Below, piece by piece: positions 1-64,000 of a DNA stretch of 64,000 bases. Positions within the stretch are counted from its first letter, which is position 1; the number at the start of each line of letters is the position of its first letter. This DNA comes from Bdellovibrionales bacterium (lineage in GTDB: Bacteria; Bdellovibrionota; Bdellovibrionia; Bdellovibrionales; Bdellovibrionaceae), in NCBI GenBank assembly GCA_018266295.1, contig JAFEAQ010000014.1, forward strand, positions 62,001 to 126,000, read 5' to 3'. Both the position numbers and the translations under genes were made by a program. The notes beneath the pieces are model-generated. The model did not search any database. It was given only the letters and a program-made list of their open reading frames with translations, and was not told where the DNA came from.

Positions 1-1560
1 GCATCGTCTTACATGTACAGAATGGTTGGTCGTACGTTGGTCTCTTTGGATGCTGACGGTAAGTGGTTCACTCAGCTTGCGAAGTCGATCCCTTCTTTGG
101 ACAACGGCTCAGCGAAAATCGTTGATGTTGGCGGCAAAAAGAAAATCATCGCAACTTGGGAAATCCTCGACAACGCAAAATGGAATGACGGCACACCTAT
201 TACTTGTGCTGACTTTGCATTTGCTTTGAAAGTTGCAGCAGCACCTACTGTGTCGGTGGGAGAAAAAGAAACTTTCACTCAAGTTGAAAAAATCGAAGCA
301 GATCCTGCAAATCCTAAAAAATGTACTTTCACTTACGAGAAAGCAAAATGGGATTTCTATGCATTGGCTCAGTTCTACCCGCTTCCTAAGCACTTAGAAG
401 AACCGGTCTTCAACAAGTACGGCAAAGAAAAAGAAGGCTACGAGAAGAACTCAAACTACACCAAGAACCCAACAATGAAGGGTCTTTACAATGGTCCCTA
501 CGCGATCACTGAAGTCAAACTCGGTGACCACGTGACGTTTGAACCAAACGCGGACTTCTACGGCCCTCAGCCGAAGATCCAAAAGATCATCGTGAAACTC
601 ATTCCTAACACAGGAACCATGGAAGCCAACCTTCGTTCAGGCACGATCGACATGATCGGCACGTTGGGCCTTTCTTTGGATGAGGCTCTCGCTTTCGAAA
701 AGAAAGTAAAAGCTGAAAACCTTCCTTACGAAGTGACTTTCACTCCATCGATCACTTACGAGCACATCGACCTTAACTTGGACAATCCCATCTTGAAAGA
801 TATCAAAGTTCGTAAAGCGTTGATCACAGGCTTGAACCGCGAAGATCTTGTAAAAGCTCTCTTCGAAGGCAAGCAAGAAGCTGCGATCCACAATATCTCT
901 CCTAAGGACCCTTGGTTCACTCGCGATCCAAAAGACATCACTCTCTACCCTTACTCTAAGCGTGAAGCTGGTAAGTTGTTGGATGAAGCTGGCTGGAAAA
1001 TGGGCGCGGACGGCTATCGCTACAAAGACGGCAAAAAGCTTTCTTTGGTGTTCATGACGACGGCGGGCAACAAAACTCGTGAGTTGGTTCAAGTATACTT
1101 GCAAGACCAATACAAACAGCTCGGTATCGAAATCGTCACTAAGAACGAACCGGCACGTGTGTTCTTCGGCGAAACCACTCGTAAACGCAAATTTGGCGCA
1201 ATGGCGATGTTTGCTTGGGTTTCTTCACCTGAAAACAGCCCACGTTCTACTTTCCACACATCGGCAATTCCAACCGAGAAAAACGGTTGGTCTGGTCAGA
1301 ACTTCATGAACTGGTCTAATAAAGACAACGACAAGTTGATGGAAGACCTGGATGTAGAGTTCGACGCTAAGAAACGTTTGGATTTGATCCACAAAATTAC
1401 GAAGCACTACACAGACGACGTACCGGTATTGCCGTTGTACTACCGTTCTGATGTGAGTGTTGTACCTAAGAACTTGAAAAACTACCGTCCAACAGGACAC
1501 CAGTTTGCTGAGACCAACGACGTTGAGAAGTGGGATCTTGGCGGTTCTACATTGAACTAG
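1..1560 (+). CDS. Oligopeptide ABC transporter substrate-binding protein, 5'-truncated
   Basis: This is a family 5 extracellular solute-binding protein (OppA/DppA type) that captures peptides in the periplasm for the two permeases encoded just downstream. The reading frame is open from base 1, so the true start, signal peptide and any lipobox lie outside the window; about 519 codons are visible and family members usually have 530-600. The N-terminal part carries the family pattern W-N-D-G-T-P-x-T near base 180. The C-terminal part ends in the usual segment about promoter-proximal lobe closure, with a PVLPLYYR stretch. The next gene starts 32 bases after the stop, which fits one operon. The family call is strong; peptide specificity cannot be read from the sequence. 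Confidence 0.93.
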   Translation, partial: ASSYMYRMVGRTLVSLDADGKWFTQLAKSIPSLDNGSAKIVDVGGKKKIIATWEILDNAKWNDGTPITCADFAFALKVAAAPTVSVGEKETFTQVEKIEADPANPKKCTFTYEKAKWDFYALAQFYPLPKHLEEPVFNKYGKEKEGYEKNSNYTKNPTMKGLYNGPYAITEVKLGDHVTFEPNADFYGPQPKIQKIIVKLIPNTGTMEANLRSGTIDMIGTLGLSLDEALAFEKKVKAENLPYEVTFTPSITYEHIDLNLDNPILKDIKVRKALITGLNREDLVKALFEGKQEAAIHNISPKDPWFTRDPKDITLYPYSKREAGKLLDEAGWKMGADGYRYKDGKKLSLVFMTTAGNKTRELVQVYLQDQYKQLGIEIVTKNEPARVFFGETTRKRKFGAMAMFAWVSSPENSPRSTFHTSAIPTEKNGWSGQNFMNWSNKDNDKLMEDLDVEFDAKKRLDLIHKITKHYTDDVPVLPLYYRSDVSVVPKNLKNYRPTGHQFAETNDVEKWDLGGSTLN

Positions 1561-1592
1561 TTTTTTCGGATTTTTGTTAAGAGGAGATCTCG

Positions 1593-2564
1593 GTGACTAC
1601 ATATATCCTTCGGCGTCTTATCCAAACACTCGCAGTGATAGCGATCCTATCCTATGTGTGTTTCTATCTCATGACTTTGATGCCGGGGGATCCTGTCGAC
1701 ATGATGATCTCCTCAAATCCTAAGATCACGGCTGCAGACGTCGTGCGTTTGCGCGAACTCTACGGTCTTGATCAACCCTCCTATGTCCGTTACGGCCACT
1801 GGGTGGGCGATATTCTTAAAGGCGAATTGGGTTATAGCCGTACCTACCGCGTACCGGTTCAAGAACTTCTCGGCCCACGTCTGACAAGCACGTTTATCCT
1901 TTCCATGGTGGCATTGGTTTTCTCAATTTTGATTTCAGTTCCACTGGGCGTGTTTTCAGCTCTTCGACCTGGCAGCAAGGTCGACTATGTGATTAACTTC
2001 TTCTCCTTTGCCGGAATTTCGATTCCGTCGTTCTGGCTCGGGATCGTGTGCATTATCTTCTTTGCGGTGTGGATTCCACTCCTCCCTGCCGGTGGAACTC
2101 AAACGGTCGGCGGACCCGATCTTGGATTCTGGGCCGATCTTTTAGATCGTAGTAAATATTTAATCTTGCCGGTTCTTTCTTTGAGCTTGCAGCAGATCGG
2201 CCGCTTTGTGCGCTTCACGCGCTCAGCGATGCTCGAGTCTTTGCGCAATGACTTTATCAGAACTGCGAAAGCCAAAGGTCTTCCGCGACAACTTATTATC
2301 TGGAGACATGCTTTCAGAAACGCTTTAATTCCTTTGATCACAATCCTCGCGTTGAGCATCTCTTCAATCTTCTCAGGCGCGATTATTACTGAAACCGTCT
2401 TTGCTTACCAAGGCGTTGGCAAACTGACTTATGACTCTATCATCGGTAACGACTTTAACGTCGCGATGGTCAGCTTCATCATCTCAGTAGCCATGGTTCT
2501 GGTTATGAACTTGGTTGCAGACCTTCTCTACGGCGTGGCGGATCCACGTATCACATACAGCTAG
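1593..2564 (+). CDS. Oligopeptide ABC transporter permease, OppB/DppB type
   Basis: This inner-membrane permease forms half of the translocation channel of the upstream peptide importer. The 323-residue length and hydrophobic profile (about six membrane segments, the first at residues 9-30) match DppB/OppB. The conserved early segment LMPGDPV is at residues 29-35, and the cytoplasmic EAA loop that docks the ATPase is seen around residues 225-245 (AKAKGLP...HAFRNALIP). It starts with GTG, chosen because AAGAGGAG lies just upstream. It is followed by the OppC-type gene after nine bases. The partner ATPase genes are not in the window. Confidence 0.94.
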   Translation: MTTYILRRLIQTLAVIAILSYVCFYLMTLMPGDPVDMMISSNPKITAADVVRLRELYGLDQPSYVRYGHWVGDILKGELGYSRTYRVPVQELLGPRLTSTFILSMVALVFSILISVPLGVFSALRPGSKVDYVINFFSFAGISIPSFWLGIVCIIFFAVWIPLLPAGGTQTVGGPDLGFWADLLDRSKYLILPVLSLSLQQIGRFVRFTRSAMLESLRNDFIRTAKAKGLPRQLIIWRHAFRNALIPLITILALSISSIFSGAIITETVFAYQGVGKLTYDSIIGNDFNVAMVSFIISVAMVLVMNLVADLLYGVADPRITYS

Positions 2565-2573
2565 GAGACGGAC

Positions 2574-3779
2574 ATGGAAATGACAGAAGAAATGACAATC
2601 CCACAAGTCTCTGACGAAACCCGCCGTAAGCATGAACAAGCTCTTCCGATGTGGAAGATCGTTCTCAGCCAATTTGTTGAACACAAAATGGCCGTGGTCG
2701 GTTCTATTATCATTGTTCTCTTTATGGCGATCGCGCTTTCGGCCCCGTTGATTGAGGCTATTTCAGGCCTTGATCCAGATGCGCAGAACGTGTTCAACCG
2801 TTATCAGCCACCGTTTTCCCGGGCGATTGCCGGCCAGGACGTCCGCGAAACAACAGTTGAAAAATTCATTCACGATAAGCCCGAAGTTTCTCAAGCACTT
2901 GAAACTGCTTTGATCAGCAAAGGCCTTGTAACAACTCAGACTCCGGCGGACGCGCTGTTTGAATTGACGGCGAAACCGGTTCCTGAAGCTTTGAAAATTC
3001 TTGAGCAAGTCGGCACAGCTGAGGCCACAGACCTTAAAAAGACTTTTCAGACTTTTGAAAGTTACCATATTTTTGGTACGGATGAACTCGGACGTGATGT
3101 TTTCATTCGCTTGATTTACGGCACGCGCATTTCTATGAGCGTCGGTGTTTTGGTTGCGATCGTTTCAGCGTTGGTCGGTCTTTTGATCGGTGCCGTTGCC
3201 GGTTTCTACGGTGGCGTGGTTGATACGGTCCTGATGCGTGTCACGGATGCTTTGATCTCATTGCCACTTCTTCCGGTAATGATCGTGATTGCTGCGATTG
3301 ATATGCAAAAGCTTCCGGCCCTGAAAGCGCTGGTCAGCACTCAAAATGAGTCCATCTTTAAGATGGTTCTGATCTTGTGCTTGTTCTCGTGGATGACTGT
3401 GGCCCGCCTTGTTCGTGGCAGTATCTTGTCTCTGCGTGAGCGCGAATTTATCTTAGCTTCAAAAACTCTGGGTGCGACGGATTTCACCATCATCTTCCGC
3501 CACATGTTCCCGAACGTGATCGCACCAATGCTCGTGTCTATTACATTGGGTGTGGGCGAATCGATCTTGTTTGAAGCGGCCCTCAGCTTCTTGGGCTTGG
3601 GTATCCAACCGCCAACTCCAAGCTGGGGTAATATGCTCTTTAATGCTCAGGAATTGATTTACCAAGCTCCGTTCTTGGCAATCCTTCCGGGTGTGATGAT
3701 TCTCCTCACAGTAATCAGCTTCAACTACTTGGGTGACGGTCTTCAGGATGCAGTCGATCCAAAAGCGATTCGTCGCTAG
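2574..3779 (+). CDS. Oligopeptide ABC transporter permease, OppC/DppC type, with large periplasmic insertion
   Basis: This is the second permease of the peptide importer. A first membrane segment lies at residues 41-62, the conserved FGTDELGRDV motif at residues 167-176, and the EAA-type loop near ASKTLGATD with the HMFPN segment. The protein has 401 residues, against about 300 for typical OppC. The extra length sits between the first membrane segment and the FGTDELGRD motif, roughly residues 83-163, which should face the periplasm and reads as mostly helical and charged. It is preceded by GGAGACGG and follows the OppB-type gene by nine bases. A terminator follows, so the operon ends here. 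Confidence 0.93.
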   Translation: MEMTEEMTIPQVSDETRRKHEQALPMWKIVLSQFVEHKMAVVGSIIIVLFMAIALSAPLIEAISGLDPDAQNVFNRYQPPFSRAIAGQDVRETTVEKFIHDKPEVSQALETALISKGLVTTQTPADALFELTAKPVPEALKILEQVGTAEATDLKKTFQTFESYHIFGTDELGRDVFIRLIYGTRISMSVGVLVAIVSALVGLLIGAVAGFYGGVVDTVLMRVTDALISLPLLPVMIVIAAIDMQKLPALKALVSTQNESIFKMVLILCLFSWMTVARLVRGSILSLREREFILASKTLGATDFTIIFRHMFPNVIAPMLVSITLGVGESILFEAALSFLGLGIQPPTPSWGNMLFNAQELIYQAPFLAILPGVMILLTVISFNYLGDGLQDAVDPKAIRR

Positions 3780-3810
3780 TCGCGCAACTTGTGTTCAAAC
3801 CTGAAAAAAA

Positions 3811-3850
3811 GTAAAGCGGCCGGGCCTCAGCTCGGCCGTATTGCTTTTTA
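3811..3850 (+). terminator. Rho-independent terminator after the peptide transporter operon
   Basis: The arms CGGCCG at 3817-3822 and 3833-3838 pair, extended inward by GGC/GCT pairs around a four-base loop, and a T-rich tract follows (TTGCTTTTTA). It lies 30-60 bases after the OppC stop, which fits the operon end. Confidence 0.75.
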
Positions 3851-3909
3851 AAGCCTCTAAACCAGGCACGTGGTCTGCAAAGCCCTCTAGCAGGATCAAA
3901 GAGGTGCTT

Positions 3910-4488
3910 ATGAAAGCTTTATTAAACAACACTGCATTTTTAGTACTCACGTTTTTTGCTGTTTCAGCAGGTGCGCAACAACAGTCTTCTATGGAGCTGA
4001 CTTGTCGTGCGAAAGCTAAAGAAATCGCAGCACAAACTTATTCAGGCTGTGTGACAGAAGCTCGTAACACTCAGATTGACCTCATCCGTAAGGACTACCA
4101 AAAGCAATTGGCTGATTTGAAGGCAAAGTATGACCGCGAACTTAAGAAAGTCGGCGGCAGAAATGTTAACACTCCTCAGGGTCCTGAAGCTTCGGCTCCA
4201 AAATCCACTCCTCCTGTTGCGGCAACGGTTTCTAAGGGGGCAGCCCCAAAACCGACAAAAGGCATTGCCAAAACCCTTCCTACTCGTAAAGAGATGAAGC
4301 CAGCTGCGGCCCCTGCCGTGCAAGAGGTTAAAGAGGATACTGTTGTTGCCACTCCTGACAGCGGAACGACTGTAAATGAAAACCAACCGACTCAAAATGA
4401 CGCCAATGGCGAAATGAAAATGGAGCTCGTTCCGGCTCCAGCTTCGTCTGATAACAATACAGCCTCTACTGTCGACCAGACATATTAG
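3910..4488 (+). CDS. Secreted protein with coiled coil and Ala/Pro-rich tail, unknown function
   Basis: I do not recognise a family. The ATG at 3910 is preferred over an in-frame start at 3841 because it begins a clear signal peptide (residues 1-22, ending in SAGAQQQ) and has GAGG nearby upstream. The mature protein has a short two-cysteine segment (ELTCRAK and SGCVTEA), then a charged helical stretch around residues 55-80 (DLIRKDYQKQLADLKAKYD) likely to form a coiled coil. A long low-complexity tail rich in Ala, Pro, Thr and Lys runs to the end. This layout suits a periplasmic or envelope-spanning linker protein; that is inference. It stands alone between a terminator and tatA. Confidence 0.8.
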   Translation: MKALLNNTAFLVLTFFAVSAGAQQQSSMELTCRAKAKEIAAQTYSGCVTEARNTQIDLIRKDYQKQLADLKAKYDRELKKVGGRNVNTPQGPEASAPKSTPPVAATVSKGAAPKPTKGIAKTLPTRKEMKPAAAPAVQEVKEDTVVATPDSGTTVNENQPTQNDANGEMKMELVPAPASSDNNTASTVDQTY

Positions 4489-4502
4489 TTTTCTTTAATT
4501 TG

Positions 4503-4533
4503 GTGACAAAAACACACCCACATCATATATAAT
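4503..4533 (+). promoter_or_regulatory. Candidate sigma-70 promoter for tatA
   Basis: A perfect TATAAT lies at 4528-4533, with GTGACA at 4503-4508 as a candidate -35 element at a rather long 19-base spacing. It sits 30 bases upstream of the tatA start. The -10 match is convincing; the -35 assignment is weaker. Confidence 0.45.
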
Positions 4534-4562
4534 GGACCTCAGATCCTACAGGGAGGTCCTTA

Positions 4563-4820
4563 ATGGGTGAGTTTAGCCTTACACATCTTTTACTATTGGC
4601 TGTGATCTTTTTGATCTTCTTCGGCCCTAGCCGCTTGCCTCAATTGGGACAATCCCTTGGTAAAGCTATTCGCGGTTTCAAAACCGGTTTGAATGAAATC
4701 GACGTTGATGCCAAAGACATCCACGACAATACAAAATCAAACGAACAAATCTCTCAAAACCAAACTCAAGGTATGAACTCTCAAAAAGTTGAAAACCCTG
4801 AGACTCAAAAGAAATCTTAA
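4563..4820 (+). CDS. tatA: Sec-independent (Tat) translocase subunit TatA
   Basis: TatA oligomerises to let folded proteins with twin-arginine signals cross the inner membrane. The 85-residue protein has the diagnostic layout: a single N-terminal membrane helix (residues 4-20), the hinge F20-G21-P22, then an amphipathic helix (LPQLGQSLGKAIRGFK) and a polar, Gln/Asn-rich tail. AGGGAGGT lies just upstream of the ATG. No tatB or tatC is adjacent, so the rest of the translocase must be encoded elsewhere. A TatE-like or TatB role cannot be fully excluded, but the short length and LGQSLGKA segment favour TatA. A strong terminator follows. Confidence 0.92.
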   Translation: MGEFSLTHLLLLAVIFLIFFGPSRLPQLGQSLGKAIRGFKTGLNEIDVDAKDIHDNTKSNEQISQNQTQGMNSQKVENPETQKKS

Positions 4821-4848
4821 TTTCTTAGTTTTTTGAAATTCCAAAAAA

Positions 4849-4880
4849 GAGGGAGCCTAAAAGCTTCCTCTTTTTTTTTT
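4849..4880 (+). terminator. Rho-independent terminator after tatA
   Basis: The arms GAGGGAGC and GCTTCCTC form an eight-pair stem (one G-T pair) with a six-base loop, followed by ten T residues at 4871-4880. Confidence 0.9.
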
Positions 4881-5027
4881 GCCGTTACAATTTACAATAT
4901 GGAAGAGTTTCATGCTTCGTAAGCAGATAGACATGGAACACCTCTTCAATCTCACTTTAAACTGTTTATAACCGGTCCCGTCTTTGCAACAACACTCTCC
5001 CGAATACAACCAAGTTAAGGAGAACCC

Positions 5028-5522
5028 ATGATTAAAACACTCATCGCATCAGCTATTCTAATGACCAGCATTTCTGGCTTTGCAGCGACCTCCATCAACG
5101 ACTTTATCGGCACCTATCGACTCGCTGATAAAAAAGTCGAAGGTGAGACATTCTGCTTTCAACAAATCACAATTAGCCAAGAAGACGACGGCACTATCGG
5201 CATCTATCGCGAAGACACTTCCTATGGCCCGATGATCAATGCGGAACTCAACGGCAGCCCCCGCAAAAATAGCGGATCCCATGGCGAAGCGATGAGCAGC
5301 CGCAAAGGTAAAGACTCTGTGACATTGAAAAATGATATTCTGACGTTCGAATACAGCGGCACCACAAGCCTGCTGGGAGTTCCCGTTGCTCGTGAATCCG
5401 ATACAATCTCAGCAAAGCTCGCTCAAGGTGGAAAAGCTTTGGCCGTGACTCGCACGACTTTCGAAGGCCCCGTTGCAGGCATCGGCAAAAAAGGCAAAGC
5501 TCTCTGCGCTTACACAAGATAA
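5028..5522 (+). CDS. Small secreted protein, unknown function
   Basis: The 164-residue product begins with a signal peptide (residues 1-20, ending SGFAA) and is preceded by AAGGAGAA at good spacing. The mature part is polar with only two cysteines (in ETFCFQ and ALCAYTR), which may form a terminal disulfide. It contains a segment reading LADKKVEGETFCFQQITISQ near the start of the mature chain that looks like a beta-strand-rich lipocalin-like or periplasmic sandwich. I assign no family. It is a single-gene unit between two terminators. Confidence 0.8.
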   Translation: MIKTLIASAILMTSISGFAATSINDFIGTYRLADKKVEGETFCFQQITISQEDDGTIGIYREDTSYGPMINAELNGSPRKNSGSHGEAMSSRKGKDSVTLKNDILTFEYSGTTSLLGVPVARESDTISAKLAQGGKALAVTRTTFEGPVAGIGKKGKALCAYTR

Positions 5523-5547
5523 TATAAAGAAGTATCTGAAAACCAAA

Positions 5548-5574
5548 AGGAAGCCCCCGGGCTTCCTTTTTTTA
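5548..5574. terminator. Bidirectional terminator between convergent genes
   Basis: AAGGAAGCCC and GGGCTTCCTT form a ten-pair stem with a two-base spacer, with seven T residues on the plus side and a shorter T-run on the minus side. It separates the secreted-protein gene from the small minus-strand gene whose stop codon it contacts. Confidence 0.88.
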
Positions 5575-5733
5575 TTTGCACGACTCGCCTTCGTGACAAA
5601 TGAGTTCCTGATCCGAAGAGGTTGATGAGGCCTGATTAGAAATACCGCCAAAATATTCAAGCGCTGCGAAGCACGCGATCGCACCTACGATCAGTGCACA
5701 TAATCCAAAAATGATTCGAGTTTGTTTTTTCAC
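5572..5733 (-). CDS. Small single-pass membrane or exported protein, 53 residues
   Basis: Reading the minus strand from a GTG at 5733 gives 53 codons before TAA at 5572-5574. The product starts with three basic residues and a hydrophobic segment (IIFGLCALIVGAIACFAAL, residues 7-25). It then has a Ser/Thr-rich stretch and ends in a small tail with two cysteines (LICHEGESCK). This looks like a signal-anchor or signal peptide followed by a tiny exported peptide. The ribosome-binding site is poor, which lowers certainty. It ends exactly in a bidirectional terminator, which supports it being a transcribed unit. No function is assigned. Confidence 0.55.
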   Translation of the reverse strand: MKKQTRIIFGLCALIVGAIACFAALEYFGGISNQASSTSSDQELICHEGESCK

Positions 5734-5778
5734 GGAATAGACTCTAAATCATTTTCTATTTTATGAGAAATGATTTTT

Positions 5779-6483
5779 CTAAACGCTGAGCAGTTTGTCA
5801 GAGATGATGCTGTGGACGCCCATGGCGAAAAATTCTTTCGCGCGCTCGACATCGTTCACGGTGTATACGGCGATTTGATAACCAAGCTTCATGAATTTCT
5901 CAACGCGCTCTTTGGACGTCATCTTTTGATCCCAATGCAGGAACTGCGCATCACAGAGTGGAAGAAGACTCATCTGCTTTAAAAACCAATAATTTTTTGG
6001 TTCATCATCTTCACTGACCAACAGGGCCCGGGAAACTTCCGGAACAAAGCCCTTCGCACGAATGAGACTAAACGGATTAAAACTCGAAAACACAACACGT
6101 TCTTCGGCGTTATATTTTTTCACAAGCTGACTCACGCGAATCTCAAGCGCAGGATCCACCGCCGAATCCGTCTTCAGTTCTATGTTCAAAAAATCAGGTA
6201 CATCTTTTGATGCAAGTACTTGCTCTAACGTGGTCAAATTCGAAGCAAAAACTCTCGCTTGCTCTAACGTCAAAGCTTTCATATCCACGGGCGCTTTATG
6301 CAGACGTTTCAGATTCGCATCATGGTAGAGCACCGGCACATAATCACGCGTCAGGCGGACGTCGAACTCCACCATTTGACTGCCGCGCTTTTTAGCAGCC
6401 TGCAAAGACTCCAGAGTATTTTCTGTAGTCCCATCCGTCCAAAATCCGCGGTGAGTTTGAAACTTTTTTTCTAATAACATCAT
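5779..6483 (-). CDS. Glycerophosphodiester phosphodiesterase family protein
   Basis: The enzyme family hydrolyses glycerophosphodiesters to glycerol-3-phosphate and an alcohol, in phospholipid turnover. The 234-residue product carries the catalytic signature: H11-R12-G, E21-N22-T, the pair E39-x-D41, and H54 in VLYHD. These are the general acid/base histidines and metal-binding acidic residues of the GDPD barrel. There is no signal peptide, so it resembles the cytoplasmic UgpQ type rather than periplasmic GlpQ. The stop of the upstream minus-strand AsmA-like gene is two bases away, so the two are probably cotranscribed. A predator could use it on host lipid fragments; that is speculation. Confidence 0.9.
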   Translation of the reverse strand: MMLLEKKFQTHRGFWTDGTTENTLESLQAAKKRGSQMVEFDVRLTRDYVPVLYHDANLKRLHKAPVDMKALTLEQARVFASNLTTLEQVLASKDVPDFLNIELKTDSAVDPALEIRVSQLVKKYNAEERVVFSSFNPFSLIRAKGFVPEVSRALLVSEDDEPKNYWFLKQMSLLPLCDAQFLHWDQKMTSKERVEKFMKLGYQIAVYTVNDVERAKEFFAMGVHSIISDKLLSV

Positions 6484-6485
6484 GA

Positions 6486-8483
6486 CTATTTTTTCTTCTT
6501 TGTTAAATCCGTCGGTGTAAACTCTGGGTTATCACGTTTTCCGCTAAGGAGCCATTTGTGCGAAACTTTCCCAACCTGAGATTGAACTTGGCCCGACAAA
6601 ACACCCTCAGCGTTCCACTCCCCTTCGGAACTCAAACGGCCGCCTTTATCCAATTGCGCCGAGAAGTTCTTCCAGCCAAGCACTTTGAAGCTTTGTGCAT
6701 GGAACTGAGAAGCGAGGCTTTTCATCTGAAGTTTTCCGTCGCTCATCCAGTCAGGCTCAATCAGATTTTTCAAAATTTGAAACGCGGGTGAACCGACCGA
6801 AATCGCCATCTTATGAATCTGGGCTTGGGACTGAATTTCTCCACCGGCATAGTCGACGTTAAAACGCGCTTTTTCAAACGCGACACCTTCCACGTCGGCA
6901 GATTCTGAGTTCAGCACGCCTTTAACGTGACTCATTTTTCCCTCTTGGAATTTGATATTCATATCGCCACTGATTGCACCCACCTGACCACCGGCGGTCA
7001 TCAGGCGCACGACGTTGGGTGACAAACGAATTTCATTGGCCTTGGCTTTCACTTCCACCGTTTGAAAGTCCCGATTGGCGGCAAGCTGCAACTGCCCATC
7101 AAATACGCCCTGATCCGGCACGAAGCGCGACACTTTCACGTTCCAATGATCTTTATCCAGCGACACATCCGCTGCAATCTCGCGCAGGACCTGCATCTCG
7201 CGCTGGCCTTTATTCGAGAAAATAAACTCTAAGCCCCGGTGCACCCCCGAGAGCTTCATGTGATCCTGATCCGTGATCTCTGCGGTTCCATCGAAGCTCC
7301 CTAACTGCCCGAGGATCGGTGCCGGATGCGGCTTATTCATCAGGGCAAAGAGCTTATCACCATTCAAACGGCGAATACCGACCGTGAATGGGAAATACCG
7401 CATCGGCGCCAGCGAAGTCACACGAATCTCATCGACTTTCAAATCTCCGAGATCCCCTTCAAGACGGATGTCTTTCATTTGCATCTGCGCGGTTTTAAAA
7501 TTCGACTTTGCAATCGTTGATTGGGCATTCAGCGACACCCACACCTGGCGGCCATTGAGATCCTCTTTGAGCCACTGGAATTTTCTCATGACTTGGAAAA
7601 CCTGGCTGAGCGGAATGTGCTTCAAATCCAATTCCGTCGCGAGTTCTTCTTCTTTCATGCCGTAGTTGGCCTTGATCTGATAACTGCCTTCGCGCCAGTT
7701 GCCGGACAAGCGGCCTTGCAAAGTCGCGCGCGGAAACTCGCTGTATTCACCCCACACCGTTGCGTGTGAAAGATAATCCCCGACAAGTTCGTCACGCATC
7801 AGATGTGTTTTTGCTGTCATCTCAACAACCCGCGGAGAGTTGGATTTTAAGCGAATCGCAAATGAGTTCAAATCAACAGGCTCTGCCAAATTCGGCGCAT
7901 AGATTTTTAATTGATCAATCAGAATAGCTCGTACTTCAGGGGCGCTAGATGACGGCCCTCCCTTAGGGGCTGAAGCATTGTCTTTCAAAGTAACAAAACG
8001 CTTAATCTGAGGAGTTTCGTTTTTCTTTTCTTCGGTGGATTTTTCGCAGTTCTTGTACAAACTACGTAAATTTATTTTCACCTGCCCGGCTTCAACCTGA
8101 GTCACCGGATTTTCACCTTGAACGAGCGACCAGAAGGACAGCGGCAAACGGATTTCATCGGCCGTGAGTTCCGGCTGCATCCAGCACTCGTTGTCAGATT
8201 CCATTTTCACTTTTGTGATGATGACAGCAAATCGCGGCAAGAATCCGCGAGCTAGACTGATTTGCGCCCCCTCAAAGTCCACTTGCACATCTTTGTGCAT
8301 ACGACTTGCCGCGGACTCAACCATGGATTTTACTTTGTTCGGAGCAATCAAGCCACGAATGACAAGACCCAAGACAACGGCGAGCAAAACGCCGCTAAAT
8401 AAAACAAAACGGCCCGGTTGTTCAGCAATCAGGTTCTTATCATCTTCAGAATATCTTGGAGTTCGCGGCCCAGCCATCATCAC
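6486..8483 (-). CDS. AsmA-like inner-membrane/periplasmic protein
   Basis: The 665-residue protein has a short cytoplasmic N-terminus, one membrane segment at about residues 26-45 and a very long periplasmic part. That part is rich in alternating strands (repeated patterns such as VxVxARANEIRL and LxGxVQSQ), typical of AsmA/TamB/YhdP-like proteins that form hydrophobic grooves for lipid transfer or regulate outer-membrane assembly. The family call rests on topology and strand pattern rather than on a single catalytic motif, so it is tentative. It lies between greA upstream and the phosphodiesterase gene two bases downstream, suggesting a link to phospholipid handling. Confidence 0.7.
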   Translation of the reverse strand: MMMAGPRTPRYSEDDKNLIAEQPGRFVLFSGVLLAVVLGLVIRGLIAPNKVKSMVESAASRMHKDVQVDFEGAQISLARGFLPRFAVIITKVKMESDNECWMQPELTADEIRLPLSFWSLVQGENPVTQVEAGQVKINLRSLYKNCEKSTEEKKNETPQIKRFVTLKDNASAPKGGPSSSAPEVRAILIDQLKIYAPNLAEPVDLNSFAIRLKSNSPRVVEMTAKTHLMRDELVGDYLSHATVWGEYSEFPRATLQGRLSGNWREGSYQIKANYGMKEEELATELDLKHIPLSQVFQVMRKFQWLKEDLNGRQVWVSLNAQSTIAKSNFKTAQMQMKDIRLEGDLGDLKVDEIRVTSLAPMRYFPFTVGIRRLNGDKLFALMNKPHPAPILGQLGSFDGTAEITDQDHMKLSGVHRGLEFIFSNKGQREMQVLREIAADVSLDKDHWNVKVSRFVPDQGVFDGQLQLAANRDFQTVEVKAKANEIRLSPNVVRLMTAGGQVGAISGDMNIKFQEGKMSHVKGVLNSESADVEGVAFEKARFNVDYAGGEIQSQAQIHKMAISVGSPAFQILKNLIEPDWMSDGKLQMKSLASQFHAQSFKVLGWKNFSAQLDKGGRLSSEGEWNAEGVLSGQVQSQVGKVSHKWLLSGKRDNPEFTPTDLTKKKK

Positions 8484-8549
8484 TTCATTTTGACGAAGCT
8501 TCGGCGGACCGACAACGAGAATTCAAACTATTTGGACTACTTCGTCGGA

Positions 8550-9026
8550 CTATTTAAATTCAAATGAAATGACTTCGTAATCTTTGTCGCCTTTAGGGCT
8601 TTGTACGAGGACAGAATCACCGACTTTTTTACCGATCAAAGCACGGGCTAACGGAGACAAAATCGAAATCATGCCTTGTTTTACGTCAGCTTCGTCCACG
8701 CCAACGATTTGGTAAGTGGATTCTTCATCCGTCTCTTCGTCGCGGATAGTGACGTGCGCACCAAATACGATGCGATCCGATTTGATTTCAGCTGGATTGA
8801 TGATTTCCGCACCGGCGATTTTGCCTTGAATTTCAGCAATACGGCCTTCAATCATGCCCTGGCGCTCTTTAGCAGCATCGTACTGAGAGTTTTCACTGAG
8901 GTCACCATGGGCGCGAGCCTCTTCAATGGCACGGATAACATCAGGACGCTCTTCAACCAACAGTCTTTTTAGTTCTGCATCAAGAAGTGCTTTACCTCGA
9001 ACAGTCATCGGTAATGTATCAGCCAT
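8550..9026 (-). CDS. greA: Transcription elongation factor GreA
   Basis: GreA rescues backtracked RNA polymerase by stimulating cleavage of the nascent transcript. The 158-residue length is exact for the family. The N-terminal coiled-coil hairpin carries the acidic tip in G41-D42-L-S-E45-N46, followed by YDAAKERQ. The C-terminal FKBP-like domain includes the GVDEAD...ISILSPLARALIGKKVGD segment. AAAGGAG lies ahead of the ATG at 9026. It is divergent from the DHH phosphoesterase gene, and probably the first gene of a greA-AsmA-phosphodiesterase run. Confidence 0.97.
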   Translation of the reverse strand: MADTLPMTVRGKALLDAELKRLLVEERPDVIRAIEEARAHGDLSENSQYDAAKERQGMIEGRIAEIQGKIAGAEIINPAEIKSDRIVFGAHVTIRDEETDEESTYQIVGVDEADVKQGMISILSPLARALIGKKVGDSVLVQSPKGDKDYEVISFEFK

Positions 9027-9208
9027 GGAATTTAACTCCTTTTAAAAAACGGGAGCCAAAGTTCTACTCAAAATAGGCCTAAACAGCAAGAAATTAGTGC
9101 TGCGCGGCAGGCTATGCTGTCCAGTTCTGACCTGGACCGGGTACAGCAAAGGTGACCCCGGGGGCTATCCCCCTTAAAATAGGGCTTATTTCAAAGGAAG
9201 GACCCCCT

Positions 9209-10192
9209 TTGGCAACTGTGACGGAGCTCATAAAAAATTCGCAAAAGATCATCCTTTCGACCCATCGTCAGTGCGATGGGGACGGCCTCGGAGCCGAGTT
9301 GGCCCTGTACTACGCGCTCAAAAAAATCGGCAAGGACGTGAAGATCGTGAATGTCGACGGCACCCCCCGCAAGTACCGTTTCTTGGGTTCCGACAAAGTC
9401 ATCGCCCTTTTCCAGAACAACCCAGTCATGGACCTGACAGCCGAGCTTTGCCTGATCTTTGATACCAACGACGAGCGCCTGCTCGAGCCTTTGTTTTCAG
9501 GCCTCAAAAAGAGTGTCGGGAAAATTGTCTTCATCGATCACCACCCGGTTTTAAAAAACGGTCCGCAACCCACTGCGGAATCGCATATTGACGTCGCGGC
9601 GGCTTCGACCGGCGAGCTTGCTTACAATATGATTAAAGAGCTGGGGATTGAGCTTGATAGCAATATTGCCCGCGCCCTTTACACCAGCATCACTTTTGAT
9701 ACCCAGCTTTACCGCTACATCCGCAGCTCGCCGAAATCGCACCTTATCGCGGCGGAGCTCCTAACTCACTCTTTTGATCCACAAGAAGTGCATCGTGCGC
9801 TTTTCGGCAACCAAACGGTTCAGAAAATGGCTTTTTTAGCAAAAGCCCTCGGCCAGATTGAATACTTCTGCCACGGCCGCCTGGCGGTGCTGCGCCTGCG
9901 CGATGCCGACTTACTTGCCCACAACCTCGAACCCGATGAGGCGCGCGATATTATCGACATGGTGATGAATATTGAGAGCCTTGAAGCCTCTGTGATCTTC
10001 CGTGAGGATGCCGAGGATGAGTACAAACTCAGCCTGCGCAGCAAGGGAAAGATCGAAGTTCTCTCAACAGCGGAGAGTTTTGGCGGCGGTGGCCACACCC
10101 ATGCGTCCGGTGCTTTCATCAAAGGGAAATACATAGACTTAAAAGACAAAGTCGTGAAAGATCTGACAAAGAAGATCTCGCAAATTGGTTGA
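9209..10192 (+). CDS. DHH-family phosphoesterase, NrnA-like (oligoribonuclease/pAp phosphatase)
   Basis: NrnA-type enzymes degrade very short RNA oligomers and dephosphorylate pAp. The product has the expected motifs: H19 and D23-G-D25-G in the first metal loop, D85 in IFDTND, D110-H111-H112, and a late glycine/histidine loop (GGGGHTHASG) of the DHHA1 domain. The TTG at 9209 is preferred because AAGGAAGGA lies eight bases upstream and it matches the usual family length (about 327 residues). An in-frame GTG at 9152 lacks a good ribosome-binding site. The gene is followed by a BFD-type gene after 21 bases and pcp with a one-base overlap. Confidence 0.9.
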   Translation: MATVTELIKNSQKIILSTHRQCDGDGLGAELALYYALKKIGKDVKIVNVDGTPRKYRFLGSDKVIALFQNNPVMDLTAELCLIFDTNDERLLEPLFSGLKKSVGKIVFIDHHPVLKNGPQPTAESHIDVAAASTGELAYNMIKELGIELDSNIARALYTSITFDTQLYRYIRSSPKSHLIAAELLTHSFDPQEVHRALFGNQTVQKMAFLAKALGQIEYFCHGRLAVLRLRDADLLAHNLEPDEARDIIDMVMNIESLEASVIFREDAEDEYKLSLRSKGKIEVLSTAESFGGGGHTHASGAFIKGKYIDLKDKVVKDLTKKISQIG

Positions 10193-10213
10193 TAACAGGA
10201 ACGCACTTTAGCG

Positions 10214-10501
10214 ATGCAAAGAAAGAAACGCGCCGAAATTATTTGCCGATGCAACAACGTTCCTCGCGACGTGATTGAGGACGCTATTGCCAATGGTGGC
10301 TGCGACACTCTGAATAAGATCTTCGATGAAACTATGGCGGGCGTGGGCCCGTGCGGTGGATCTTGCCGCAGAAAACTCGGCCCCCTGCTTGATCACTATC
10401 TCAAAACCGGAACCTTCCCCGAAAAGATCATTGAAGATACCACTGGCAAAGCGCCGGCTCCGGCAAGTAGTAGCAAAAACGAAAGCGGCGGAGAATCTTA
10501 A
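10214..10501 (+). CDS. BFD-type [2Fe-2S]-binding domain protein with CX3C variant
   Basis: The domain is that of bacterioferritin-associated ferredoxin, which binds a [2Fe-2S] cluster through four cysteines and serves in electron transfer or cluster delivery. C11 and C13 give the first CxC pair. The second pair is C47 and C51 in GPCGGSC, a CX3C arrangement where typical members have CX2C. The conserved CRCNNVPRD start and small helical spacing are otherwise standard. After residue 70 there is an extra Ala/Ser-rich tail. Its stop overlaps the pcp start by one base. A second BFD-type gene occurs 1.3 kb downstream. Confidence 0.82.
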   Translation: MQRKKRAEIICRCNNVPRDVIEDAIANGGCDTLNKIFDETMAGVGPCGGSCRRKLGPLLDHYLKTGTFPEKIIEDTTGKAPAPASSSKNESGGES

Positions 10502-11127
10502 TGGCGCGCATTTTAGTCACGGGCTTTCAGCCCTTTCTTCATCACAGCATAAATTCTTCTGAACGCGTCCTCACAGCACTCACGAAAGAACGCCAAGACA
10601 TCGAGGCGGTTTTCCTACCTGTGAGTTTTCAGAATTCTTTCGCCGTACTTAAGAAACACCTCAGCGCCCAACCCCACTACGACTTTGTGATTATGCTTGG
10701 ACAAGCCAACGGCCGTGCGCTCGTTTCGCTCGAACGTGTTGCTCTGAATTGGATGGAAAGTAAAAATCCCGATAACGACGGCGAGTGCCCGGCAGGCGGC
10801 AGAATTCTCGGTGGCGCTCCGGATTCTTACCTGGTCGATTTCTTTCCATCAGCATGGAAAGAAATTCTGTCCTCTGTTGGCAGCGAAGCCGAAGGACTTG
10901 AATACCCGACGAAGCTCGCAGAAGTATCTCTGACTGCCGGAGCTTATGTTTGTAATAATTTGTATTTTAAAATGGCGCATGAGTTGCGCGGCTCTAAAAC
11001 TCTGCCTTTGTTCGTTCACTTGCCGCTTTTACCTGAGCAGATTGATGAAAATCCAGGTTCGCCTTCGATGAAGCTGACGACCCAGGTGCGGATCGTCAGC
11101 GAGCTTTTAAATCTTTTAACAGCCTAA
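10501..11127 (+). CDS. pcp: Pyroglutamyl-peptidase I (peptidase family C15)
   Basis: The enzyme removes N-terminal pyroglutamate from peptides and proteins. The 208-residue product matches the family: an N-terminal ILVTGFQPF segment, the catalytic triad E79 (in SLERVA), C151 (in GAYVCNNLYF) and H173 (in FVHLP), all in the expected order and spacing. There is no signal peptide, so it acts in the cytoplasm. It is probably cotranslated with the BFD-type gene. Its presence is suggestive because three exported proteins in this window are predicted to mature to N-terminal glutamine, but there is no direct evidence of a link. Confidence 0.94.
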   Translation: MARILVTGFQPFLHHSINSSERVLTALTKERQDIEAVFLPVSFQNSFAVLKKHLSAQPHYDFVIMLGQANGRALVSLERVALNWMESKNPDNDGECPAGGRILGGAPDSYLVDFFPSAWKEILSSVGSEAEGLEYPTKLAEVSLTAGAYVCNNLYFKMAHELRGSKTLPLFVHLPLLPEQIDENPGSPSMKLTTQVRIVSELLNLLTA

Positions 11128-11130
11128 CAG

Positions 11131-11649
11131 CTACTGTTGCAAAGTCAGGATCATCTTACCTTGGCAGACATTCTTGTCCGAATTGTCGATCAATGTCAGC
11201 TTACTAAAGATACGATCATAAGACATCACGAAGTAAGTTTTTGAAGTCGGCGTTGCCACGGACTCATACTCATTCTTTGCATTCAATCTTTGCGACACAG
11301 TAAAGACGGCTTGAGCTTCGTTGACTCTAACCGAGCCGGTCTCTACCGCGGAACAAGCGTCCTCACAATTTAGATCGAAATTTTGCTGGCTCTCTAAGTA
11401 TTGTTCGTTGGGTTTAAAGTTCACAACCCAGTGAAGAGTTTTAAGCTTTTCAGTTTTTGTAGCGTCAGCACACTCAACGGTCACATTGTAAGCGCCGGAT
11501 TTAATCTGCAGAGTTTGCGGCAAAGCCTTTTGCTGTTCTTGAAGAATGGCTTTCTGCTGGGGTGTTAGATTCGTTTTGTTCGTGTTGCACGCTGAAAGCG
11601 CAAAACCGAAAGCACAGAGAGTGACCAATGACATCTTAGTAGAAAGCAT
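11131..11649 (-). CDS. Lipoprotein, unknown function
   Basis: The 172-residue product has a lipoprotein signal with the lipobox LSAC ending at C21, and AAGAGGAG lies before the ATG. The mature part starts with a polar Asn/Thr/Lys-rich linker and then a helical QQKAILQEQQKALPQ stretch, followed by a strand-rich domain with four cysteines, of which NCEDAC is a close pair. The residue after the lipid-attached cysteine is Asn. I do not recognise a family. The stop is four bases from the convergent pcp stop. Confidence 0.8.
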   Translation of the reverse strand: MLSTKMSLVTLCAFGFALSACNTNKTNLTPQQKAILQEQQKALPQTLQIKSGAYNVTVECADATKTEKLKTLHWVVNFKPNEQYLESQQNFDLNCEDACSAVETGSVRVNEAQAVFTVSQRLNAKNEYESVATPTSKTYFVMSYDRIFSKLTLIDNSDKNVCQGKMILTLQQ

Positions 11650-11703
11650 AAAGAACTCCTCTTAAAGAGGCGAATTTACACGATTTCCGAGAGCTTCTCT
11701 ACA

Positions 11704-11731
11704 AATGCAAAAAGGGCCCTTGCGAGGCCCT
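11704..11731 (-). terminator. Minus-strand terminator after the second BFD-type gene
   Basis: On the minus strand AGGGCC and GGCCCT pair around a short TCGCAA loop and are followed by five T residues. It lies between the stop of the BFD-type gene at 11758 and the start of the lipoprotein gene, so the latter likely has its own promoter. Confidence 0.75.
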
Positions 11732-11757
11732 GTAAAGTCGACAAAAATGTCTAATTG

Positions 11758-12219
11758 TTAGGCGCTTTTCTTAGCGGGAATGGCGATCGTGCCGCCGTTA
11801 AGACGATAATCAATCATCTTTTGCACGTCGGGTCTACAAGTCCCACAGTTCGTGCTGGCGTTAGTTTGGCGGCTCACCGAGGTCGTCGTGTGCGCTCCGG
11901 CCACGATCGCCTGATCGATCGTCTGACAAGAAACTCCACGACAATGGCAGACTTCTGCTTCCTTATAGGGGTAATTCCACTCACCGCGAAGCTTCAGGAT
12001 CAACTCGCGCAAAAGAATCTCGGAATGACTCGTGCCGTTTGGAACTGGCCACTGTTGAATGTCGACGCCAAAGCTCTTACGCATCGATTGCATAAGACTC
12101 ATCATCTCCGTGCAACCACGGAATTGAACTTTCGGAGCTGATCCGTCCATATTGACTTCAATACGGTCACGGCCTTCAAGTCCAACACTGAATTTTCTAT
12201 TTTCACCTGACGTAGACAT
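11758..12219 (-). CDS. Two-part protein with C-terminal BFD-type [2Fe-2S] domain
   Basis: The C-terminal half (about residues 88-145) is a BFD-type cluster-binding domain with C91-H-C93 and C125-G-T-C128, a fully canonical four-cysteine arrangement. The N-terminal 85 residues form a separate small domain I do not recognise; it contains a single cysteine (FRGCTE) and a helical segment, and might be a partner-interaction or scaffold domain like those fused in NifU-like proteins. There is no signal peptide. It is divergent from the RimK-like gene with a 44-base gap. The Fe-S binding call is firm; the physiological partner is unknown. Confidence 0.82.
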   Translation of the reverse strand: MSTSGENRKFSVGLEGRDRIEVNMDGSAPKVQFRGCTEMMSLMQSMRKSFGVDIQQWPVPNGTSHSEILLRELILKLRGEWNYPYKEAEVCHCRGVSCQTIDQAIVAGAHTTTSVSRQTNASTNCGTCRPDVQKMIDYRLNGGTIAIPAKKSA

Positions 12220-12263
12220 ATTGGTATATTCTATGCGAATCGATATGAAGTGAAAGGCTAGGA

Positions 12264-13067
12264 ATGAAGTTTCTTATATTGAGTCGTCTTTCGACCCTTT
12301 ACTCCACCCGGAGATTGGTCCAGGAGATCACTTCTCTCGGGCACGAGCCCCTCATCGTCAACCCAGAGTCCCCCGAAGAAACGGCCGAGATCCTCATTCC
12401 CCGCCTCGGAAATTTTCGCTATGAAGAATCCCTCGCCAATCTCGAGAAATTACAAAACACTTCCGGCGCGAAAGTGACTCTGAATGCAATGCCTTTTTTT
12501 CATCAGGCACGCCACAAAAAACGCGCCCATGAAATTCTCGGAACCCTACCTCAACCGAAAATTTTCAACGAAGTAACCACCTTCCCCGTGGTCGTAAAAG
12601 ACTGCCTTTCAAGCCAGGGGGAAGGCGTTTTCCTCTGCAAAAATCACAATGAACTTTCTGACTGCCTGATGAAATTACAAGGCCGCGAAGTGCTCTTTCA
12701 GGAGTTTATTGCCGAAAGCCAAGGCCATGACATTCGCGCTTTTGTGATCGGTCAAAACGTGGTTGCCAGCATGGAGCGTTCTTCGACAAACCCCTTGATA
12801 GAATTTCGTTCCAACCTTTCATTGGGAGGCACGGCAAAGTCCGTGACCCTCACTGCGGAGGAACAGGATTTGTGTATTGCCGCCGTTCATCGACTGGGCC
12901 TAGATTATGCCGGTGTCGATTTGGTCCGGTCTCATCGAGGAGGTCTTATCCTTGAAGTCAATCCTTGCCCTGGGCTCGAAGGTATTGAAAAATGTAGTCA
13001 GAAGAATATCGCCAAGGAAATCGTTCTCTATGCTGAAAGTCTCTGCCGTTCCCATTCTCAAAGATAA
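12264..13067 (+). CDS. RimK-like ATP-grasp ligase
   Basis: RimK-family enzymes join amino acids (often glutamate) to peptides or proteins using ATP. The 267-residue product has the ATP-grasp features VKDCLSSQGEGV (residues 111-122), QEFI at 146-149, HDIRAFVIG at 155-163, the family-specific FRSNLSLGG at 181-189, and the metal-binding E231-V-N-P followed by PGLEGIE. It is slightly shorter than E. coli RimK (300). Its 3' end overlaps the gloB start by 38 bases, so the two are translationally linked. The acceptor is unknown: ribosomal protein S6, a small-molecule thiol or a peptide are all possible. Confidence 0.88.
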   Translation: MKFLILSRLSTLYSTRRLVQEITSLGHEPLIVNPESPEETAEILIPRLGNFRYEESLANLEKLQNTSGAKVTLNAMPFFHQARHKKRAHEILGTLPQPKIFNEVTTFPVVVKDCLSSQGEGVFLCKNHNELSDCLMKLQGREVLFQEFIAESQGHDIRAFVIGQNVVASMERSSTNPLIEFRSNLSLGGTAKSVTLTAEEQDLCIAAVHRLGLDYAGVDLVRSHRGGLILEVNPCPGLEGIEKCSQKNIAKEIVLYAESLCRSHSQR

Positions 13068-13758
13068 CTACGTTTTCATTCCGACCAACGGGCAAACAAA
13101 AGAATGTGTCATTATTGACCCCGGCCAAGCGGATGCAGTGAAGAGCTTTATCCTCAAAGAGCACCTTCGTCCTCGTGGCATTCTTCTCACCCACCACCAC
13201 TGGGACCATATCGGTGGCGCGCAAGAACTTAAAAAAGCTTTCGACGTTAAAATCTATGCGCCTTTAAAAGAGCAAAAGCTGATTGATTTTGCCGATGTCT
13301 ACTTGCAAGAAAATGATTTTGTTTTTGAAGCCGGCATGCAGTTCCGAATTATCGACCTTCCAGGGCATACGATGGGTCATATTGCCTACCTCGAGGAAAA
13401 ACAAAAATGGCTCTTTAGCGGTGACGTGCTCTTTAGCCTTGGCTGTGGCCGCATCTTCGATGGGACCATCGAGGATCACTACAAGAGCCTCGGAAAAATC
13501 AAAGCATTGGACCCCAGCACAATTATTCACTGCACTCATGAATACACAGAGATGAACTTAAAATTTTGTCTTGAGAAATTTCCAGAAGATCCGGCGCTTA
13601 AAAACTTTGCGCAGCACGTGCAAGCCCTGCGCAGCCAAGGTAAACCGACCGTGCCGTTTCCTTTAAATCAAGAACTAGAGCTCAATCCATTTTTAAAAGC
13701 AAAAAACGAAGCGGACTTCATCGCACTCCGCGAAGAGCGAAATAATTTTAAGACTTAA
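13030..13758 (+). CDS. gloB: Hydroxyacylglutathione hydrolase (glyoxalase II) family metallo-hydrolase
   Basis: Glyoxalase II hydrolyses S-lactoylglutathione in methylglyoxal detoxification. The 242-residue product has the metallo-beta-lactamase motif with H55, H57, D59 and H60, then H113 in LPGHTMGH, D132 in SGDVLF and H170 in THEY. The GCGRIFDG segment is typical of GloB rather than other family members. The ATG at 13030 is chosen because it gives the expected N-terminus (MLKVSAVPILKDNY); longer upstream extensions would run inside the RimK-like gene. A convergent gene overlaps its stop by four bases. Thiol specificity is not proven by sequence. Confidence 0.9.
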   Translation: MLKVSAVPILKDNYVFIPTNGQTKECVIIDPGQADAVKSFILKEHLRPRGILLTHHHWDHIGGAQELKKAFDVKIYAPLKEQKLIDFADVYLQENDFVFEAGMQFRIIDLPGHTMGHIAYLEEKQKWLFSGDVLFSLGCGRIFDGTIEDHYKSLGKIKALDPSTIIHCTHEYTEMNLKFCLEKFPEDPALKNFAQHVQALRSQGKPTVPFPLNQELELNPFLKAKNEADFIALREERNNFKT

Positions 13759-15164
13759 GGATGCAAACCGGTCTCGGATTTAAAACCGAGATCCCGTTCA
13801 AGATTTTTAATCAGATATTCGCGGCGGTAAGCAAAGATCTTTTCAATCTCACTACGTACAATCGTTCCCCCCAGCAAATTGCCAATACTGCCCATGGGCA
13901 AAACATAGCGAACACGATCAATCATCAAAGTGCCGCCGGCAAACGGTCGGAACTCGTGGCTATGGTGCCAAAGCGTATAAGGTCCTTCGATCTGCGTATC
14001 CGTAAAATGAAAAGGAGGATTCCAATCTTCAATACGACTCTTCCAACGCATCGGCATACCACGAAGTTTCAGGCGGTAAACGATCTCAGTGCCTGCTTGA
14101 ATCTTTTCAGAAGAACTCGAGACGATTTCAAAATCCAAAGTCGGCGGCGTAATTCTTTGCAAATTTCCCGCGTGGCTAAAAAATGGAAAGATCTCTTCAG
14201 GCTTCCAAGGCAAGTACTGTTCAGAGACAAAAATCTCTTCGTCATTTTTATTGCAAACATTTTCCAGAGCTTTTTTTAGATCAGGATATTTAAATTTGTA
14301 TCCTGTTTGCGTCGCCACTTGCGGAATTGCCCGCTGTGAATCCAAAACAAGCGCTGACATCTCGCCCATCGACGCCCAAAGCACCATCGCCGGAACTCGC
14401 GGTGCGAGTCCGACCTCTAAAACGGAAGCCAGCGTTTTAGAAAACTCCTCATTTGTGACTGGATTTGGTGAAACCAAATTCATGGGCCCGCGCAGTGAGT
14501 TTTTATCCAGAGCGTGCAGAATCAAACCAACTTCATCCTCGACATGAATCCAACTCATCCACTGCTTGCCCTCGCCAAGAACCGCACCAAGACCGCGACG
14601 GAAAAGTGGCAAAAGCTTCTCCATCGCTCCGCCATGGGACGACAGCACCATTCCGGTGCGGATAGAAACCACCCGAGTCGCCGCCAGAGCCTCGCCGTAT
14701 GAAAAAGTCAAAAGTTCCTCTTCCCAGTCCTGACAAACTTGCGACAAGAAATCTTCTCCCGCGGGGCTCTCTTCAGTCAGAAGCGTGTCGCCTTGGGAGC
14801 CATAATAACCAACGGCCGAAGCGCTGATAAAAATCTTTGGCGCTACCGGCAGACTTTGAATCAGATTCCGAGTACCAAGAATGCGCGACTCATAGATTTT
14901 TCTTTTACGGGACTCATTCCACCGACCACCGCCGATATTTTCGCCTGCAAGGTTAATCACAGCGTCCATCAAACGCAGATCCGGATGCTCTTTCAGCGGA
15001 GCTTCCGTGAGATTGCCAGGGATGATTTCACACGGGAAAGGGAGCGTCGAGCGCGCCTTCTCTGCGTCGCGAGTTACGACGTAGACTTGATCGCCACGGT
15101 TCACAAGAGCTTTACCAAGCTCTCTGCCAATCAACCCTGTAGCTCCAGTCATGAGTACTTTCAT
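13755..15164 (-). CDS. TIGR01777-type NAD-dependent epimerase fused to an SRPBCC domain
   Basis: The N-terminal part (about residues 1-295) is an extended short-chain dehydrogenase of the YfcH/TIGR01777 group: a dinucleotide loop GATGLIG at residues 7-13, the NLAGENIGGGRW segment, and a YYG motif in the active-site region. A DUF1731-like tail follows. From about residue 310 to the end there is a second domain resembling the SRPBCC (polyketide cyclase/ligand-binding) fold, with strand patterns and the RVRYVLPMG segment. Most relatives lack this fusion. It is eight bases from the photolyase gene on the same strand, so the two likely form an operon. Substrate unknown. Confidence 0.85.
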   Translation of the reverse strand: MKVLMTGATGLIGRELGKALVNRGDQVYVVTRDAEKARSTLPFPCEIIPGNLTEAPLKEHPDLRLMDAVINLAGENIGGGRWNESRKRKIYESRILGTRNLIQSLPVAPKIFISASAVGYYGSQGDTLLTEESPAGEDFLSQVCQDWEEELLTFSYGEALAATRVVSIRTGMVLSSHGGAMEKLLPLFRRGLGAVLGEGKQWMSWIHVEDEVGLILHALDKNSLRGPMNLVSPNPVTNEEFSKTLASVLEVGLAPRVPAMVLWASMGEMSALVLDSQRAIPQVATQTGYKFKYPDLKKALENVCNKNDEEIFVSEQYLPWKPEEIFPFFSHAGNLQRITPPTLDFEIVSSSSEKIQAGTEIVYRLKLRGMPMRWKSRIEDWNPPFHFTDTQIEGPYTLWHHSHEFRPFAGGTLMIDRVRYVLPMGSIGNLLGGTIVRSEIEKIFAYRREYLIKNLERDLGFKSETGLHP

Positions 15165-15172
15165 AACGCCCT

Positions 15173-16480
15173 CTACTTCTTCAAAGCAGTCTTGAAAGCG
15201 TCCAAGGCTCTTTGTCGTGCAAATGTATGATCTACTATAGGCTCAGGATATCGGGAAGTACCAAATTCTGGAACCCATTTCCGGACGTACAAACTATTTT
15301 TATCAAATCGTTCGAGCTGAGCTTGAGGATTAAAAATCCGGAAGTAGGGAGCCGCATCACAACCCGTTCCCGCTGCCCATTGCCAATTGCCATTATTCGC
15401 CGCAAGATCATAATCCAAGAGTCGCCGCGCAAAGTAGCGTTCACCCTGATACCAATGAATGAGCAGATGCTTCGTCAGAAAACTTGCTGTCACCATTCGG
15501 ACGCGGTTGTGCATATACCCGGTTGCATTGAGTTCTCGCATACCAGCATCGACCAAGGGATACCCCGTGGTCCCTTCGCACCAGCGTTCGAAGTCGGATT
15601 TGCTCTTTCGCCAAGCAACTTTTTCGTACTCCGCACGAAAGCTCCGCGTTTCGACAATTGGAAAATGATGGAGGATTTGCATAAAAAACTCACGCCACAC
15701 AAGTTCACTGAGCCAGACTTGCGAAAACTTGCGCCCCTCGCGGGCAAGCTCGCGAACACTCAGGGTTCCAAAGCGCAAGTGCAGCCCTAAATGGCTCGTG
15801 CCATTTTCAAGCGCAGGGAAGTCGCGGTCTTTCTCATAGTTTTTCAAAACTTTTACTGACAACTCCAGAGAAGGAAACTCAAAGTCTGTCTTTTGAAAAC
15901 CAATGCTCGTAATGGCCGGCATTGCCTCCGGCTTTTTCACTTTTGCTAAATTCGGCAGATAGCGTGTTGTCGGATAAGACTGCAGATAAAAATCAGAAAG
16001 GCCCGCGAGCCATTTTTTCTTATAGGGAGTATACACCGTATAAGGCTTACGGGCCTCCGTGACAATTTCATCTTTTTCAAAAATCACCTGATCTTTAAAA
16101 GAAGAAAAAGTCACCCCCAGCGACTTGCAAAGTTCAGAGATTTCGGAATCGCGTTTATTCGCGGAGGGTTCATAATCATGGTTTAAGAAAATCGCAGACG
16201 CTTTATGCTCCTTTAAAAGCGTCGCCCACACCTCTTTGGGCTTTCCGTGGCGAACCAAGAGGTCACTGCCTTTTTTCTGGAGCGCACGCTTCAGTTCCTC
16301 GACGGTTTCATAAATAAACTGAACCCGGCGGTCGTCTTGATCTTGAAGCTTTTCAAGAATGTCAGTGTCAAAAATAAAGACCGGAAGAACAGGTTTTCCT
16401 TCACGCAAAGCGTGATAAAGCCCCGCATTGTCATCCAGGCGCAAATCTCTTCGAAACCAGAAAAAATTCATGGAACCCAT
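15173..16480 (-). CDS. phrB: Deoxyribodipyrimidine photolyase
   Basis: The enzyme repairs UV-induced cyclobutane pyrimidine dimers using light and FADH-. The 435-residue product begins with the class I signature FWFRRDLRLDDN in the antenna-binding domain. It also has the FAD-binding domain motifs SELVWREFF, GYPLVDAGMREL, MHNRVRMV and NNGNWQWAAGTG with the following FRIFNP segment. Two in-frame ATGs lie three codons apart at the N-terminus; either fits. A cryptochrome-like role cannot be excluded, but the conserved DNA-repair segments favour photolyase. It is upstream of the epimerase fusion gene on the same strand. Confidence 0.95.
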   Translation of the reverse strand: MGSMNFFWFRRDLRLDDNAGLYHALREGKPVLPVFIFDTDILEKLQDQDDRRVQFIYETVEELKRALQKKGSDLLVRHGKPKEVWATLLKEHKASAIFLNHDYEPSANKRDSEISELCKSLGVTFSSFKDQVIFEKDEIVTEARKPYTVYTPYKKKWLAGLSDFYLQSYPTTRYLPNLAKVKKPEAMPAITSIGFQKTDFEFPSLELSVKVLKNYEKDRDFPALENGTSHLGLHLRFGTLSVRELAREGRKFSQVWLSELVWREFFMQILHHFPIVETRSFRAEYEKVAWRKSKSDFERWCEGTTGYPLVDAGMRELNATGYMHNRVRMVTASFLTKHLLIHWYQGERYFARRLLDYDLAANNGNWQWAAGTGCDAAPYFRIFNPQAQLERFDKNSLYVRKWVPEFGTSRYPEPIVDHTFARQRALDAFKTALKK

Positions 16481-16538
16481 CGTCTTTATGTTTAAAGTTT
16501 TTCAAACTTTAACGTAAAATAAGTCAGGGACAAAAGCT

Positions 16539-17948
16539 ATGCCTAAAGACAAAAAACCACCTGTAAAAGAGCTCAATAAGATCAAGTCTTCGGTTTTCTC
16601 ACGCAGTCTGTCCATGGCCAAAATGACCATCAACGCGGGCGCAAGCCTTGCCGGTCATAGCCTGAAGAACACCTTTTCCTCAAAAGAGGACAAAGCCGAT
16701 AACTGGAAGAGCTTTGTAAAAACACAAGCGCAAGCCGTCAGCAGCGAACTCGGCGAACTCAAAGGCAGCCTCATGAAAGCCGGCCAAATGCTTTCGATGT
16801 ATGGTGAACATTTTCTTCCGCCGGAAGCCAACCAGTTTCTAAAAGGTCTTCAGTCGGACTCCCCGGCTTTAAAATGGTCCGCCATCGAACCTGTCATTCG
16901 CAAAAATCTTTCACCGGACCAGCTTTCGCAGCTCGAGATAGAAAAAGAAGCGCTTTCATGCGCCTCCTTGGGCCAAGTTCACCGTGCACGCATCAAAGCC
17001 ACCGGTGAAGAGATCGTACTGAAAATTCAATACCCGGATGTCGATAAAGCGATCGACAGTGACCTCAAGGCCTTGAAAAGTCTTTTAGGGATATTAAAAC
17101 TCGTGCCGAAAGACTTTGATCTCGAGCCCATCTTCCGCGAAGTGCATGATATGCTCGTTCAAGAAACGGATTACGAACTGGAAGCGCGGCTCACTCAAGA
17201 TTTCTATGAGCGCGTTCAGGATGATTCCCGCTACGTTGTCGCTAAAGTCTATCCGCAGTTTTCCAACCGTCGGATCCTAGCGACGTCTTACGAGCCTTCA
17301 GTCCGCGCTGACAGCGTCGAAGTTCAATCGCTCTCTGACAAACGCCGTAACGAAATTGCCTTGGATTTTTTGGATTTGTACTTAAAAGAACTTTTCTTCT
17401 GGCATACGGTGCAAACCGATCCTCATATCGGAAACTACGGAATTCGTTTAAATACAGATGGCACCCACAATATCGTCCTTTACGACTTCGGCGCAACCCG
17501 CACCTATGGACCTGAGTTCATGGTTCCTTATCAGCGCATGATAGGGGCGGCTCTTGAAGCGGACGACACCGGGCTTCGTGCGGCGGCGGAGGAATTACAA
17601 TTCCTGGATCCAAACGATAAGTCCGAACTGAGAGCGCTCTTTGAAGAATTCTGCTTTGAATTTGTGGAACCGTTCTTAACACCGGACGATCCCCGCTTGC
17701 CCCCCAAAGTGATGGACGACAAAGGGAACTACGACTGGAAAAACACGGATCTCCCGCAACGCTTATCAAAGAAAATCTTTACGGTGATCCGGCAGCACGC
17801 CTGGCGAACGCCACCGCGGGAAGTGATTTTCCTCGATCGCAAGACCGGCGGAGTGTTTATTTTTATGTCGGTCTTACGGGCTCGCTGTCAGGGGCGGGAG
17901 CTTCTTTTGAAATATCTGGAGCGCTCAGCTGGCTCAACTCGGCGTTAA
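16539..17948 (+). CDS. ABC1/UbiB-family atypical kinase
   Basis: ABC1 (AarF/UbiB/ADCK) proteins are kinase-like ATPases that support ubiquinone synthesis or lipid homeostasis at membranes. The 469-residue product has the defining KxGQ motif (K80-A-G-Q83), the A-rich loop variant S140-C-A-S-L-G-Q, K162 as the ATP-binding lysine, QTDPHIGN in the catalytic loop and DFG in the metal loop. It has no obvious C-terminal membrane anchors, unlike UbiB, so it is closer to the soluble ADCK/ABC1 type. Its last 86 bases overlap the convergent sensor kinase gene. Confidence 0.9.
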   Translation: MPKDKKPPVKELNKIKSSVFSRSLSMAKMTINAGASLAGHSLKNTFSSKEDKADNWKSFVKTQAQAVSSELGELKGSLMKAGQMLSMYGEHFLPPEANQFLKGLQSDSPALKWSAIEPVIRKNLSPDQLSQLEIEKEALSCASLGQVHRARIKATGEEIVLKIQYPDVDKAIDSDLKALKSLLGILKLVPKDFDLEPIFREVHDMLVQETDYELEARLTQDFYERVQDDSRYVVAKVYPQFSNRRILATSYEPSVRADSVEVQSLSDKRRNEIALDFLDLYLKELFFWHTVQTDPHIGNYGIRLNTDGTHNIVLYDFGATRTYGPEFMVPYQRMIGAALEADDTGLRAAAEELQFLDPNDKSELRALFEEFCFEFVEPFLTPDDPRLPPKVMDDKGNYDWKNTDLPQRLSKKIFTVIRQHAWRTPPREVIFLDRKTGGVFIFMSVLRARCQGRELLLKYLERSAGSTRR

Positions 17949-20523
17949 TCAGAGTTAAAAGCTTTTGCACATCCACCGGCTTACTCAGCATTTTCACGTT
18001 GAGATCCTGCAATTCCTCATCGAGAAACTGATGATAGCCGGACCACAGAACCATCGGCAATTTCTTGTTCATCTCACGCACTTTGCGCGCGAATTCAACG
18101 CCGGACATGCCCGGCATTGAAAGATCCGAGATAATCATGAAATACTGGCTTTGCAGCTCGGTAAACGCTTTTAATGCCGTGATCGGATCCACAAATGCAT
18201 CCACCTGAAGTCCTTCAATCTCCAGAAGCTCCTTGATCAAGGAACCAATTTCCGGCTCATCGTCGACGATCATTACTTTTTGCGCCGACTTGAAATTATA
18301 CGGAGTCATTTTCGCTTCCTCGACCGCCTCTGTATTTACAACCACCGGAAGGAAGATTTCAAAATCAGTTCCTTGTCCGGAGGCGCTCTTCACATCGATA
18401 AATCCTTGGTGATTGCTGACGATCCTTTGCACCACCACCATACCGATATTTTGTGCGTAAAATGGGTCGAAAATCTTTTCAATTTCATCACGATCCATTT
18501 CTTCGCCGTTGTAATGCAAACTCCACTTCACGTAAGGACGATCTTTGATTTGCGCTTGTCGAAGTGTGATACGGATTTCTCCGCCTTCTGTGCCAATCGC
18601 CCTTGCTGCATTAACACACAGGTTCAGAAGCGCCTGCTGAATCTGATTCAGATCCGCATTGATATTGAGATCTCCGCAGTCTGCCAGATCCAAGGTAATA
18701 CGGATCTGCGCTGGCAATGTCGCTCGCAAGAAATCCATCACTTCAGAAAAAATTTTCTTAATCTGAATGAGCTGCACGGAAGACTCGTCTTTTCTGCTGA
18801 AAATCAAGATCTGCGCCACCAAGTGACGTGCTCTATGGCCAGCACGCTTAATCGCCTCGAGGTAGTGTTGGTCTTTCGGATCCTTGTGAAGACTCAACAT
18901 TTTCTCGGTCGTCGCAAGAATAATGGCAAGAATGTTATTAAAGTCATGGGCAATGCCCTCAGCCAGCGTTCCGATGGCCTCCATTTTTTCTGACTGCAAC
19001 GACCGTTCCTCGATTTGTTTGCGCAGACGTTCCACTTCTTTACGAATCTCATCAGTGTGCACTCGTTCGAGCTCGGCCCCCGCGCGCGCCGCAAACACTG
19101 AAAGAACTGTGCGTTTGAGCGGCAGATCCACCATTTCTTTATCGCTGTATATCATCATGATGCCGATCGCACGCTGTTCAGAGTCTTGGAGCACGAGCCC
19201 CATGCAGGACTCGACATTGCGATAACTCAGCATGGGATCTTGAGTGAATATTTTGCTGACCGATTTTGGATAAACAAAGAACTCGCCCGGCTTCAAATTA
19301 TCAAATGGCGTGTTTTTAAGATCATAGATGTAATCCGTACCGAACGTGCCATCAACCCAGTTGACAACAAACTTCACCGCATTCGAATGCTCCGGCATGA
19401 GAACACCGATTGCGACATTCCGAACTTCGAAGGCCTTTGAAATCTGCAAACCAAGCTCACGCAGGAAATCGTGGCCGGTCAGAACTTCGGTTTTCTCTTG
19501 AATACGGCGAATAAGATCTTCTTTGGCGGCATGCTCTTCCAGGGTCTGGCGCAGAGAATCCTGGCGCTTCCGTACGAGATTGGTTAAAAACATCAGTGCG
19601 CTCATGAAGATCAAGAAAATCGCAAGCACCGAGAAGCTGACCAGCCTCCAGCCGGAAAAGATCGCATCGGTGTTGTAGCCAACGTAGGTCATTAAGCCAT
19701 AAGCTTTTGAAAATTTGTAGTAGCCGACTTTTTCAAACCCATCGATACGGCTCGTGCCTTCAATAACGCCCTCGCCCCCCATATTAATACTTTGAGAGAA
19801 AGCAAAACTCTTTCCTTCAGCACCGCTGAGGTCAGGAAAGCGGTAAATAACTTTGCCGTCATCACGGAAGACCGTGAAACTCACTCCCCGAGGAAGATGC
19901 AAATTTTGGTAAAAGGTCTCAAAGTCCTCAACCGAGCGAGTGATTCCGATCAACCCTTGAAAGCGGCCATCAGCGCCTCGAAGAGTTCTATTAAGAGAAA
20001 TCACTTTGCGCTTGTCGATCTCAGAAGCCGATGCTGACGAAAACACGGTGTAGTTCTTTTGCGTACGGAGGTAATTAAAATCCGGAGAGTCTTTATAGGA
20101 AACAGTCAGTTTTTGGCCGTACGGAACCAATGTTGTTAAGCGCACATGGCCTTCTTTATCGACGGCGTAAATTGAACGGATAAAGCCCTCAGCAAGGAAG
20201 CCCTGCGCCCGTATAAAGAAACGATTGAGATCCGCATCGCTGACATTGTCTAAGCCACCGCGTTCTTGGATGCGGGTTGAAATGTATTCCAGAGGGACGG
20301 CCATCGCATCAAATTGGCGGCGGTTGATTTCATCCAAAGCCAAGGTCAAAGAACGGGTTTGAGAAAATGCGGATTCTTTTAGTTGAGCTCGCGCCGAAAA
20401 AATAGAAAAAGCCAAGAGGCAGCCCACAAGAAGTACCATGAGCACATAGAAGGCCCACAGGTACTTGTTAAAGAAACGATCCTTTATTCCGACCAGATTT
20501 TCAGGATAGCGCAGTAGGCTCAA
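17863..20523 (-). CDS. Hybrid sensor kinase with Cache domain and degenerate ATP-binding domain
   Basis: Order of parts: membrane helix 21-44, periplasmic double-Cache-like sensor about 50-285, membrane helix about 292-315, coiled coil, GAF-like domain about 345-485, dimerisation/phosphoacceptor helix with H526 in HDFNN, ATPase domain about 620-728, and receiver domain about 748-862 with D754-D755, D800 and K848. The N box is present (N634, N638). However the G1 box reads YNGEEM at 671-676 instead of DxGxGM. The G2 region is missing: FDPFYAQNIGMVVVQRIV runs straight through where the ATP lid and GxGLGL motif should be. It may therefore not bind ATP normally and could act through the receiver or as a phosphatase or scaffold. 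Confidence 0.88.
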   Translation of the reverse strand: MSLLRYPENLVGIKDRFFNKYLWAFYVLMVLLVGCLLAFSIFSARAQLKESAFSQTRSLTLALDEINRRQFDAMAVPLEYISTRIQERGGLDNVSDADLNRFFIRAQGFLAEGFIRSIYAVDKEGHVRLTTLVPYGQKLTVSYKDSPDFNYLRTQKNYTVFSSASASEIDKRKVISLNRTLRGADGRFQGLIGITRSVEDFETFYQNLHLPRGVSFTVFRDDGKVIYRFPDLSGAEGKSFAFSQSINMGGEGVIEGTSRIDGFEKVGYYKFSKAYGLMTYVGYNTDAIFSGWRLVSFSVLAIFLIFMSALMFLTNLVRKRQDSLRQTLEEHAAKEDLIRRIQEKTEVLTGHDFLRELGLQISKAFEVRNVAIGVLMPEHSNAVKFVVNWVDGTFGTDYIYDLKNTPFDNLKPGEFFVYPKSVSKIFTQDPMLSYRNVESCMGLVLQDSEQRAIGIMMIYSDKEMVDLPLKRTVLSVFAARAGAELERVHTDEIRKEVERLRKQIEERSLQSEKMEAIGTLAEGIAHDFNNILAIILATTEKMLSLHKDPKDQHYLEAIKRAGHRARHLVAQILIFSRKDESSVQLIQIKKIFSEVMDFLRATLPAQIRITLDLADCGDLNINADLNQIQQALLNLCVNAARAIGTEGGEIRITLRQAQIKDRPYVKWSLHYNGEEMDRDEIEKIFDPFYAQNIGMVVVQRIVSNHQGFIDVKSASGQGTDFEIFLPVVVNTEAVEEAKMTPYNFKSAQKVMIVDDEPEIGSLIKELLEIEGLQVDAFVDPITALKAFTELQSQYFMIISDLSMPGMSGVEFARKVREMNKKLPMVLWSGYHQFLDEELQDLNVKMLSKPVDVQKLLTLINAELSQLSAPDISKEAPAPDSEPVRPT

Positions 20524-20718
20524 CTCTCAGCTCCTCAGTGGTTTAACTGTATAAGGGTATAAACAAAACTTTCCAAATGGATTCTCTATAGTGTCTCAGA
20601 GACCGTTCGCTTCGTGTCGATTAAGAAGAAAACAGGATAACTTTATCTAGCTCCCGAAATGGACTTTTAAGTGCGGTCAAACATTGACCCCCTAAACCCC
20701 GGGTGCTAATCAGATTTC

Positions 20719-21645
20719 ATGAAAACACAATCTCAACTGCACCGCTTCGCTCAGTTCCTCTTGTTCTACACCTTGCTTGTGATTTTATGGGGGGCGTGGG
20801 TGCGGATTTCCCACTCGGGTGACGGCTGCGGCGCGAGCTGGCCTCTGTGCAACGGCCAGGTGATTCCCGAAGCCGAACATAAGAAAACCTGGGTGGAGTT
20901 TAGCCATCGCATGACTTCAGGCCTGTTTGGTTTGCTTGTGATTTACATGTACTGGATGGGGCGTAAAATCGCTCCGAAAGGCACCGCTCTTCGTAAAGCG
21001 CTTCTTGCAGTTCTCGTTTTAATGATCACCGAAGCCCTCTTGGGCGCAAAACTCGTTCTGTTTGGGCTTGTAGGCAATAATGACTCTTTCTTCCGTCTGT
21101 TTGCGATGGGTCTGCACCAAGTGAATTCTTTATTGCTCTCAGGCATGGTGGCGCTGGTCGCTCTCTTCTCGAGTGATTTGCCGACACGAGCTTTGGCGGC
21201 TGCCAAAGTAGCGGCGAAGAAACCTTTGCCAAAGGGAGCACTTGCGTTCTTGGTGTTCTTTGTGGTGGTCGCCATCACCGGCGCGTTTGCTTCTTTATCC
21301 TCGACACTGTTCCCGTCAGAGTCTGTCCTTGAAGGCATCACAAAAGATTTTGCTCCGGATGCCCACTATCTTTTGCGTATTCGTATTTCGCACCCGATCT
21401 TGGCGACATTGATCGGCGGCGGGCTTGCACTATTTTTCTGGCTAAAATCACAGGACGAAACCAATGAAGTTCTTCGCAAAAGCACTCTGCAAGTAGCACT
21501 GATGTTTGCGGTGGCGGTGGTCTTTGGCTATCTCACGCTCTTTAGTCTTGCGCCGATTTGGATGAAGGTCCTTCATCTTCTCATCGCCCACCTGGTGTGG
21601 ATCGTGCTTTTACGCTGGTATGTTTTGAAAAAGCTCACCCGTTAG
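20719..21645 (+). CDS. ctaA: Heme A synthase, COX15/CtaA family
   Basis: The enzyme converts heme O to heme A for aa3-type cytochrome oxidase. The 308-residue product has about eight membrane segments and the conserved heme-ligand or heme-proximal histidines in EFSHRMTSG, GLHQVNS, RISHPILAT and VLHLLIAHLVW. The N-terminal loop has a pair of cysteines (GDGCGASWPLCNG), as in one-subunit bacterial CtaA. It implies an aerobic respiratory chain with heme A. No cytochrome oxidase genes are adjacent in the window. It overlaps by four bases the convergent LON-domain gene. Confidence 0.92.
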   Translation: MKTQSQLHRFAQFLLFYTLLVILWGAWVRISHSGDGCGASWPLCNGQVIPEAEHKKTWVEFSHRMTSGLFGLLVIYMYWMGRKIAPKGTALRKALLAVLVLMITEALLGAKLVLFGLVGNNDSFFRLFAMGLHQVNSLLLSGMVALVALFSSDLPTRALAAAKVAAKKPLPKGALAFLVFFVVVAITGAFASLSSTLFPSESVLEGITKDFAPDAHYLLRIRISHPILATLIGGGLALFFWLKSQDETNEVLRKSTLQVALMFAVAVVFGYLTLFSLAPIWMKVLHLLIAHLVWIVLLRWYVLKKLTR

Positions 21646-22259
21646 GTGGTGAGCTCGTTAGATTCTGTGAGGCGGTGAAGGAAACGAATCTTTTCGTTGA
21701 TATCGTTGAACTCCAAAGACATCTGCTGCAAATCGTAGTCGCGAATCAAATATGATGAAAATGCACCGACGATCTCTTCAGGCCCTGAAAGACTGCGCAT
21801 AAAGATTTCCTGCTGTTGAGCATCCGGAATATGAGTGTGAATCCAGCGAGTCAGAATTTTTAGCAAATGATCAAGACCGGCTTCGTTCTCAGGAAGAACT
21901 TCGGTGTTTTCTTCGACTTTTGTCGCTTCGACCACCAAGTAAGGTGTGCCACGATCTACGACACGGCCAAGCCTGACTTTACCCGCTCCTTGAAGGAAAA
22001 CCAGCAACGTTCCATTCAAGCGCTCCTCAACAATCTGTGGATAGCCATAGCCTGCCACGGCTCGTACATAGGAAACGGACTCGCCAGGTTTCACGGGTGC
22101 GACCTGAGAGGCGTCTTCGATAAAACCAATAGCGATTGGAAGCTTTTTATCAGCCGCAGTTTTGACCATTTCCAAGTAACGAGGCTCGAAAATGTTCAAA
22201 GGCTTTGTCGTCTTCGGAAAAAGACTGACATTGACGAGGGGGAACAAAAAAACTTCCAT
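21642..22259 (-). CDS. LON substrate-binding domain protein without protease domain
   Basis: The 205-residue product resembles the N-terminal substrate-recognition domain of Lon protease as a free-standing protein. It begins with the typical FPLVNVSLFPKTTKPLNIFEPRY segment (strand then the P..LNIFEPRY helix entry) and ends in a helical bundle. There is no AAA+ ATPase or serine-lysine protease part. Such proteins are common in bacteria but functionally unassigned; roles as adaptor or peptide binder are proposed by analogy. The start is an ATG on the minus strand 67 bases from the divergent DCC gene start. Confidence 0.86.
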   Translation of the reverse strand: MEVFLFPLVNVSLFPKTTKPLNIFEPRYLEMVKTAADKKLPIAIGFIEDASQVAPVKPGESVSYVRAVAGYGYPQIVEERLNGTLLVFLQGAGKVRLGRVVDRGTPYLVVEATKVEENTEVLPENEAGLDHLLKILTRWIHTHIPDAQQQEIFMRSLSGPEEIVGAFSSYLIRDYDLQQMSLEFNDINEKIRFLHRLTESNELTT

Positions 22260-22326
22260 GACAATTCAGCTCCACAGATTGAAGATTGATTATAGGAAGG
22301 TCAGAAGGCAAAAGCTAGGTGAAAAA

Positions 22327-22725
22327 ATGCAAGCAGGAAGGCCAATAATCTTTTTTGACGGCATCTGTCATCTGTGTAACGGATTTGTGGATACTGTTCT
22401 CCGAAAGGATGTCCAAGGTCACTTCCAGTTCGCCCCCCTCCAAGGAGAAACTGCCGTAAAATTACTCACCCCTGAAGAGCGTTCGGAACTTACGAGCGTC
22501 ATTCTTCTCGAAAATGGACACAAAATCACTCGCTCAGAAGCGGTATTAAGAATTCTTGTTAGGCTCGGCGGTGTTTATCGTTTGTTTGCCGTGGGATATT
22601 TTCTTCCACCTTTTTTACGAAACGCCCTCTATACGTGGGTGGCTAAAAACCGTTATGCGTGGTTTGGTCAACGCGAAGTCTGCCGCCTTCCGACCGCCGA
22701 AGAGAAAGAACGCCTTCTCCCCTAG
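22327..22725 (+). CDS. DCC-family (DUF393) thiol-disulfide oxidoreductase-like protein
   Basis: The 132-residue product has the DCC signature D11-G-I-C14-H-L-C17 close to the N-terminus, preceded by a hydrophobic strand (PIIFF). Members are predicted thioredoxin-like oxidoreductases of unknown substrate. The central hydrophobic stretch around GVYRLFAVGYFLPPFLRN and the final VCRLP match the family. The ATG at 22327 is used because the longer in-frame extension would overlap the divergent LON-domain gene start and has no family similarity. The stop overlaps the convergent Nudix gene by four bases. Confidence 0.86.
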   Translation: MQAGRPIIFFDGICHLCNGFVDTVLRKDVQGHFQFAPLQGETAVKLLTPEERSELTSVILLENGHKITRSEAVLRILVRLGGVYRLFAVGYFLPPFLRNALYTWVAKNRYAWFGQREVCRLPTAEEKERLLP

Positions 22726-23138
22726 ACCTTCATACGAAAATCATTTTTCAAAACTTCAACAATCGGACGATCTGCTTCCGATAGTATTTGCACATCAAGT
22801 TCTTTTGGTTTCACCCAGCGATAAGCATCGTGTTCGGCAAGATGAAATGGCTCTGGCGGCACTTTTGCCCAAAAGAAACTCAAGCGAATTTTTTTACTCG
22901 GATACTGGTGAATATTCTCGCCGATGTAGCTTTCAACTTCGATGACAATACCGATCTCCTCGAGAATCTCCCGCTTCAAAGCGGAAGTAGCGTCCTCACC
23001 AGCTTCCACCTTGCCGCCGGGAAACTCCCAATGGCCGGCACCACTCATGCCTGGACCGCGACGGAAAATCAGCACCTCTCCGGCCCGATAGAGAACAGCA
23101 GCCACGACGTGAACGCCATCTTGTTGATGCAAACTCAA
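22722..23138 (-). CDS. Nudix hydrolase, MutT-like
   Basis: Nudix enzymes hydrolyse nucleoside diphosphates linked to another moiety; MutT clears oxidised 8-oxo-dGTP. The product of 138 residues has a perfect Nudix box from G42 through E48, R56-E57, E60-E61 to G63, preceded by GHWEFPGG. The length and the early VVAAVLYRAGEVLIFRR strand pattern are those of the MutT subgroup. The DNA-repair role is inferred from subgroup resemblance. It has its own start region opposite the DUF1275 operon. Confidence 0.9.
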   Translation of the reverse strand: MSLHQQDGVHVVAAVLYRAGEVLIFRRGPGMSGAGHWEFPGGKVEAGEDATSALKREILEEIGIVIEVESYIGENIHQYPSKKIRLSFFWAKVPPEPFHLAEHDAYRWVKPKELDVQILSEADRPIVEVLKNDFRMKV

Positions 23139-23246
23139 AGCAAAACTCCTTCAATGAGGCAGCCAGACTAAAGTATATCCACAGAGTCCCATGAAACAAA
23201 GAGTTCATTAACAAACGGAGGCTTTTTTGCTATATTTTAAGCAGCC

Positions 23247-24011
23247 ATGTTTTCAAGCCCCGACAATCTCTCTCATTACTCGGTTCGCAACGCTTTCATC
23301 TGGTTAGCTCTCGCTTTCCAAGCCGGAGTGGTCAACGCCGGCGGACTTCTAGCCTGCCATCGCTTCGTCACCCACACCACTGGTTTCGGCACTTCCTTCG
23401 GTATCGAAGTCGCAAATGGTCACACACAAATGGCCGTCGGCATGCTTTCGGTGCCGATTTTCTTCATCTGCGGCGCCATGATCTCCGCGTTTCTTGTCGA
23501 CCGTCGCTTGATTAAGAATCAGCCTCCGAAGTATGCCACTGTTTTATTCCTAATGACTGTCCTCATGGGAACAACTCTCAGTGCAGGCGTTGCCGGCCAA
23601 TTTGGCGTTTTTGGTGAGCCGCTCTCTATGACCCGCGATTATATTTTGCTTGCCCTGCTTGCGCTGACCAGCGGGTTGCAAAACGCCATGGTGACAACAG
23701 CCTTTGGTGCCATCGTCCGCACGACTCACCTCACCGGCATCTCTACGGATCTTGGCATCGGCCTTGTCCGCTTGATCTCGAATTCCCAAAAGCCCGAGCA
23801 ACGTCACAACGAAGTCCGCGCTACTTGGATGCGTGTCGGGATTATCTCTTCATTTATCTTCGGATCTACGCTATCTTCTTTTATCTACCTTTCGGTGCAA
23901 TACTGGGGGTTTGTCATTCCATTTGCGATCTCGGCTCTGTTGTGGATGATTAGCCTTAGCTTCTTCAAAAAAGAAACCTTGATGTCACTGAAAAATAAGA
24001 TCGCTAGTTAG
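23247..24011 (+). CDS. DUF1275 (YoaK-like) membrane protein
   Basis: The 254-residue product is an integral inner-membrane protein with about six membrane segments. It has the conserved early DUF1275 pattern (FQAGVVNAGGLLACHRFVTHTTG) and a later SGLQNAMVTT...RTTHLTGISTDLG segment typical of the family. The biochemical function of DUF1275 proteins is unknown. It is the first gene of a tight three-gene plus-strand run: the Na/Pi transporter starts eight bases after its stop. The start has no strong ribosome-binding site, but the sequence at the N-terminus fits family members. Confidence 0.88.
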   Translation: MFSSPDNLSHYSVRNAFIWLALAFQAGVVNAGGLLACHRFVTHTTGFGTSFGIEVANGHTQMAVGMLSVPIFFICGAMISAFLVDRRLIKNQPPKYATVLFLMTVLMGTTLSAGVAGQFGVFGEPLSMTRDYILLALLALTSGLQNAMVTTAFGAIVRTTHLTGISTDLGIGLVRLISNSQKPEQRHNEVRATWMRVGIISSFIFGSTLSSFIYLSVQYWGFVIPFAISALLWMISLSFFKKETLMSLKNKIAS

Positions 24012-24019
24012 GACGTGTA

Positions 24020-25624
24020 ATGATTGATTTGGGCAACTCGTATTTTATTATTTTGATCAGCGGCATCGCAATTTTCTTGTATGGCATGAGCATGGCGAGC
24101 CACTCTCTCGAAAAGCTGATGGCCAATAAAATCACGGGCCTGATGCACAAGTTGTCCGAAAGCAAGTTCCTTTCCATCGTTGTCGGTATTTCTTTAACCA
24201 CTCTTTTGCAAAGTTCAGGCGCAGTGACCTCTATGCTTGTGGGCTTGGGCTCAGCCCGCGTAATCACTCTTCGTCAAGTGATGGGTGTTATTATCGGCAC
24301 TGCGATTGGCTCCACACTCACCGTGCAATTGATCTCTTTGGATTTGGGTCAGTATGCTTTGCCCCTTTTTGCGGTGGCTTTTGCTGTTTACTTCCGCGCA
24401 AAAAAACCGGTGTTTAAAAATATAGCCATGGTATTTATGGGTTTTGGCATGCTGTTCTTGGGTCTGAAATTTATCGGTATCAGCGCCCACCATTTCGCCG
24501 AAATGGAGATGATGAAGGACGTATTCAAATCCCTTCGTGACAACCCCATGTACTCGCTGATGATTTCGATGGCCTTCTGTATGTTCGTACAAAGCAGCGC
24601 GGTCACAATCGGTATCGCAATGAGCCTTGCAAGTGTCGGCGTGATTTCTATCTACGATGCCATGTTGTGGGTTTACGGTGCCAACATCGGCACAACCTCT
24701 GTCGCCTTGATCGCAGCGGCTGGCAGCAATCACATCGGTAAGCAAGTGGCATGGGCCCACTTCTTCTACAAACTTCTAAGTGCGGTGCTCTTCTATCCAT
24801 TCACGAATATCTTTATCGAGTTCCTTGAGACCTTCAACACAACACCTTCACGTATGACAGCAAACGGTCACTTGGCGTTTAACGTCATTTCAGCCATTGC
24901 CTTCTTTCCATTTATCAACAAAGCGGCGAGTTTTATTGAAAAAATGTTCCCGCCAAATCCTGAGGACGCATTTGGTACGGAGTTCGTGAATCTGAACAAC
25001 TATCAAAGCTCCGCTCTTGCCGTATCTTATGCAAATCGCGAAATCATGCGGACAGCCGACATTGTTCGTAGCATGATCGAAGATTCTATCCGTCTGTTTG
25101 AAACGGCAGATCCGGCACTCATTCAATCGATCAAAGAGCGTGATAACAAGGTCGACTTCCTTTACCGCGAAACAAAGATGTTCCTTCTTGATCATGCTAA
25201 CAAGAGCACGACGGTCGTACACCAGAACATCATGAGCATGATCATGTTTATCAGCGATCTTGAGCGCGCCGCCGATGCGATTGACATCAATATTATCGCT
25301 TTGGCGATTAAGAAAAATGCTCTTCACTTGGAATTCTCTGACGAAGGCATGTCTGAGATTAAGAGCCTGCACAACCAAGTAGTGATGGTTGCGCAAATGG
25401 CGATCAATTCGTACCAAACTCGCGAGCTCTGCCCTGAAGTGATTCAGCTGAAGCGTGAGCTGGCGAAGCACGAGATTTCTCTTCGTGAAAACCATATCGG
25501 CCGATTGAATCGCGGAATGCGCGATTCAATCAATACAAGCTCCATTCACTTGGATCTTTTGAGCGAGTACCGCCGTATCGCAAGCTTGCTCTGTAACCAC
25601 GCGTATTCGACGCAGAAACAATAG
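24020..25624 (+). CDS. Na+/phosphate cotransporter family protein with PhoU-like C-terminal domain
   Basis: The 534-residue product has two copies of the Na/Pi cotransporter repeat with the QSS signature: LLQSSGAVTS early and FVQSSAVTIGI in the second half. Eight to nine membrane segments precede a soluble C-terminal part (from about residue 340) made of helices like PhoU, which in other systems controls phosphate uptake. It likely imports phosphate or a related anion with sodium at the inner membrane. Neighbours are the DUF1275 gene upstream (eight bases) and the DUF486 gene downstream (eight bases), so it is the middle gene of an operon. Confidence 0.92.
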   Translation: MIDLGNSYFIILISGIAIFLYGMSMASHSLEKLMANKITGLMHKLSESKFLSIVVGISLTTLLQSSGAVTSMLVGLGSARVITLRQVMGVIIGTAIGSTLTVQLISLDLGQYALPLFAVAFAVYFRAKKPVFKNIAMVFMGFGMLFLGLKFIGISAHHFAEMEMMKDVFKSLRDNPMYSLMISMAFCMFVQSSAVTIGIAMSLASVGVISIYDAMLWVYGANIGTTSVALIAAAGSNHIGKQVAWAHFFYKLLSAVLFYPFTNIFIEFLETFNTTPSRMTANGHLAFNVISAIAFFPFINKAASFIEKMFPPNPEDAFGTEFVNLNNYQSSALAVSYANREIMRTADIVRSMIEDSIRLFETADPALIQSIKERDNKVDFLYRETKMFLLDHANKSTTVVHQNIMSMIMFISDLERAADAIDINIIALAIKKNALHLEFSDEGMSEIKSLHNQVVMVAQMAINSYQTRELCPEVIQLKRELAKHEISLRENHIGRLNRGMRDSINTSSIHLDLLSEYRRIASLLCNHAYSTQKQ

Positions 25625-25632
25625 GAGTTCTT

Positions 25633-25968
25633 ATGTTGCGTAGTATTGGCCTGCTGTTTCTTTCAAATGTCTTTATGACTTTTGCTTGGTACGGGCACTT
25701 AAAAAATTTTAAAACCAGCGCCTTATGGATGGCGATCATGGTTAGCTGGGGCATTGCCTTTTTCGAGTACTGCCTACAGGTCCCTGCCAATCGTATCGGT
25801 TCTGATTACTTCTCGCTTCCTCAACTAAAGGTCATCCAAGAAGTCATCACGATGATCGTCTTTGCCGGCTTTACAGTCATGTACATGAAGCAACCCATTA
25901 AATTGGACTTCCTCTGGGCAAGTCTCTGCATGGTGGGCGCCGTTTACTTCATGTTTCGCGGCGCCTAA
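25633..25968 (+). CDS. DUF486 family small membrane protein
   Basis: The 111-residue product has four membrane segments and the DUF486 pattern: an N-terminal LLFLSNVFMTFAWYGHLK, the ALWMAIMVSWGIAFFEYCLQVPANRIG segment with conserved E and P, and a KVIQEVITMIVF helix. The family belongs to the drug/metabolite-transporter-like small proteins but has no established function. AGGAG lies just upstream. The stop overlaps the convergent DUF366 gene by four bases. Confidence 0.9.
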   Translation: MLRSIGLLFLSNVFMTFAWYGHLKNFKTSALWMAIMVSWGIAFFEYCLQVPANRIGSDYFSLPQLKVIQEVITMIVFAGFTVMYMKQPIKLDFLWASLCMVGAVYFMFRGA

Positions 25969-26534
25969 TTGACAGGACGGACTTTCTGAGTCGCCTTGAG
26001 AATCGCTTCAAATTCGCGCTGGAATTTTTCCATCACGTCTTGAGCGACCTTCTCAGGACTTAATTTTAAATCTTCAAGCGAACAAGTCTCAACCGGCGTG
26101 CCCTTGTTGGTGCAGTTAATTGCCAAGTGAATCATCGTTGAAACCGGCGATTTCGTTGCGATACTGATATTGAGCTTCTTTTCACCCCAGAAAATATCAT
26201 CCCCATCGCGCTCCAGCTGCGCTTTACCGAGAGCTACATGAGCTTCAGCTTGCAGATAATCACGAATGATTGAGGCAAATAGCCTCTGCAGGGCCACTCC
26301 CGAGAATAGATCACGATCAAAGACCTCAACAATAAAGTGAAGCATTTCAGCCCCCGCAATCGGAGACTTCGCCAACAGATCCTCGCCGTCGACCATGTGC
26401 TCAAAAGAAATATCACAAGGCCCCGTCCAACTGACGATCGAGTTTCCAAGGACCCCATAGGTCAGATATGCAAACAAGGATTTCAGCTGAGTGCCGTCGT
26501 AGGTGATTTTTTCTTTGATGAAAAGACTCTGCAT
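25965..26534 (-). CDS. DUF366 family protein next to queC
   Basis: I recognise the 189-residue product as DUF366-like from its start (FIKEKITYDGTQL), the central GEDLLAKSPIAGAEMLHFIVE segment and the EKKLNISIATKSPVS strand. No activity is established for this family to my knowledge. It starts eight bases after queC on the same strand, so it is likely cotranslated with the 7-cyano-7-deazaguanine synthase. That context, with tgt and queA 6 kb upstream, suggests a role in 7-deazaguanine metabolism. The role is inference from neighbourhood only. Confidence 0.7.
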   Translation of the reverse strand: MQSLFIKEKITYDGTQLKSLFAYLTYGVLGNSIVSWTGPCDISFEHMVDGEDLLAKSPIAGAEMLHFIVEVFDRDLFSGVALQRLFASIIRDYLQAEAHVALGKAQLERDGDDIFWGEKKLNISIATKSPVSTMIHLAINCTNKGTPVETCSLEDLKLSPEKVAQDVMEKFQREFEAILKATQKVRPVN

Positions 26535-26542
26535 GAAAACTC

Positions 26543-27229
26543 CTATGCGAGATATAAATTTTTAACGTCCACACCAGCAACTGCAAACGCGCGTTTTGAG
26601 CGCAGGCAAGACTCACACTCGCCGCACCATTTCTCTTTCGAGAAGTAGCACGGCCAGAGAAGATGCCATGGCATATTCAACGCCATTCCCTTCTTGACGA
26701 TATCCGGTTTCTGCAACTTTACAGTGAAGCACTCGACTTGCACGTGGTTCGCTGTCGAATACGAGAGCGATGTGGTGAGCTCTTTCATGAAAGCTTCGGA
26801 ATTATCAGGAAAAGTCGTGGCTTCTTCAGCATTAAAACCAGGAATCACAATCTGCGCGCCAAGGGCTTCGGCAAATGCCGCTCCGATATTGAGAAAAATA
26901 CCATTGCGATTTGGCACCCAAACAGATTTCGCCGTTTGCAGGGACTGCTCATGGCTTTGAATATCGACATTTTTCCCTGTAGGAACTGCTTCGGAATCCA
27001 CCAATAGCGAAGACTTATTGAAGTCCTTAAACCATGGCAAAGACACAACCTTGTGCGGGATTTTCAGATACTCCGCAAGTTTTGCCGAATGCTCGATCTC
27101 TTTCTTGGCTGCCTTTTGGCCATAGTCAAACGTCAGCGCTAAAACGACTTCTTCTTTTTGAGCGGCCTCAAAAAGATTCACCGAGGAATCAAGCCCTGAA
27201 GACAATAAGACGACAGCTTTTCTTTTCAT
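26543..27229 (-). CDS. queC: 7-cyano-7-deazaguanine synthase QueC
   Basis: QueC makes preQ0 from 7-carboxy-7-deazaguanine with ATP and ammonia, on the way to queuosine. The 228-residue product has the PP-loop S11-G-L-D-S15 at the N-terminus, the WVPNRNGIFLNIGAAFAEA segment, and the zinc-binding cysteines C194, C202, C205 and C208 at the C-terminus. It lies 14 bases after recJ and 8 bases before the DUF366 gene on the minus strand. I see no preQ1 riboswitch in front of it; the short gap leaves no room for one. Confidence 0.96.
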   Translation of the reverse strand: MKRKAVVLLSSGLDSSVNLFEAAQKEEVVLALTFDYGQKAAKKEIEHSAKLAEYLKIPHKVVSLPWFKDFNKSSLLVDSEAVPTGKNVDIQSHEQSLQTAKSVWVPNRNGIFLNIGAAFAEALGAQIVIPGFNAEEATTFPDNSEAFMKELTTSLSYSTANHVQVECFTVKLQKPDIVKKGMALNMPWHLLWPCYFSKEKWCGECESCLRSKRAFAVAGVDVKNLYLA

Positions 27230-27243
27230 GATGTAAAACCCTG

Positions 27244-28959
27244 TTAGTTACTCGGACGCAAATCACGGACTAAAATCTGAATACTCTTTTGGCCGGCAAA
27301 GTAATTCCACTGAAGTTCACCTAAAACATCCAGATAAACCACTTCACTCTCGAGAACCTGAAGCTGACGAGGCGAAGGAGAGAACAACAAGGCCTCTTGA
27401 CTGGAAGGTCCTCCGTCACCATCAAGCAATTTCAAACGCCAGTGACCGCCCTTAAGGCTTTTCTTTGAGTGCACCATCACTCGCTGAAAATGAATCAGGG
27501 GCGTTGTAAAGCCCGTGCCAAACGGACCGACGAAATCATACCACTTCATCAATGGCGTTCCGACATCTGCAAGCTTGGCTTCGACATCGTAGAACACTTC
27601 AACCGCTTTTGGCTTTTCATGAAGGTCGTGGAAATGCTTTTCCAGGCGATCCATCACACCCTCAAGCTTATCTGCGTGCAGTTCAAAACCAGAAGCTGCG
27701 GAGTGACCGCCAAAGCGGCTCAGCAAATCGCCCGCTGAGGTCAGCGCCTCCACCAAGCAAGCCTCTTGCCCTTGGGGTAAGCGCGCGCTGCCGACGATCA
27801 CGTTGTCATCACCCCAAGCGCCGACGAAGGCCGGCTGATTAAAGACCTGGGAAAGTTTGGTAGCAATAAGTCCCACAACCCCACGATGAAAATTGCGAGA
27901 CGCTACAAAGACAAAATTCTCGCGGTTCCAGTCTTTAAGAAGCTCCATCGCTTCGGCTTCAGCATCACTCTGCAGTTGCACGCGTGTGGAGTTGTTTTTC
28001 AAAACCTGACGAACCATTTCACTGGCTTTACCGTCGTCATCAACGAGAAACAAATCAATCGGTAAAATACCAGATTCCATGCGGCTAAGCGCATTCAGCT
28101 TCGGCGCAAAACGAATGGCGACGTCCTGGCTCGTCAGCGCGCGGTTATCAAGACCAAGCTCAATCAAAAGCGCGCGCAATCCCGAGCGCTTTGTTTCAGC
28201 CAGTTTTAATAGTCCGTGCTTCACGAGCACGCGATTGTCGTCCAAAAGCGGCACCATGTCCGTGAGGGTCGCAATCGTAAAAAAATCTAGAACGTCTTTA
28301 AGATCAAAATTATTTTTCGGAAGCTCCGGATGATCCACGAAGTAACGTTTCAAAGCACGCAATAAATAGAACGCGACACCTGCGCCGCAGAGATAACCCA
28401 AGCCCGAAACATCGGCTTCCTGATTAGGGTTCACGACAACATAAGCCGGCGGCAAGACAGGTCCCGGCAAATGATGATCCGTCAGAATCACGTCCACACC
28501 GAGCTTTTGCGCGGTTTCAACTGCGGGGTTCGCCGTTATGCCCACATCCACAGTGACAATTAAACTCACGCCTTGCTTATGGAGTTCTTCGACCACATCA
28601 GCATGAAAACCGTAACCTTGCGACAAACGCTTTGGCTGATAATGAATAACGTCGGTAAAACCCAAAGCCAGCATGCCGGTTTTTAGTAGCGCCAATCCTG
28701 AGGTGCCATCTAAGTCAAAATCGGCATAGATGCAGATCTTTTCTTTATTGATCGCCGCTCGGCCTAAACGTTCAACAGCCTTATCCATGCCGTTTAAAAG
28801 CATTGGCTCTTTTAATTCCGTGAGTTTCGGAAACAAAAGCTTATCGACTTGCTCAGAAGCGGCAAATCCCCGGGATGCGAGGATCTTGCCGATCAGAGGA
28901 GGAAAAGGTCCTTCTGCCGGTTTAATCTCTTGATCTCGCGATCTCCAAAGAGGACTCAT
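27244..28959 (-). CDS. recJ: Single-stranded-DNA-specific exonuclease RecJ
   Basis: RecJ degrades single-stranded DNA 5' to 3' in recombination and mismatch repair. The 571-residue product has the DHH signature motifs D80-F-D82-L-D84, D138, D161-H162-H163 and the later RFGGHSAASGF loop of DHHA1, then an OB-fold tail. The ATG at 28959 is chosen because AAAGGAGCAGGA lies directly upstream; an in-frame GTG-type start 12 codons earlier lacks this. Length agrees with bacterial RecJ. It heads a recJ-queC-DUF366 operon. Confidence 0.96.
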   Translation of the reverse strand: MSPLWRSRDQEIKPAEGPFPPLIGKILASRGFAASEQVDKLLFPKLTELKEPMLLNGMDKAVERLGRAAINKEKICIYADFDLDGTSGLALLKTGMLALGFTDVIHYQPKRLSQGYGFHADVVEELHKQGVSLIVTVDVGITANPAVETAQKLGVDVILTDHHLPGPVLPPAYVVVNPNQEADVSGLGYLCGAGVAFYLLRALKRYFVDHPELPKNNFDLKDVLDFFTIATLTDMVPLLDDNRVLVKHGLLKLAETKRSGLRALLIELGLDNRALTSQDVAIRFAPKLNALSRMESGILPIDLFLVDDDGKASEMVRQVLKNNSTRVQLQSDAEAEAMELLKDWNRENFVFVASRNFHRGVVGLIATKLSQVFNQPAFVGAWGDDNVIVGSARLPQGQEACLVEALTSAGDLLSRFGGHSAASGFELHADKLEGVMDRLEKHFHDLHEKPKAVEVFYDVEAKLADVGTPLMKWYDFVGPFGTGFTTPLIHFQRVMVHSKKSLKGGHWRLKLLDGDGGPSSQEALLFSPSPRQLQVLESEVVYLDVLGELQWNYFAGQKSIQILVRDLRPSN

Positions 28960-29032
28960 TCCTGCTCCTTTGATTGAATTAAAGGGCGCCACCATCCAGG
29001 CGATGCCCCGAAAGATAGAACATTATAAAACA

Positions 29033-29058
29033 AAAAAGGCGACTTTTCAGCCGCCTTT
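29033..29058 (-). terminator. Minus-strand terminator after secF
   Basis: On the minus strand AAAGGCGGCT and AGTCGCCTTT pair (one G-T pair) around a GAAA loop with six further T residues. It lies between the secF stop and the recJ start, separating the queA-tgt-yajC-secD-secF run from the recJ operon. Confidence 0.85.
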
Positions 29059-29118
29059 CTCGAAGCTTACGCACCTTGCTGCACACCGGTAAGTGGCTTA
29101 CGCCGATCACCGGACAGA

Positions 29119-30072
29119 TTATGCTGCTTTAGCGCGCGCGAGCTTCAATTTTTCCATGATCAACACGAAAGGTGCTGCCACGTAAATCGAAGAGTATGTA
29201 CCGAAGAAGATACCGATACAGATCGCAAACGCGATATCTGAAACAGTTCCATCAGCAAACAAATACAAGCAAAGGGCAGATACGAATGTCGTGCCGGAAG
29301 TAATGATCGTACGGCCAAACATATCATTGATCGCTCTATTCACGATAAAGTTAATTCCTTTATCGCGGAAGTGACCTTCGGTTTCACGAATACGGTCAAA
29401 TACCACGATGGTGTCATTTAAAGAGAAGCCGATCAGTGACAACAAGGCTGCCAAAACTGGTACGTTCACTTCTTTACCCACCAAAACGAAGATCGCCAAA
29501 GTGATGATCACGTCATGCACCAAGCACACAACTGCACCCGGAGCGAATTTATAATCGAAACGAAGTCCTACGTACACGAGGATCACGATCAGGCAGTAGA
29601 ATACCGCCAAGAACCCATTACGCTTCAACTCCGCACCCACTTGAGGACCCACCGTATCAACACGGCGGATATCTGGCTCATTGGCAACGAGGTCTTTGCT
29701 GATAGCATCTTTCAAACGCGCAATCGACGCGTTCAAAAGCTCATTCGTTTCTTTATCAGTTTTACCGTGTTCACCTTGGAAACGGATAATGTACTCATTC
29801 TGGTCACCAAAGCTTTGAACACCGACTTCGCCGAGGTTCAATTTTTCAGTCGCCTTACGAACTTGATCAATATGAGTTTCTTTACCGAACTTCACCTGCA
29901 TCTCAGTACCGCCCTTGAAGTCGATCCCCCAAGTTACACCGTGGATTGCAAGGTAGATCAAAGAAACAATCACCAACAACAATGAAATACCGCCAAAGAG
30001 GCCGACTTTACCGACGAAGTCGACACGGCCAGCGGAGTCCTGCGGATTTGTTTTATTAACGTTTTTTTCCAT
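29119..30072 (-). CDS. secF: Protein translocase subunit SecF
   Basis: SecF works with SecD and the proton gradient to pull secreted proteins out of the SecYEG channel. The product of about 317 residues has six membrane segments, a first periplasmic domain with the GIDFKGGTEM motif, and the late VGFSLNDTIVVFDRIRE signature (visible as LIGFSLNDTIVVFDRIRE). The ATG at 30072 is preferred because AGGTGA lies just before it; starts at 30078 and 30081 are also in frame. Its beginning is nine bases from the secD stop. It is the last gene of the yajC-secD-secF order. Confidence 0.96.
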   Translation of the reverse strand: MEKNVNKTNPQDSAGRVDFVGKVGLFGGISLLLVIVSLIYLAIHGVTWGIDFKGGTEMQVKFGKETHIDQVRKATEKLNLGEVGVQSFGDQNEYIIRFQGEHGKTDKETNELLNASIARLKDAISKDLVANEPDIRRVDTVGPQVGAELKRNGFLAVFYCLIVILVYVGLRFDYKFAPGAVVCLVHDVIITLAIFVLVGKEVNVPVLAALLSLIGFSLNDTIVVFDRIRETEGHFRDKGINFIVNRAINDMFGRTIITSGTTFVSALCLYLFADGTVSDIAFAICIGIFFGTYSSIYVAAPFVLIMEKLKLARAKAA

Positions 30073-30081
30073 GTTCATCAC

Positions 30082-31770
30082 CTATACAGACAATTTCTTA
30101 ACGCCCATTTTGTTCACCAATGTATCCACGATCACTTTAGAAAGGAATACGTTTGCAAACATCGTCGTCACGATACCAATCAACAAGTTCACCGCAAAAC
30201 CACGTACTGGGCCCGTACCGAAGTACAACAATACGACCGCTGTCGCTGCCGTCGTGATATTCGCATCAACGATCGCAGACATGGCTCTGTGGTAACCCTC
30301 TTGCAAAGCACGTTTCCAAGAAGAACCCGCACGGAGTTCTTCACGAATACGTTCGTTAATCAAAACGTTCGCATCCACGGCAAAACCGACGGTCAAGGCA
30401 ATTGCGGCAATACCTGGCAATGTCAGAGTTGCACCCAAAGACGTCAGGAGCGCAAACACCGACACGATATTCACAGCCAAGCAAATATCCGCAATGATGC
30501 CCATAGAACGGTAGTAAACCGCCATGAAGATCACGATCAAGATCGCGCCGATATAAGAAGCCATTTTAGCTTTATTAATAGAGTCAGATCCCAAAGACGG
30601 ACCCACGCGACGCTCTTCCAACTGCTCAAGAGTTGCAGGCAAAGCACCCGCACGCAAAGCTGTTGAAATCATCTTCGCTTCTTCCATACCCTTTTGACGA
30701 TCACGACCACCACCCAAAGTGATGACCGCGCGGCCACCCGAGATACGGTCTTTGATGTTTGGAGCAGACTTAACAACTCTGTCCAAAACGATCGCCATAC
30801 GTTGACCTGTGTGACTTCCAGTCAAATCCGCGAATTGCTTCGCGCCATGGCTGTTGAAAGTCAAAGCCACTTCTGGTTCACCGTACTGGCCGTAGCTGAC
30901 GAAAGCGTCATCCAAAGCGCCACCGTCCAAGTCTGTATCTGTTTTTAACAAATAAGGGATTGCGCCGATTTCCATTTTGGTCGCGTTCTCAGATTTTTCG
31001 AAGTACACAACCGTTTTTTCTGGCAACTTTGCTTTCAAATCGTTGTTCAAACGAGTGACGTACTCAGAGTACTTCATCGTCGCCATCGAGTAACCACCCG
31101 CTTTTTCAGCGTCCGCGATCATCGCTTGCAACTCTTGAATGCCTTTGTCGTTAGAAACGATCATGAAATTCAATTTCGCCGTTGTATTGATCAACTCTTT
31201 GGCGCGTTCAGCATCGGCCATACCCGGCAACTGAACCAAGATACGGTTGTCACCTTGTTGAGTAATACTTGGTTCCGCCACACCGAATTCATCGATACGG
31301 TTACGGATTGTTTCGATGGCTTGATGGATGACCTTTTGCTTGTAGTCATTCAAGTAGCTGTCGAAGTAACGAGTCACGATTTCGCCATCATTTTCGCTCA
31401 TGATTTGCAAAGTCGTGCCGTAGTGCTTATTCAAATACTCTTTAGCTTTCTCCAAAGTTGCCTTATCACCCGTGATGGTGATTTCGCCTTCTTCCGCTTT
31501 CAAAGATTTTACATCAGTCACGCCGATGCTTTCTTTTGCGAAGTCTGCTTTGAGGCTATTCACCAAACGTCCCGTGGATTCAGCGATCACACCTTGCACG
31601 TCCGCGCCCATCACCAAGTGCAATCCACCTTGGATATCCAAACCGAAGTTCAATTTGGCTTTCGATGGCCACCATTTGTTTTCCATGTTCACAACATTCG
31701 GTGTCACCCACACGATCGCGAGTGCAACACCCAATACCGCTAGCACGCTTCTCCAACGCAAACTTTCCAT
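30082..31770 (-). CDS. secD: Protein translocase subunit SecD
   Basis: SecD forms with SecF the proton-driven accessory complex of Sec-dependent export. The 562-residue product has an N-terminal membrane segment, the LGLDIQGGLHLV motif (seen as FGLDIQGGLHLVMG), a P1-like periplasmic domain, and the C-terminal membrane bundle with VDANVLINERIREE. The size is normal for bacteria. Its ATG overlaps the last base of the yajC stop, so the two are translationally coupled. This housekeeping machine supports the heavy load of exported proteins seen around it. Confidence 0.97.
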   Translation of the reverse strand: MESLRWRSVLAVLGVALAIVWVTPNVVNMENKWWPSKAKLNFGLDIQGGLHLVMGADVQGVIAESTGRLVNSLKADFAKESIGVTDVKSLKAEEGEITITGDKATLEKAKEYLNKHYGTTLQIMSENDGEIVTRYFDSYLNDYKQKVIHQAIETIRNRIDEFGVAEPSITQQGDNRILVQLPGMADAERAKELINTTAKLNFMIVSNDKGIQELQAMIADAEKAGGYSMATMKYSEYVTRLNNDLKAKLPEKTVVYFEKSENATKMEIGAIPYLLKTDTDLDGGALDDAFVSYGQYGEPEVALTFNSHGAKQFADLTGSHTGQRMAIVLDRVVKSAPNIKDRISGGRAVITLGGGRDRQKGMEEAKMISTALRAGALPATLEQLEERRVGPSLGSDSINKAKMASYIGAILIVIFMAVYYRSMGIIADICLAVNIVSVFALLTSLGATLTLPGIAAIALTVGFAVDANVLINERIREELRAGSSWKRALQEGYHRAMSAIVDANITTAATAVVLLYFGTGPVRGFAVNLLIGIVTTMFANVFLSKVIVDTLVNKMGVKKLSV

Positions 31771-32111
31771 TAGTTCTTTCCTTCTGTTGTTGCTTTTGCC
31801 TGAGATGACAAGATCTGGCTACGCAAGATCTTTACGCGAACTCCATCCGCGATTTCCAAAGTGACAAAAGTGTCGTTGATTCCTTCGATAGTGCCAAGGA
31901 TACCGCTGGTCGTGATCACGGCGTCACCACGTTTAAGTTCCGTCACGAACTTCTGGTGATCTTTTTGTTTTTTGGCCTGTGGGCGGATGATCAAGAAATA
32001 GAAAATCACGAAGATAAAAATGAATGGCAAAAACATTTCTAATCCAGATGGCTGAGCGGCGCCGCCTGCTGCTTGAGCAAATGCTTTTGAACCAAAGAGT
32101 AACCAATACAT
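31770..32111 (-). CDS. yajC: Sec translocon accessory protein YajC
   Basis: YajC is a small single-pass membrane partner of SecDF. The 113-residue product has one membrane segment (FLPFIFIFVIFYFLIIRPQ), the conserved RPQAKKQKDHQKF boundary and a C-terminal soluble domain with the VITTSGILGTI strand. The ATG at 32111 is chosen because GTGGAGG lies six bases before it; a TTG two codons upstream would be a worse start. It is followed by secD with a one-base overlap and preceded 87 bases upstream by the end of tgt. Confidence 0.95.
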   Translation of the reverse strand: MYWLLFGSKAFAQAAGGAAQPSGLEMFLPFIFIFVIFYFLIIRPQAKKQKDHQKFVTELKRGDAVITTSGILGTIEGINDTFVTLEIADGVRVKILRSQILSSQAKATTEGKN

Positions 32112-32198
32112 GAACAACCTCCACTTAAAATAGAAGTAAAAAATTGACCATGTTCTGCTAACGAAATCAATCGTTTATGATTGGAAACTCGAATTCTG

Positions 32199-34330
<2,132 letters not shown>

Positions 34331-34590
34331 GGTTTGAGTTTTAACAGAGAAACGCCAAGCACGAAACCCTGGATTGAACCACTTTAGCTACGCAGCGTTA
34401 ATATGGGAGCGCCCGGAAATTTCGGAGATGTTCGGAAATGCATCTCTCAATCTGTCTGCGCATAAGCTTTGTTTACACCGCTAGCAAACTTTGGCACGAC
34501 CGCCTAAAAACTCTCCCAGGCGCGATTTTACATGAATAGGCATTGGTACGTTTCATGCTCCTCCTTAAAGACATCACAAGGAGAACTTCA

Positions 34591-34962
34591 ATGAAATATT
34601 TTATTTTTGGTCTTATCGCGGCGTTGGTTGGTCAAGCTCAAGCTCAGGCTCCAAGTACTTGGGCTCGAGTGTCCTCTAAAAACTTAGTTTGTAGGACTTT
34701 CGTTGATCAAGGAAAGCTTACTTTCTACATTATGCAAGACAACCTCGGCAATGCGCTCACGCTTTTTAGAATGGACGGAAACACTCAAGACGCTGACTTT
34801 GTGGCAAATGCTCGTCAAAAGCTTCAACTCTGCAATGCTACTTTGGCGCAGATCAACTCAGATGCGGGCATCTTATCTTTTCCGCCTTTGATGGTGAACC
34901 TCACAACCGGAGCCACTGAACCAGAAAGCGGCTTTTTTGTAAAACAACCTTCAGCAAAATAA
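34591..34962 (+). CDS. Small secreted protein, unknown function
   Basis: The 123-residue product has a clear signal peptide (residues 1-19, ending AQAQA) and AAGGAGAA before the ATG at 34591. The mature protein has two cysteines (in NLVCRTF and QLCNAT) likely to be disulfide linked, and no low-complexity sequence apart from the tail. I do not recognise a family. It has its own terminator. The 260 bases upstream carry no gene that I can support; they contain the promoter region shared with the divergent queA operon. Confidence 0.78.
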   Translation: MKYFIFGLIAALVGQAQAQAPSTWARVSSKNLVCRTFVDQGKLTFYIMQDNLGNALTLFRMDGNTQDADFVANARQKLQLCNATLAQINSDAGILSFPPLMVNLTTGATEPESGFFVKQPSAK

Positions 34963-34974
34963 TTTTCAGAACAA

Positions 34975-35001
34975 AAAAAATGCGGGGCATAAGCCCCGCA
35001 T
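34975..35001. terminator. Bidirectional terminator
   Basis: ATGCGGGGC and GCCCCGCAT form a nine-pair stem around a four-base loop (TTAT on the minus strand). Eight T residues follow on the minus strand and a short T-rich stretch on the plus strand. It separates the secreted-protein gene from the convergent 50-residue gene. Confidence 0.88.
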
Positions 35002-35058
35002 GACTTTCTTTGGGGAACCACCAAACCCAGAGAAAGCCGTAAAAATAAAATTTAAAGA

Positions 35059-35211
35059 CTAAGCACTTCGTTGTCGTCCCGGAGCTTCCTGCTCAGGACT
35101 CACCAGATGCGCCTGCATCCGTTGCCGGGCTACTAAATTTGCCCAGATTGCGACGCTCAAGGCCCCTGAGTACACCACACAAAATAATAAGATCATTTGT
35201 CCTTCACTCAT
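35059..35211 (-). CDS. Small membrane protein, 50 residues
   Basis: Reading the minus strand from ATG at 35211 gives a 50-residue protein ending at TAG 35059-35061. A near-perfect ribosome-binding site GGAGGA lies at ideal distance, and a strong terminator follows, which together make it a real unit. Residues 6-27 form a hydrophobic helix (MILLFCVVYSGALSVAIWA), then a short basic/polar tail rich in Gln, Arg and Pro. This fits a single-pass membrane micro-protein. No function can be assigned. Confidence 0.72.
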   Translation of the reverse strand: MSEGQMILLFCVVYSGALSVAIWANLVARQRMQAHLVSPEQEAPGRQRSA

Positions 35212-35435
35212 CGATTCCTCCGTGAGTCAGGGCCCATGTTGACGGTGAGGGTTTTTGCCATCCTAGCTCCCCCTTGTTCCGTCTTGAGGAGCTTCCGTGC
35301 CCCTCTGTCTTTGTGACTGCAAAACGCCTTTTCTAGGTTAATGAATCCGCTCTTTTTTTAAGCAAAAATCTTGAAGGCCTGGTCCAAACTTCCAAAATAC
35401 CGACCAGGGTCCTGAAACTTATCAGGTTTTGACGA

Positions 35436-35464
35436 TTGACTCCTCCTGGCCGTTTATGGTTTAA
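35436..35464 (+). promoter_or_regulatory. Candidate promoter of the tRNA-Leu gene
   Basis: TTGACT at 35436-35441 and GTTTAA at 35459-35464 are separated by 17 bases, and transcription would start about 33 bases before the tRNA. The remaining 220 bases back to the 50-residue gene hold no gene that I can support. Confidence 0.4.
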
Positions 35465-35503
35465 AGAGAGTCCCTCGATTCTCAAAGATTTTATTTAGTG
35501 CGC

Positions 35504-35586
35504 GCGCGGGTGGTGGAATTGGTAGACACGTACGTTTGAGGGGCGTATGCGCAAGCGTGAGGGTTCAAGTCCCTCCCCGCGCACCA
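35504..35586 (+). tRNA. tRNA-Leu (anticodon GAG)
   Basis: The acceptor stem GCGCGGG (35504-35510) pairs with CCCGCGC near the 3' end, followed by discriminator A and an encoded CCA at 35584-35586. The D-arm has the class II pattern GTGGAATTGGTAGACAC. The anticodon stem TACGT/GCGTA encloses the loop TTGAGGG, giving anticodon GAG, which reads CUC and CUU leucine codons. A long variable arm (TGCGCAAGCGTG region) is typical of leucine tRNA. The T-arm is GAGGG-TTCAAGT-CCCTC. It stands alone with no adjacent tRNA. Confidence 0.96.
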
Positions 35587-35735
35587 TTCAAATTAAAATC
35601 ATTCTCTCAAAAAGCTCAAAATAGAACATTCCGAAGAATACCCACTGAATCAGATTGGGAATTGGTTTATTTTCCACAACTTTAAGCCGACAATATAAAC
35701 AACAGAATGTTCCCAACAAACTTTGGAATATATTT

Positions 35736-37631
35736 ATGAGTCTCAAGTCGGTACGTCAATTGATGGGCGCCTTAGCCCTTTTTGCCTTTATCTTGGCTCC
35801 CGTGAGTCAGGCACAGATGATTCCTTTTGGCTTTTGGAAGTACCAAGTGGTCGGCAATACCGTGACCATCGTGCTCACTTCGGGAACAAGCTGGATTGTC
35901 CCGGCGGACTGGAACAACTCAAACAATAAAATCGAATGTATTGGTGGCGGAGGCGGCGGTGGCGCCGGTGGCTTTTATGCCGGGGGCGGAGGCGGCGGCG
36001 GCGCCTATGCAGCCGTTACCAATGTCACTCTTTCGCGCGCCTCAATCATCTCTTACGCCATTGGTGCCGGTGGTGCCGCGGGAGCCAACGGCGGAGCTAC
36101 CTCCTTCAACACTTCGACTTGCGTCGCTGCAGGCGGCACGAAAGGTGCCAATAACTCTGGTGGTGCGGGCGGAACGACGGCGGCCTCAACGGGCACCATT
36201 AAATACGCGGGTGGTGCCGGGGTTACTCCTGGCGGCGGTGCCTTTGGCGGATCCGGCGGTGGTGGTGCTGCGGGACCTAACGGTACCGGTGGCGCCGGCG
36301 GGTCAGGACTCACCTTTGGCGGCTATGGCGGCGGAGGCGGCGGAGGCAATGGCGGCGGGTCTGCCGGTAATACTGGAGGCAGCAATAACGGTGGTAATGG
36401 CGGTGGCAACTCCGCAGGCACTGGCGGTGGTGCTGGAAGTGTCACCACGGCGGCAGGCTCTCCCGGAACCAATGGTGGTGGCGGCGGCGGTGGCTACGGA
36501 GTCAATTCCGGATCCACCTTCGCTGGTGGTGCCGGTGGTGCTGGTAATGACCTCTCAGCCACGGTCGGAAGCGGTGGTGGTGGTGGAGGCGGCGGAGCTT
36601 CATTCGGCCCCGGCAATGTCGCTGGTGGCGGCGGCAATGGCGGCCTTTACGGCGGAGGCGGCGGAGGTGCCGGAGCCTATAACGGCGGTAGCGCTGCAGC
36701 TGCGGGCGCTGGCGGAGCCGGTGTGATCGTTATCACCTACACGCCGATTACAACAATTGTCGTCCTCACTTCAGGAACTCAGTGGACCGTGCCCGCAGGT
36801 TGGAACAGCTCCAGCAACATGATCATCGCGATCGGTGGCGGCGGCGGCGGAGCCACTGGAAACGCCAGCGGCGGCGGTGGCGGCGGCGCAGGTGGCGCCT
36901 ATGCCTATGTGACAAATTTATCACTCACTCCTGGCAATACTGTGAACTACAGCATTGGCAGCGGCGGTGGCGCCAACACCAATGGCGGCGACACATGGTT
37001 TAGCTCGACATCCACCCTCCTTGCCAAGGGTGGACCGAAAGGCACGACCACCAGCGGTGGTGCTGCACCAACAGGAAACATCGGTAATCTGACCAACACC
37101 GGCGGCGCCGGCGGAACAGCGACGTCCGGCTCGATGGACGGCGGTGGTGGTGGTGGCGGAGCCGGTGGCCCTGGCGGCGTCGGCGCTCCAGGTGGCGATG
37201 CCAATGCTACCAGCCAAGGTGGCGGCGGCGGCGGAGGCAGCGGCGGTGGTTACACTGCGAATAATGCTCCTTCGGACAATGGCGGTAACGGCGGCAACAA
37301 CAAATACAACACAGGCCGCGGCCTTGGCGGAACTTCCGCCGGCATAAAAACTGGCGGCAATGGCACCAATGGTGGGGGCGGCGGCGGAGGCTACGGCCTC
37401 TGGGGCGGCACGGGTTACAGCGGTGGCAATGGTGGTGACGGCATCGACCTCACGGCGCTCTTCGGGAGCGGCGGCGGTGGTGGTGGCGGCGGAAGCAGCG
37501 GTTCCACCGTCAACGGCGTCGGCGGCAACGGCGGACTTTTTGGGGGCGGCGGAGGCGGCGGCGCCGGACAGAGCTCGAGCCCGGCCGCGGGAGGCACCGG
37601 AGGTAACGGTGTGATTATTATCATCTACTAA
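35736..37631 (+). CDS. Large secreted glycine-rich protein with two phage-adhesin-like modules
   Basis: From ATG 35736 the product has about 631 residues: a signal peptide ending AQA, a mature N-terminus starting QMIPFGFWK, and two tandem modules of about 290 residues. Each module begins with a strand block (IVLTSGTSWIVPADW and VVLTSGTQWTVPAGW), passes the strand NKIECIGGGGGG or NMIIAIGGGGGG, and has a GAYAxVTNxxL segment. It then runs into a very long Gly/Ala/Ser/Asn-rich stretch and closes with the strands VIVITY or VIIIIY. This layout resembles the glycine-rich domain of phage tail-tip adhesins, where glycine helices pack into a sandwich. Surface attachment is inferred. The start lacks a good ribosome-binding site, and ATG 35763 is an alternative. 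Confidence 0.85.
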   Translation: MSLKSVRQLMGALALFAFILAPVSQAQMIPFGFWKYQVVGNTVTIVLTSGTSWIVPADWNNSNNKIECIGGGGGGGAGGFYAGGGGGGGAYAAVTNVTLSRASIISYAIGAGGAAGANGGATSFNTSTCVAAGGTKGANNSGGAGGTTAASTGTIKYAGGAGVTPGGGAFGGSGGGGAAGPNGTGGAGGSGLTFGGYGGGGGGGNGGGSAGNTGGSNNGGNGGGNSAGTGGGAGSVTTAAGSPGTNGGGGGGGYGVNSGSTFAGGAGGAGNDLSATVGSGGGGGGGGASFGPGNVAGGGGNGGLYGGGGGGAGAYNGGSAAAAGAGGAGVIVITYTPITTIVVLTSGTQWTVPAGWNSSSNMIIAIGGGGGGATGNASGGGGGGAGGAYAYVTNLSLTPGNTVNYSIGSGGGANTNGGDTWFSSTSTLLAKGGPKGTTTSGGAAPTGNIGNLTNTGGAGGTATSGSMDGGGGGGGAGGPGGVGAPGGDANATSQGGGGGGGSGGGYTANNAPSDNGGNGGNNKYNTGRGLGGTSAGIKTGGNGTNGGGGGGGYGLWGGTGYSGGNGGDGIDLTALFGSGGGGGGGGSSGSTVNGVGGNGGLFGGGGGGGAGQSSSPAAGGTGGNGVIIIIY

Positions 37632-37704
37632 GCTCAGAAAGTCGCTATGCCACGGGTTACAATGCGAGTCTCATTGTCGGCGTGAAGGGCTGAACTAGCG
37701 ATCC

Positions 37705-38319
37705 TTAGAAAGATTCACTTTTCAATTGCTCAACATCCAAAACATAGCCGGCAGGTTCGTTAGTCATTTCGTAGTTTATTTCTGGCAAAAAGCCGTCGGT
37801 GGTTTGGCAGAGGCCGACGGAGTCAGGCGTGTTGAATTCGCAGAAAAGCTTTTGCAGACTGCTCAGCGATGGAACATCCATGGGCGCTAGGCCCGCAGAG
37901 ATCAGATCTTTGTTATCGTGGTCTACTTTTGCTTTTGTCAGGATCGAGAGGCTTTCGTAGACCTTGCCGTTGTCAAAATTCACATATGCTGTATCAAGAA
38001 CATACTCACACTTGCCGCGGATCCCCGCCATCGGCAGCGCAATACTGTACTCACCTGTGCTTTGAGCGACCGTGATCTTCATGAATTTCCCCGCTTCGTT
38101 GGGGCTGTATTTATCTTCAGGAAATGTGCAGTTTGCAAGACTCTTGCTCGGGTCCAACTTTCCGGCGGGCACATAGAACGCAAGAGTATCGACTTTAGCG
38201 CCTCCCTCGACAACTCCATGAATTGTCGATATTTTTGAGCTCAGTTGAAGCGGCGTCTCGGCGGCAAAAGCCCCCCTTGTCAGAGTCAAAAAGGTGCAAA
38301 AAACTACGAGGCTTTTCAT
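37705..38319 (-). CDS. Secreted protein, unknown function
   Basis: The 204-residue product starts with a signal peptide (residues 1-19, ending GAFAA). The mature part has four cysteines (in NCTFPEDKY, GKCEYV, LFCEFN and GLCQTT) and regular strand patterns such as TLAFYVPAGKL and STGEYSIALP. The spacing suggests a beta-rich domain with two disulfides. I do not recognise a family. It is convergent to the large glycine-rich gene and sits in the cluster of exported proteins. Confidence 0.78.
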   Translation of the reverse strand: MKSLVVFCTFLTLTRGAFAAETPLQLSSKISTIHGVVEGGAKVDTLAFYVPAGKLDPSKSLANCTFPEDKYSPNEAGKFMKITVAQSTGEYSIALPMAGIRGKCEYVLDTAYVNFDNGKVYESLSILTKAKVDHDNKDLISAGLAPMDVPSLSSLQKLFCEFNTPDSVGLCQTTDGFLPEINYEMTNEPAGYVLDVEQLKSESF

Positions 38320-38470
38320 ATTCTTTTCTCCGTCCGTAATAATGCAGAGACTTTATCCCAAAGCCTGCGAAAGTCTGAGAATTTAAGTCAAACCTCGACC
38401 TCTTTTTGCTGAAATACCTAACAAGCCCCTCCCCACCCCCTTAAACCAGGAGCGTCAGATCTTTACGTCT

Positions 38471-38487
38471 GTATCAGTTATTGATAC
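38471..38487. promoter_or_regulatory. Inverted repeat upstream of the GST gene
   Basis: GTATCA and TGATAC form perfect six-base arms with a five-base spacer, containing ATC-N7-GAT as seen in LysR-type boxes. It lies about 40 bases before the GST start in a 207-base divergent intergenic region and could be an operator. No regulator gene is adjacent. Confidence 0.4.
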
Positions 38488-38526
38488 AAATTAAGAGTCT
38501 TTCAACACTCACAAAGGAATAAATGA

Positions 38527-39135
38527 ATGAATCTCTATTACTCTCCGGGCGCTTGTGCTTTGGCTTCGCAAATTGCTCTTCGTGAAGCAGGTATGAACTT
38601 TGAACTTGTTAAAGTTGATCTTAAAGCCAAAGAATATGCTGGCGGCGACTACAAAAAGGTAAATCCAAAGGGGTACATCCCGGCCCTGCAATTACCAAAC
38701 GGTCACTTGATGACAGAAGGTGCCGTGATCTTGCAATGGATCGCAGACCAAGTTCCTGAGAAAAATCTTTTACCAAAGTTTGGTACGATGGAACGCTACA
38801 AAGCTATGGAGTGGTTGAATTTCATCGCGACAGAAATTCATAAAGGTTTGGGGTCATTATTTGGCGCGGCCGTCATGAACGAAGACACTAAGAACCAAAT
38901 CAAATCAAAAGTGCAATTGCGTTTGGCTGTGCTAGATCAACACCTGCAAAACAACGCGTTCATCCTCGGCACAAACTTCTCTGTGGCAGATGCTTATGCT
39001 TACAACGTTCTTCGCTGGACTGGCATCGTGGGTGTCGATATGGCAAACCACACAGCGATTCAAAAGTTTATGACGAAAATCGCTGAACGTCCGACGGTGA
39101 AAGAAGCTGTTGCTGCGGAAGGCATTAAGCTTTAG
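38527..39135 (+). CDS. Glutathione S-transferase, beta-class type
   Basis: The enzyme conjugates glutathione to electrophiles or acts as thiol reductase in the cytoplasm. The 202-residue product begins MNLYYSPGACALA with S6 and C10 in the positions of bacterial beta-class enzymes, where the cysteine contacts glutathione. The thioredoxin-like half continues to VNPKGYIPALQLPNG (with the cis-proline loop) and LMTEGAVILQWIAD. The all-helical half has the FSVADAYAYNVL capping-box motif. AAAGGAAT lies upstream of the start. It is a single gene closed by a terminator. The presence of glutathione chemistry fits gloB at 13 kb. Confidence 0.93.
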   Translation: MNLYYSPGACALASQIALREAGMNFELVKVDLKAKEYAGGDYKKVNPKGYIPALQLPNGHLMTEGAVILQWIADQVPEKNLLPKFGTMERYKAMEWLNFIATEIHKGLGSLFGAAVMNEDTKNQIKSKVQLRLAVLDQHLQNNAFILGTNFSVADAYAYNVLRWTGIVGVDMANHTAIQKFMTKIAERPTVKEAVAAEGIKL

Positions 39136-39157
39136 TTTTTTAGATACTTCTAAATGC

Positions 39158-39191
39158 AAAAAGCCCGGGGTGATGAACCTCGGGCTTTTTT
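39158..39191 (+). terminator. Rho-independent terminator after the GST gene
   Basis: AAAAAGCCCG and CGGGCTTTTT pair, with further GG/CC pairs around a seven-base loop, and the T-run is strong on both strands. It could also serve the minus-strand protease gene ending at 39267. Confidence 0.85.
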
Positions 39192-39266
39192 TATTTTGAT
39201 TTTATAGACCCAATGTTTTGATGCATTTTCTCAATTCTGAGACCTAGTTTCTAGAATTAAGAATCA

Positions 39267-40553
39267 CTACTTAATGTAGCTTGCATCGCGTGTGGCTTCG
39301 ATGATGCGGGACTTAGGAATCCAAGCATAGCCATCGGCCGCTTCAAATTCCGAAGTCTCAGGACGCCAGTCTTTGCCGTAGGAGTTTTTAAGCAAGTACT
39401 CACACTGGCCCGATTTTGGGTTTAAACGACGACCCACGAGAAGGCTTGAGTGATACACAGTCCCCGTTGCCTTGTAGGGGTTTACATAAAAATCAGCATT
39501 GTAGCCGATCTCGACTGGATTTTTCTTCGAAAGCTCTCCGTCGATTTGCTGACCGAATTTTTTTGCATCGAACTTCGTAAAGAGACCCATCTCAAGCTCG
39601 TCGGTCCGGATGCGGTTGGCGCAGTTTTGATTCACTAAAGAATTGAAGTATGTCGCTCGATTGGCTTTTTTGAGAGTTTCAATGAATTGCTCTTTTGTCA
39701 GATTCGGAAAAAGTGCGCGGGATTTTTTGATAAACTCTTCGCGCGAGATTTCGCTCCTAAGCGCCTTTTTGCCAAGACGATCTAGTGCTGCGAGCGGAAC
39801 ATTCGTGGTAATTCCTTTAAAGCCTTCACTCGGCAAATCTTTCTCAAGGCAAAAACCTTTGGCCTTTGCCGCTTTAAATGCCAGCGTTGTAAAACCAATA
39901 TTCGTAATTAAATCCTGAGTCACCCCCACCGCACGAAGAACATCGTAAAATTCATTATCACCATAAGCAAAAGCGACACCGGCCGCAGACACCTCGGTCC
40001 CAATCCGGGCTGAAACCATATTGGCAACTGTGAAAGCGTAACACCAGCCATCCTGCCCTTGATTATGGATAGGTCCGGTCTTGTCACGAAGATCCACATT
40101 GAAACAAGTCTTGGACTCTTCTGCATAGGACTGAGCCGATTGCTTTTGAACTTTTTTAATAAATTTTGCAGTCTCTTGCGGAGTCAGATCCGTGCCCTCT
40201 GCCATGTACTTTTTAAAAGCTTCAAGTCTCGCATCCACTTTGCCGCTTTGAGAGTACAAATTTAAAATAAATCTTTGGCGGGTGATTTCATCGCGGCGTG
40301 ATTTTTCAAGCGCCTGATCATACATCGTATCAGAAATGCCAAGAGAGCGCAGATCGATTTTGCAACGGCTTACGAGTGCCTGGGCCATTCGGATCTGCGA
40401 ACTTTTATCCGTTAATTCCGTCTTATCACCGAAAATTTCAATATTGAGCTTTCGCAAATCTTCTTTTGCATTCTCACAAGATGAATTGCTTGCGGCCGCG
40501 AAAGCCGGAACCAAAGAAAGTAAAACGACCACCATTTTTTGCATAAGCCCCAC
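39267..40553 (-). CDS. Secreted papain-like (C1 family) cysteine protease
   Basis: The 428-residue product has a signal peptide (about residues 1-21), an N-terminal helical part of about 130 residues that may be a propeptide, and a papain-like domain. The catalytic set is visible: Q165 and C171 in NQGQDGWCYAF, H368 in VYHSSLLVG and N390 in LLKNSYGKDW. The domain has inserted helices between these motifs, so it is longer than papain itself. It probably digests proteins in the periplasm or outside the cell, possibly prey proteins. It sits amid glycine-rich and cysteine-rich exported proteins; a processing role for them is a guess. Confidence 0.86.
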   Translation of the reverse strand: MGLMQKMVVVLLSLVPAFAAASNSSCENAKEDLRKLNIEIFGDKTELTDKSSQIRMAQALVSRCKIDLRSLGISDTMYDQALEKSRRDEITRQRFILNLYSQSGKVDARLEAFKKYMAEGTDLTPQETAKFIKKVQKQSAQSYAEESKTCFNVDLRDKTGPIHNQGQDGWCYAFTVANMVSARIGTEVSAAGVAFAYGDNEFYDVLRAVGVTQDLITNIGFTTLAFKAAKAKGFCLEKDLPSEGFKGITTNVPLAALDRLGKKALRSEISREEFIKKSRALFPNLTKEQFIETLKKANRATYFNSLVNQNCANRIRTDELEMGLFTKFDAKKFGQQIDGELSKKNPVEIGYNADFYVNPYKATGTVYHSSLLVGRRLNPKSGQCEYLLKNSYGKDWRPETSEFEAADGYAWIPKSRIIEATRDASYIK

Positions 40554-40828
40554 TTCAAATACTTAGCTTTATTTTGCCGGACCTTTGAAGTGAGGAAAAG
40601 AGTTTGACTGTTGGAGACGTATATTCTGGACTGAACGCTCCTCCCCAAGGGTCAGAGCCGAAGAATAATTCTCTCTATGTTCCCGCTTTTTCCAGATAGA
40701 AAATAGTTCCTTTTAAATCCGAAAATGATCACTTTATGGACGCATCATTTGCGGCGATGATCAATACGCTCGCAGAGGGACTTGGCCTCGCCCTTGCAAA
40801 CTCCGGCTGCATATTAAAGGAGTTTCCT

Positions 40829-41218
40829 ATGAATTCAATGCTTAAACTGGCCTTAACGGCAGCCCTTAGCCTCTCAGTATCTGCAAGCTTCGCAGCAAGT
40901 ATCACTTGCAGAGGACTCAGCGACAACGGCACCGATATTAGCTTTAGACACACCACTCGCCCTGATGGGGCCGTCAAGATTTCAATTATAGAATCCCAAG
41001 ACGGTGAGGTTCTCTATAAAAATTCCTGGAGCAGCGACCTCACAACTCGCTCACCAAAAGTCAATGGACTGTCCTTACAAGACAGCACTGGCAGCCGTGG
41101 AGAGTATTACTCACAGCTTGAACTATTCGGCAATGCGGGGTCGTTGAACTATGAAGAAAACGATTCCGGCTGGGAATATTCTATTCACACCGCACAGCTG
41201 ACTTGCGAGACAAAATAG
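40829..41218 (+). CDS. Small secreted protein, unknown function
   Basis: The 129-residue product begins with a signal peptide (residues 1-24, ending SASFAAS), and AAAGGAG lies before the ATG at 40829; an in-frame start 31 codons earlier has no export signal. The mature domain is strand-rich with two cysteines, one right after the signal (SITCRGLSD) and one at the very end (LTCETK), likely disulfide linked. The same plan, a SITC or TITC start and an end in TCETK or SCTKN, is seen in the secreted protein at 48.4 kb, so these may be distant paralogues. No function is known. Confidence 0.8.
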   Translation: MNSMLKLALTAALSLSVSASFAASITCRGLSDNGTDISFRHTTRPDGAVKISIIESQDGEVLYKNSWSSDLTTRSPKVNGLSLQDSTGSRGEYYSQLELFGNAGSLNYEENDSGWEYSIHTAQLTCETK

Positions 41219-41450
41219 ATTCCGCATTTGGTACTGAGGGCAGGCCTGCGTCCGATTGATTTTTCTGGGAGCAATCCGCTGTCCACGGATCATTCCGGCG
41301 CATGTCTCATCTCACGCAAGAAAAAAATAAGCTCGATCTTCTCTTCAAGGTTCTTGCTGGAGCGAAAAAAACGCGTGCTCGTTTTAGAGGACAAGATCAG
41401 GTCTTCGCACCTCTCGTAGAGCTTGTTAGCCTTCTTCTGCGAGGGGATCT

Positions 41451-42521
41451 ATGCCAACTAAGTATCTGCTTCAGTATTTTTTCATCTTTGCAGCACTCAC
41501 TCTCAACTTTTCTTCACCCATCTATGCGCAAACAATGCCGATTGGTTTCTGGAAAGGACAACTCAAAGTCGTTGTTCTGACGTCTGGTTCCTCTTGGACC
41601 GTGCCGAACGATTGGCGTAGCACCAACAACACAATCGAGTGTATCGGTGGCGGCGGCGGCGGAGGGGGCTCCAACGCCTACGGTGGTGGTGGCGGAGGAG
41701 GAGGCGGCGCCTATGCAAAAATCTCAAATCTTACACTCACCCCTGGCGCAAGCGTGTCTTACACGATCGGCACCGGCGGCAATGGAGGCATTGGTACCTA
41801 CAGCGTCGCCGTGAACCCCGGCACGGCCGGCGGCGATACCTGGTTTTCATCTTCCGCCACAGTGATGGCAAAAGGCGGCTCGGCCGGTACAACACTGATC
41901 GCTGATGGATCTACGGGTGGCGGTGCCGGTGGCGCCTCTGCAAGTAGCGTCGGCACGACGAAATTTTCCGGGGGCCCTGGCGGGAATGCGTTTCACAGCG
42001 GCAGTACTTACAACGATGCCGGCAGCGGAGGGGGCGGAGCCGGAGGTCCCCTCGGCAATGGCGCCTCCGGCGGTACGGGCAACCCAACCGGCGAAGGCTC
42101 TGGCGCAGGGGGCGGTAATGGCGGCGGCACCGCCGGCGGCAACTCCAACGTCGACAACGGGGCTGTTGGTGGCAACAATGCCGGAGGCACCGGCGGTGGA
42201 ACCGCCGGAAACTCGACAACTCGCCCAGGCGGCGCAGGAACAAATGGCGGCGGTGGCGGAGGCGCTTATTCCGTCTGGGGAACGAACGGCTATCTCGGCG
42301 GTGTCGGTGGAAATGGTATCGACATCACTTCCACTGTCGGCAGCGGTGGTGGTGGCGGCGGCGGAGGTGGCGGTGGCGCTGTCAACGGAGTCGGCTCTAA
42401 CGGCGGCCTCTACGGAGGGGGCGGAGGAGGCGGCGGTGGCACAGGCATCAGTGGCACCGTCAATGCAGCCGGTGGCAGCGGCGCCGCCGGTGTTATCGTT
42501 ATTAAATATTATCCAAGATAG
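41451..42521 (+). CDS. Secreted glycine-rich protein with one phage-adhesin-like module
   Basis: The 356-residue product has a signal peptide ending IYA, a mature N-terminus QTMPIGFWK, and one module collinear with those of the larger gene at 35.7 kb. It starts VVVLTSGSSWTVPNDW, passes NTIECIGGGGGG, GAYAKISNLTLTPG and GGDTWFSSSATVMAKGG, then a glycine-rich core, a GIDITSTVGSGGGG segment, and ends VIVIKYYPR. The shared order of motifs across three modules shows common origin. GAGGGGATCT lies before the ATG. A surface adhesin or matrix role is inferred from resemblance to phage tail-tip glycine-rich domains. It is convergent with the cysteine-repeat gene 20 bases away. Confidence 0.86.
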   Translation: MPTKYLLQYFFIFAALTLNFSSPIYAQTMPIGFWKGQLKVVVLTSGSSWTVPNDWRSTNNTIECIGGGGGGGGSNAYGGGGGGGGGAYAKISNLTLTPGASVSYTIGTGGNGGIGTYSVAVNPGTAGGDTWFSSSATVMAKGGSAGTTLIADGSTGGGAGGASASSVGTTKFSGGPGGNAFHSGSTYNDAGSGGGGAGGPLGNGASGGTGNPTGEGSGAGGGNGGGTAGGNSNVDNGAVGGNNAGGTGGGTAGNSTTRPGGAGTNGGGGGGAYSVWGTNGYLGGVGGNGIDITSTVGSGGGGGGGGGGGAVNGVGSNGGLYGGGGGGGGGTGISGTVNAAGGSGAAGVIVIKYYPR

Positions 42522-42541
42522 TTTTATGCTTACTTCTATGA

Positions 42542-43282
42542 CTATGGATTTGCACAGGCGCAAACACGCTGTGTCCCGGCAAGAGTCGCCGCACAGGTTG
42601 TGGTGAGTGCCCCAAGATAACGATAACTTCCAGTACTCTGATAACCGCACCCAACGGCGGTGCTTCCACTTGCTCCACCCGAGGTTCCTTGATCAAGGGC
42701 TGTCAGAATTTGATCGCACTTTGTTCCTGAAGAGGACGCATTCGTCGTTCCCGTCAGATCACAACCGCCGTAAGACGCACAAACCGTATCGCAACTCGCC
42801 GCCGCCGCACCAAGGCGATAGTTATAACCATCAACAGTGGCCACCCCTGCCTGCAGCGAGCCACCGCTACCACAAGAGCAAACACGCTGCTGGCCACTCC
42901 CCGTCGCGCCACAGGTGATGGCGCCGGTATCATAGGTGTAAGTCGTCCCGTTAATGGAGCAGGCATAAGCATAAGAATTGGTACCGCCGGCAAAACCGCT
43001 CGGGCTTTTTCCAAAACTTGTCAGCACCGAAGCACAAGTGGCTTTAACATTAGCGACGGCCTTCGTCGCCGTCTGCAAACATCCGCCGAGCGAAGCACAC
43101 GTGGTGTAGCAGTTATCGCCCGCAGCTCCGAGATAATAGCAATTGCCACTATAAGCAATACCGCCGCTGGGACAACTGATTCCTGAGGTTTTCCAAAACG
43201 CAAAAGGGAGGAGCTGCGCTTCTGCCGCGAGAGAAAGAAAAGCCATGGAAAAAAATAAGGCCATTCGAACAACGTACACCAT
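42542..43282 (-). CDS. Secreted protein with two eight-cysteine repeats
   Basis: The 246-residue product has a signal peptide ending AEA and mature N-terminus QLLPFAFWK, matching the two glycine-rich proteins. Two repeats follow, about residues 49-137 and 155-243. Repeat one has cysteines at 58, 62, 68, 83, 108, 124, 135 and 137; repeat two at 164, 168, 174, 189, 212, 230, 241 and 243. Spacings are 4-6-15-25-16-11-2 and 4-6-15-23-18-11-2. Both contain LGAA, CASxGGC and QRVCxC. Four disulfides per repeat are likely. I do not recognise a named family; a small extracellular binding module is plausible. Confidence 0.85.
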   Translation of the reverse strand: MVYVVRMALFFSMAFLSLAAEAQLLPFAFWKTSGISCPSGGIAYSGNCYYLGAAGDNCYTTCASLGGCLQTATKAVANVKATCASVLTSFGKSPSGFAGGTNSYAYACSINGTTYTYDTGAITCGATGSGQQRVCSCGSGGSLQAGVATVDGYNYRLGAAAASCDTVCASYGGCDLTGTTNASSSGTKCDQILTALDQGTSGGASGSTAVGCGYQSTGSYRYLGALTTTCAATLAGTQRVCACANP

Positions 43283-43409
43283 AGCTTCATGATACCACTA
43301 AACGGCGGCTCGCCTTATAGAAAGCGCGCCGTTTTTTGCTCGAAATCCGGAGCAGTCTTCTTGCTTAAATTCATTTTAGCCAAAGACACATCCTCTCACG
43401 GAACACCTT

Positions 43410-43748
43410 TTATTCGCGAGGGCGGACTTCAATCATCTCAACATGAAAAATCAGATTCGAATGCGGCTTGATTTTGCCCTTTTCTCGTTCGCCATAGCCA
43501 AGGTGAGACGGCACAAAAAGGGTGCGCTTCCCGCCCTCTTTCATCCCTAAGAGCCCCTGGTCCCAGCCCTTGATAACTCGTCCTGCGCCAATCACGAACT
43601 GGAAAGGCCTGCCGTGATCGTAGGACGAATCGAACTTGGTTCCGTCCTCTAAAAAGCCCTCATAGTTGCAAATACAAAGAGCGCCTTTAACCGCCGCCTT
43701 GCCGGCTCCTTCCACAGTGTCTGTAATTTTTAACTCATTGTCGTTCAT
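43410..43748 (-). CDS. FKBP-type peptidyl-prolyl cis-trans isomerase
   Basis: The enzyme speeds proline isomerisation during protein folding. The product of about 112 residues is a minimal one-domain FKBP: NYEGFLEDGTKFDSSYD, then PFQFVIGAGRVIKGWDQGLLGMKEGG with the active-site V-I-x-G-W, then GYGERE and the final NLIFHVEMIEV strand. There is no signal peptide from ATG 43748, so it acts in the cytoplasm; a TTG start 12 codons earlier with AGGAGG nearby is possible and does not add a signal. It lies alone on the minus strand, divergent from an exported protein gene. Confidence 0.93.
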   Translation of the reverse strand: MNDNELKITDTVEGAGKAAVKGALCICNYEGFLEDGTKFDSSYDHGRPFQFVIGAGRVIKGWDQGLLGMKEGGKRTLFVPSHLGYGEREKGKIKPHSNLIFHVEMIEVRPRE

Positions 43749-43883
43749 ACTCCACGGTATACCCGGGACTTCAAAAGGGAGCAACCCCCTCCTGGCACAA
43801 TCCTGACAATACTTGACTGGTAAATCTCGGGATCAACGCCTATAAATAGCGCACCCCCTAACCCCTGACCTACGAGGTAAAAT

Positions 43884-44345
43884 ATGATCCGTTCTGTAAT
43901 GACTGTATTGATGCTTTCAATGGCTTCCATTGCTTTTGCTCAAGACGCTTGTAACACAAAACTGACTTTGAACTGTGAAGCTGATTTCAGAGCTGAATAT
44001 CAAAGCTTGCAAACTTTGACTGCGTCTGACGCTTTCGCCGACGAAAATTGGGATGAGCCCTCTTTGGCAAACTGCGCTTCAACTGTTTACATGACAACTG
44101 GAAACACGACAGTTCGCGTGTCTGTAGAAAAAGATCTTTCTAGCAGTGCTTTGAAAGTGAATTCAAACGCGAGCCAAATCACAGACTACGTTCAAAACGG
44201 TCAAAAAATGCGTCGAGCTGATTACTCAAACTTCGCTTCTGCAAACGCAGTGGTTGGCCAAGTTTTCTCTTTAGAGACTTTGCAACTGGCACTGCCGCTT
44301 GCAAACGGTGTTACTAACGTAAACGTGAAATGCGTTGTTAAGTAA
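43884..44345 (+). CDS. Small secreted protein, unknown function
   Basis: The 153-residue product has a signal peptide (residues 1-19, ending IAFAQ), after which the mature protein starts QDACNTKLTLNC. Four cysteines are present (DAC, LNC, ANC and VKC at the end). The body is polar and strand-rich with repeated Ser/Asn/Thr and ends in a VNVNVKCVVK strand. I do not recognise a family. It is a single-gene unit with its own hairpin terminator. Confidence 0.78.
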   Translation: MIRSVMTVLMLSMASIAFAQDACNTKLTLNCEADFRAEYQSLQTLTASDAFADENWDEPSLANCASTVYMTTGNTTVRVSVEKDLSSSALKVNSNASQITDYVQNGQKMRRADYSNFASANAVVGQVFSLETLQLALPLANGVTNVNVKCVVK

Positions 44346-44356
44346 TTAGACAGCTG

Positions 44357-44400
44357 GGGTGATTTCTTCCCGTTAGAAAAATAACATCTAGAAATCACCC
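44357..44400 (+). terminator. Hairpin after the secreted-protein gene
   Basis: GGGTGATTTCT at 44357-44367 and AGAAATCACCC at 44390-44400 are perfect 11-base arms around a 22-base loop. The following T-tract (TAATTTCATTT) is weak, so it may instead be a processing or regulatory hairpin. Confidence 0.6.
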
Positions 44401-44452
44401 TAATTTCATTTATAACTAGTCCCACTTAAAAAAACAAACCGGGGCTGGAAGT

Positions 44453-44551
44453 ATGCAAAGCTTTATCTTTACTGTCACTTTGATTCTCTCTTCGATCACT
44501 AACACAGACTCTTCTGCTGTTCTTACTGAAACCGAGAAAAAACAAGACTAA
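44453..44551 (+). CDS. Possible 32-residue exported peptide
   Basis: An ATG at 44453 opens 32 codons to TAA at 44549-44551. The product is a hydrophobic N-terminus (SFIFTVTLILSSI) and a short polar, acid/lysine-rich end (ETEKKQD). The upstream GGGGCTGGAAG is only a fair ribosome-binding site. The layout of signal peptide plus short peptide resembles other small exported products here, but the ORF is short enough to be chance. Confidence 0.35.
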   Translation: MQSFIFTVTLILSSITNTDSSAVLTETEKKQD

Positions 44552-44554
44552 AAT

Positions 44555-45169
44555 CTAATCGGGGATAATCCCGCGGCCTAAGAGCGTCCTTTCAAGCTTC
44601 AGGTTATAAAGCTTGAGTAACTCCTCTTTCACCTCAGGCCCTTCGAGGACTCCCATCGCGTGTGCAATCGCCTGGAGAGTGGCCATGCCCTCCTCCATAT
44701 GCTCTGCCCGCAAATGGTACTTCGCCGTGTTTGCGGCCTTAATCATCACTCTTGGTACATCTTTCAGCTCTTTATGGCGGTAGTGAACTTTACTAGCCTG
44801 GCGCCAATTGCCATCTGGTACGATCATCTGAATCGGCCGTGGGTCCGCGGCCACAAATTCTGCAGTCAAATCCTGGGCATCCTCCGAAGGATAAAATAGC
44901 ACTGTTCTGTATTCGTCGTTCAAAACAGCACTGAGATCCATTCCTGCCCGGTCCTCGCCACGCACCCGCATTTCACTGTTAATGAGCGCCTTCACTGCGA
45001 GGCTGCCGGTGTTCGTCGTGCGGCGAAGCTCGCGGTAATGAACGACTAGACAAAGCCGCGTCTTGAGATTCAGCTTCGGAATAAATTCACAAATACAACG
45101 TTCAGGATGCATAAAGCAGACAGCGCAAGGCTCTTTGGTCTTGCGCCCGGTACGGAGACCTTGACTCAT
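44555..45169 (-). CDS. DTW-domain tRNA-uridine aminocarboxypropyltransferase family protein
   Basis: DTW-domain enzymes (TapT type) add an aminocarboxypropyl group from SAM to uridine of tRNA. The 204-residue product has the N-terminal zinc-like cysteine cluster CAVCFMHPERCIC, the HYRELRRTTNTG segment and the family motif region as PDGNWRQASK. The usual DGTW is replaced by DGNW, with the key Asp and Trp retained. Its ATG overlaps the HxlR-type regulator stop by four bases, so they are cotranscribed, which is an unusual partner for a tRNA-modifying enzyme. Confidence 0.84.
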   Translation of the reverse strand: MSQGLRTGRKTKEPCAVCFMHPERCICEFIPKLNLKTRLCLVVHYRELRRTTNTGSLAVKALINSEMRVRGEDRAGMDLSAVLNDEYRTVLFYPSEDAQDLTAEFVAADPRPIQMIVPDGNWRQASKVHYRHKELKDVPRVMIKAANTAKYHLRAEHMEEGMATLQAIAHAMGVLEGPEVKEELLKLYNLKLERTLLGRGIIPD

Positions 45170-45519
45170 AGGCGCGCCTCGATCATGCGGAACTCGCCCG
45201 CCGCATATTCTTTTTGGTTGTCAAGGCCCCAACGGATGAGCGCTTTTAGAACCGGCTTGAGCGATTCACCCTTTTCGGTGAGCGCATACTCAACACCCTC
45301 GAGCTTTTCTTTACCGACATTGCTGCGGGAGACGAACTGCATCTCTTCCATTTCGCGGAGCTGCTGAGTGAGAGTGCTGGGCGTAATCCCCGGAGAAAGG
45401 CGTTTCAGCTCGCCAAAACGTTTTGGGCCACGGCGTAGATTATAAAGTAAAACGACCTTCCACTTGCCACCGAGCAAAGTCATCGTCATTTCTGCCGGAC
45501 AGTTGTATTTCATTTTCAT
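45166..45519 (-). CDS. HxlR-family winged-helix transcriptional regulator
   Basis: HxlR/MarR-like regulators often respond to reactive electrophiles or oxidants. The product of 117 residues starts MKMKYNC with a cysteine at position 7. A single N-terminal cysteine in this place is the sensing thiol in YodB-like members. The winged-helix body has LLGGKWK, RFGELKRLSPGITPSTLTQQLREME and ALTEKGESL, all diagnostic. The ATG at 45519 is chosen over an upstream in-frame start inside the operator. It is divergent from a GNAT gene, with a double palindrome between them, and precedes the DTW-domain gene. Confidence 0.9.
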   Translation of the reverse strand: MKMKYNCPAEMTMTLLGGKWKVVLLYNLRRGPKRFGELKRLSPGITPSTLTQQLREMEEMQFVSRSNVGKEKLEGVEYALTEKGESLKPVLKALIRWGLDNQKEYAAGEFRMIEARL

Positions 45520-45539
45520 CAAAGCCCCCGAGGATGCGA

Positions 45540-45568
45540 TACTAGTACTAAAAAGCATACTAGTATGC
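45540..45568. promoter_or_regulatory. Double palindrome, likely HxlR operator
   Basis: TACTAGTA occurs at 45540-45547 and again at 45558-45565, centre to centre 18 bases, the second inside the 14-base perfect palindrome GCATACTAGTATGC (45555-45568). YodB/CatR-like HxlR regulators bind TACTAT-ATAGTA type sites, so these are good candidate operators in the shared divergent promoter region. Confidence 0.65.
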
Positions 45569-45615
45569 AAACAAGGATCTACACGACAACCTCGGAAGAT
45601 GCTACGACAAAGAAT

Positions 45616-46083
45616 ATGGAAAATCTAAAAATCGTGACTTTCGACCCGAAATACCTGCCAGCCTTTGTGGAACTCAACCGGGAGTGGATTCAAAAGTATT
45701 TTGTGCTGGAGCCGATGGATCTTGCTCAGCTGGAAAACCCCTCTGATAATATCCTCAACCAGGGCGGCGAGATTTTCTTTCTTTTGGCAAACGAAGAGGT
45801 CGTCGGTACGTGCGCGATGGTTCCCCATGGAGAAGATAGCTACGAGCTTGCAAAGATGGCTGTCGCGCCGTCCGCGCGCGGCAAAGGTTACGGCGACATC
45901 GTCATGCAGGCGGCAATAGGCTGGACCAAAGCGAAGGGCGCTGTGACCATCACGTTGCTCTCTAATACGGTGCTCGAGCCTGCGATCACACTTTACCATA
46001 AGCACGGGTTTGAGACCGTGCATCTTGGCCCTCACCCCGATTACGAGCGTTGCAATATCGAAATGGTTCTGAAACTGAAATAG
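45616..46083 (+). CDS. GNAT-family N-acetyltransferase
   Basis: The enzyme transfers an acetyl group from acetyl-CoA to an unknown amine. The 155-residue product has the GNAT core: a VVGTCAM strand, the LAKMAVAPSARGKGYGDIVMQ segment with the RGKGYG pyrophosphate loop, and the C-terminal ALTLYHKHGFE region (seen as AITLYHKHGFE). The ATG at 45616 is preferred; an upstream in-frame start at 45565 lies within the palindrome. It is divergent from the HxlR gene and so probably under its control, suggesting a part in detoxification or stress response. Confidence 0.9.
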   Translation: MENLKIVTFDPKYLPAFVELNREWIQKYFVLEPMDLAQLENPSDNILNQGGEIFFLLANEEVVGTCAMVPHGEDSYELAKMAVAPSARGKGYGDIVMQAAIGWTKAKGAVTITLLSNTVLEPAITLYHKHGFETVHLGPHPDYERCNIEMVLKLK

Positions 46084-46120
46084 TCTGGAAAATTGATTAT
46101 CCTGATGGGCGCTAATAAAA

Positions 46121-46147
46121 AACCCGAAGGATTATGTCCTTCGGGTT
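46121..46147 (-). terminator. Terminator after the coiled-coil protein gene
   Basis: AACCCGAAGGA and TCCTTCGGGTT are perfect 11-base arms with a five-base loop. On the minus strand a T-run (TTTTTTATT) follows, so it mainly ends the minus-strand gene at 46179; it may also slow the plus-strand GNAT transcript. Confidence 0.85.
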
Positions 46148-46178
46148 CCTGTCTTGGTTGGTGCTTATCCTAGAGGTC

Positions 46179-46877
46179 TTACTCTTCTGAAAGAGCCGCG
46201 ATACCACGGTCCAACTTTCTCTGAGCAAGTTTGGATTTTTTAGTTTCTGTTTTATATTTCTCTTGTTGCAAGCGAGCGATCTTCATCTTACGAGCATGAA
46301 TTCTCTGCGCCTGGGCATAGTTCCGCTCGGAAGTTTTCAATTTCGCTTTCGCGATACGAGCTTCTGTTGCCGCCGCCTGAGTTGCCGCATTGGCTTGTTT
46401 GAGAGCTCTGTCACTGGATTTTTGTTTTTCTACCAGCACACGAGCTTTCTTCTCAGCATCTACTTTTTGCTTACGAAGATCTTCACGGCGTTTTTTAGTT
46501 TCCGCGATTTTCTTTTCGTTAGCAGCAATTTTCTTTTCAGCATAAGCTTTCTTCAAAGTCGCGTCCATTAACTGACGTTTGAACTTCTTAGCTTCTACTT
46601 GAGCCTGCTCTGCTTCTTGACGAAGCTTCGTCGCTTGTTTTGCAGCTTTCGCCTCAAGAGCATTTGCCTCTTTCATAGAGCGGAGGGCATCAGCTTTCAT
46701 TTCCGCTTTATGTTGTTTTTCTTGCCGTGCAAACTCACGAGCCTCTTGCGCTTCGGCCTGAGCTCCGTCGACATCTACGACGGCGAACTCATTATCGACC
46801 TGCAAGTCGGATTCGCTTTGTGCCATGCTGATCGGCGCCCACAAACTGATCAATAGAACACACATAATATATTTCAT
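46179..46877 (-). CDS. Secreted long coiled-coil protein
   Basis: The 232-residue product has a signal peptide (residues 1-19, ending SMAQ). After a short acidic lead it is almost entirely Ala/Lys/Glu/Gln-rich helix with heptad-like patterns (AEAKKFKRQL, AYAEKKIAANEKKIAETKKR), typical of a long coiled coil. No cysteine or aromatic domain follows. Such periplasmic coiled coils in other bacteria link or space envelope layers, as TolA-like or SMC-like proteins do, but no family is assigned. Its own terminator lies just downstream and there is a long empty region upstream. Confidence 0.82.
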   Translation of the reverse strand: MKYIMCVLLISLWAPISMAQSESDLQVDNEFAVVDVDGAQAEAQEAREFARQEKQHKAEMKADALRSMKEANALEAKAAKQATKLRQEAEQAQVEAKKFKRQLMDATLKKAYAEKKIAANEKKIAETKKRREDLRKQKVDAEKKARVLVEKQKSSDRALKQANAATQAAATEARIAKAKLKTSERNYAQAQRIHARKMKIARLQQEKYKTETKKSKLAQRKLDRGIAALSEE

Positions 46878-47647
46878 AACAACCTCGCACCCGATGTAGT
46901 ATTCAATGGCCGTGCCATCTCAAAATGGTTAAGGTGCGGAAATTCCAGGCATTTCCAAAGCGGTTTATTTGGGAATTTAAAACAATCTGTCGTCCCACCC
47001 TGAGAATTCCGAGTTAAGTCCCGAAAAACGCAGAGCCTTTTTTCAACTGACTGAATTAACAACATGTCATCGAAGCAAACATTTTATCAAACATTCCCTC
47101 CCCTAAGCCCCACGCTCTCATTCAGGACCTCTCCCCCCAATGAACCATGCCTCCGCCCTTCATACCAACTCCGCCGAGAACCCCTACAAATTTGCCAACA
47201 CAAAGTACGACACCTAGGCAGGCGCAAGAAATGAATCCAAAACCAACCTCACATCAAACCAACAAGATCTGATCCGGAAAAGCGACCTGGTACCTTTTCA
47301 ATAACCTGATTCTCTCCCCTCCCAAAATATCTAAATCGCCCCCACATACCTCGCCTGGCCGACCACGATGGTCGGACAGCCCCGTTCTCACGGACGGATG
47401 GCCCACGCGAAGTAAGCGACTGGGCGAACACGTAAGTCTCATCGCACATCACGGAAAAACTGAAACTCTCAACATGCCTCTTAAGGAGCTGATGAATTCA
47501 AATAATTACGTAGAGAGAAGAAAGACATAGAAAATAGAAAGAATAGAGAGAATAGAGCGAGGTAGAAATCTTAAATCTTCTTATAAATCATTTACTTAGC
47601 ACTAAATCCATTGACCTTATATCAACAAATTATTATATTGCCCGTGA
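46878..47647. other. Long intergenic region with strand-skewed sequence
   Basis: No gene can be supported in these 770 bases. The plus strand from about 47090 to 47400 is unusually C-rich and G-poor. It contains a perfect small inverted repeat (CCGACCA-CGA-TGGTCGG) near 47361-47378. A purine-rich stretch with repeated AGAATAGAG units follows around 47507-47570, and an AT-rich tract leads into the transposase. Several short open frames exist but lack ribosome-binding sites and protein-like composition. It may hold a remnant or an untranslated RNA; nothing recognisable was seen. Confidence 0.5.
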
Positions 47648-48238
47648 ATGAAAAACTCTTCTTCTCCACTTTTTGATTATCATGACTCTGGTGCTACAAA
47701 ACGTAAGTACGGAAGAACCACTCATGGGGGAGCTGATTCAAAAGGAAGAAGAAAAGAATATCGACCACTTTCAGAAAAGAAATGGATTCACCTCACACTA
47801 AAATCTTCTAAAGCAAAAGGCCCATGGAGCTTCCTCACTCCAAAGAATCAACAAATCATCCGCGAAATCCTCAAATCCAAATCAAAAAAATGGGGCGTAC
47901 AGATCGCTGAGATTGTGAACGTCGGGAATCACCTTCACATCAAGCTTAAATTCAAATACCGCGAAGGCTTTCAAAACTTCCTAAGATCCGTAACAGCACT
48001 CATCGCACGAAAAATCACCAATGCACGACGTGGACATGCTGCCGGTAAGTTCTGGCAAGGTCTCGCCTTCACCCGCGTAATTCAGACGAAACTCGAAGAA
48101 CTCCAGCTCCGTGGCTACTTCAAAGCAAACCGCCTTCAAGCCACCAAAGGCCAGAACGCCCGCGAGGAGTATCTCCAGAAATTCAATGAATGGGTCTTCA
48201 GACTGCGGGCGGGTCCCCTTCCTGTTTCCTCTGCGTAG
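47648..48238 (+). CDS. HUH (Y1) transposase, RAYT-like
   Basis: The 196-residue product resembles IS200/REP-associated tyrosine transposases, which cut single-stranded DNA with a tyrosine. The HUH motif is N94-H95-L96-H97 with the strands around it, and Y157 in RGYFKANRLQA matches the catalytic tyrosine helix before the usual N-P-like segment. A basic N-terminus of about 40 residues precedes the fold. No flanking inverted repeats typical of an autonomous insertion sequence were found, which favours a single-copy RAYT-type gene over an active IS. The G+C and codon use look a little different from its neighbours. A hairpin of REP-like form is present at 60.0 kb. Confidence 0.75.
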   Translation: MKNSSSPLFDYHDSGATKRKYGRTTHGGADSKGRRKEYRPLSEKKWIHLTLKSSKAKGPWSFLTPKNQQIIREILKSKSKKWGVQIAEIVNVGNHLHIKLKFKYREGFQNFLRSVTALIARKITNARRGHAAGKFWQGLAFTRVIQTKLEELQLRGYFKANRLQATKGQNAREEYLQKFNEWVFRLRAGPLPVSSA

Positions 48239-48432
48239 TCCATGAGGGTCCGGCGTAGATGTGTTTTTGGGGGTTCTAAAACGATGGGTGTGTACTGGCG
48301 TGCTCGGGGTTCCTGAAAACTTCGTTGCCAAGCAGGTATCTTTTGCAGGTTGTATTGTGTAGGATCCCACCGAAATTTGGAAAGGCCGCCCTCTCGGTAT
48401 ATACTCGCCACTTTCCATGAAAGGATCTCTCT

Positions 48433-48837
48433 ATGAAAAAGCTTTTCTTCGCAGCCGCCCTCTCACTCACCGCTTCTCTTGCTTCCGCAGCACCGACCAT
48501 CACTTGCACCCATGCTGGGTTCTCGGAGCTCACGATTCAGCTTGTACCTTACAATGCCAATCAGTTCAGCCTCCGTGTCGTTAAGACCGGCCCTACTGGT
48601 GATTATATGCCCAGCGTTGGCGAGCGCTCGCTGATGAACGTCGACCCAGAGGTTTCCAATAAAGACTATATGATTTTGCGTTCTAATGAAAACGAAGAAC
48701 AACGTGTATTTGAAGTCAGCTTCCGTCGCGCCGATCTCAAGCAAACTAACGGAACCTTCCCGGCGGCAATTCGTATTTCACAGGAAGAAAGCGACACCAC
48801 TTTTGCTTCCTATGAAATGTCTTGCACTAAAAACTAA
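48433..48837 (+). CDS. Small secreted protein, unknown function
   Basis: The 134-residue product has a signal peptide (residues 1-19, ending SASA) followed by the mature start APTITCTHAGF. It ends in EMSCTKN, so a disulfide between the two cysteines near each end is likely. The body is strand-rich. It shares the general plan of the secreted protein at 40.8 kb. The stop abuts the convergent ABC-F gene by zero bases. AAAGGAT lies before the ATG. No family is assigned. Confidence 0.78.
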   Translation: MKKLFFAAALSLTASLASAAPTITCTHAGFSELTIQLVPYNANQFSLRVVKTGPTGDYMPSVGERSLMNVDPEVSNKDYMILRSNENEEQRVFEVSFRRADLKQTNGTFPAAIRISQEESDTTFASYEMSCTKN

Positions 48838-50436
48838 TTACTGAGGCAAGGTCTTCACCGAGGCGAGGTACTCGTCATATGTAATATGATTGTCGTACGT
48901 CACCTTGGTATCGATCTCGATAATTCGATTGGCCACGGTCTGGATCAGTTCGTGGTCATGAGAAGTGAAAATCACAGTTCCCTTAAAACGGCTCAAACCT
49001 TCGTTCACCGCCGTGATGCTCTCCAAATCTAAATGCGACGTCGGACCGTCAAAGATCAAAATATTTGCGCCTGACAACATCATCTTCGCAAACATACAAC
49101 GCACCTTCTCGCCCCCGGAAAGAACCGACGGCTTTTTCAAAGCGTCCGTTCCGCTAAAGAGCATCTTACCCAAGAACCCGCGTAAGAACGTCTCATCCTT
49201 TTCTTTCGAGTAAGGACGGAGCCAATCCACCAGAGTTTCTTCGTCGCCCTTGAAGTAGCGAGAGTTGTCCGTCGGGAAATAACTCACAGAGGTCGTAATC
49301 CCCCACGTATAGGTTCCTGAATCCGCCGCCATCTCACCCGCAAGGATTTCCAGCAACAGGGTCTTTGCCAAGTCATTACGGCCAATCAAAGCCACCTTAT
49401 CACCCTTTTTTAGAGTGAAGCTAATGTCCTTTAGAAGCGTTTGGCCTTCCCAAGTCTTTGTGATCTTATCCACCGTCAAAACGTCATTGCCAAGCTCACG
49501 GTTCACAGTAAATCCGATAAATGGCTGCTTACGTGAAGACGCCGGCAACTCATTGAATACAAGCTTATCCAATAATTTTTTACGTGAAGAGGCCTGAGAC
49601 GACTTCGAAGCATTCGCACTAAAGCGCGCGATAAAGGCCTTGAGTTCCTCCGCCTTATCTTCGGACTTCTTGTTTTGATCGGCCAACAAGCGCTGATTCA
49701 ACTCGCTCGCCTGGCGCCAGAAATCGTAATTCCCCGTATAAGTTGTCACTTTGCCAAAATCGATATCCGCCATGTGCGTGCAGACTTTGTTCAAAAAGTG
49801 ACGGTCATGCGAGATCACAATCACGGTGTTTTCAAAATTCATCAAAAACTGTTCAAGCCACTGGATCGCATAAATATCCAAGTGATTCGTTGGCTCATCC
49901 AGCAACAAAATATCCGGCTTGCCAAAAAGAGCCTGGGCCAAAAGGACTTTCACCTTTTCGCCGCCGTTGAGCTCTTTCATCAATTTCGTATGAAGATCAT
50001 CGCCAATACCGAGGCCCGCCAGCATCACGGCTGCTTCGGATTCGGCCTCCCAGCCGTTCAGCTCTGCGAACTCTGTTTCAAGCTCCGACGCGCGAATGCC
50101 GTCTTCTTCAGAAAACTCGGGCTTGGCATAAATAGCGTCTTTTTCTTCCATCACTTTGTAGAGGCGCTCATTGCCCATCAGAACGGTCTTTAGCACCGCA
50201 AACTCTTCGTAGGCGTAGTGGTCCTGCTTCAAGACTGATAAACGCAAATCGCCCGGCATATGCACTTCGCCGGTGTTGGGCTCAAGCTCTTTTGCAAGGA
50301 TTTTTAAGAACGTCGATTTGCCGGCACCATTAGCACCGATCAAGCCATAACAGTTCCCGGGAGTGAACTTCACGTTCACATCTTCAAAGAGTTTCTTGCC
50401 ACCAAAACGTAAACTGACATTGTTTGTACTGATCAT
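48838..50436 (-). CDS. ybiT: ABC-F family ATPase, YbiT/YkpA subgroup
   Basis: ABC-F proteins are soluble twin-ATPase translation factors that bind the ribosome E site. The 532-residue product has two ATP-binding domains and no membrane part. Domain one has Walker A from G34 (GANGAGKST), the LDEPTNHLD Walker B and the GGEKVKVLLAQAL signature. Domain two has GRNDLAKTLLLE instead of a normal Walker A, and FDGPTSHLD where glycine 464 replaces the catalytic glutamate. ATG 50436 is chosen because AAAGGAC lies upstream; an in-frame ATG 18 codons earlier lacks support. The stop abuts the convergent secreted gene. A housekeeping ribosome role is likely. Confidence 0.9.
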   Translation of the reverse strand: MISTNNVSLRFGGKKLFEDVNVKFTPGNCYGLIGANGAGKSTFLKILAKELEPNTGEVHMPGDLRLSVLKQDHYAYEEFAVLKTVLMGNERLYKVMEEKDAIYAKPEFSEEDGIRASELETEFAELNGWEAESEAAVMLAGLGIGDDLHTKLMKELNGGEKVKVLLAQALFGKPDILLLDEPTNHLDIYAIQWLEQFLMNFENTVIVISHDRHFLNKVCTHMADIDFGKVTTYTGNYDFWRQASELNQRLLADQNKKSEDKAEELKAFIARFSANASKSSQASSRKKLLDKLVFNELPASSRKQPFIGFTVNRELGNDVLTVDKITKTWEGQTLLKDISFTLKKGDKVALIGRNDLAKTLLLEILAGEMAADSGTYTWGITTSVSYFPTDNSRYFKGDEETLVDWLRPYSKEKDETFLRGFLGKMLFSGTDALKKPSVLSGGEKVRCMFAKMMLSGANILIFDGPTSHLDLESITAVNEGLSRFKGTVIFTSHDHELIQTVANRIIEIDTKVTYDNHITYDEYLASVKTLPQ

Positions 50437-50600
50437 ATGAGAGGGTCCTTTGGAAGCGTCCGTTTTACGCGTTTTTACCCGGAAGTTCAACAGTTTAAGC
50501 CCTCAAACGTCCTGGGATCGTCTCAATATGAGAGAACCATTTACATTTTATAAACAAGAAGGCCCCTGTGAGGTAACCTTTTAGAACAAGGGAAGAAACT

Positions 50601-50924
50601 ATGCCTGTACCATGGAAATATCGCCGTCTCTTAGAGGCGAGCGAGCGCTTTAATAACTTTCACCGCTTCGTAGACACAGTCACAGTGGTATTGTTTATGG
50701 CGATCGCGACAGCCGCCGGCAACAAAGTCCTTCCGAATAAAATTCTCGATGTGGCTTTCATGCAGTGGTCGTGGCAGACTATTGGAATCGCTTCTGTGAT
50801 CTTTATCTTCCTTTTCGCGGGCCAAGCTTTCTACGAGCGACAAGAACGCATTCTCTCTGAATTCCAAAAAGAAGCCGCTATCAAAGCCGCTCGAAAAAAC
50901 AACTTCAGACCTCCATATCGCTAA
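50601..50924 (+). CDS. Small membrane protein, unknown function
   Basis: The 107-residue product has two membrane segments, about residues 24-40 and 58-75, with a charged N-terminus and a basic C-terminal tail (KAARKNNFRPPYR). GGGAAG lies before the ATG. I do not recognise a family. It stands alone, 133 bases before the YihY gene and 164 bases after the ABC-F start on the other strand. Confidence 0.72.
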   Translation: MPVPWKYRRLLEASERFNNFHRFVDTVTVVLFMAIATAAGNKVLPNKILDVAFMQWSWQTIGIASVIFIFLFAGQAFYERQERILSEFQKEAAIKAARKNNFRPPYR

Positions 50925-51057
50925 CATTCTGGAAGATAAAACGACGTCTTAGTCACTTCATTGCCAAATAAATCAGAAAATATGTCGAACTGCGCACTCT
51001 ACACTAGCATGGTTCGTATTTGATGATTAACAAGTCCCCTCTCTTGAATGAGCAACT

Positions 51058-51909
51058 ATGAAGGCCACTGAGATATTCACACATAAGTTCTTCAGCAAAG
51101 TCGGCGATGACGGCATTTTTCAGATGGCGGCATCGCTAGCCTATTACACAGCCCTTTCACTCTCTCCGCTGCTTATTTTGCTAATTACTTTCTTATCCAG
51201 CATGGGACCAAGTTTTAAAACAGAGCTCATCAATGAAATCCACGGCCTCGTCGGAGGCCAAGCCGCGGAAGCTCTCAGTATCGTCATTCAAAATGCAGAC
51301 AAAGGTGAACGGGCCAAAGGGGTTTCAAGCCTTTTCGGCTTTTTGACGCTGCTTATTTCTGCGGGGGGAATATTTCAGGAGCTCCGCACCTCGCTGAATA
51401 AAATATTCGAGACAAAGATCTCTGAGGCCCCGAGCAAAGAACAAAATGTCTTCTGGACGACTTCGATTGAATTTCTCAAGCAGAAAATATTTAACATGGG
51501 GATGGTACTCACCTTCGTTTTCATACTTATTATCTCACTTGTGATTTCGTCTGTGATCTCACTTTGGCTGACCGGCACTGAGCTCATCGTCGGTCAAATC
51601 ATCAACTTTGCTTTCTCGACTCTGATCTTTACAACCCTTTTTGGCGCCATCTATTACTTTCTTCCACAAAAGAAAATCCGCCTCCGCTTGGCGATGACCT
51701 CAGGCCTCATCACAGCCCTGCTTTTCTCGTTTGGTAAAACTCTCATCGGTCTTTATTTGGGCGAAAGCGCAGTGGCCTCCGCCTATGGCGCCGCGGGTTC
51801 GATGGTCGTACTGCTAATGTGGGTTTACTACTCATCAATCATTATTTTTATAAGTGCGGAAGTCTCTCATCAAATAGAAGTGGTGCAAAATAATGAAAAG
51901 AATTTTTAA
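51058..51909 (+). CDS. YihY/BrkB-family inner-membrane protein
   Basis: The 283-residue product has about six membrane segments and the family pattern: a helical start, the MAASLAYYTALSLSPLLILLI segment early on (the AxSLAYYT motif), and a late AYGAAGSMVVLLMWVYYSSIIIFISAE segment. These proteins were long mis-described as RNase BN and are of unsure function; a transport or lipid-related role in the envelope has been suggested by family studies. The stop overlaps the DUF748 gene start by 17 bases, so the two are cotranslated and may act together in the envelope. Confidence 0.92.
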   Translation: MKATEIFTHKFFSKVGDDGIFQMAASLAYYTALSLSPLLILLITFLSSMGPSFKTELINEIHGLVGGQAAEALSIVIQNADKGERAKGVSSLFGFLTLLISAGGIFQELRTSLNKIFETKISEAPSKEQNVFWTTSIEFLKQKIFNMGMVLTFVFILIISLVISSVISLWLTGTELIVGQIINFAFSTLIFTTLFGAIYYFLPQKKIRLRLAMTSGLITALLFSFGKTLIGLYLGESAVASAYGAAGSMVVLLMWVYYSSIIIFISAEVSHQIEVVQNNEKNF

Positions 51910-53002
51910 TTATCTCAAACGAGTTAGCAGGTGGGTTTGGGCCCTTGTCATTTTATTGGTCGTCTTAAGAATCTGCCTGCCTTCAATCATAAAATACAGC
52001 ATCAATTATTATCTTGAAAACAAGATCGAGAGTTACCAGGGGCAAATCGAAGATTTTGATCTCGCTCTTTGGCGCGGAGCCTATCAAATTCAGGGTCTCC
52101 GCATCTGGAAACGTGAAACAGATCCGTCAGCACCGCTCTTGAAAATCGCCAATATCGATCTTTCACTAGCCTGGCGTGCGCTCTTTCATAAGGAAATCCT
52201 CGGCGACCTTAAAATTGACGGCATGGAGCTCGCCTTCCGGGACAGTGAATCCGACAAGAACAAACAGCTCGGCACCGAGGAGAATAACTGGGGAGCTGTC
52301 GCCAAAAAACTGGTGCCCATCAATATCGAATCCCTCGTCATCCATGACAGCTCAGTGCATTTTATTAATAAGGACACCAACCTCATCGTTGATATTTTCA
52401 TCGACCAGATTAACGGCAAAGCCAACAACCTACGCAATACCAATGACAGCAAAGAGCTACTGCCAAGCCCTTTCCATTTCGAGGGCAGGCTGCTTTCAGC
52501 AACTCCTGTTTCAGTCGGCGGCCGGGTGAACATTCTAAACCCCATCCCTGTTTTTGATATCCAAGCCGATCTCAAAAAATTCCCAATAAAGAAAATGAAT
52601 CCTCTCTTTATGGTGTACGGTCCGTTTAACTTTGAAAGAGGCGACTTCTCTCTTTACTCAGAGGTCGCCGCGAATGATAAAAAAATCAAAGGTTACATCA
52701 AGCCGTTTTTAGAAGATGCCAAGCTCACCTCGCCCAATGAGAAATATGCCTCGTTCAAGCAAGGTGTGAATGAATTTTTGCTTGGAATGGGAAATCTCAT
52801 CTTTAGAAATCGTGAGAAGACGGCGGCCACACGTATTGACTTTGAAGGTGATATGGAAGACCCCGGCGTCTATCGCTGGCGCGCCCTGTGGATTTCCCTG
52901 AAAAACGCGTTTGTGCGTCCCCTTAAAGAGGCCTTCGATCGCAGTATTTCAATTAAAGATGTCCCCCCTGGAAAAGACAACCAAGGGGACAAGAAAAAAT
53001 AA
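51893..53002 (+). CDS. DUF748/AsmA-like envelope protein
   Basis: The 369-residue product has one N-terminal membrane segment (about residues 14-37) and then a periplasmic part. This starts with the DUF748-like IEDFDLALWRGAYQIQGLRIWK segment followed by LKIANIDLSLAWRALFHKEILGDLKIDG. The pattern of a strand-rich repeated groove near the membrane resembles AsmA-like lipid-handling proteins. It overlaps the YihY gene by 17 bases, so they are translationally coupled. This is the second AsmA-like protein in the window, after the one at 6.5-8.5 kb. Confidence 0.8.
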   Translation: MKRIFNYLKRVSRWVWALVILLVVLRICLPSIIKYSINYYLENKIESYQGQIEDFDLALWRGAYQIQGLRIWKRETDPSAPLLKIANIDLSLAWRALFHKEILGDLKIDGMELAFRDSESDKNKQLGTEENNWGAVAKKLVPINIESLVIHDSSVHFINKDTNLIVDIFIDQINGKANNLRNTNDSKELLPSPFHFEGRLLSATPVSVGGRVNILNPIPVFDIQADLKKFPIKKMNPLFMVYGPFNFERGDFSLYSEVAANDKKIKGYIKPFLEDAKLTSPNEKYASFKQGVNEFLLGMGNLIFRNREKTAATRIDFEGDMEDPGVYRWRALWISLKNAFVRPLKEAFDRSISIKDVPPGKDNQGDKKK

Positions 53003-53003
53003 T

Positions 53004-53465
53004 CTACTCGGTGGCTCTAGCGAGCTTGATATGGTTGTCGAAGTTCTTCACTCCATGCACTTCTTCCATCAAATCATCGACAAGATAGATCATGGAGCGC
53101 TCCGGAACCGTGCCTGCAACAATGACGTTACCGTCCTTCACCGCAATCGTAAGCTCCGAAGCATCCACGTCAGGACTCCAAGTTAAAACGTCCGCCACGT
53201 GCTCCAGGATACTCTCGTCAGAGCGTCGATAGTTTTTAGGACCAACCCCCGAGTAATCAGGATAGGACTCGGAATAGTTATCTCGATGCACCCAGTTCCG
53301 AGCGTGGGGTTTATCGACCCAGCCTCTGGCATTAGAGCCATATTCTCCGTATGTTCTCTGATAACCAAGTTCGTCACCCTCGCGGTCTCCCCACGGGGCG
53401 CCTTCACGACGGTCCACTTGCGGTTCGTTGTATGGATTTTTCTCTCTCGTTTGCTGTGCTCTCAT
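53004..53465 (-). CDS. BON-domain protein
   Basis: BON domains bind phospholipid or peptidoglycan-associated structures in the envelope. The product of about 153 residues has a charged, Tyr/Arg-rich N-terminal part without signal peptide and a C-terminal BON domain from about residue 85 (ILEHVADVLTWSPDVDASELTIAVKDGNVIVAGTVPER...YLVDDLMEEVHGVKNFDNHI, including the glycine in the DGNVIVAG turn). The ATG at 53465 is preferred because AAAGGAG lies upstream of it. Without an export signal the location is uncertain. Its stop lies two bases from the DUF748 stop. Confidence 0.85.
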   Translation of the reverse strand: MRAQQTREKNPYNEPQVDRREGAPWGDREGDELGYQRTYGEYGSNARGWVDKPHARNWVHRDNYSESYPDYSGVGPKNYRRSDESILEHVADVLTWSPDVDASELTIAVKDGNVIVAGTVPERSMIYLVDDLMEEVHGVKNFDNHIKLARATE

Positions 53466-53749
53466 GCTCAACTCCTTTAGCTTCAGGCTATAGCGACTAA
53501 AAAACTCATCCAATTTTTAAAAACACGATTCTTAACATTGTGATTTTCAACAAAGCCCCCATCGAACATTCCCCTCTGAAAAAGGCTTTTTACACTGTCA
53601 TTTACTAAGTAAAAAATCAGCGCAAAATCTCTGTCGACTTTGTTGACGGACTTGTTTAGTTTGCACACCGTTTTCACAGAACTGGAATTTCACCCTTGAC
53701 CTGTTTTATAAAGCTTCCAGTTCAAACAACAAAAAAGGATGTATGACTT

Positions 53750-54754
53750 ATGAAAAAAACAATTCTAGTAACAATGCCTCTCTTACTGGCTCTTGCCGCA
53801 TGTACAAGCTCTTCTTCAGATGGTGAAAAGCAAGGACCTCTCGTTCCACAAAGCCTTGGCTTTCAAAAACCCGCCGTCGGCCCTGCCCTCAGCGAAAGTC
53901 AAATTGCAGAGATGAAATCAACCCTGAAGAGCGAATCGAAAATGATTCTGCCTCCGGGAGACCTGGTTTTTCCAGACAAGAATATGTCTGTGGAAGAGCG
54001 CACTCAGAAAGAACAAGATCTTGCTCAACAAGATCCAAACGCTTACAAGCTGATGATTGAGACCCGCAAGAGCTGTGGCCTGGTCCATCCAAACATCAAG
54101 TTAGATACGACCTTCCCGACAGAGACTCTCGATAACGACAACGCTTTTGATATTCTGCAAAAAGGCGATCACTTGAGCTTTAATACTTCGGGCGGACTTA
54201 CAAACAAATCCAACTGCCCGGTGGATCTTGGCGCCGCTGCAGGTGTCGGTGCAGAAGTTCACGAGGTGAACTCCGCAGAACGCTCTGGCCGTGCCTCTGC
54301 CGGCATCGGTGGCAAATTGAAGTTCGTCATGAAGAACCCGCAATATGCAAACCTTCTTGGCACTCGCGGCATCATCGTTGATACCAATATTTCCGGCGTT
54401 GCTGTTCATAAAGAAGTCAACGGCAAAGAGGACAGCGGTCTTTTGACATATACTCTGTCTGGTAGCTATCTTTCTTTGAAAGCGGACATTCCGTACACTG
54501 TCGATGTAAAGGTTCTTGCTCGCAGCAATGACAAAGGTGATTCGTCTGGCGAAATCACTTTCACGGCAAAACTGACTTACCCGACATTCACAGCAACACT
54601 TGTCGGTTATGCAAAAGGTGCCGGCGAACAAGGCACGAAAGAGTTCTACTTGAACGGCCGCCCGGTCAGCGAAGCAGAGCTTCAACAAATTTTTGGCAAC
54701 GAGTTGCCTGGCGAGTCGACACAAAAGACTCTGAAAAAAGCTCTCTTAGATTAG
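53750..54754 (+). CDS. Lipoprotein, unknown function
   Basis: The 334-residue product has a lipoprotein signal with the lipobox LAAC at C18 and a Ser-rich linker after it. Two cysteines follow (KSCGLVH and SNCPVD). A long strand-rich domain from about residue 130 to 320 contains patterns such as LSGSYLSLKADIPYTVDVKVLARSND and GEITFTAKLTYPTFTATLVG, suggesting a beta-sandwich. The residue after C18 is Thr. The 236 bases upstream are AT-rich with no gene I can support. A strong terminator follows. No family recognised. Confidence 0.8.
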   Translation: MKKTILVTMPLLLALAACTSSSSDGEKQGPLVPQSLGFQKPAVGPALSESQIAEMKSTLKSESKMILPPGDLVFPDKNMSVEERTQKEQDLAQQDPNAYKLMIETRKSCGLVHPNIKLDTTFPTETLDNDNAFDILQKGDHLSFNTSGGLTNKSNCPVDLGAAAGVGAEVHEVNSAERSGRASAGIGGKLKFVMKNPQYANLLGTRGIIVDTNISGVAVHKEVNGKEDSGLLTYTLSGSYLSLKADIPYTVDVKVLARSNDKGDSSGEITFTAKLTYPTFTATLVGYAKGAGEQGTKEFYLNGRPVSEAELQQIFGNELPGESTQKTLKKALLD

Positions 54755-54761
54755 TTACTTT

Positions 54762-54791
54762 AAAGAGCCCCACGACGGGGCTCTTTTTTTT
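54762..54791 (+). terminator. Rho-independent terminator
   Basis: AAGAGCCCC and GGGGCTCTT form a nine-pair stem around a five-base loop (ACGAC), followed by a run of T residues (CTCTTTTTTTTC). Confidence 0.9.
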
Positions 54792-54827
54792 CGTTGCATG
54801 GCTAAGTAAATTAAGAAAAGCTAAGAC

Positions 54828-55355
54828 ATGCGGAAAATTTCAACATGCTTAAGCCTCCTCTTGATTCTGACTTTTTTAGTGGGTCCCGCTGAAGCCCGCA
54901 AAAAGAAAAAACACCAAGTCCAAAAACTGAGCGGCATCGTTCAAAAGTGTCATGATGGGGACACTTGCCGTGTGCTTGTGAATGACAAAAGTCTCAAGAT
55001 CCGTTTCTTCGGTATCGACACTCCGGAGCTTAAACAGAAATACGGCAAAGAGGCGCAAGCGTTTACAGAGTCAAAAATTAAGAACAAGCAAGTCGACCTT
55101 GAGTGTGAAGGCACATCTTACGATCGTCTCACCTGCACCATCTTCTTAGAGGGCAGAAACATCAACCGCGAGATCGTATTGAACGGCTGGGCGTATGATT
55201 CCACGAAGTACTCTAAAGGTATGTACGCGCCAGACGTCGAAACCGCAAAGGCGCAGCACCTCGGCATGTGGAAAGAGGCAAACCTCGTCAGCCCTTACTG
55301 CTTCCGCCACAAGAATAGCAAGCCATGCAAGGTCCGCCAGTCCTATATGCCTTGA
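54828..55355 (+). CDS. Secreted thermonuclease (staphylococcal-nuclease-like)
   Basis: SNase-like enzymes cut DNA and RNA with calcium. The 175-residue product has a signal peptide (residues 1-23, ending AEA) and a KKKKH basic stretch, then the nuclease fold. It contains C41-H-D43-G-D45-T with the calcium-binding acids, R59 and E67 in RFFGIDTPE, and R100 in SYDRLTC, equal to the catalytic Arg-Glu-Arg set of the model enzyme. It is a likely export product that could digest prey nucleic acid; that is inference. Four cysteines near the middle and end may form disulfides. Confidence 0.92.
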   Translation: MRKISTCLSLLLILTFLVGPAEARKKKKHQVQKLSGIVQKCHDGDTCRVLVNDKSLKIRFFGIDTPELKQKYGKEAQAFTESKIKNKQVDLECEGTSYDRLTCTIFLEGRNINREIVLNGWAYDSTKYSKGMYAPDVETAKAQHLGMWKEANLVSPYCFRHKNSKPCKVRQSYMP

Positions 55356-55439
55356 TTTATTGTTAGAAGGCAAGTTACCTCAAAGTCACGGGACGAAGCT
55401 CGGCAGTCTCACTAAGATAGAATGCAAAAAGGAGCCTTT

Positions 55440-56009
55440 ATGAAATCCCTCCTTCTTACAATCGCAGGGGGCGTGCTGGCGCTATCGGCGCTGTCCCTGT
55501 CTTCTTGCGCTTCAAAGAATAAAGCCAAAAAAGTCGATACGAAAATCGACAACACCACCCAAGTCACTTCCGATTCGGTGATCGGGGTCAAGAGTGGCGA
55601 CATGGTTTATCAGCGCAAAGTGCAGATGAATGAAGAGCTGCGAACTCTGGAGCTGGCCGTCTACAACACCGAAGCCCGCGTCTATGGCGGTCCTCGCTAC
55701 TTAGACAATCGCGGATTGTATGGGGTTTTGAAAGACTGCCGCACGGAACTTGGCGACGTTGCCAATAACGGCGAAGGAAAACCGCAGTGGACGGAAAAGC
55801 GCGAGTACGTGACTCCGGACGATGACTTTAGCCAGATCGGCCTTGAAAACAAAAAACTCGTCGGCGTGACGGAGGAGTATCTCTTAGATCGCATCAAACG
55901 TTTTAAAGAGTACAAAGCAACTCTTGAGAGCCGCCAGGAAGAATACGAAACCAAAGTAAAAGCCTGCGAAATGCAATTAGCCGCGCAAAAGCAAAAAGCC
56001 CGGGACTAA
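55440..56009 (+). CDS. Lipoprotein with C-terminal coiled coil, unknown function
   Basis: The product of 189 residues has a lipoprotein signal with LSSC at C23; ATG 55440 is preferred over one six codons earlier because AAGGAG precedes it. The mature part has a Lys/Asn-rich linker, a small domain around YNTEARVYGGPRYLDNRGLYG with a following CRTELGDV, and a charged helix to the end. The last codons lie in a hairpin that serves as terminator for the convergent gene. No family is recognised. Confidence 0.8.
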   Translation: MKSLLLTIAGGVLALSALSLSSCASKNKAKKVDTKIDNTTQVTSDSVIGVKSGDMVYQRKVQMNEELRTLELAVYNTEARVYGGPRYLDNRGLYGVLKDCRTELGDVANNGEGKPQWTEKREYVTPDDDFSQIGLENKKLVGVTEEYLLDRIKRFKEYKATLESRQEEYETKVKACEMQLAAQKQKARD

Positions 56010-56017
56010 ACCGGGCT
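55997..56017 (-). terminator. Terminator for the flavin monooxygenase gene, lying inside the lipoprotein gene end
   Basis: AGCCCGG and CCGGGCT pair around a seven-base loop. On the minus strand TTTTTGCTTTTG follows, so this acts mainly for the gene ending at 56029; its plus-side T-run is weak. The stem uses the last codons and stop of the lipoprotein gene. Confidence 0.75.
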
Positions 56018-56028
56018 GACTTTCGCAA

Positions 56029-57030
56029 TTATTCTTTTTTCAGCTGTGAGATCAGCTCAAACGAGCGCAAACGATCCGTGTGACTGTAAGCATCTGATAC
56101 GATCATCAACTCCTGCACGCCCGTGGAGGAAACTATCTTCTCAAGGCCCGCACGCACTTTTTCAGGCCCGCCGATCACCGCTAAACGCAAACGCGACATC
56201 ACGGCTTCTTTTTCAGCAGGACTCCACACCTCATCCATATTATCGACCGGAGGACGCAAGTTCACGCGCTGATTACGAATGATTCCTAAAAAGCGCTGAT
56301 AATTTGTCGTCGCGAGTCTTTCGGCCGCCGCATCCGTCTCAGCCGCAATGACTTGCACTCCAAGCATCGCATAAGGTTTATCGAGAACTGCCGAGGGCTG
56401 AAAACCACGTTGATAAATTTCCAAAGCTTGTTCCATCATCTCGGGAGCAAAGTGCCCCGCAAAGGCGTAAGGAAGTCCCAGCATCGCCGCAAGCTGCGCA
56501 CTATAAAGGCTTGAGCCCAAGAGCCAAAGCGGAACTTTGATTCCGGCTCCGGGAATCGCACGAACTCTTTGCCCTGGCTGAGCCGGAGCAAAGTAAAATT
56601 GCAGTTCTTGCACAAGATCCGCGAAGTCCGCTTCTTTACCGGTCATCTCGCGGCGAAGAGCTCGCATCGTCCAGCCATCGGTCCCCGGAGCGCGTCCCAG
56701 GCCAAGATCAATACGCCCTGGATACAAAGTCTCAAGGGTTCCGAACTGTTCAGCAATCACGAGCGGTGCATGATTCGGCAGCATCACACCGCCAGAACCG
56801 ACACGAATCGTTTTTGTTCCTCCGGCGACATAGCCAATCAGCACCGAGGTCGCAGCACTGGAAATTCCTTCAAGATTGTGGTGCTCCGCAAGCCAGAAGC
56901 GTTCGTAGCCCCACTTTTCTGCATGCTGAGCGAGATCCAACGTGTTCTTGAAAGACTCAGCAATGCTCTGCCCTTCGGCAATCGGCGCCAAATCTAAAAC
57001 AGAAAGCTTGGTGTTTTGCAATGAGGACAT
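56029..57030 (-). CDS. LLM-class (luciferase-like) flavin-dependent oxidoreductase
   Basis: The 333-residue product belongs to the bacterial luciferase-like monooxygenase superfamily, which uses reduced FMN or F420 with oxygen. The start has [11 protein letters not shown], and the first strand region is followed by [50 protein letters not shown] and [15 protein letters not shown], as in the MsnO8/YceB-like group. A Shine-Dalgarno GGGAGG lies ahead of the ATG at 57030, downstream of a perfect inverted repeat. Substrate unknown; detoxification or xenobiotic oxidation is typical for such lone genes. Confidence 0.92.
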
Positions 57031-57059
57031 CGGGACCTCCCTCGGCTGGAACCTTTTTT

Positions 57060-57084
57060 AAATGTAACAGTTTTAGTTACATTT
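57060..57084 (-). promoter_or_regulatory. Perfect inverted repeat overlapping a promoter
   Basis: AAATGTAAC at 57060-57068 and GTTACATTT at 57076-57084 are perfect nine-base arms with a seven-base spacer. On the minus strand TGGACA and TACATT lie 17 bases apart around it, so the repeat overlaps a candidate promoter, 30 bases before the LLM gene. It fits a TetR-like or similar repressor operator; no regulator gene is adjacent. Confidence 0.6.
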
Positions 57085-57106
57085 GTCCAGCCCGGGAAAG
57101 ACCGCA

Positions 57107-58582
57107 TTATATGGAGCGTGAAATAAACGAGAAATAAAACGTGGAGCCGTGATTTAAAGTCGAACGAACTCCGATCTCGCCGTCCATAAGCTCCACGAGT
57201 GATTTACAAATCGCAAGGCCCAACCCACTACCGCCATACTTGCGTGTGGTGGACGCGTCGGCTTGCGAGAAAGATTTAAACAAGCGCTTCTGATCCTCGA
57301 GATGAATTCCGATGCCGGTATCTTCGACAGAGACAATATGACGAATGGCCGGTCCGTCCAAAACCATGCGTTCTACTCTGATGGTCACGCCCCCGCGAGA
57401 CGTAAATTTCACCGCATTGCCAATGAGGTTCATCAGAATCTGGCGAACCCGCGTCGGGTCGCCGGTCACAGCACAGCAAGAATCCTCCGGCTTTTCAAAC
57501 TGCAAGAAGATGCCTTTTTCCTGGGCCGTAAAAGTGAACATGCTGAGGACGCTGGCGATATTGTCGTGCAAATCAAATGGCACTTTTTCAAGACGAATTT
57601 TATCCGCCTCAAGCGCCGAGAAATCCAAAATATCATTTACAAGAGCCAAGAGAGACTGCGACGAGGTTTTTAAAATATGTAACTTTTCAAGTTCCTCCCC
57701 GTTCATATTGGAAGGATCCATCAATTCAGAAATCCCAATAATGCCGTTTAACGGCGTCCGGATCTCGTGACTCATATTTGCAAGGAACTCAGACTTCACC
57801 CTCCGCGCCTTATCCGCATCACGAAGAGCAATTCGCAAACGGTGATGCTTCACCATCCAGACGACACCCCCGATATAAAGTAAGCCAAAGCCCAAAAAGC
57901 TCAAGAACAGAATTTGATTCAAATCGTGAAAGTAAGTTTCCGCAAAAAAGTCGATGCCAAGAATTCCATCGAGTTTTCCTTCGGGAGTCTTCATCGGGAT
58001 AAAGGCACTCACCCATTCACCCCAGCGATCGACATAGGTTTCCGTCGTAAAAGCCGCTTTGCCTAAGAAGGCCTCATGCAAGGACTCCAGGCCGTTGTCA
58101 TAGAGCTCGCCGATTTGTGTGCGCTGCTCGCGGCCTTCTTCATAAATACCGTCGCGATTGTAGTCGGTTTCAGAATCCACCGCGAGATAGATTTTTCCCT
58201 CGCTGTTCTTCTTCATCGTGTAGATGTCAGCGATATAGGGATTCGCGGCTTCCCAGTCTTTTTGCCATTGAATCATCTGCAAATATGCCGGGTCCTTGGG
58301 ATCTGTTTTGTCGTTGATCTTATCGTGGCCGAGCTTTGACAGCACCATGGCATAGGCTGAAGCATAGCCAAAGATGCGGTTCTGAGTGGCGTCTTCCTGC
58401 TTGATTAGCAATCCATCCGTCACGGCAAACGCGATAAAACAGTACAAGACGTGAAAAAACAGGATGCGCTTCCAGTACTGACGAAACTGCCTGCGTGCAT
58501 AGCCCAGCATGAAAACAAAAAGTCCCAGGGCATAGATCGCAGCGATCCAAAAGTAATGTGTATAGAGTGAGGAATAAAGCAT
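57107..58582 (-). CDS. Sensor histidine kinase with periplasmic Cache-like domain
   Basis: Order of parts in the 491-residue product (numbered from ATG 58582): membrane helices about 9-28 and 40-58, a periplasmic sensor about 65-220, a membrane helix about 222-245, then the kinase. H272 sits in [15 protein letters not shown]389 in the N box ([13 protein letters not shown]), D421 starts DTGIGI, and GGSGLGLAI marks the G2 box. All are intact, unlike the hybrid kinase at 18-20 kb. There is no receiver domain and no adjacent regulator gene. The sensor contains a DxNxDG loop at 140-145 that resembles a calcium-binding EF-hand loop. AAGGA lies upstream of the chosen ATG. Confidence 0.92.
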
Positions 58583-58894
58583 CTCGTGAGATTCCTTGGG
58601 CATCGTGCCCGATCAAATTCAAGCGACGCAACCTCTCATCCACTCTCGGAGATGTAAACTTCTATTGTTTGTGCCTATAAATTATTTATGTTTACTCGTA
58701 GATCTATCGGGAGCACCACGCCTTAAGAACGATTCATTCTATTTGCCAGCACCGGAAACGAGCGACTCTGCAAAGAGACTTTTTGTCTCTTAATTAGGCA
58801 TCTAACGAGTCGTTTCAAGGCTCATTTCCCTTGAAATTCGTAGGAGCGCATAGGATGATTCCTGCATCTTTTGAGCCTATAACGAGGAGCAACA

Positions 58895-59659
58895 ATGAAA
58901 ACTGCGAAGAAGCCGTTTCTCAATTTCCAAGTCGATCACATGACCCTGCTTTTACAGCCGGATCTATATAAAATCTCTTACTTGGCGTTCAACACCATTT
59001 TTGGCGTGGGACCCGACGATCTTCTTTACGATAAACGCAAAGAATGGGTGAAGGGCGAAGGCGAAAAGTCCATGACTTACGCGGTTTGCCTGGGCCGTGG
59101 CGCAAACCCTGATCCAGAGCTCAATAATACGATTGTTGCTGTCGTTCAGCCGACAGAGCCTAAAGAGCAATCTTCTCACGTTCGCGAGATGCTCGATGGC
59201 CACCAACAGTCCGCACACTGGCAACATGTTGCTCTCCGTACAACAGACCTTCTTGCCTTCCACAAACACGCGGTTGAGCGTGGCGTTCAGTTCATTACGC
59301 CAATCTTGAAAGACGAAGAAGAAGACCTCATCCAGGTATTCTCTGGTGAGTGGTATCTTCCAGGCTTGCGCCCAAGCGGTATGTTCTTCGAATTCTTGCA
59401 ACGCAACCCAAGTGAAGAGCATGTCAAAATCGCTCAGAGTATGAACCGTGAATCTTGGTTCCGCGATAAAACGTTCCTTGGCCTCTATGGCGAGAAAGAG
59501 AACGAATACAAGCGCGGCGAAGTGACTCCGTTCTTGAAATTTGATCTCTTCAACCAATTGTTGAAGGAATTCAAAGATAAGCAAATCTGGCAAATTACAC
59601 CATCGGATCTTCAGCGCGCTGAGGATATGATGATTGAGCACACGAAGAAGCACAGCTAA
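58895..59659 (+). CDS. VOC-superfamily protein resembling 4-hydroxyphenylpyruvate dioxygenase
   Basis: The 254-residue product shows the two-repeat VOC fold with metal ligands H15 (FQVDHMT), H111 (HWQHVALRT) and E166 (SGMFFEF). The segments QHVALRTTDLL, LIQVFSG and FFEFLQRNP match the catalytic half of 4-hydroxyphenylpyruvate dioxygenase, but the protein lacks about 100 residues. The last 80 residues are charged helices not typical of HPPD. It may be an iron dioxygenase with a different substrate. CGAGGAGCA lies before the ATG. The 312-base divergent intergenic region upstream holds promoters for this gene and the kinase, plus a hairpin near 58770; no further gene is supported there. Confidence 0.8.
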   Translation: MKTAKKPFLNFQVDHMTLLLQPDLYKISYLAFNTIFGVGPDDLLYDKRKEWVKGEGEKSMTYAVCLGRGANPDPELNNTIVAVVQPTEPKEQSSHVREMLDGHQQSAHWQHVALRTTDLLAFHKHAVERGVQFITPILKDEEEDLIQVFSGEWYLPGLRPSGMFFEFLQRNPSEEHVKIAQSMNRESWFRDKTFLGLYGEKENEYKRGEVTPFLKFDLFNQLLKEFKDKQIWQITPSDLQRAEDMMIEHTKKHS

Positions 59660-59675
59660 ACAACGAGGAGGCCCC

Positions 59676-60002
59676 ATGAAAATCTTAATGACTTTAGTTT
59701 TGATGACTGGATTCGCAAGTCTTTCATGGGCGCGCACAACCTATGAAACAGGCCGCGGCCAAGAGTTCGGCTATTGCAGCGGAAGCCAAGGTAGCTTCTG
59801 CATCTCCGGAATCCAGGCCCGCGCTGAAATGGAAGCCAAACGCCAAGCCGACTGGAATTGCCAAATGAAGCATGGTCAGTCTCGCTCTTACACAGCCAGC
59901 TGCAACTCTAGCTGCTTCCCGAATATCATCACACCCCGCGATCAAAACGTGAGTGTCCGTTGCAGCTCGACTTGCACGGTTCAGTGCGAGATCGCCGACT
60001 AA
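59676..60002 (+). CDS. Small cysteine-rich secreted protein
   Basis: The 108-residue product has a signal peptide (residues 1-20, ending SWA) and CGAGGAGG before the ATG at 59676. The mature part has eight cysteines in about 75 residues, including SGSQGSFC, NCQMKH, CNSSC and CSSTCTVQC, so it should be disulfide-rich. It starts 16 bases after the VOC gene stop, suggesting cotranscription. I recognise no family. A long hairpin follows. Confidence 0.8.
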   Translation: MKILMTLVLMTGFASLSWARTTYETGRGQEFGYCSGSQGSFCISGIQARAEMEAKRQADWNCQMKHGQSRSYTASCNSSCFPNIITPRDQNVSVRCSSTCTVQCEIAD

Positions 60003-60006
60003 ACGT

Positions 60007-60066
60007 AAGTGCCAGGTCCTCTTTCCGGACGCGGCGCTTACAGAAACAGGACCTGGCACTTTTTAA
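60007..60066. repeat. Long perfect-arm hairpin, terminator or REP-like element
   Basis: AAGTGCCAGGTCCT at 60007-60020 and AGGACCTGGCACTT at 60048-60061 are perfect 14-base arms. Past one C-C mismatch TTTC and GAAA also pair, leaving a 17-base GC-rich loop, and T residues follow. It can end the transcript of the cysteine-rich protein gene. The core GTGCCAGGTCC recalls REP-type palindromes spread by RAYT transposases, one of which lies at 47.6 kb. Only this one copy was found in the window. Confidence 0.6.
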
Positions 60067-60090
60067 AAGGTTTCCCTATACTAGGAACCT

Positions 60091-61380
60091 ATGTCTGACA
60101 CTTTCCTTGCCATTGACTTTGGTACCAGCAATTCCCTGGTGGGAGCCTTCCATAACGGAAAACGCGTCGAAGCACTGCCTCTTGATCCCAAAGCGGCCGA
60201 TCAGACCTTGATGCGCACCCTGCTTTACTTTCCCCACGCCGATCTCTGTTACTACGGAGCGGAGGCCATTGAACAATACATTGAGCAAGATATGGAAGGA
60301 CGCCTCTTCCGTTCGTTTAAATCCCACTTACCGAACAAAGCTTACCTCGGGACGGTGTTAGACAATCGCATTCTAACTTTAGAAAACCTCGTCGGGATCT
60401 TTCTGCTAGAGCTCAAGAAGCGTGCGGAGAAAGCACTCGGCGTGCCGGTGGAAAACGCCGTGATCGGCCGTCCAGCACGCTATTCGATGGACCCGGTGGC
60501 GGATGGCTTTGCCCTTCACCGCATGCAGAAGGCCGCGCAGTTTGCGGGCTTTAAGAACGTGCAGTTCGTCCCAGAACCTCTGGCGGCAGCTTTTGATTAC
60601 CGCCGAGGCCTGCAAAAAGAAAAGATCGTGATGATCGGTGACTTCGGGGGCGGAACTTCGGACTTCACTCTGATTCGTATGGGACCTGAAAAGTTCCGCC
60701 GCGAAGACGTTCTTGCGATCGACGGCTGTCCCCTTGCCGGGGACGCGCTTGATAGCGTGTTCATGAGCCATCGCCTGAATGAATACTTTGGCGCTAAATC
60801 TCGCTATCGCCTGCCGATGTCGGAGAACGTGCTGACGATGCCGCATGGAGTGACTCAGCGTTTGAATCACCCGGCGCATATCGTGCATCTCAAAGAAAAA
60901 GACACTTACGAATTCATTCGCGAAGTAAAGAAGTGCTCTCTCACAGAAAAAGACAAAGCGGCGGTCGAAAGATTATTCGTGCTAATTGAAGACCAGCAGA
61001 TCTTCCCTTTCTTTGAAACGATTGAAAAAACCAAACGAGAACTCTCGTCGCAAGAAAATAGCAACTTTAAGTTTGTCTACCCAACTCTTGAAGTCTACGA
61101 AGGCTTTTCGCAAAAGCAATTCATCGAGTGGTCTGAAGAGACTCGCGGCAAGATCTTTGAAGGCCTTGATCGCTGTCTCGCGAGCGCAGGACTTACGAGT
61201 GATCAAGTCGATTTGGTGTGCCTTACTGGCGGTACAGCAAAAGTGGGCTTTATCCAGCAAGAACTGGAAAAACGCTTCGGCAAAGAGCGCCTGCAGACGC
61301 AATCGCACTTCCATTCGGTCTTGTCGGGCTTGGTTGAATCGGCGAATTTCTGGGCCGACGGCCTCAAAGTTGTAGAATAA
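60091..61380 (+). CDS. Hsp70-like ATPase without substrate-binding domain (YegD-like)
   Basis: The 429-residue product has the actin/Hsp70 ATPase fold: phosphate-1 loop D9-F-G-T-S-N-S15, the VIGRPARYS segment, VPEPLAAAFDY, phosphate-2 loop GDFGGGTSDFT and a final adenosine motif (LTGGTAKVGFI). The normal peptide-binding domain of DnaK is missing. YegD-like proteins are proposed atypical chaperones with poorly known clients. There is no signal peptide. It stands alone after a long hairpin and before an exported protein gene. Confidence 0.9.
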   Translation: MSDTFLAIDFGTSNSLVGAFHNGKRVEALPLDPKAADQTLMRTLLYFPHADLCYYGAEAIEQYIEQDMEGRLFRSFKSHLPNKAYLGTVLDNRILTLENLVGIFLLELKKRAEKALGVPVENAVIGRPARYSMDPVADGFALHRMQKAAQFAGFKNVQFVPEPLAAAFDYRRGLQKEKIVMIGDFGGGTSDFTLIRMGPEKFRREDVLAIDGCPLAGDALDSVFMSHRLNEYFGAKSRYRLPMSENVLTMPHGVTQRLNHPAHIVHLKEKDTYEFIREVKKCSLTEKDKAAVERLFVLIEDQQIFPFFETIEKTKRELSSQENSNFKFVYPTLEVYEGFSQKQFIEWSEETRGKIFEGLDRCLASAGLTSDQVDLVCLTGGTAKVGFIQQELEKRFGKERLQTQSHFHSVLSGLVESANFWADGLKVVE

Positions 61381-61568
61381 ATACCTGTTCCACTTTCATC
61401 GCCGAACTCTTTACGTGGACAAACTCCCTGTTTGTCCCGCCATTTTCCGATTCTTCGGGACATGTCCCTTTGATTTTCCCAGAAAAGAATATTTTTTTGA
61501 GTTCACGAGAACTTTCAGCGACAACCCCTTTCACAAATTAATAACTAAACCACACAAAGGGGTTTCAA

Positions 61569-62057
61569 ATGAAAAAGATCGTTCTTGCTTTCGCTATGCT
61601 TGCTGCTTCTTCTGCAATGGCTGCTAAATACTCTGCTGATATGTCTTGGGATCAATTGAACAAGGCTTATGACCTTGATATCCAAATGCCAACAGTTTTC
61701 ATGGGCTCTTCTGTATCTTATGACATGATCTGCGTTGACGGTAACAACCTCCGCACTATCAAGCCAGTAGATGTTACTGAGCAGTACGAAATCAACAAAG
61801 AACAAACTGGCTGGAAAGTTGTTGGTCAAAAATACCGTTCAACTCCAATCAACTACACAAGCGTTGAGTCTGTTTGCGTAGCTCGCGGCGACCACGATGT
61901 TTGCCACAATGAAGTGATCACTGGTTCATACCCTACAACTGTGAACGTGACTGTAAATCAGTACGTAAACCCTTCTAAAACTTCTTTGGTAAAATTCTTG
62001 TTCAAGAAGTCTTTCACTTTGCCTTCTTGCAACACAGTAGCTCCAGCTCCTTACTAG
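61569..62057 (+). CDS. Small secreted protein, paralogue of the protein at 63007
   Basis: The 162-residue product has a signal peptide (residues 1-19, ending AMAA). Four cysteines lie at 55, 103, 112 and 154. The pattern C-x47-C-x8-C-x41-C and local blocks (ICVDGNNLRTIKPV, VESVCVARG, FTLPSCNTV) match the product of the gene 1 kb downstream, which has C-x35-C-x7-C-x41-C. Both are exported and flank a regulator gene, so they look like duplicated copies of one family. CAAAGGGG lies upstream of the ATG. A strong terminator follows. Function unknown. Confidence 0.82.
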   Translation: MKKIVLAFAMLAASSAMAAKYSADMSWDQLNKAYDLDIQMPTVFMGSSVSYDMICVDGNNLRTIKPVDVTEQYEINKEQTGWKVVGQKYRSTPINYTSVESVCVARGDHDVCHNEVITGSYPTTVNVTVNQYVNPSKTSLVKFLFKKSFTLPSCNTVAPAPY

Positions 62058-62070
62058 TTTCGAGCGCAAT

Positions 62071-62124
62071 ACAAGTCGGGTCTCACCCCAGTTCCTTTTG
62101 AGGCCCGGCTTGTTTCTTTATTTC
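62071..62124 (+). terminator. Rho-independent terminator
   Basis: ACAAGTCGGGTCTC at 62071-62084 and GAGGCCCGGCTTGT at 62100-62113 form a 14-pair stem (with G-T pairs) and a T-rich tail (TTCTTTATTTC). It closes the unit of the first paralogue. Confidence 0.85.
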
Positions 62125-62210
62125 ATGTTCGCGATCGTTCCTTTTGAATATTTTCCGGCGAGTGTTTTTTAGAATTGAAAAACACCCCAAAACGTCCGTA
62201 TAAGGGCCAC

Positions 62211-63014
62211 ATGTCTGAGAATATCGAAACCAACTTTTTGCAAACCTCTCCCGAAGCGTGCTTGCGTATGCAAGTAGCCGCAGACCTTGAGGCGTTCCAG
62301 GCCGGTTTTGACGACCCTAAAAAAGGGCTCCAGATTCTCAGTAAAAAGACTCAGATCCATATTAAGACCCTTAGACGCCTCCTTCAGCAGGCTCACAACC
62401 CTAGTTACCAAACTCTATATAAAATTTACTCGCACCTGACGAACACCCGAAGCCTCAACGAAACTCTCACAGCGGCACCGGCTATTGTGCAGGAAAAGCT
62501 CCGGGCTCGTGATGTACAGATGGAAGCCCATCCGCAAGCTCAATTTTCCCGAGATATTGAGGACGAACTCCTGAACGACCGCTGCTTTGCCGAGCTTTAT
62601 GTCTTAGCCGACGTGAGCCCCTTTGACCGGGCGTTTGTAAAAAACCGTTTTGGCGAATACGGCCTGTCGGTTTTGGACAAGATGTTGGATCTGCAGGTGC
62701 TGCGTCTGCAAAGCGATGGCAAATTTATGTCGGGCGATCGCCGCGCTTCGTTTTCGGCGGAGGCGATTAAAAAAGTTGGCCTGCAGCTGACTCAAAATTA
62801 TTTGAAACCCGAACGTAGTGATGAAAACTTCGCAAATCACATGGGCCTCTTTGCAACAAGCCTGAGCGAGAAAGCTTACCGTCAGTGGATCGCCATCGAC
62901 GAAAAAGCTTTCAACGATAAAATTGCTGTTTTGAAGCAAGAGGGTTCTAAAGGTTCAATCCCTGCATTTACTTTTCACGTTGTTGATACCCTGAAAGGGT
63001 CTTCTCATGAATAA
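62211..63014 (+). CDS. Putative TIGR02147-like regulatory protein
   Basis: The 267-residue product has an N-terminal helix-turn-helix-like region (about residues 38-78, with SKKTQIHIKTLRRLLQ then NPSYQTLYKIYSHL) similar to Xre-type domains. A C-terminal all-helical part follows that resembles TIGR02147/DUF4423 proteins seen mainly in Bdellovibrionota and a few other phyla. The ATG at 62211 has AAGGGCC upstream; an in-frame TTG 12 codons earlier has none. The 3' end overlaps the next gene by eight bases, so the two are cotranslated. A regulator controlling neighbouring exported proteins is plausible but unproven. Confidence 0.6.
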   Translation: MSENIETNFLQTSPEACLRMQVAADLEAFQAGFDDPKKGLQILSKKTQIHIKTLRRLLQQAHNPSYQTLYKIYSHLTNTRSLNETLTAAPAIVQEKLRARDVQMEAHPQAQFSRDIEDELLNDRCFAELYVLADVSPFDRAFVKNRFGEYGLSVLDKMLDLQVLRLQSDGKFMSGDRRASFSAEAIKKVGLQLTQNYLKPERSDENFANHMGLFATSLSEKAYRQWIAIDEKAFNDKIAVLKQEGSKGSIPAFTFHVVDTLKGSSHE

Positions 63015-63498
63015 GCTCTTCAGTTTCTTTTTTGTCCTTCTTAGTTTCTCTTTTGCATTTGCGGGAGGCATCGGAGGCAACGCTGGTGGCACCGGAGGTT
63101 TCCGCGGTCGCGAGATGGTGGTCGATCGCAATGAGTTGCTAAGATTAAATCGCTTCTACAATGTGAACATGGCAGAGATGCCAGTGCAAGATGTAAAGGT
63201 CAGTGTGACGAACTTGTGCGTTGGCTTTAACAATATCCACACAATCACTCCGGTGCGAATTGAAACTGCTTCGTCTTCAGAGGAAAAGAGTCTTACAACT
63301 CCGCGTTTTGAAGAAGTGAAGACATGCGTAGCGGCAGAGGGAAAAACTTGCACCGCTGTAAAAACCGAACTACAAATGGTACAAACAAACTTCAGTATGG
63401 ATGTTATTGATGTACCTCGTGGGACTGGTGATTTGAAGCGGTACATGTACAAAGTGAATTACACTTTGCCTCCATGCGAGAGTGTGACAAGTCCTTAA
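63007..63498 (+). CDS. Small secreted protein, paralogue of the protein at 61569
   Basis: The 163-residue product has a signal peptide (residues 1-19, ending FAFAG) and a glycine-rich mature start (GGIGGNAGGTGGFRG). Four cysteines lie at 71, 107, 115 and 157, with the last gap of 41 residues identical to its paralogue. Blocks such as LCVGFNNIHTITPV, VKTCVAAEG and YTLPPCESV match. The start overlaps the regulator stop, so they are translated together. The upstream copy lacks the glycine-rich lead. Function unknown. Confidence 0.82.
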   Translation: MNKLFSFFFVLLSFSFAFAGGIGGNAGGTGGFRGREMVVDRNELLRLNRFYNVNMAEMPVQDVKVSVTNLCVGFNNIHTITPVRIETASSSEEKSLTTPRFEEVKTCVAAEGKTCTAVKTELQMVQTNFSMDVIDVPRGTGDLKRYMYKVNYTLPPCESVTSP

Positions 63499-63519
63499 CG
63501 GGACTTCGAGGGGGGCCTC

Positions 63520-64000
63520 ATGAAAAAGATTTTCGTTAGCACATTCCTCGGTCTATGCCTTACCACTCATTCTGCTTCTGCAAAGACCGTAACCGATTCA
63601 CTGGTTGCAAACCTTAGCTGCGACAACCTCAGCGTCAGTAGCATTCTCTTAAAGGTTCGCCCCACAGCTTTTAGCTCGGCGAACCACATGCCGATCAAAA
63701 ACTGGGCTTTCAGCAGTGGCGGTATTGGCCTTGCAGCCTGCTGGGGCATGTCTAGTACTCAGAGAAAGCTCTTTTATCTTTTGCGCTTGAATGAAAGCAA
63801 AGCGGCGGACTTTGATCTGACTCGCGCTCTCGACATCGTTCGCGGCACATCTGTGGGCATGATGATGATGCGAGCTGATTCTGCGTATCCTAATGACAAC
63901 GATACTCAACGCCTGAATGAAACAAAGCTCAAGGAATACAGTGTGATTCCATTACGTGAGAATAACATCGTTACTGAGTGGGGTCGCAATACAGGCTTGA
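63520..64000 (+). CDS. Secreted protein, 3'-truncated by window edge
   Basis: From ATG 63520, 160 codons are visible without a stop up to the window end. The product starts with a signal peptide (MKKIFVSTFLGLCL...SASAK) and continues with two cysteines (NLSCDN and AACWGM) and mixed helix/strand sequence with no recognised motif. CGAGGGGGG lies upstream of the ATG. It follows the paralogue by 21 bases, so it may be the fourth gene of a regulator-centred operon. Length and function cannot be judged. Confidence 0.72.
   Translation, partial: MKKIFVSTFLGLCLTTHSASAKTVTDSLVANLSCDNLSVSSILLKVRPTAFSSANHMPIKNWAFSSGGIGLAACWGMSSTQRKLFYLLRLNESKAADFDLTRALDIVRGTSVGMMMMRADSAYPNDNDTQRLNETKLKEYSVIPLRENNIVTEWGRNTGL

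Follow-up and report, generated by a model that had tools for sequence, protein, structure and literature searches.

How Bdellovibrio-type predators recognize prey of many kinds is an open question, to which the MAT fibres are the leading answer. The main text of their description places the diversity of tips within one polypeptide, mentions neither a separately encoded head, nor a partner gene downstream, nor a tag at the N-terminus, and reports that single MAT deletions have little effect, probably through redundancy (PMC10769870); our literature search found no description of a MAT-fibre head. The gp37 trimer of T-even phages is capped by gp38, held by conserved Trp residues that sit in hydrophobic pockets (PMC6851490), and for PP01 gp38 to work on a T2 fibre, it had to carry the N-terminal part of T2 gp38 (PMC12892980). 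Here we describe a short tag at the mature N-terminus of unrelated exported proteins which, on balance, is probably a docking peptide that mounts detachable adhesin heads on the tips of MAT-type fibres.

Three tagged genes lie in the window (the whole stretch analysed, i.e., 64,000 bases at G000:C14:62001-126000 within a 4,222,407-base genome). The open reading frame at 35736–37631 (plus strand) encodes an exported protein of 631 aa with two Gly-rich blocks, whose 26-aa signal peptide (35736–35813) ends in SQA, following the −3/−1 rule as in 28 of 28 tagged proteins of this genome, and whose mature residues 1–9, recovered by pattern search, are the tag QMIPFGFWK (35814–35840). A further Gly-rich exported protein (356 aa, 41451–42521, plus strand) has a 26-aa signal peptide ending in IYA (41451–41528) and the tag QTMPIGFWK (41529–41555), and an exported cysteine-repeat protein read from the minus strand (246 aa, open reading frame 42542–43282) has a 22-aa signal peptide ending in AEA (43217–43282) and the tag QLLPFAFWK (43190–43216), both tags again found by pattern search. 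These N-termini, each directly behind its signal peptide, stand as the initial annotation gave them, except that they are similar and not, as it had proposed, the same nine residues; its further statement that the proteins differ completely past the tag holds for the unrelated Cys-repeat protein and fails for the two Gly-rich proteins, which are akin there.

The 356-aa protein carries a Gly-rich domain like those of phage tail fibres. It passes the Pfam profile PF21722 (Gly_rich_2) at 39.8 bits against a gathering cut-off of 24.3, whereas the 631-aa protein, at 11.7 bits, is a weak match below the cut-off. It also matches PHROG 863 (tail fiber assembly; E 6e-9), the structures 7yfw/7ypx by profile and, by Foldseek, the Pam3 fibre 7ypx and phage Gly-rich proteins, while 6F45 was absent among the Foldseek matches listed. 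In its AF2 model the tag region is predicted as coil with a low-confidence start, and the domain begins at residue 39. The Cys-repeat protein had no Pfam match and gave no usable AF2 model (pLDDT 41); its single paralogue in the window's genome (L152:6378-7109) is 58% identical. Searches of phage records with the fibre-tip domain described below, the Cys-repeat protein and the Gly-rich proteins (the last by tblastn with the low-complexity filter on) returned no match.

The tag is on unrelated exported proteins and is commoner than first noted. A DNA pattern for P-[hydrophobic]-[AG]-F-W-K has 14 matches in the window's genome, all 14 of them behind a signal peptide, vs. none for the reversed control, and adding relaxed patterns and a signal-peptide-plus-tag profile brings the tagged exported proteins to 28 (signal peptides being assigned by simple rules, without SignalP). 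Their mature N-termini have the consensus x-[LMT]-I-P-F-[AG]-F-W-[KR], in which [LMT] and mostly I are followed by P (28 of 28), F (25), [AGST], F (28), W (23) and [KR] (27), and past residue 9 conservation drops to background level. In every one of the 28, Pro stands exactly three residues past a canonical signal-peptidase I site, with A, S or G at −4 and a small or aliphatic residue at −6 relative to Pro. All four Pro codons are used among the 28 genes, which argues that the peptide is selected and not that DNA was copied. No lipobox Cys occurs at +1 in any of the 28; this residue is Q in 14, A in 6, H in 4, G in 2 and S or F in one each. The initial annotation had suggested that the first residue could cyclize to pyroglutamate, and with Gln in only half of the carriers this does not generalize.

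What follows the tag varies widely: in the window's genome we found Gly-rich, RCC1, Kelch and laminin-G-like domains, a weak fibrinogen-like match and the Cys-repeat pair, and in relatives FG-GAP, DUF285/PKD and DUF6242. Neither of the two findings that the initial annotation named as refuting holds: the motif occurs widely beyond the window's three genes, and it is not the conserved start of one domain. The 28 carriers with their many domain types bear out the initial annotation's reading of a recognition tag on unrelated proteins that duplication does not explain. Its assumption of export by Sec alone has to be given up, as several carriers, mostly RCC1 proteins, have twin-arginine signals, and both Sec and Tat signals are thus represented. 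Because Tat substrates are folded when exported, whatever reads the tag must meet it on a folded protein, either within the periplasm or beyond it.

The tag has a narrow distribution. Across 84,980 species genomes the strict pattern matched 18 times, of which 4 matches stand behind a signal peptide, all in Bdellovibrionales, the remainder (14) being either internal or out of frame; the nearest named relatives bearing the motif are Bdellovibrionaceae and Bdellovibrionales assemblies. Within the class, a clear tag occurs in 20-odd of 144 genomes. Diverged tags are borne by RCC1 proteins with Tat signals in four species of the 24-genome genus to which G003, very probably B. bacteriovorus HD100, belongs (e.g., GFAAPGFWKKK, QIFTHSFWKKK, QMIPHGAWKRR, and others), and a fifth species (G015) has a degenerate tag on a Gly-rich protein. 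A literature search found PFAFWK in no paper.

The initial annotation had named co-occurrence with a specific protease, transferase or secretion gene as support for its reading. A first pass returned only TIGR02147 regulators with their secreted companions: the genome encodes about 40 regulators of this family, and 9 of the 28 tagged genes are no more than 2 kb away from one, a count reached in 0 of 20,000 random placements; individual heads may, in some cases, be expressed singly. A second pass, over the gene neighbourhoods of tagged loci in more genomes, showed two recurrent partners besides the regulators, a TPR protein resembling glycosyltransferases that adjoins Tat-RCC1 genes and fibre genes of great length and repetitive sequence, and no conserved secretion gene recurring beside tagged genes.

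The partner fibres have in common a C-terminal tip domain of ~100 residues. Fibre and tagged gene form pairs at 12 loci in 10 genomes (G004, G011 twice, G015, G016, G026, G027, G032, G052 twice, G056 and G086), either adjacent or split only by modification genes, and often overlapping or <30 bp apart; in G032 the two overlap (fibre L336:2822-5281, tagged gene L336:1287-2846) and in G015 they are 12 bases apart (fibre L335:4445-7666, tagged gene L335:3455-4432). At some loci a fibre, a methyltransferase-like gene, a glycosyltransferase-like gene and a tagged RCC1 gene stand in one row. We also observed a small lipoprotein gene directly upstream of the fibre at some of the latter, and, on the other side of the fibre operon of G003, a gene that by eye resembles a TIGR02147 regulator (L410:197-931). 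Kinship with MAT fibres is apparent from matches to their solved fragments for the L320 fibre (8ond, 7e-10; 8ojn, 6e-8), the HD100-like fibre of G003 (8oml, 5e-8) and a fibre of the window's genome (8ojn, 0.002); the L316 and L314 fibres did not match these fragments. No S74 domain was found in the partner fibres, and a sequence search of the PDB with the tip domain gave no solved relative and spurious fibronectin matches only.

Scanning for the tip domain itself strengthens the association. It is present in 63 of the 144 genomes of the class, i.e., in 20 of 22 genomes with a true tag vs. 43 of the 122 others (Fisher p 9e-7, uncorrected for kinship); G002 and G068, which are 85% and 93% complete, have the tag with no tip detected. 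A set of 11 strict tags outside the window's genome had been collected before we turned to fibres; of these, 3 have a tip-domain fibre no farther than 5 kb away, where 0.07 would be expected (p about 5e-5). The gene right downstream of a tip-domain fibre often overlaps the fibre's stop and encodes an exported protein whose mature N-terminus resembles a diverged tag, such as QWISPSFWKQ, QFAGGSFFKRR, QMFNMGAFWKRK, FRSTVAFWKG, QFVVPFSYWKN, YYNLGAFWRAS or GAFWKRK; in G003, where the fibre has 1,959 residues, the NHL-repeat protein encoded behind it (711 residues) has the N-terminus FGGGFWQKRH. Several fibre-adjacent heads have a PF-type core like that of the window (QFVPFGFWKK, QGMPFAFWKA, SMPFGFFSQ and, again, the QFVVPFSYWKN form). 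A loose tag pattern, defined after the partners had been inspected, fits 22 of the 40 exported proteins whose genes come next after a tip-domain fibre vs. 19 of 365 other exported proteins. At 20 further fibre loci, mostly with weaker tips, few partners are tag-like, from which we conclude that other N-terminal types exist.

Whether tags vary in step with tips was less clear. Taking all pairs together, we found no correlation of tip identity with tag similarity (r 0.04; global Mantel test not significant). Where tips are at least 45% identical and the partner bodies are dissimilar, tags are more alike than when permuted (2/5000), a result to which we give modest weight because its thresholds (identity 0.45 or more) were picked after the global test had failed. 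An instance of such alike tags is the group F-R-x-x-x-[AG]-[FM]-W, which spans genomes of three families. The window's genome has four tip-domain fibres, three with other partners and one (C4:763484) without a partner, and 0 of its 28 tagged genes lie within 20 kb of them.

In the model that we favour, a protein would be exported by Sec or Tat and cleaved by signal peptidase, which would expose the tag at the mature N-terminus; the hydrophobic and aromatic residues of x-h-I-P-F-A-F-W-K would then insert, as a plug, into a pocket in the C-terminal tip of a trimeric, MAT-type fibre on the cell surface, and the domain behind the tag (Gly-rich sandwich, RCC1, NHL/Kelch propeller, laminin-G, fibrinogen-like or Cys-repeat) would serve as an exchangeable adhesin head. 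We infer the binding of tag to tip and its stoichiometry, as well as a surface location and an adhesin function for the heads. If docking is correct, the distance between the 28 tagged genes and the four fibres would mean that, in the window's genome, many scattered heads share and compete for few fibres. Taken further, and here we are tentative, the tag may be a universal peptide plug used order-wide, by which any of dozens of unrelated adhesin heads could be fitted to a few fibres, with the heads of the window's genome grown to 28 and parted from the fibre genes as a combinatorial, exchangeable repertoire for prey recognition.

The initial annotation had read the tag as a sorting, anchoring or recognition signal. 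Recognition stands, and we rate general sorting or anchoring as less likely than docking at a fibre tip because the fibres encoded beside tagged genes are of MAT type and themselves untagged. A post-export sorting signal, addressed to a secretion or anchoring machine (e.g., type II-like, a dedicated outer-membrane channel of the kind that CsgG is for CsgA, or an outer-membrane receptor), would make of the fibre-gene pairing only a shared use at the surface. Such a signal could well be a linear tag at the mature N-terminus of unrelated proteins, carried on Sec and Tat substrates both, as expected of a machine handling folded proteins, and it would be in keeping with the RCC1 proteins examined, in which tag and lipobox are mutually exclusive (those with a lipobox lack the tag and those with a Tat signal have it); nor would it have anything to explain in the window's genome, where the tagged genes are distant from any tip-domain fibre. 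Yet the partner fibres are themselves exported, with signal peptides and without the tag, and the tag is therefore not a general surface signal. Moreover, the tag diverges along with closely related tips, which a single shared machine would not require, and the neighbourhoods lack the recurrent secretion gene that it might have left. We consider sorting or anchoring unlikely, though it keeps a real minority share of our belief because of the 28 fibre-distant genes and the two tagged genomes without a detected tip.

A tag that acts within the periplasm and has no role at the surface, whether it is recognized by a chaperone or protease (e.g., in the way that SurA-type chaperones bind aromatic-x-aromatic peptides) or is a site of cyclization or processing, is improbable. 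Its F-A-F is an aromatic-x-aromatic motif and its N-terminus is exposed beside the cleavage site, but SurA-type chaperones are widespread whereas the tag is confined to one bacterial order in the species genomes scanned, Gln leads only half of the tags, and the pairing with fibres would be left unexplained. We give hardly any credence to the idea that signal peptide and tag are a functionless 5′ cassette hitchhiking by recombination; while such spread would suit the large number of accessory paralogues, several of them close to TIGR02147 regulators, the idea is contradicted by the diversity of Pro codons, and the signal peptides are unrelated in sequence and the peptide, unlike its surroundings, is kept across families of the order.

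Were docking of heads to fibre tips borne out, fibre heads would be separately encoded and swappable, giving a repertoire much larger than the number of fibres, and nine residues at the mature N-terminus would be enough to recognize each head. As a tool, the plug could also be used to mount chosen binding domains on fibres.

Several known systems lend themselves to comparison. The curli subunit CsgA has an N-terminal targeting sequence that is read by CsgG and, as here, is a linear signal right behind a Sec signal peptide; CsgG, however, has one substrate type, which crosses unfolded, whereas the tagged proteins are unrelated and some are exported folded through Tat. The phage Gly-rich tail-fibre proteins (PF21722, PHROG 863, Pam3 7ypx) are like the Gly-rich heads of the window by profile and fold, but here the domain belongs to a cellular protein that is exported and has both a signal peptide and the tag. 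The partner fibres resemble MAT fibres in matching the solved fragments 8ond (bd2133), 8oml and 8ojn and in their long repetitive body and signal peptide, while the tagged proteins, with unrelated domains after the tag, lack the conserved ~130-residue beta-rich domain that follows the signal peptide of MATs and are not MATs themselves. The T-even gp37–gp38 pair (S16, 6F45) differs in that the attachment domain of gp38 consists of three helices and has three conserved Trp, compared with a nine-residue tag that usually has one Trp and is coil in the AF2 model, and in that the heads here comprise at least eight domain types with no sequence kinship shown. In gp38, as would be the case here, the head attaches by its N-terminus with conserved Trp, and gp38 has a Gly-rich head domain with hypervariable loops, which the Gly-rich subset of our heads may resemble. 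A trimeric fibre with a separately encoded head is likewise what we propose here from the genes, and a gp38-like gene order of fibre and head, where attachment is predicted, is seen at many loci.

The genome of the window (G000) has 28 tagged genes (e.g., L157:7182-8018, L165:7306-8088, and L163:13351-14148; L-numbers denote stretches cut from genomes of the class). A helix-turn-helix regulator of the TIGR02147 (Fsuc_second) type is found within 2 kb of nine of them, well above the mean of 1.5 expected by chance. Within the window itself, a gene for an exported papain-like cysteine protease (39267-40553, minus strand; PF00112 just over its cut-off) is located between the tagged genes, and no connection of this protease with the tag was seen. 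Elsewhere in G000, on contig C11, a 144-residue exported protein (L333:773-1207) carries MVKPFGHWTLK directly behind its signal peptide. This N-terminus is a possible additional tag variant; the protein is absent from the matches listed for the signal-peptide-plus-tag profile.

RCC1 proteins surveyed (L235-L284) take two forms, either lipoproteins without the tag or Tat-exported proteins with it, and none of those examined combined the lipoprotein form with the tag. In five loci, the gene row of a Tat-exported RCC1 head also holds a TPR protein of glycosyltransferase-like look (L314:13753-14772, L315:7222-8244, L316:10316-11449, L318:10509-11519, and L326:8153-9199), accompanied in two loci by a small methyltransferase-like gene. 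This TPR protein, whose Pfam matches are weak and to TPR only, could modify the folded RCC1 head in the cytoplasm, ahead of export.

A fibre of 1,850 residues on contig C19 of G000 (L334:8290-13842) bears the tip domain twice (C19:345292 and 346552), and its gene is overlapped by an RCC1 gene whose product is without the PFAFWK tag (mature start GYYNLGAMIQGP). Directly upstream of the fibre gene in four loci lies a gene for a small lipoprotein (L410:1167-1451, L314:1996-2325, L318:13588-13926, and L317:12709-12975). Three of these four lipoproteins contain the motif GCS[LF]EA, and the small lipoprotein is a candidate for the fibre's membrane anchor.
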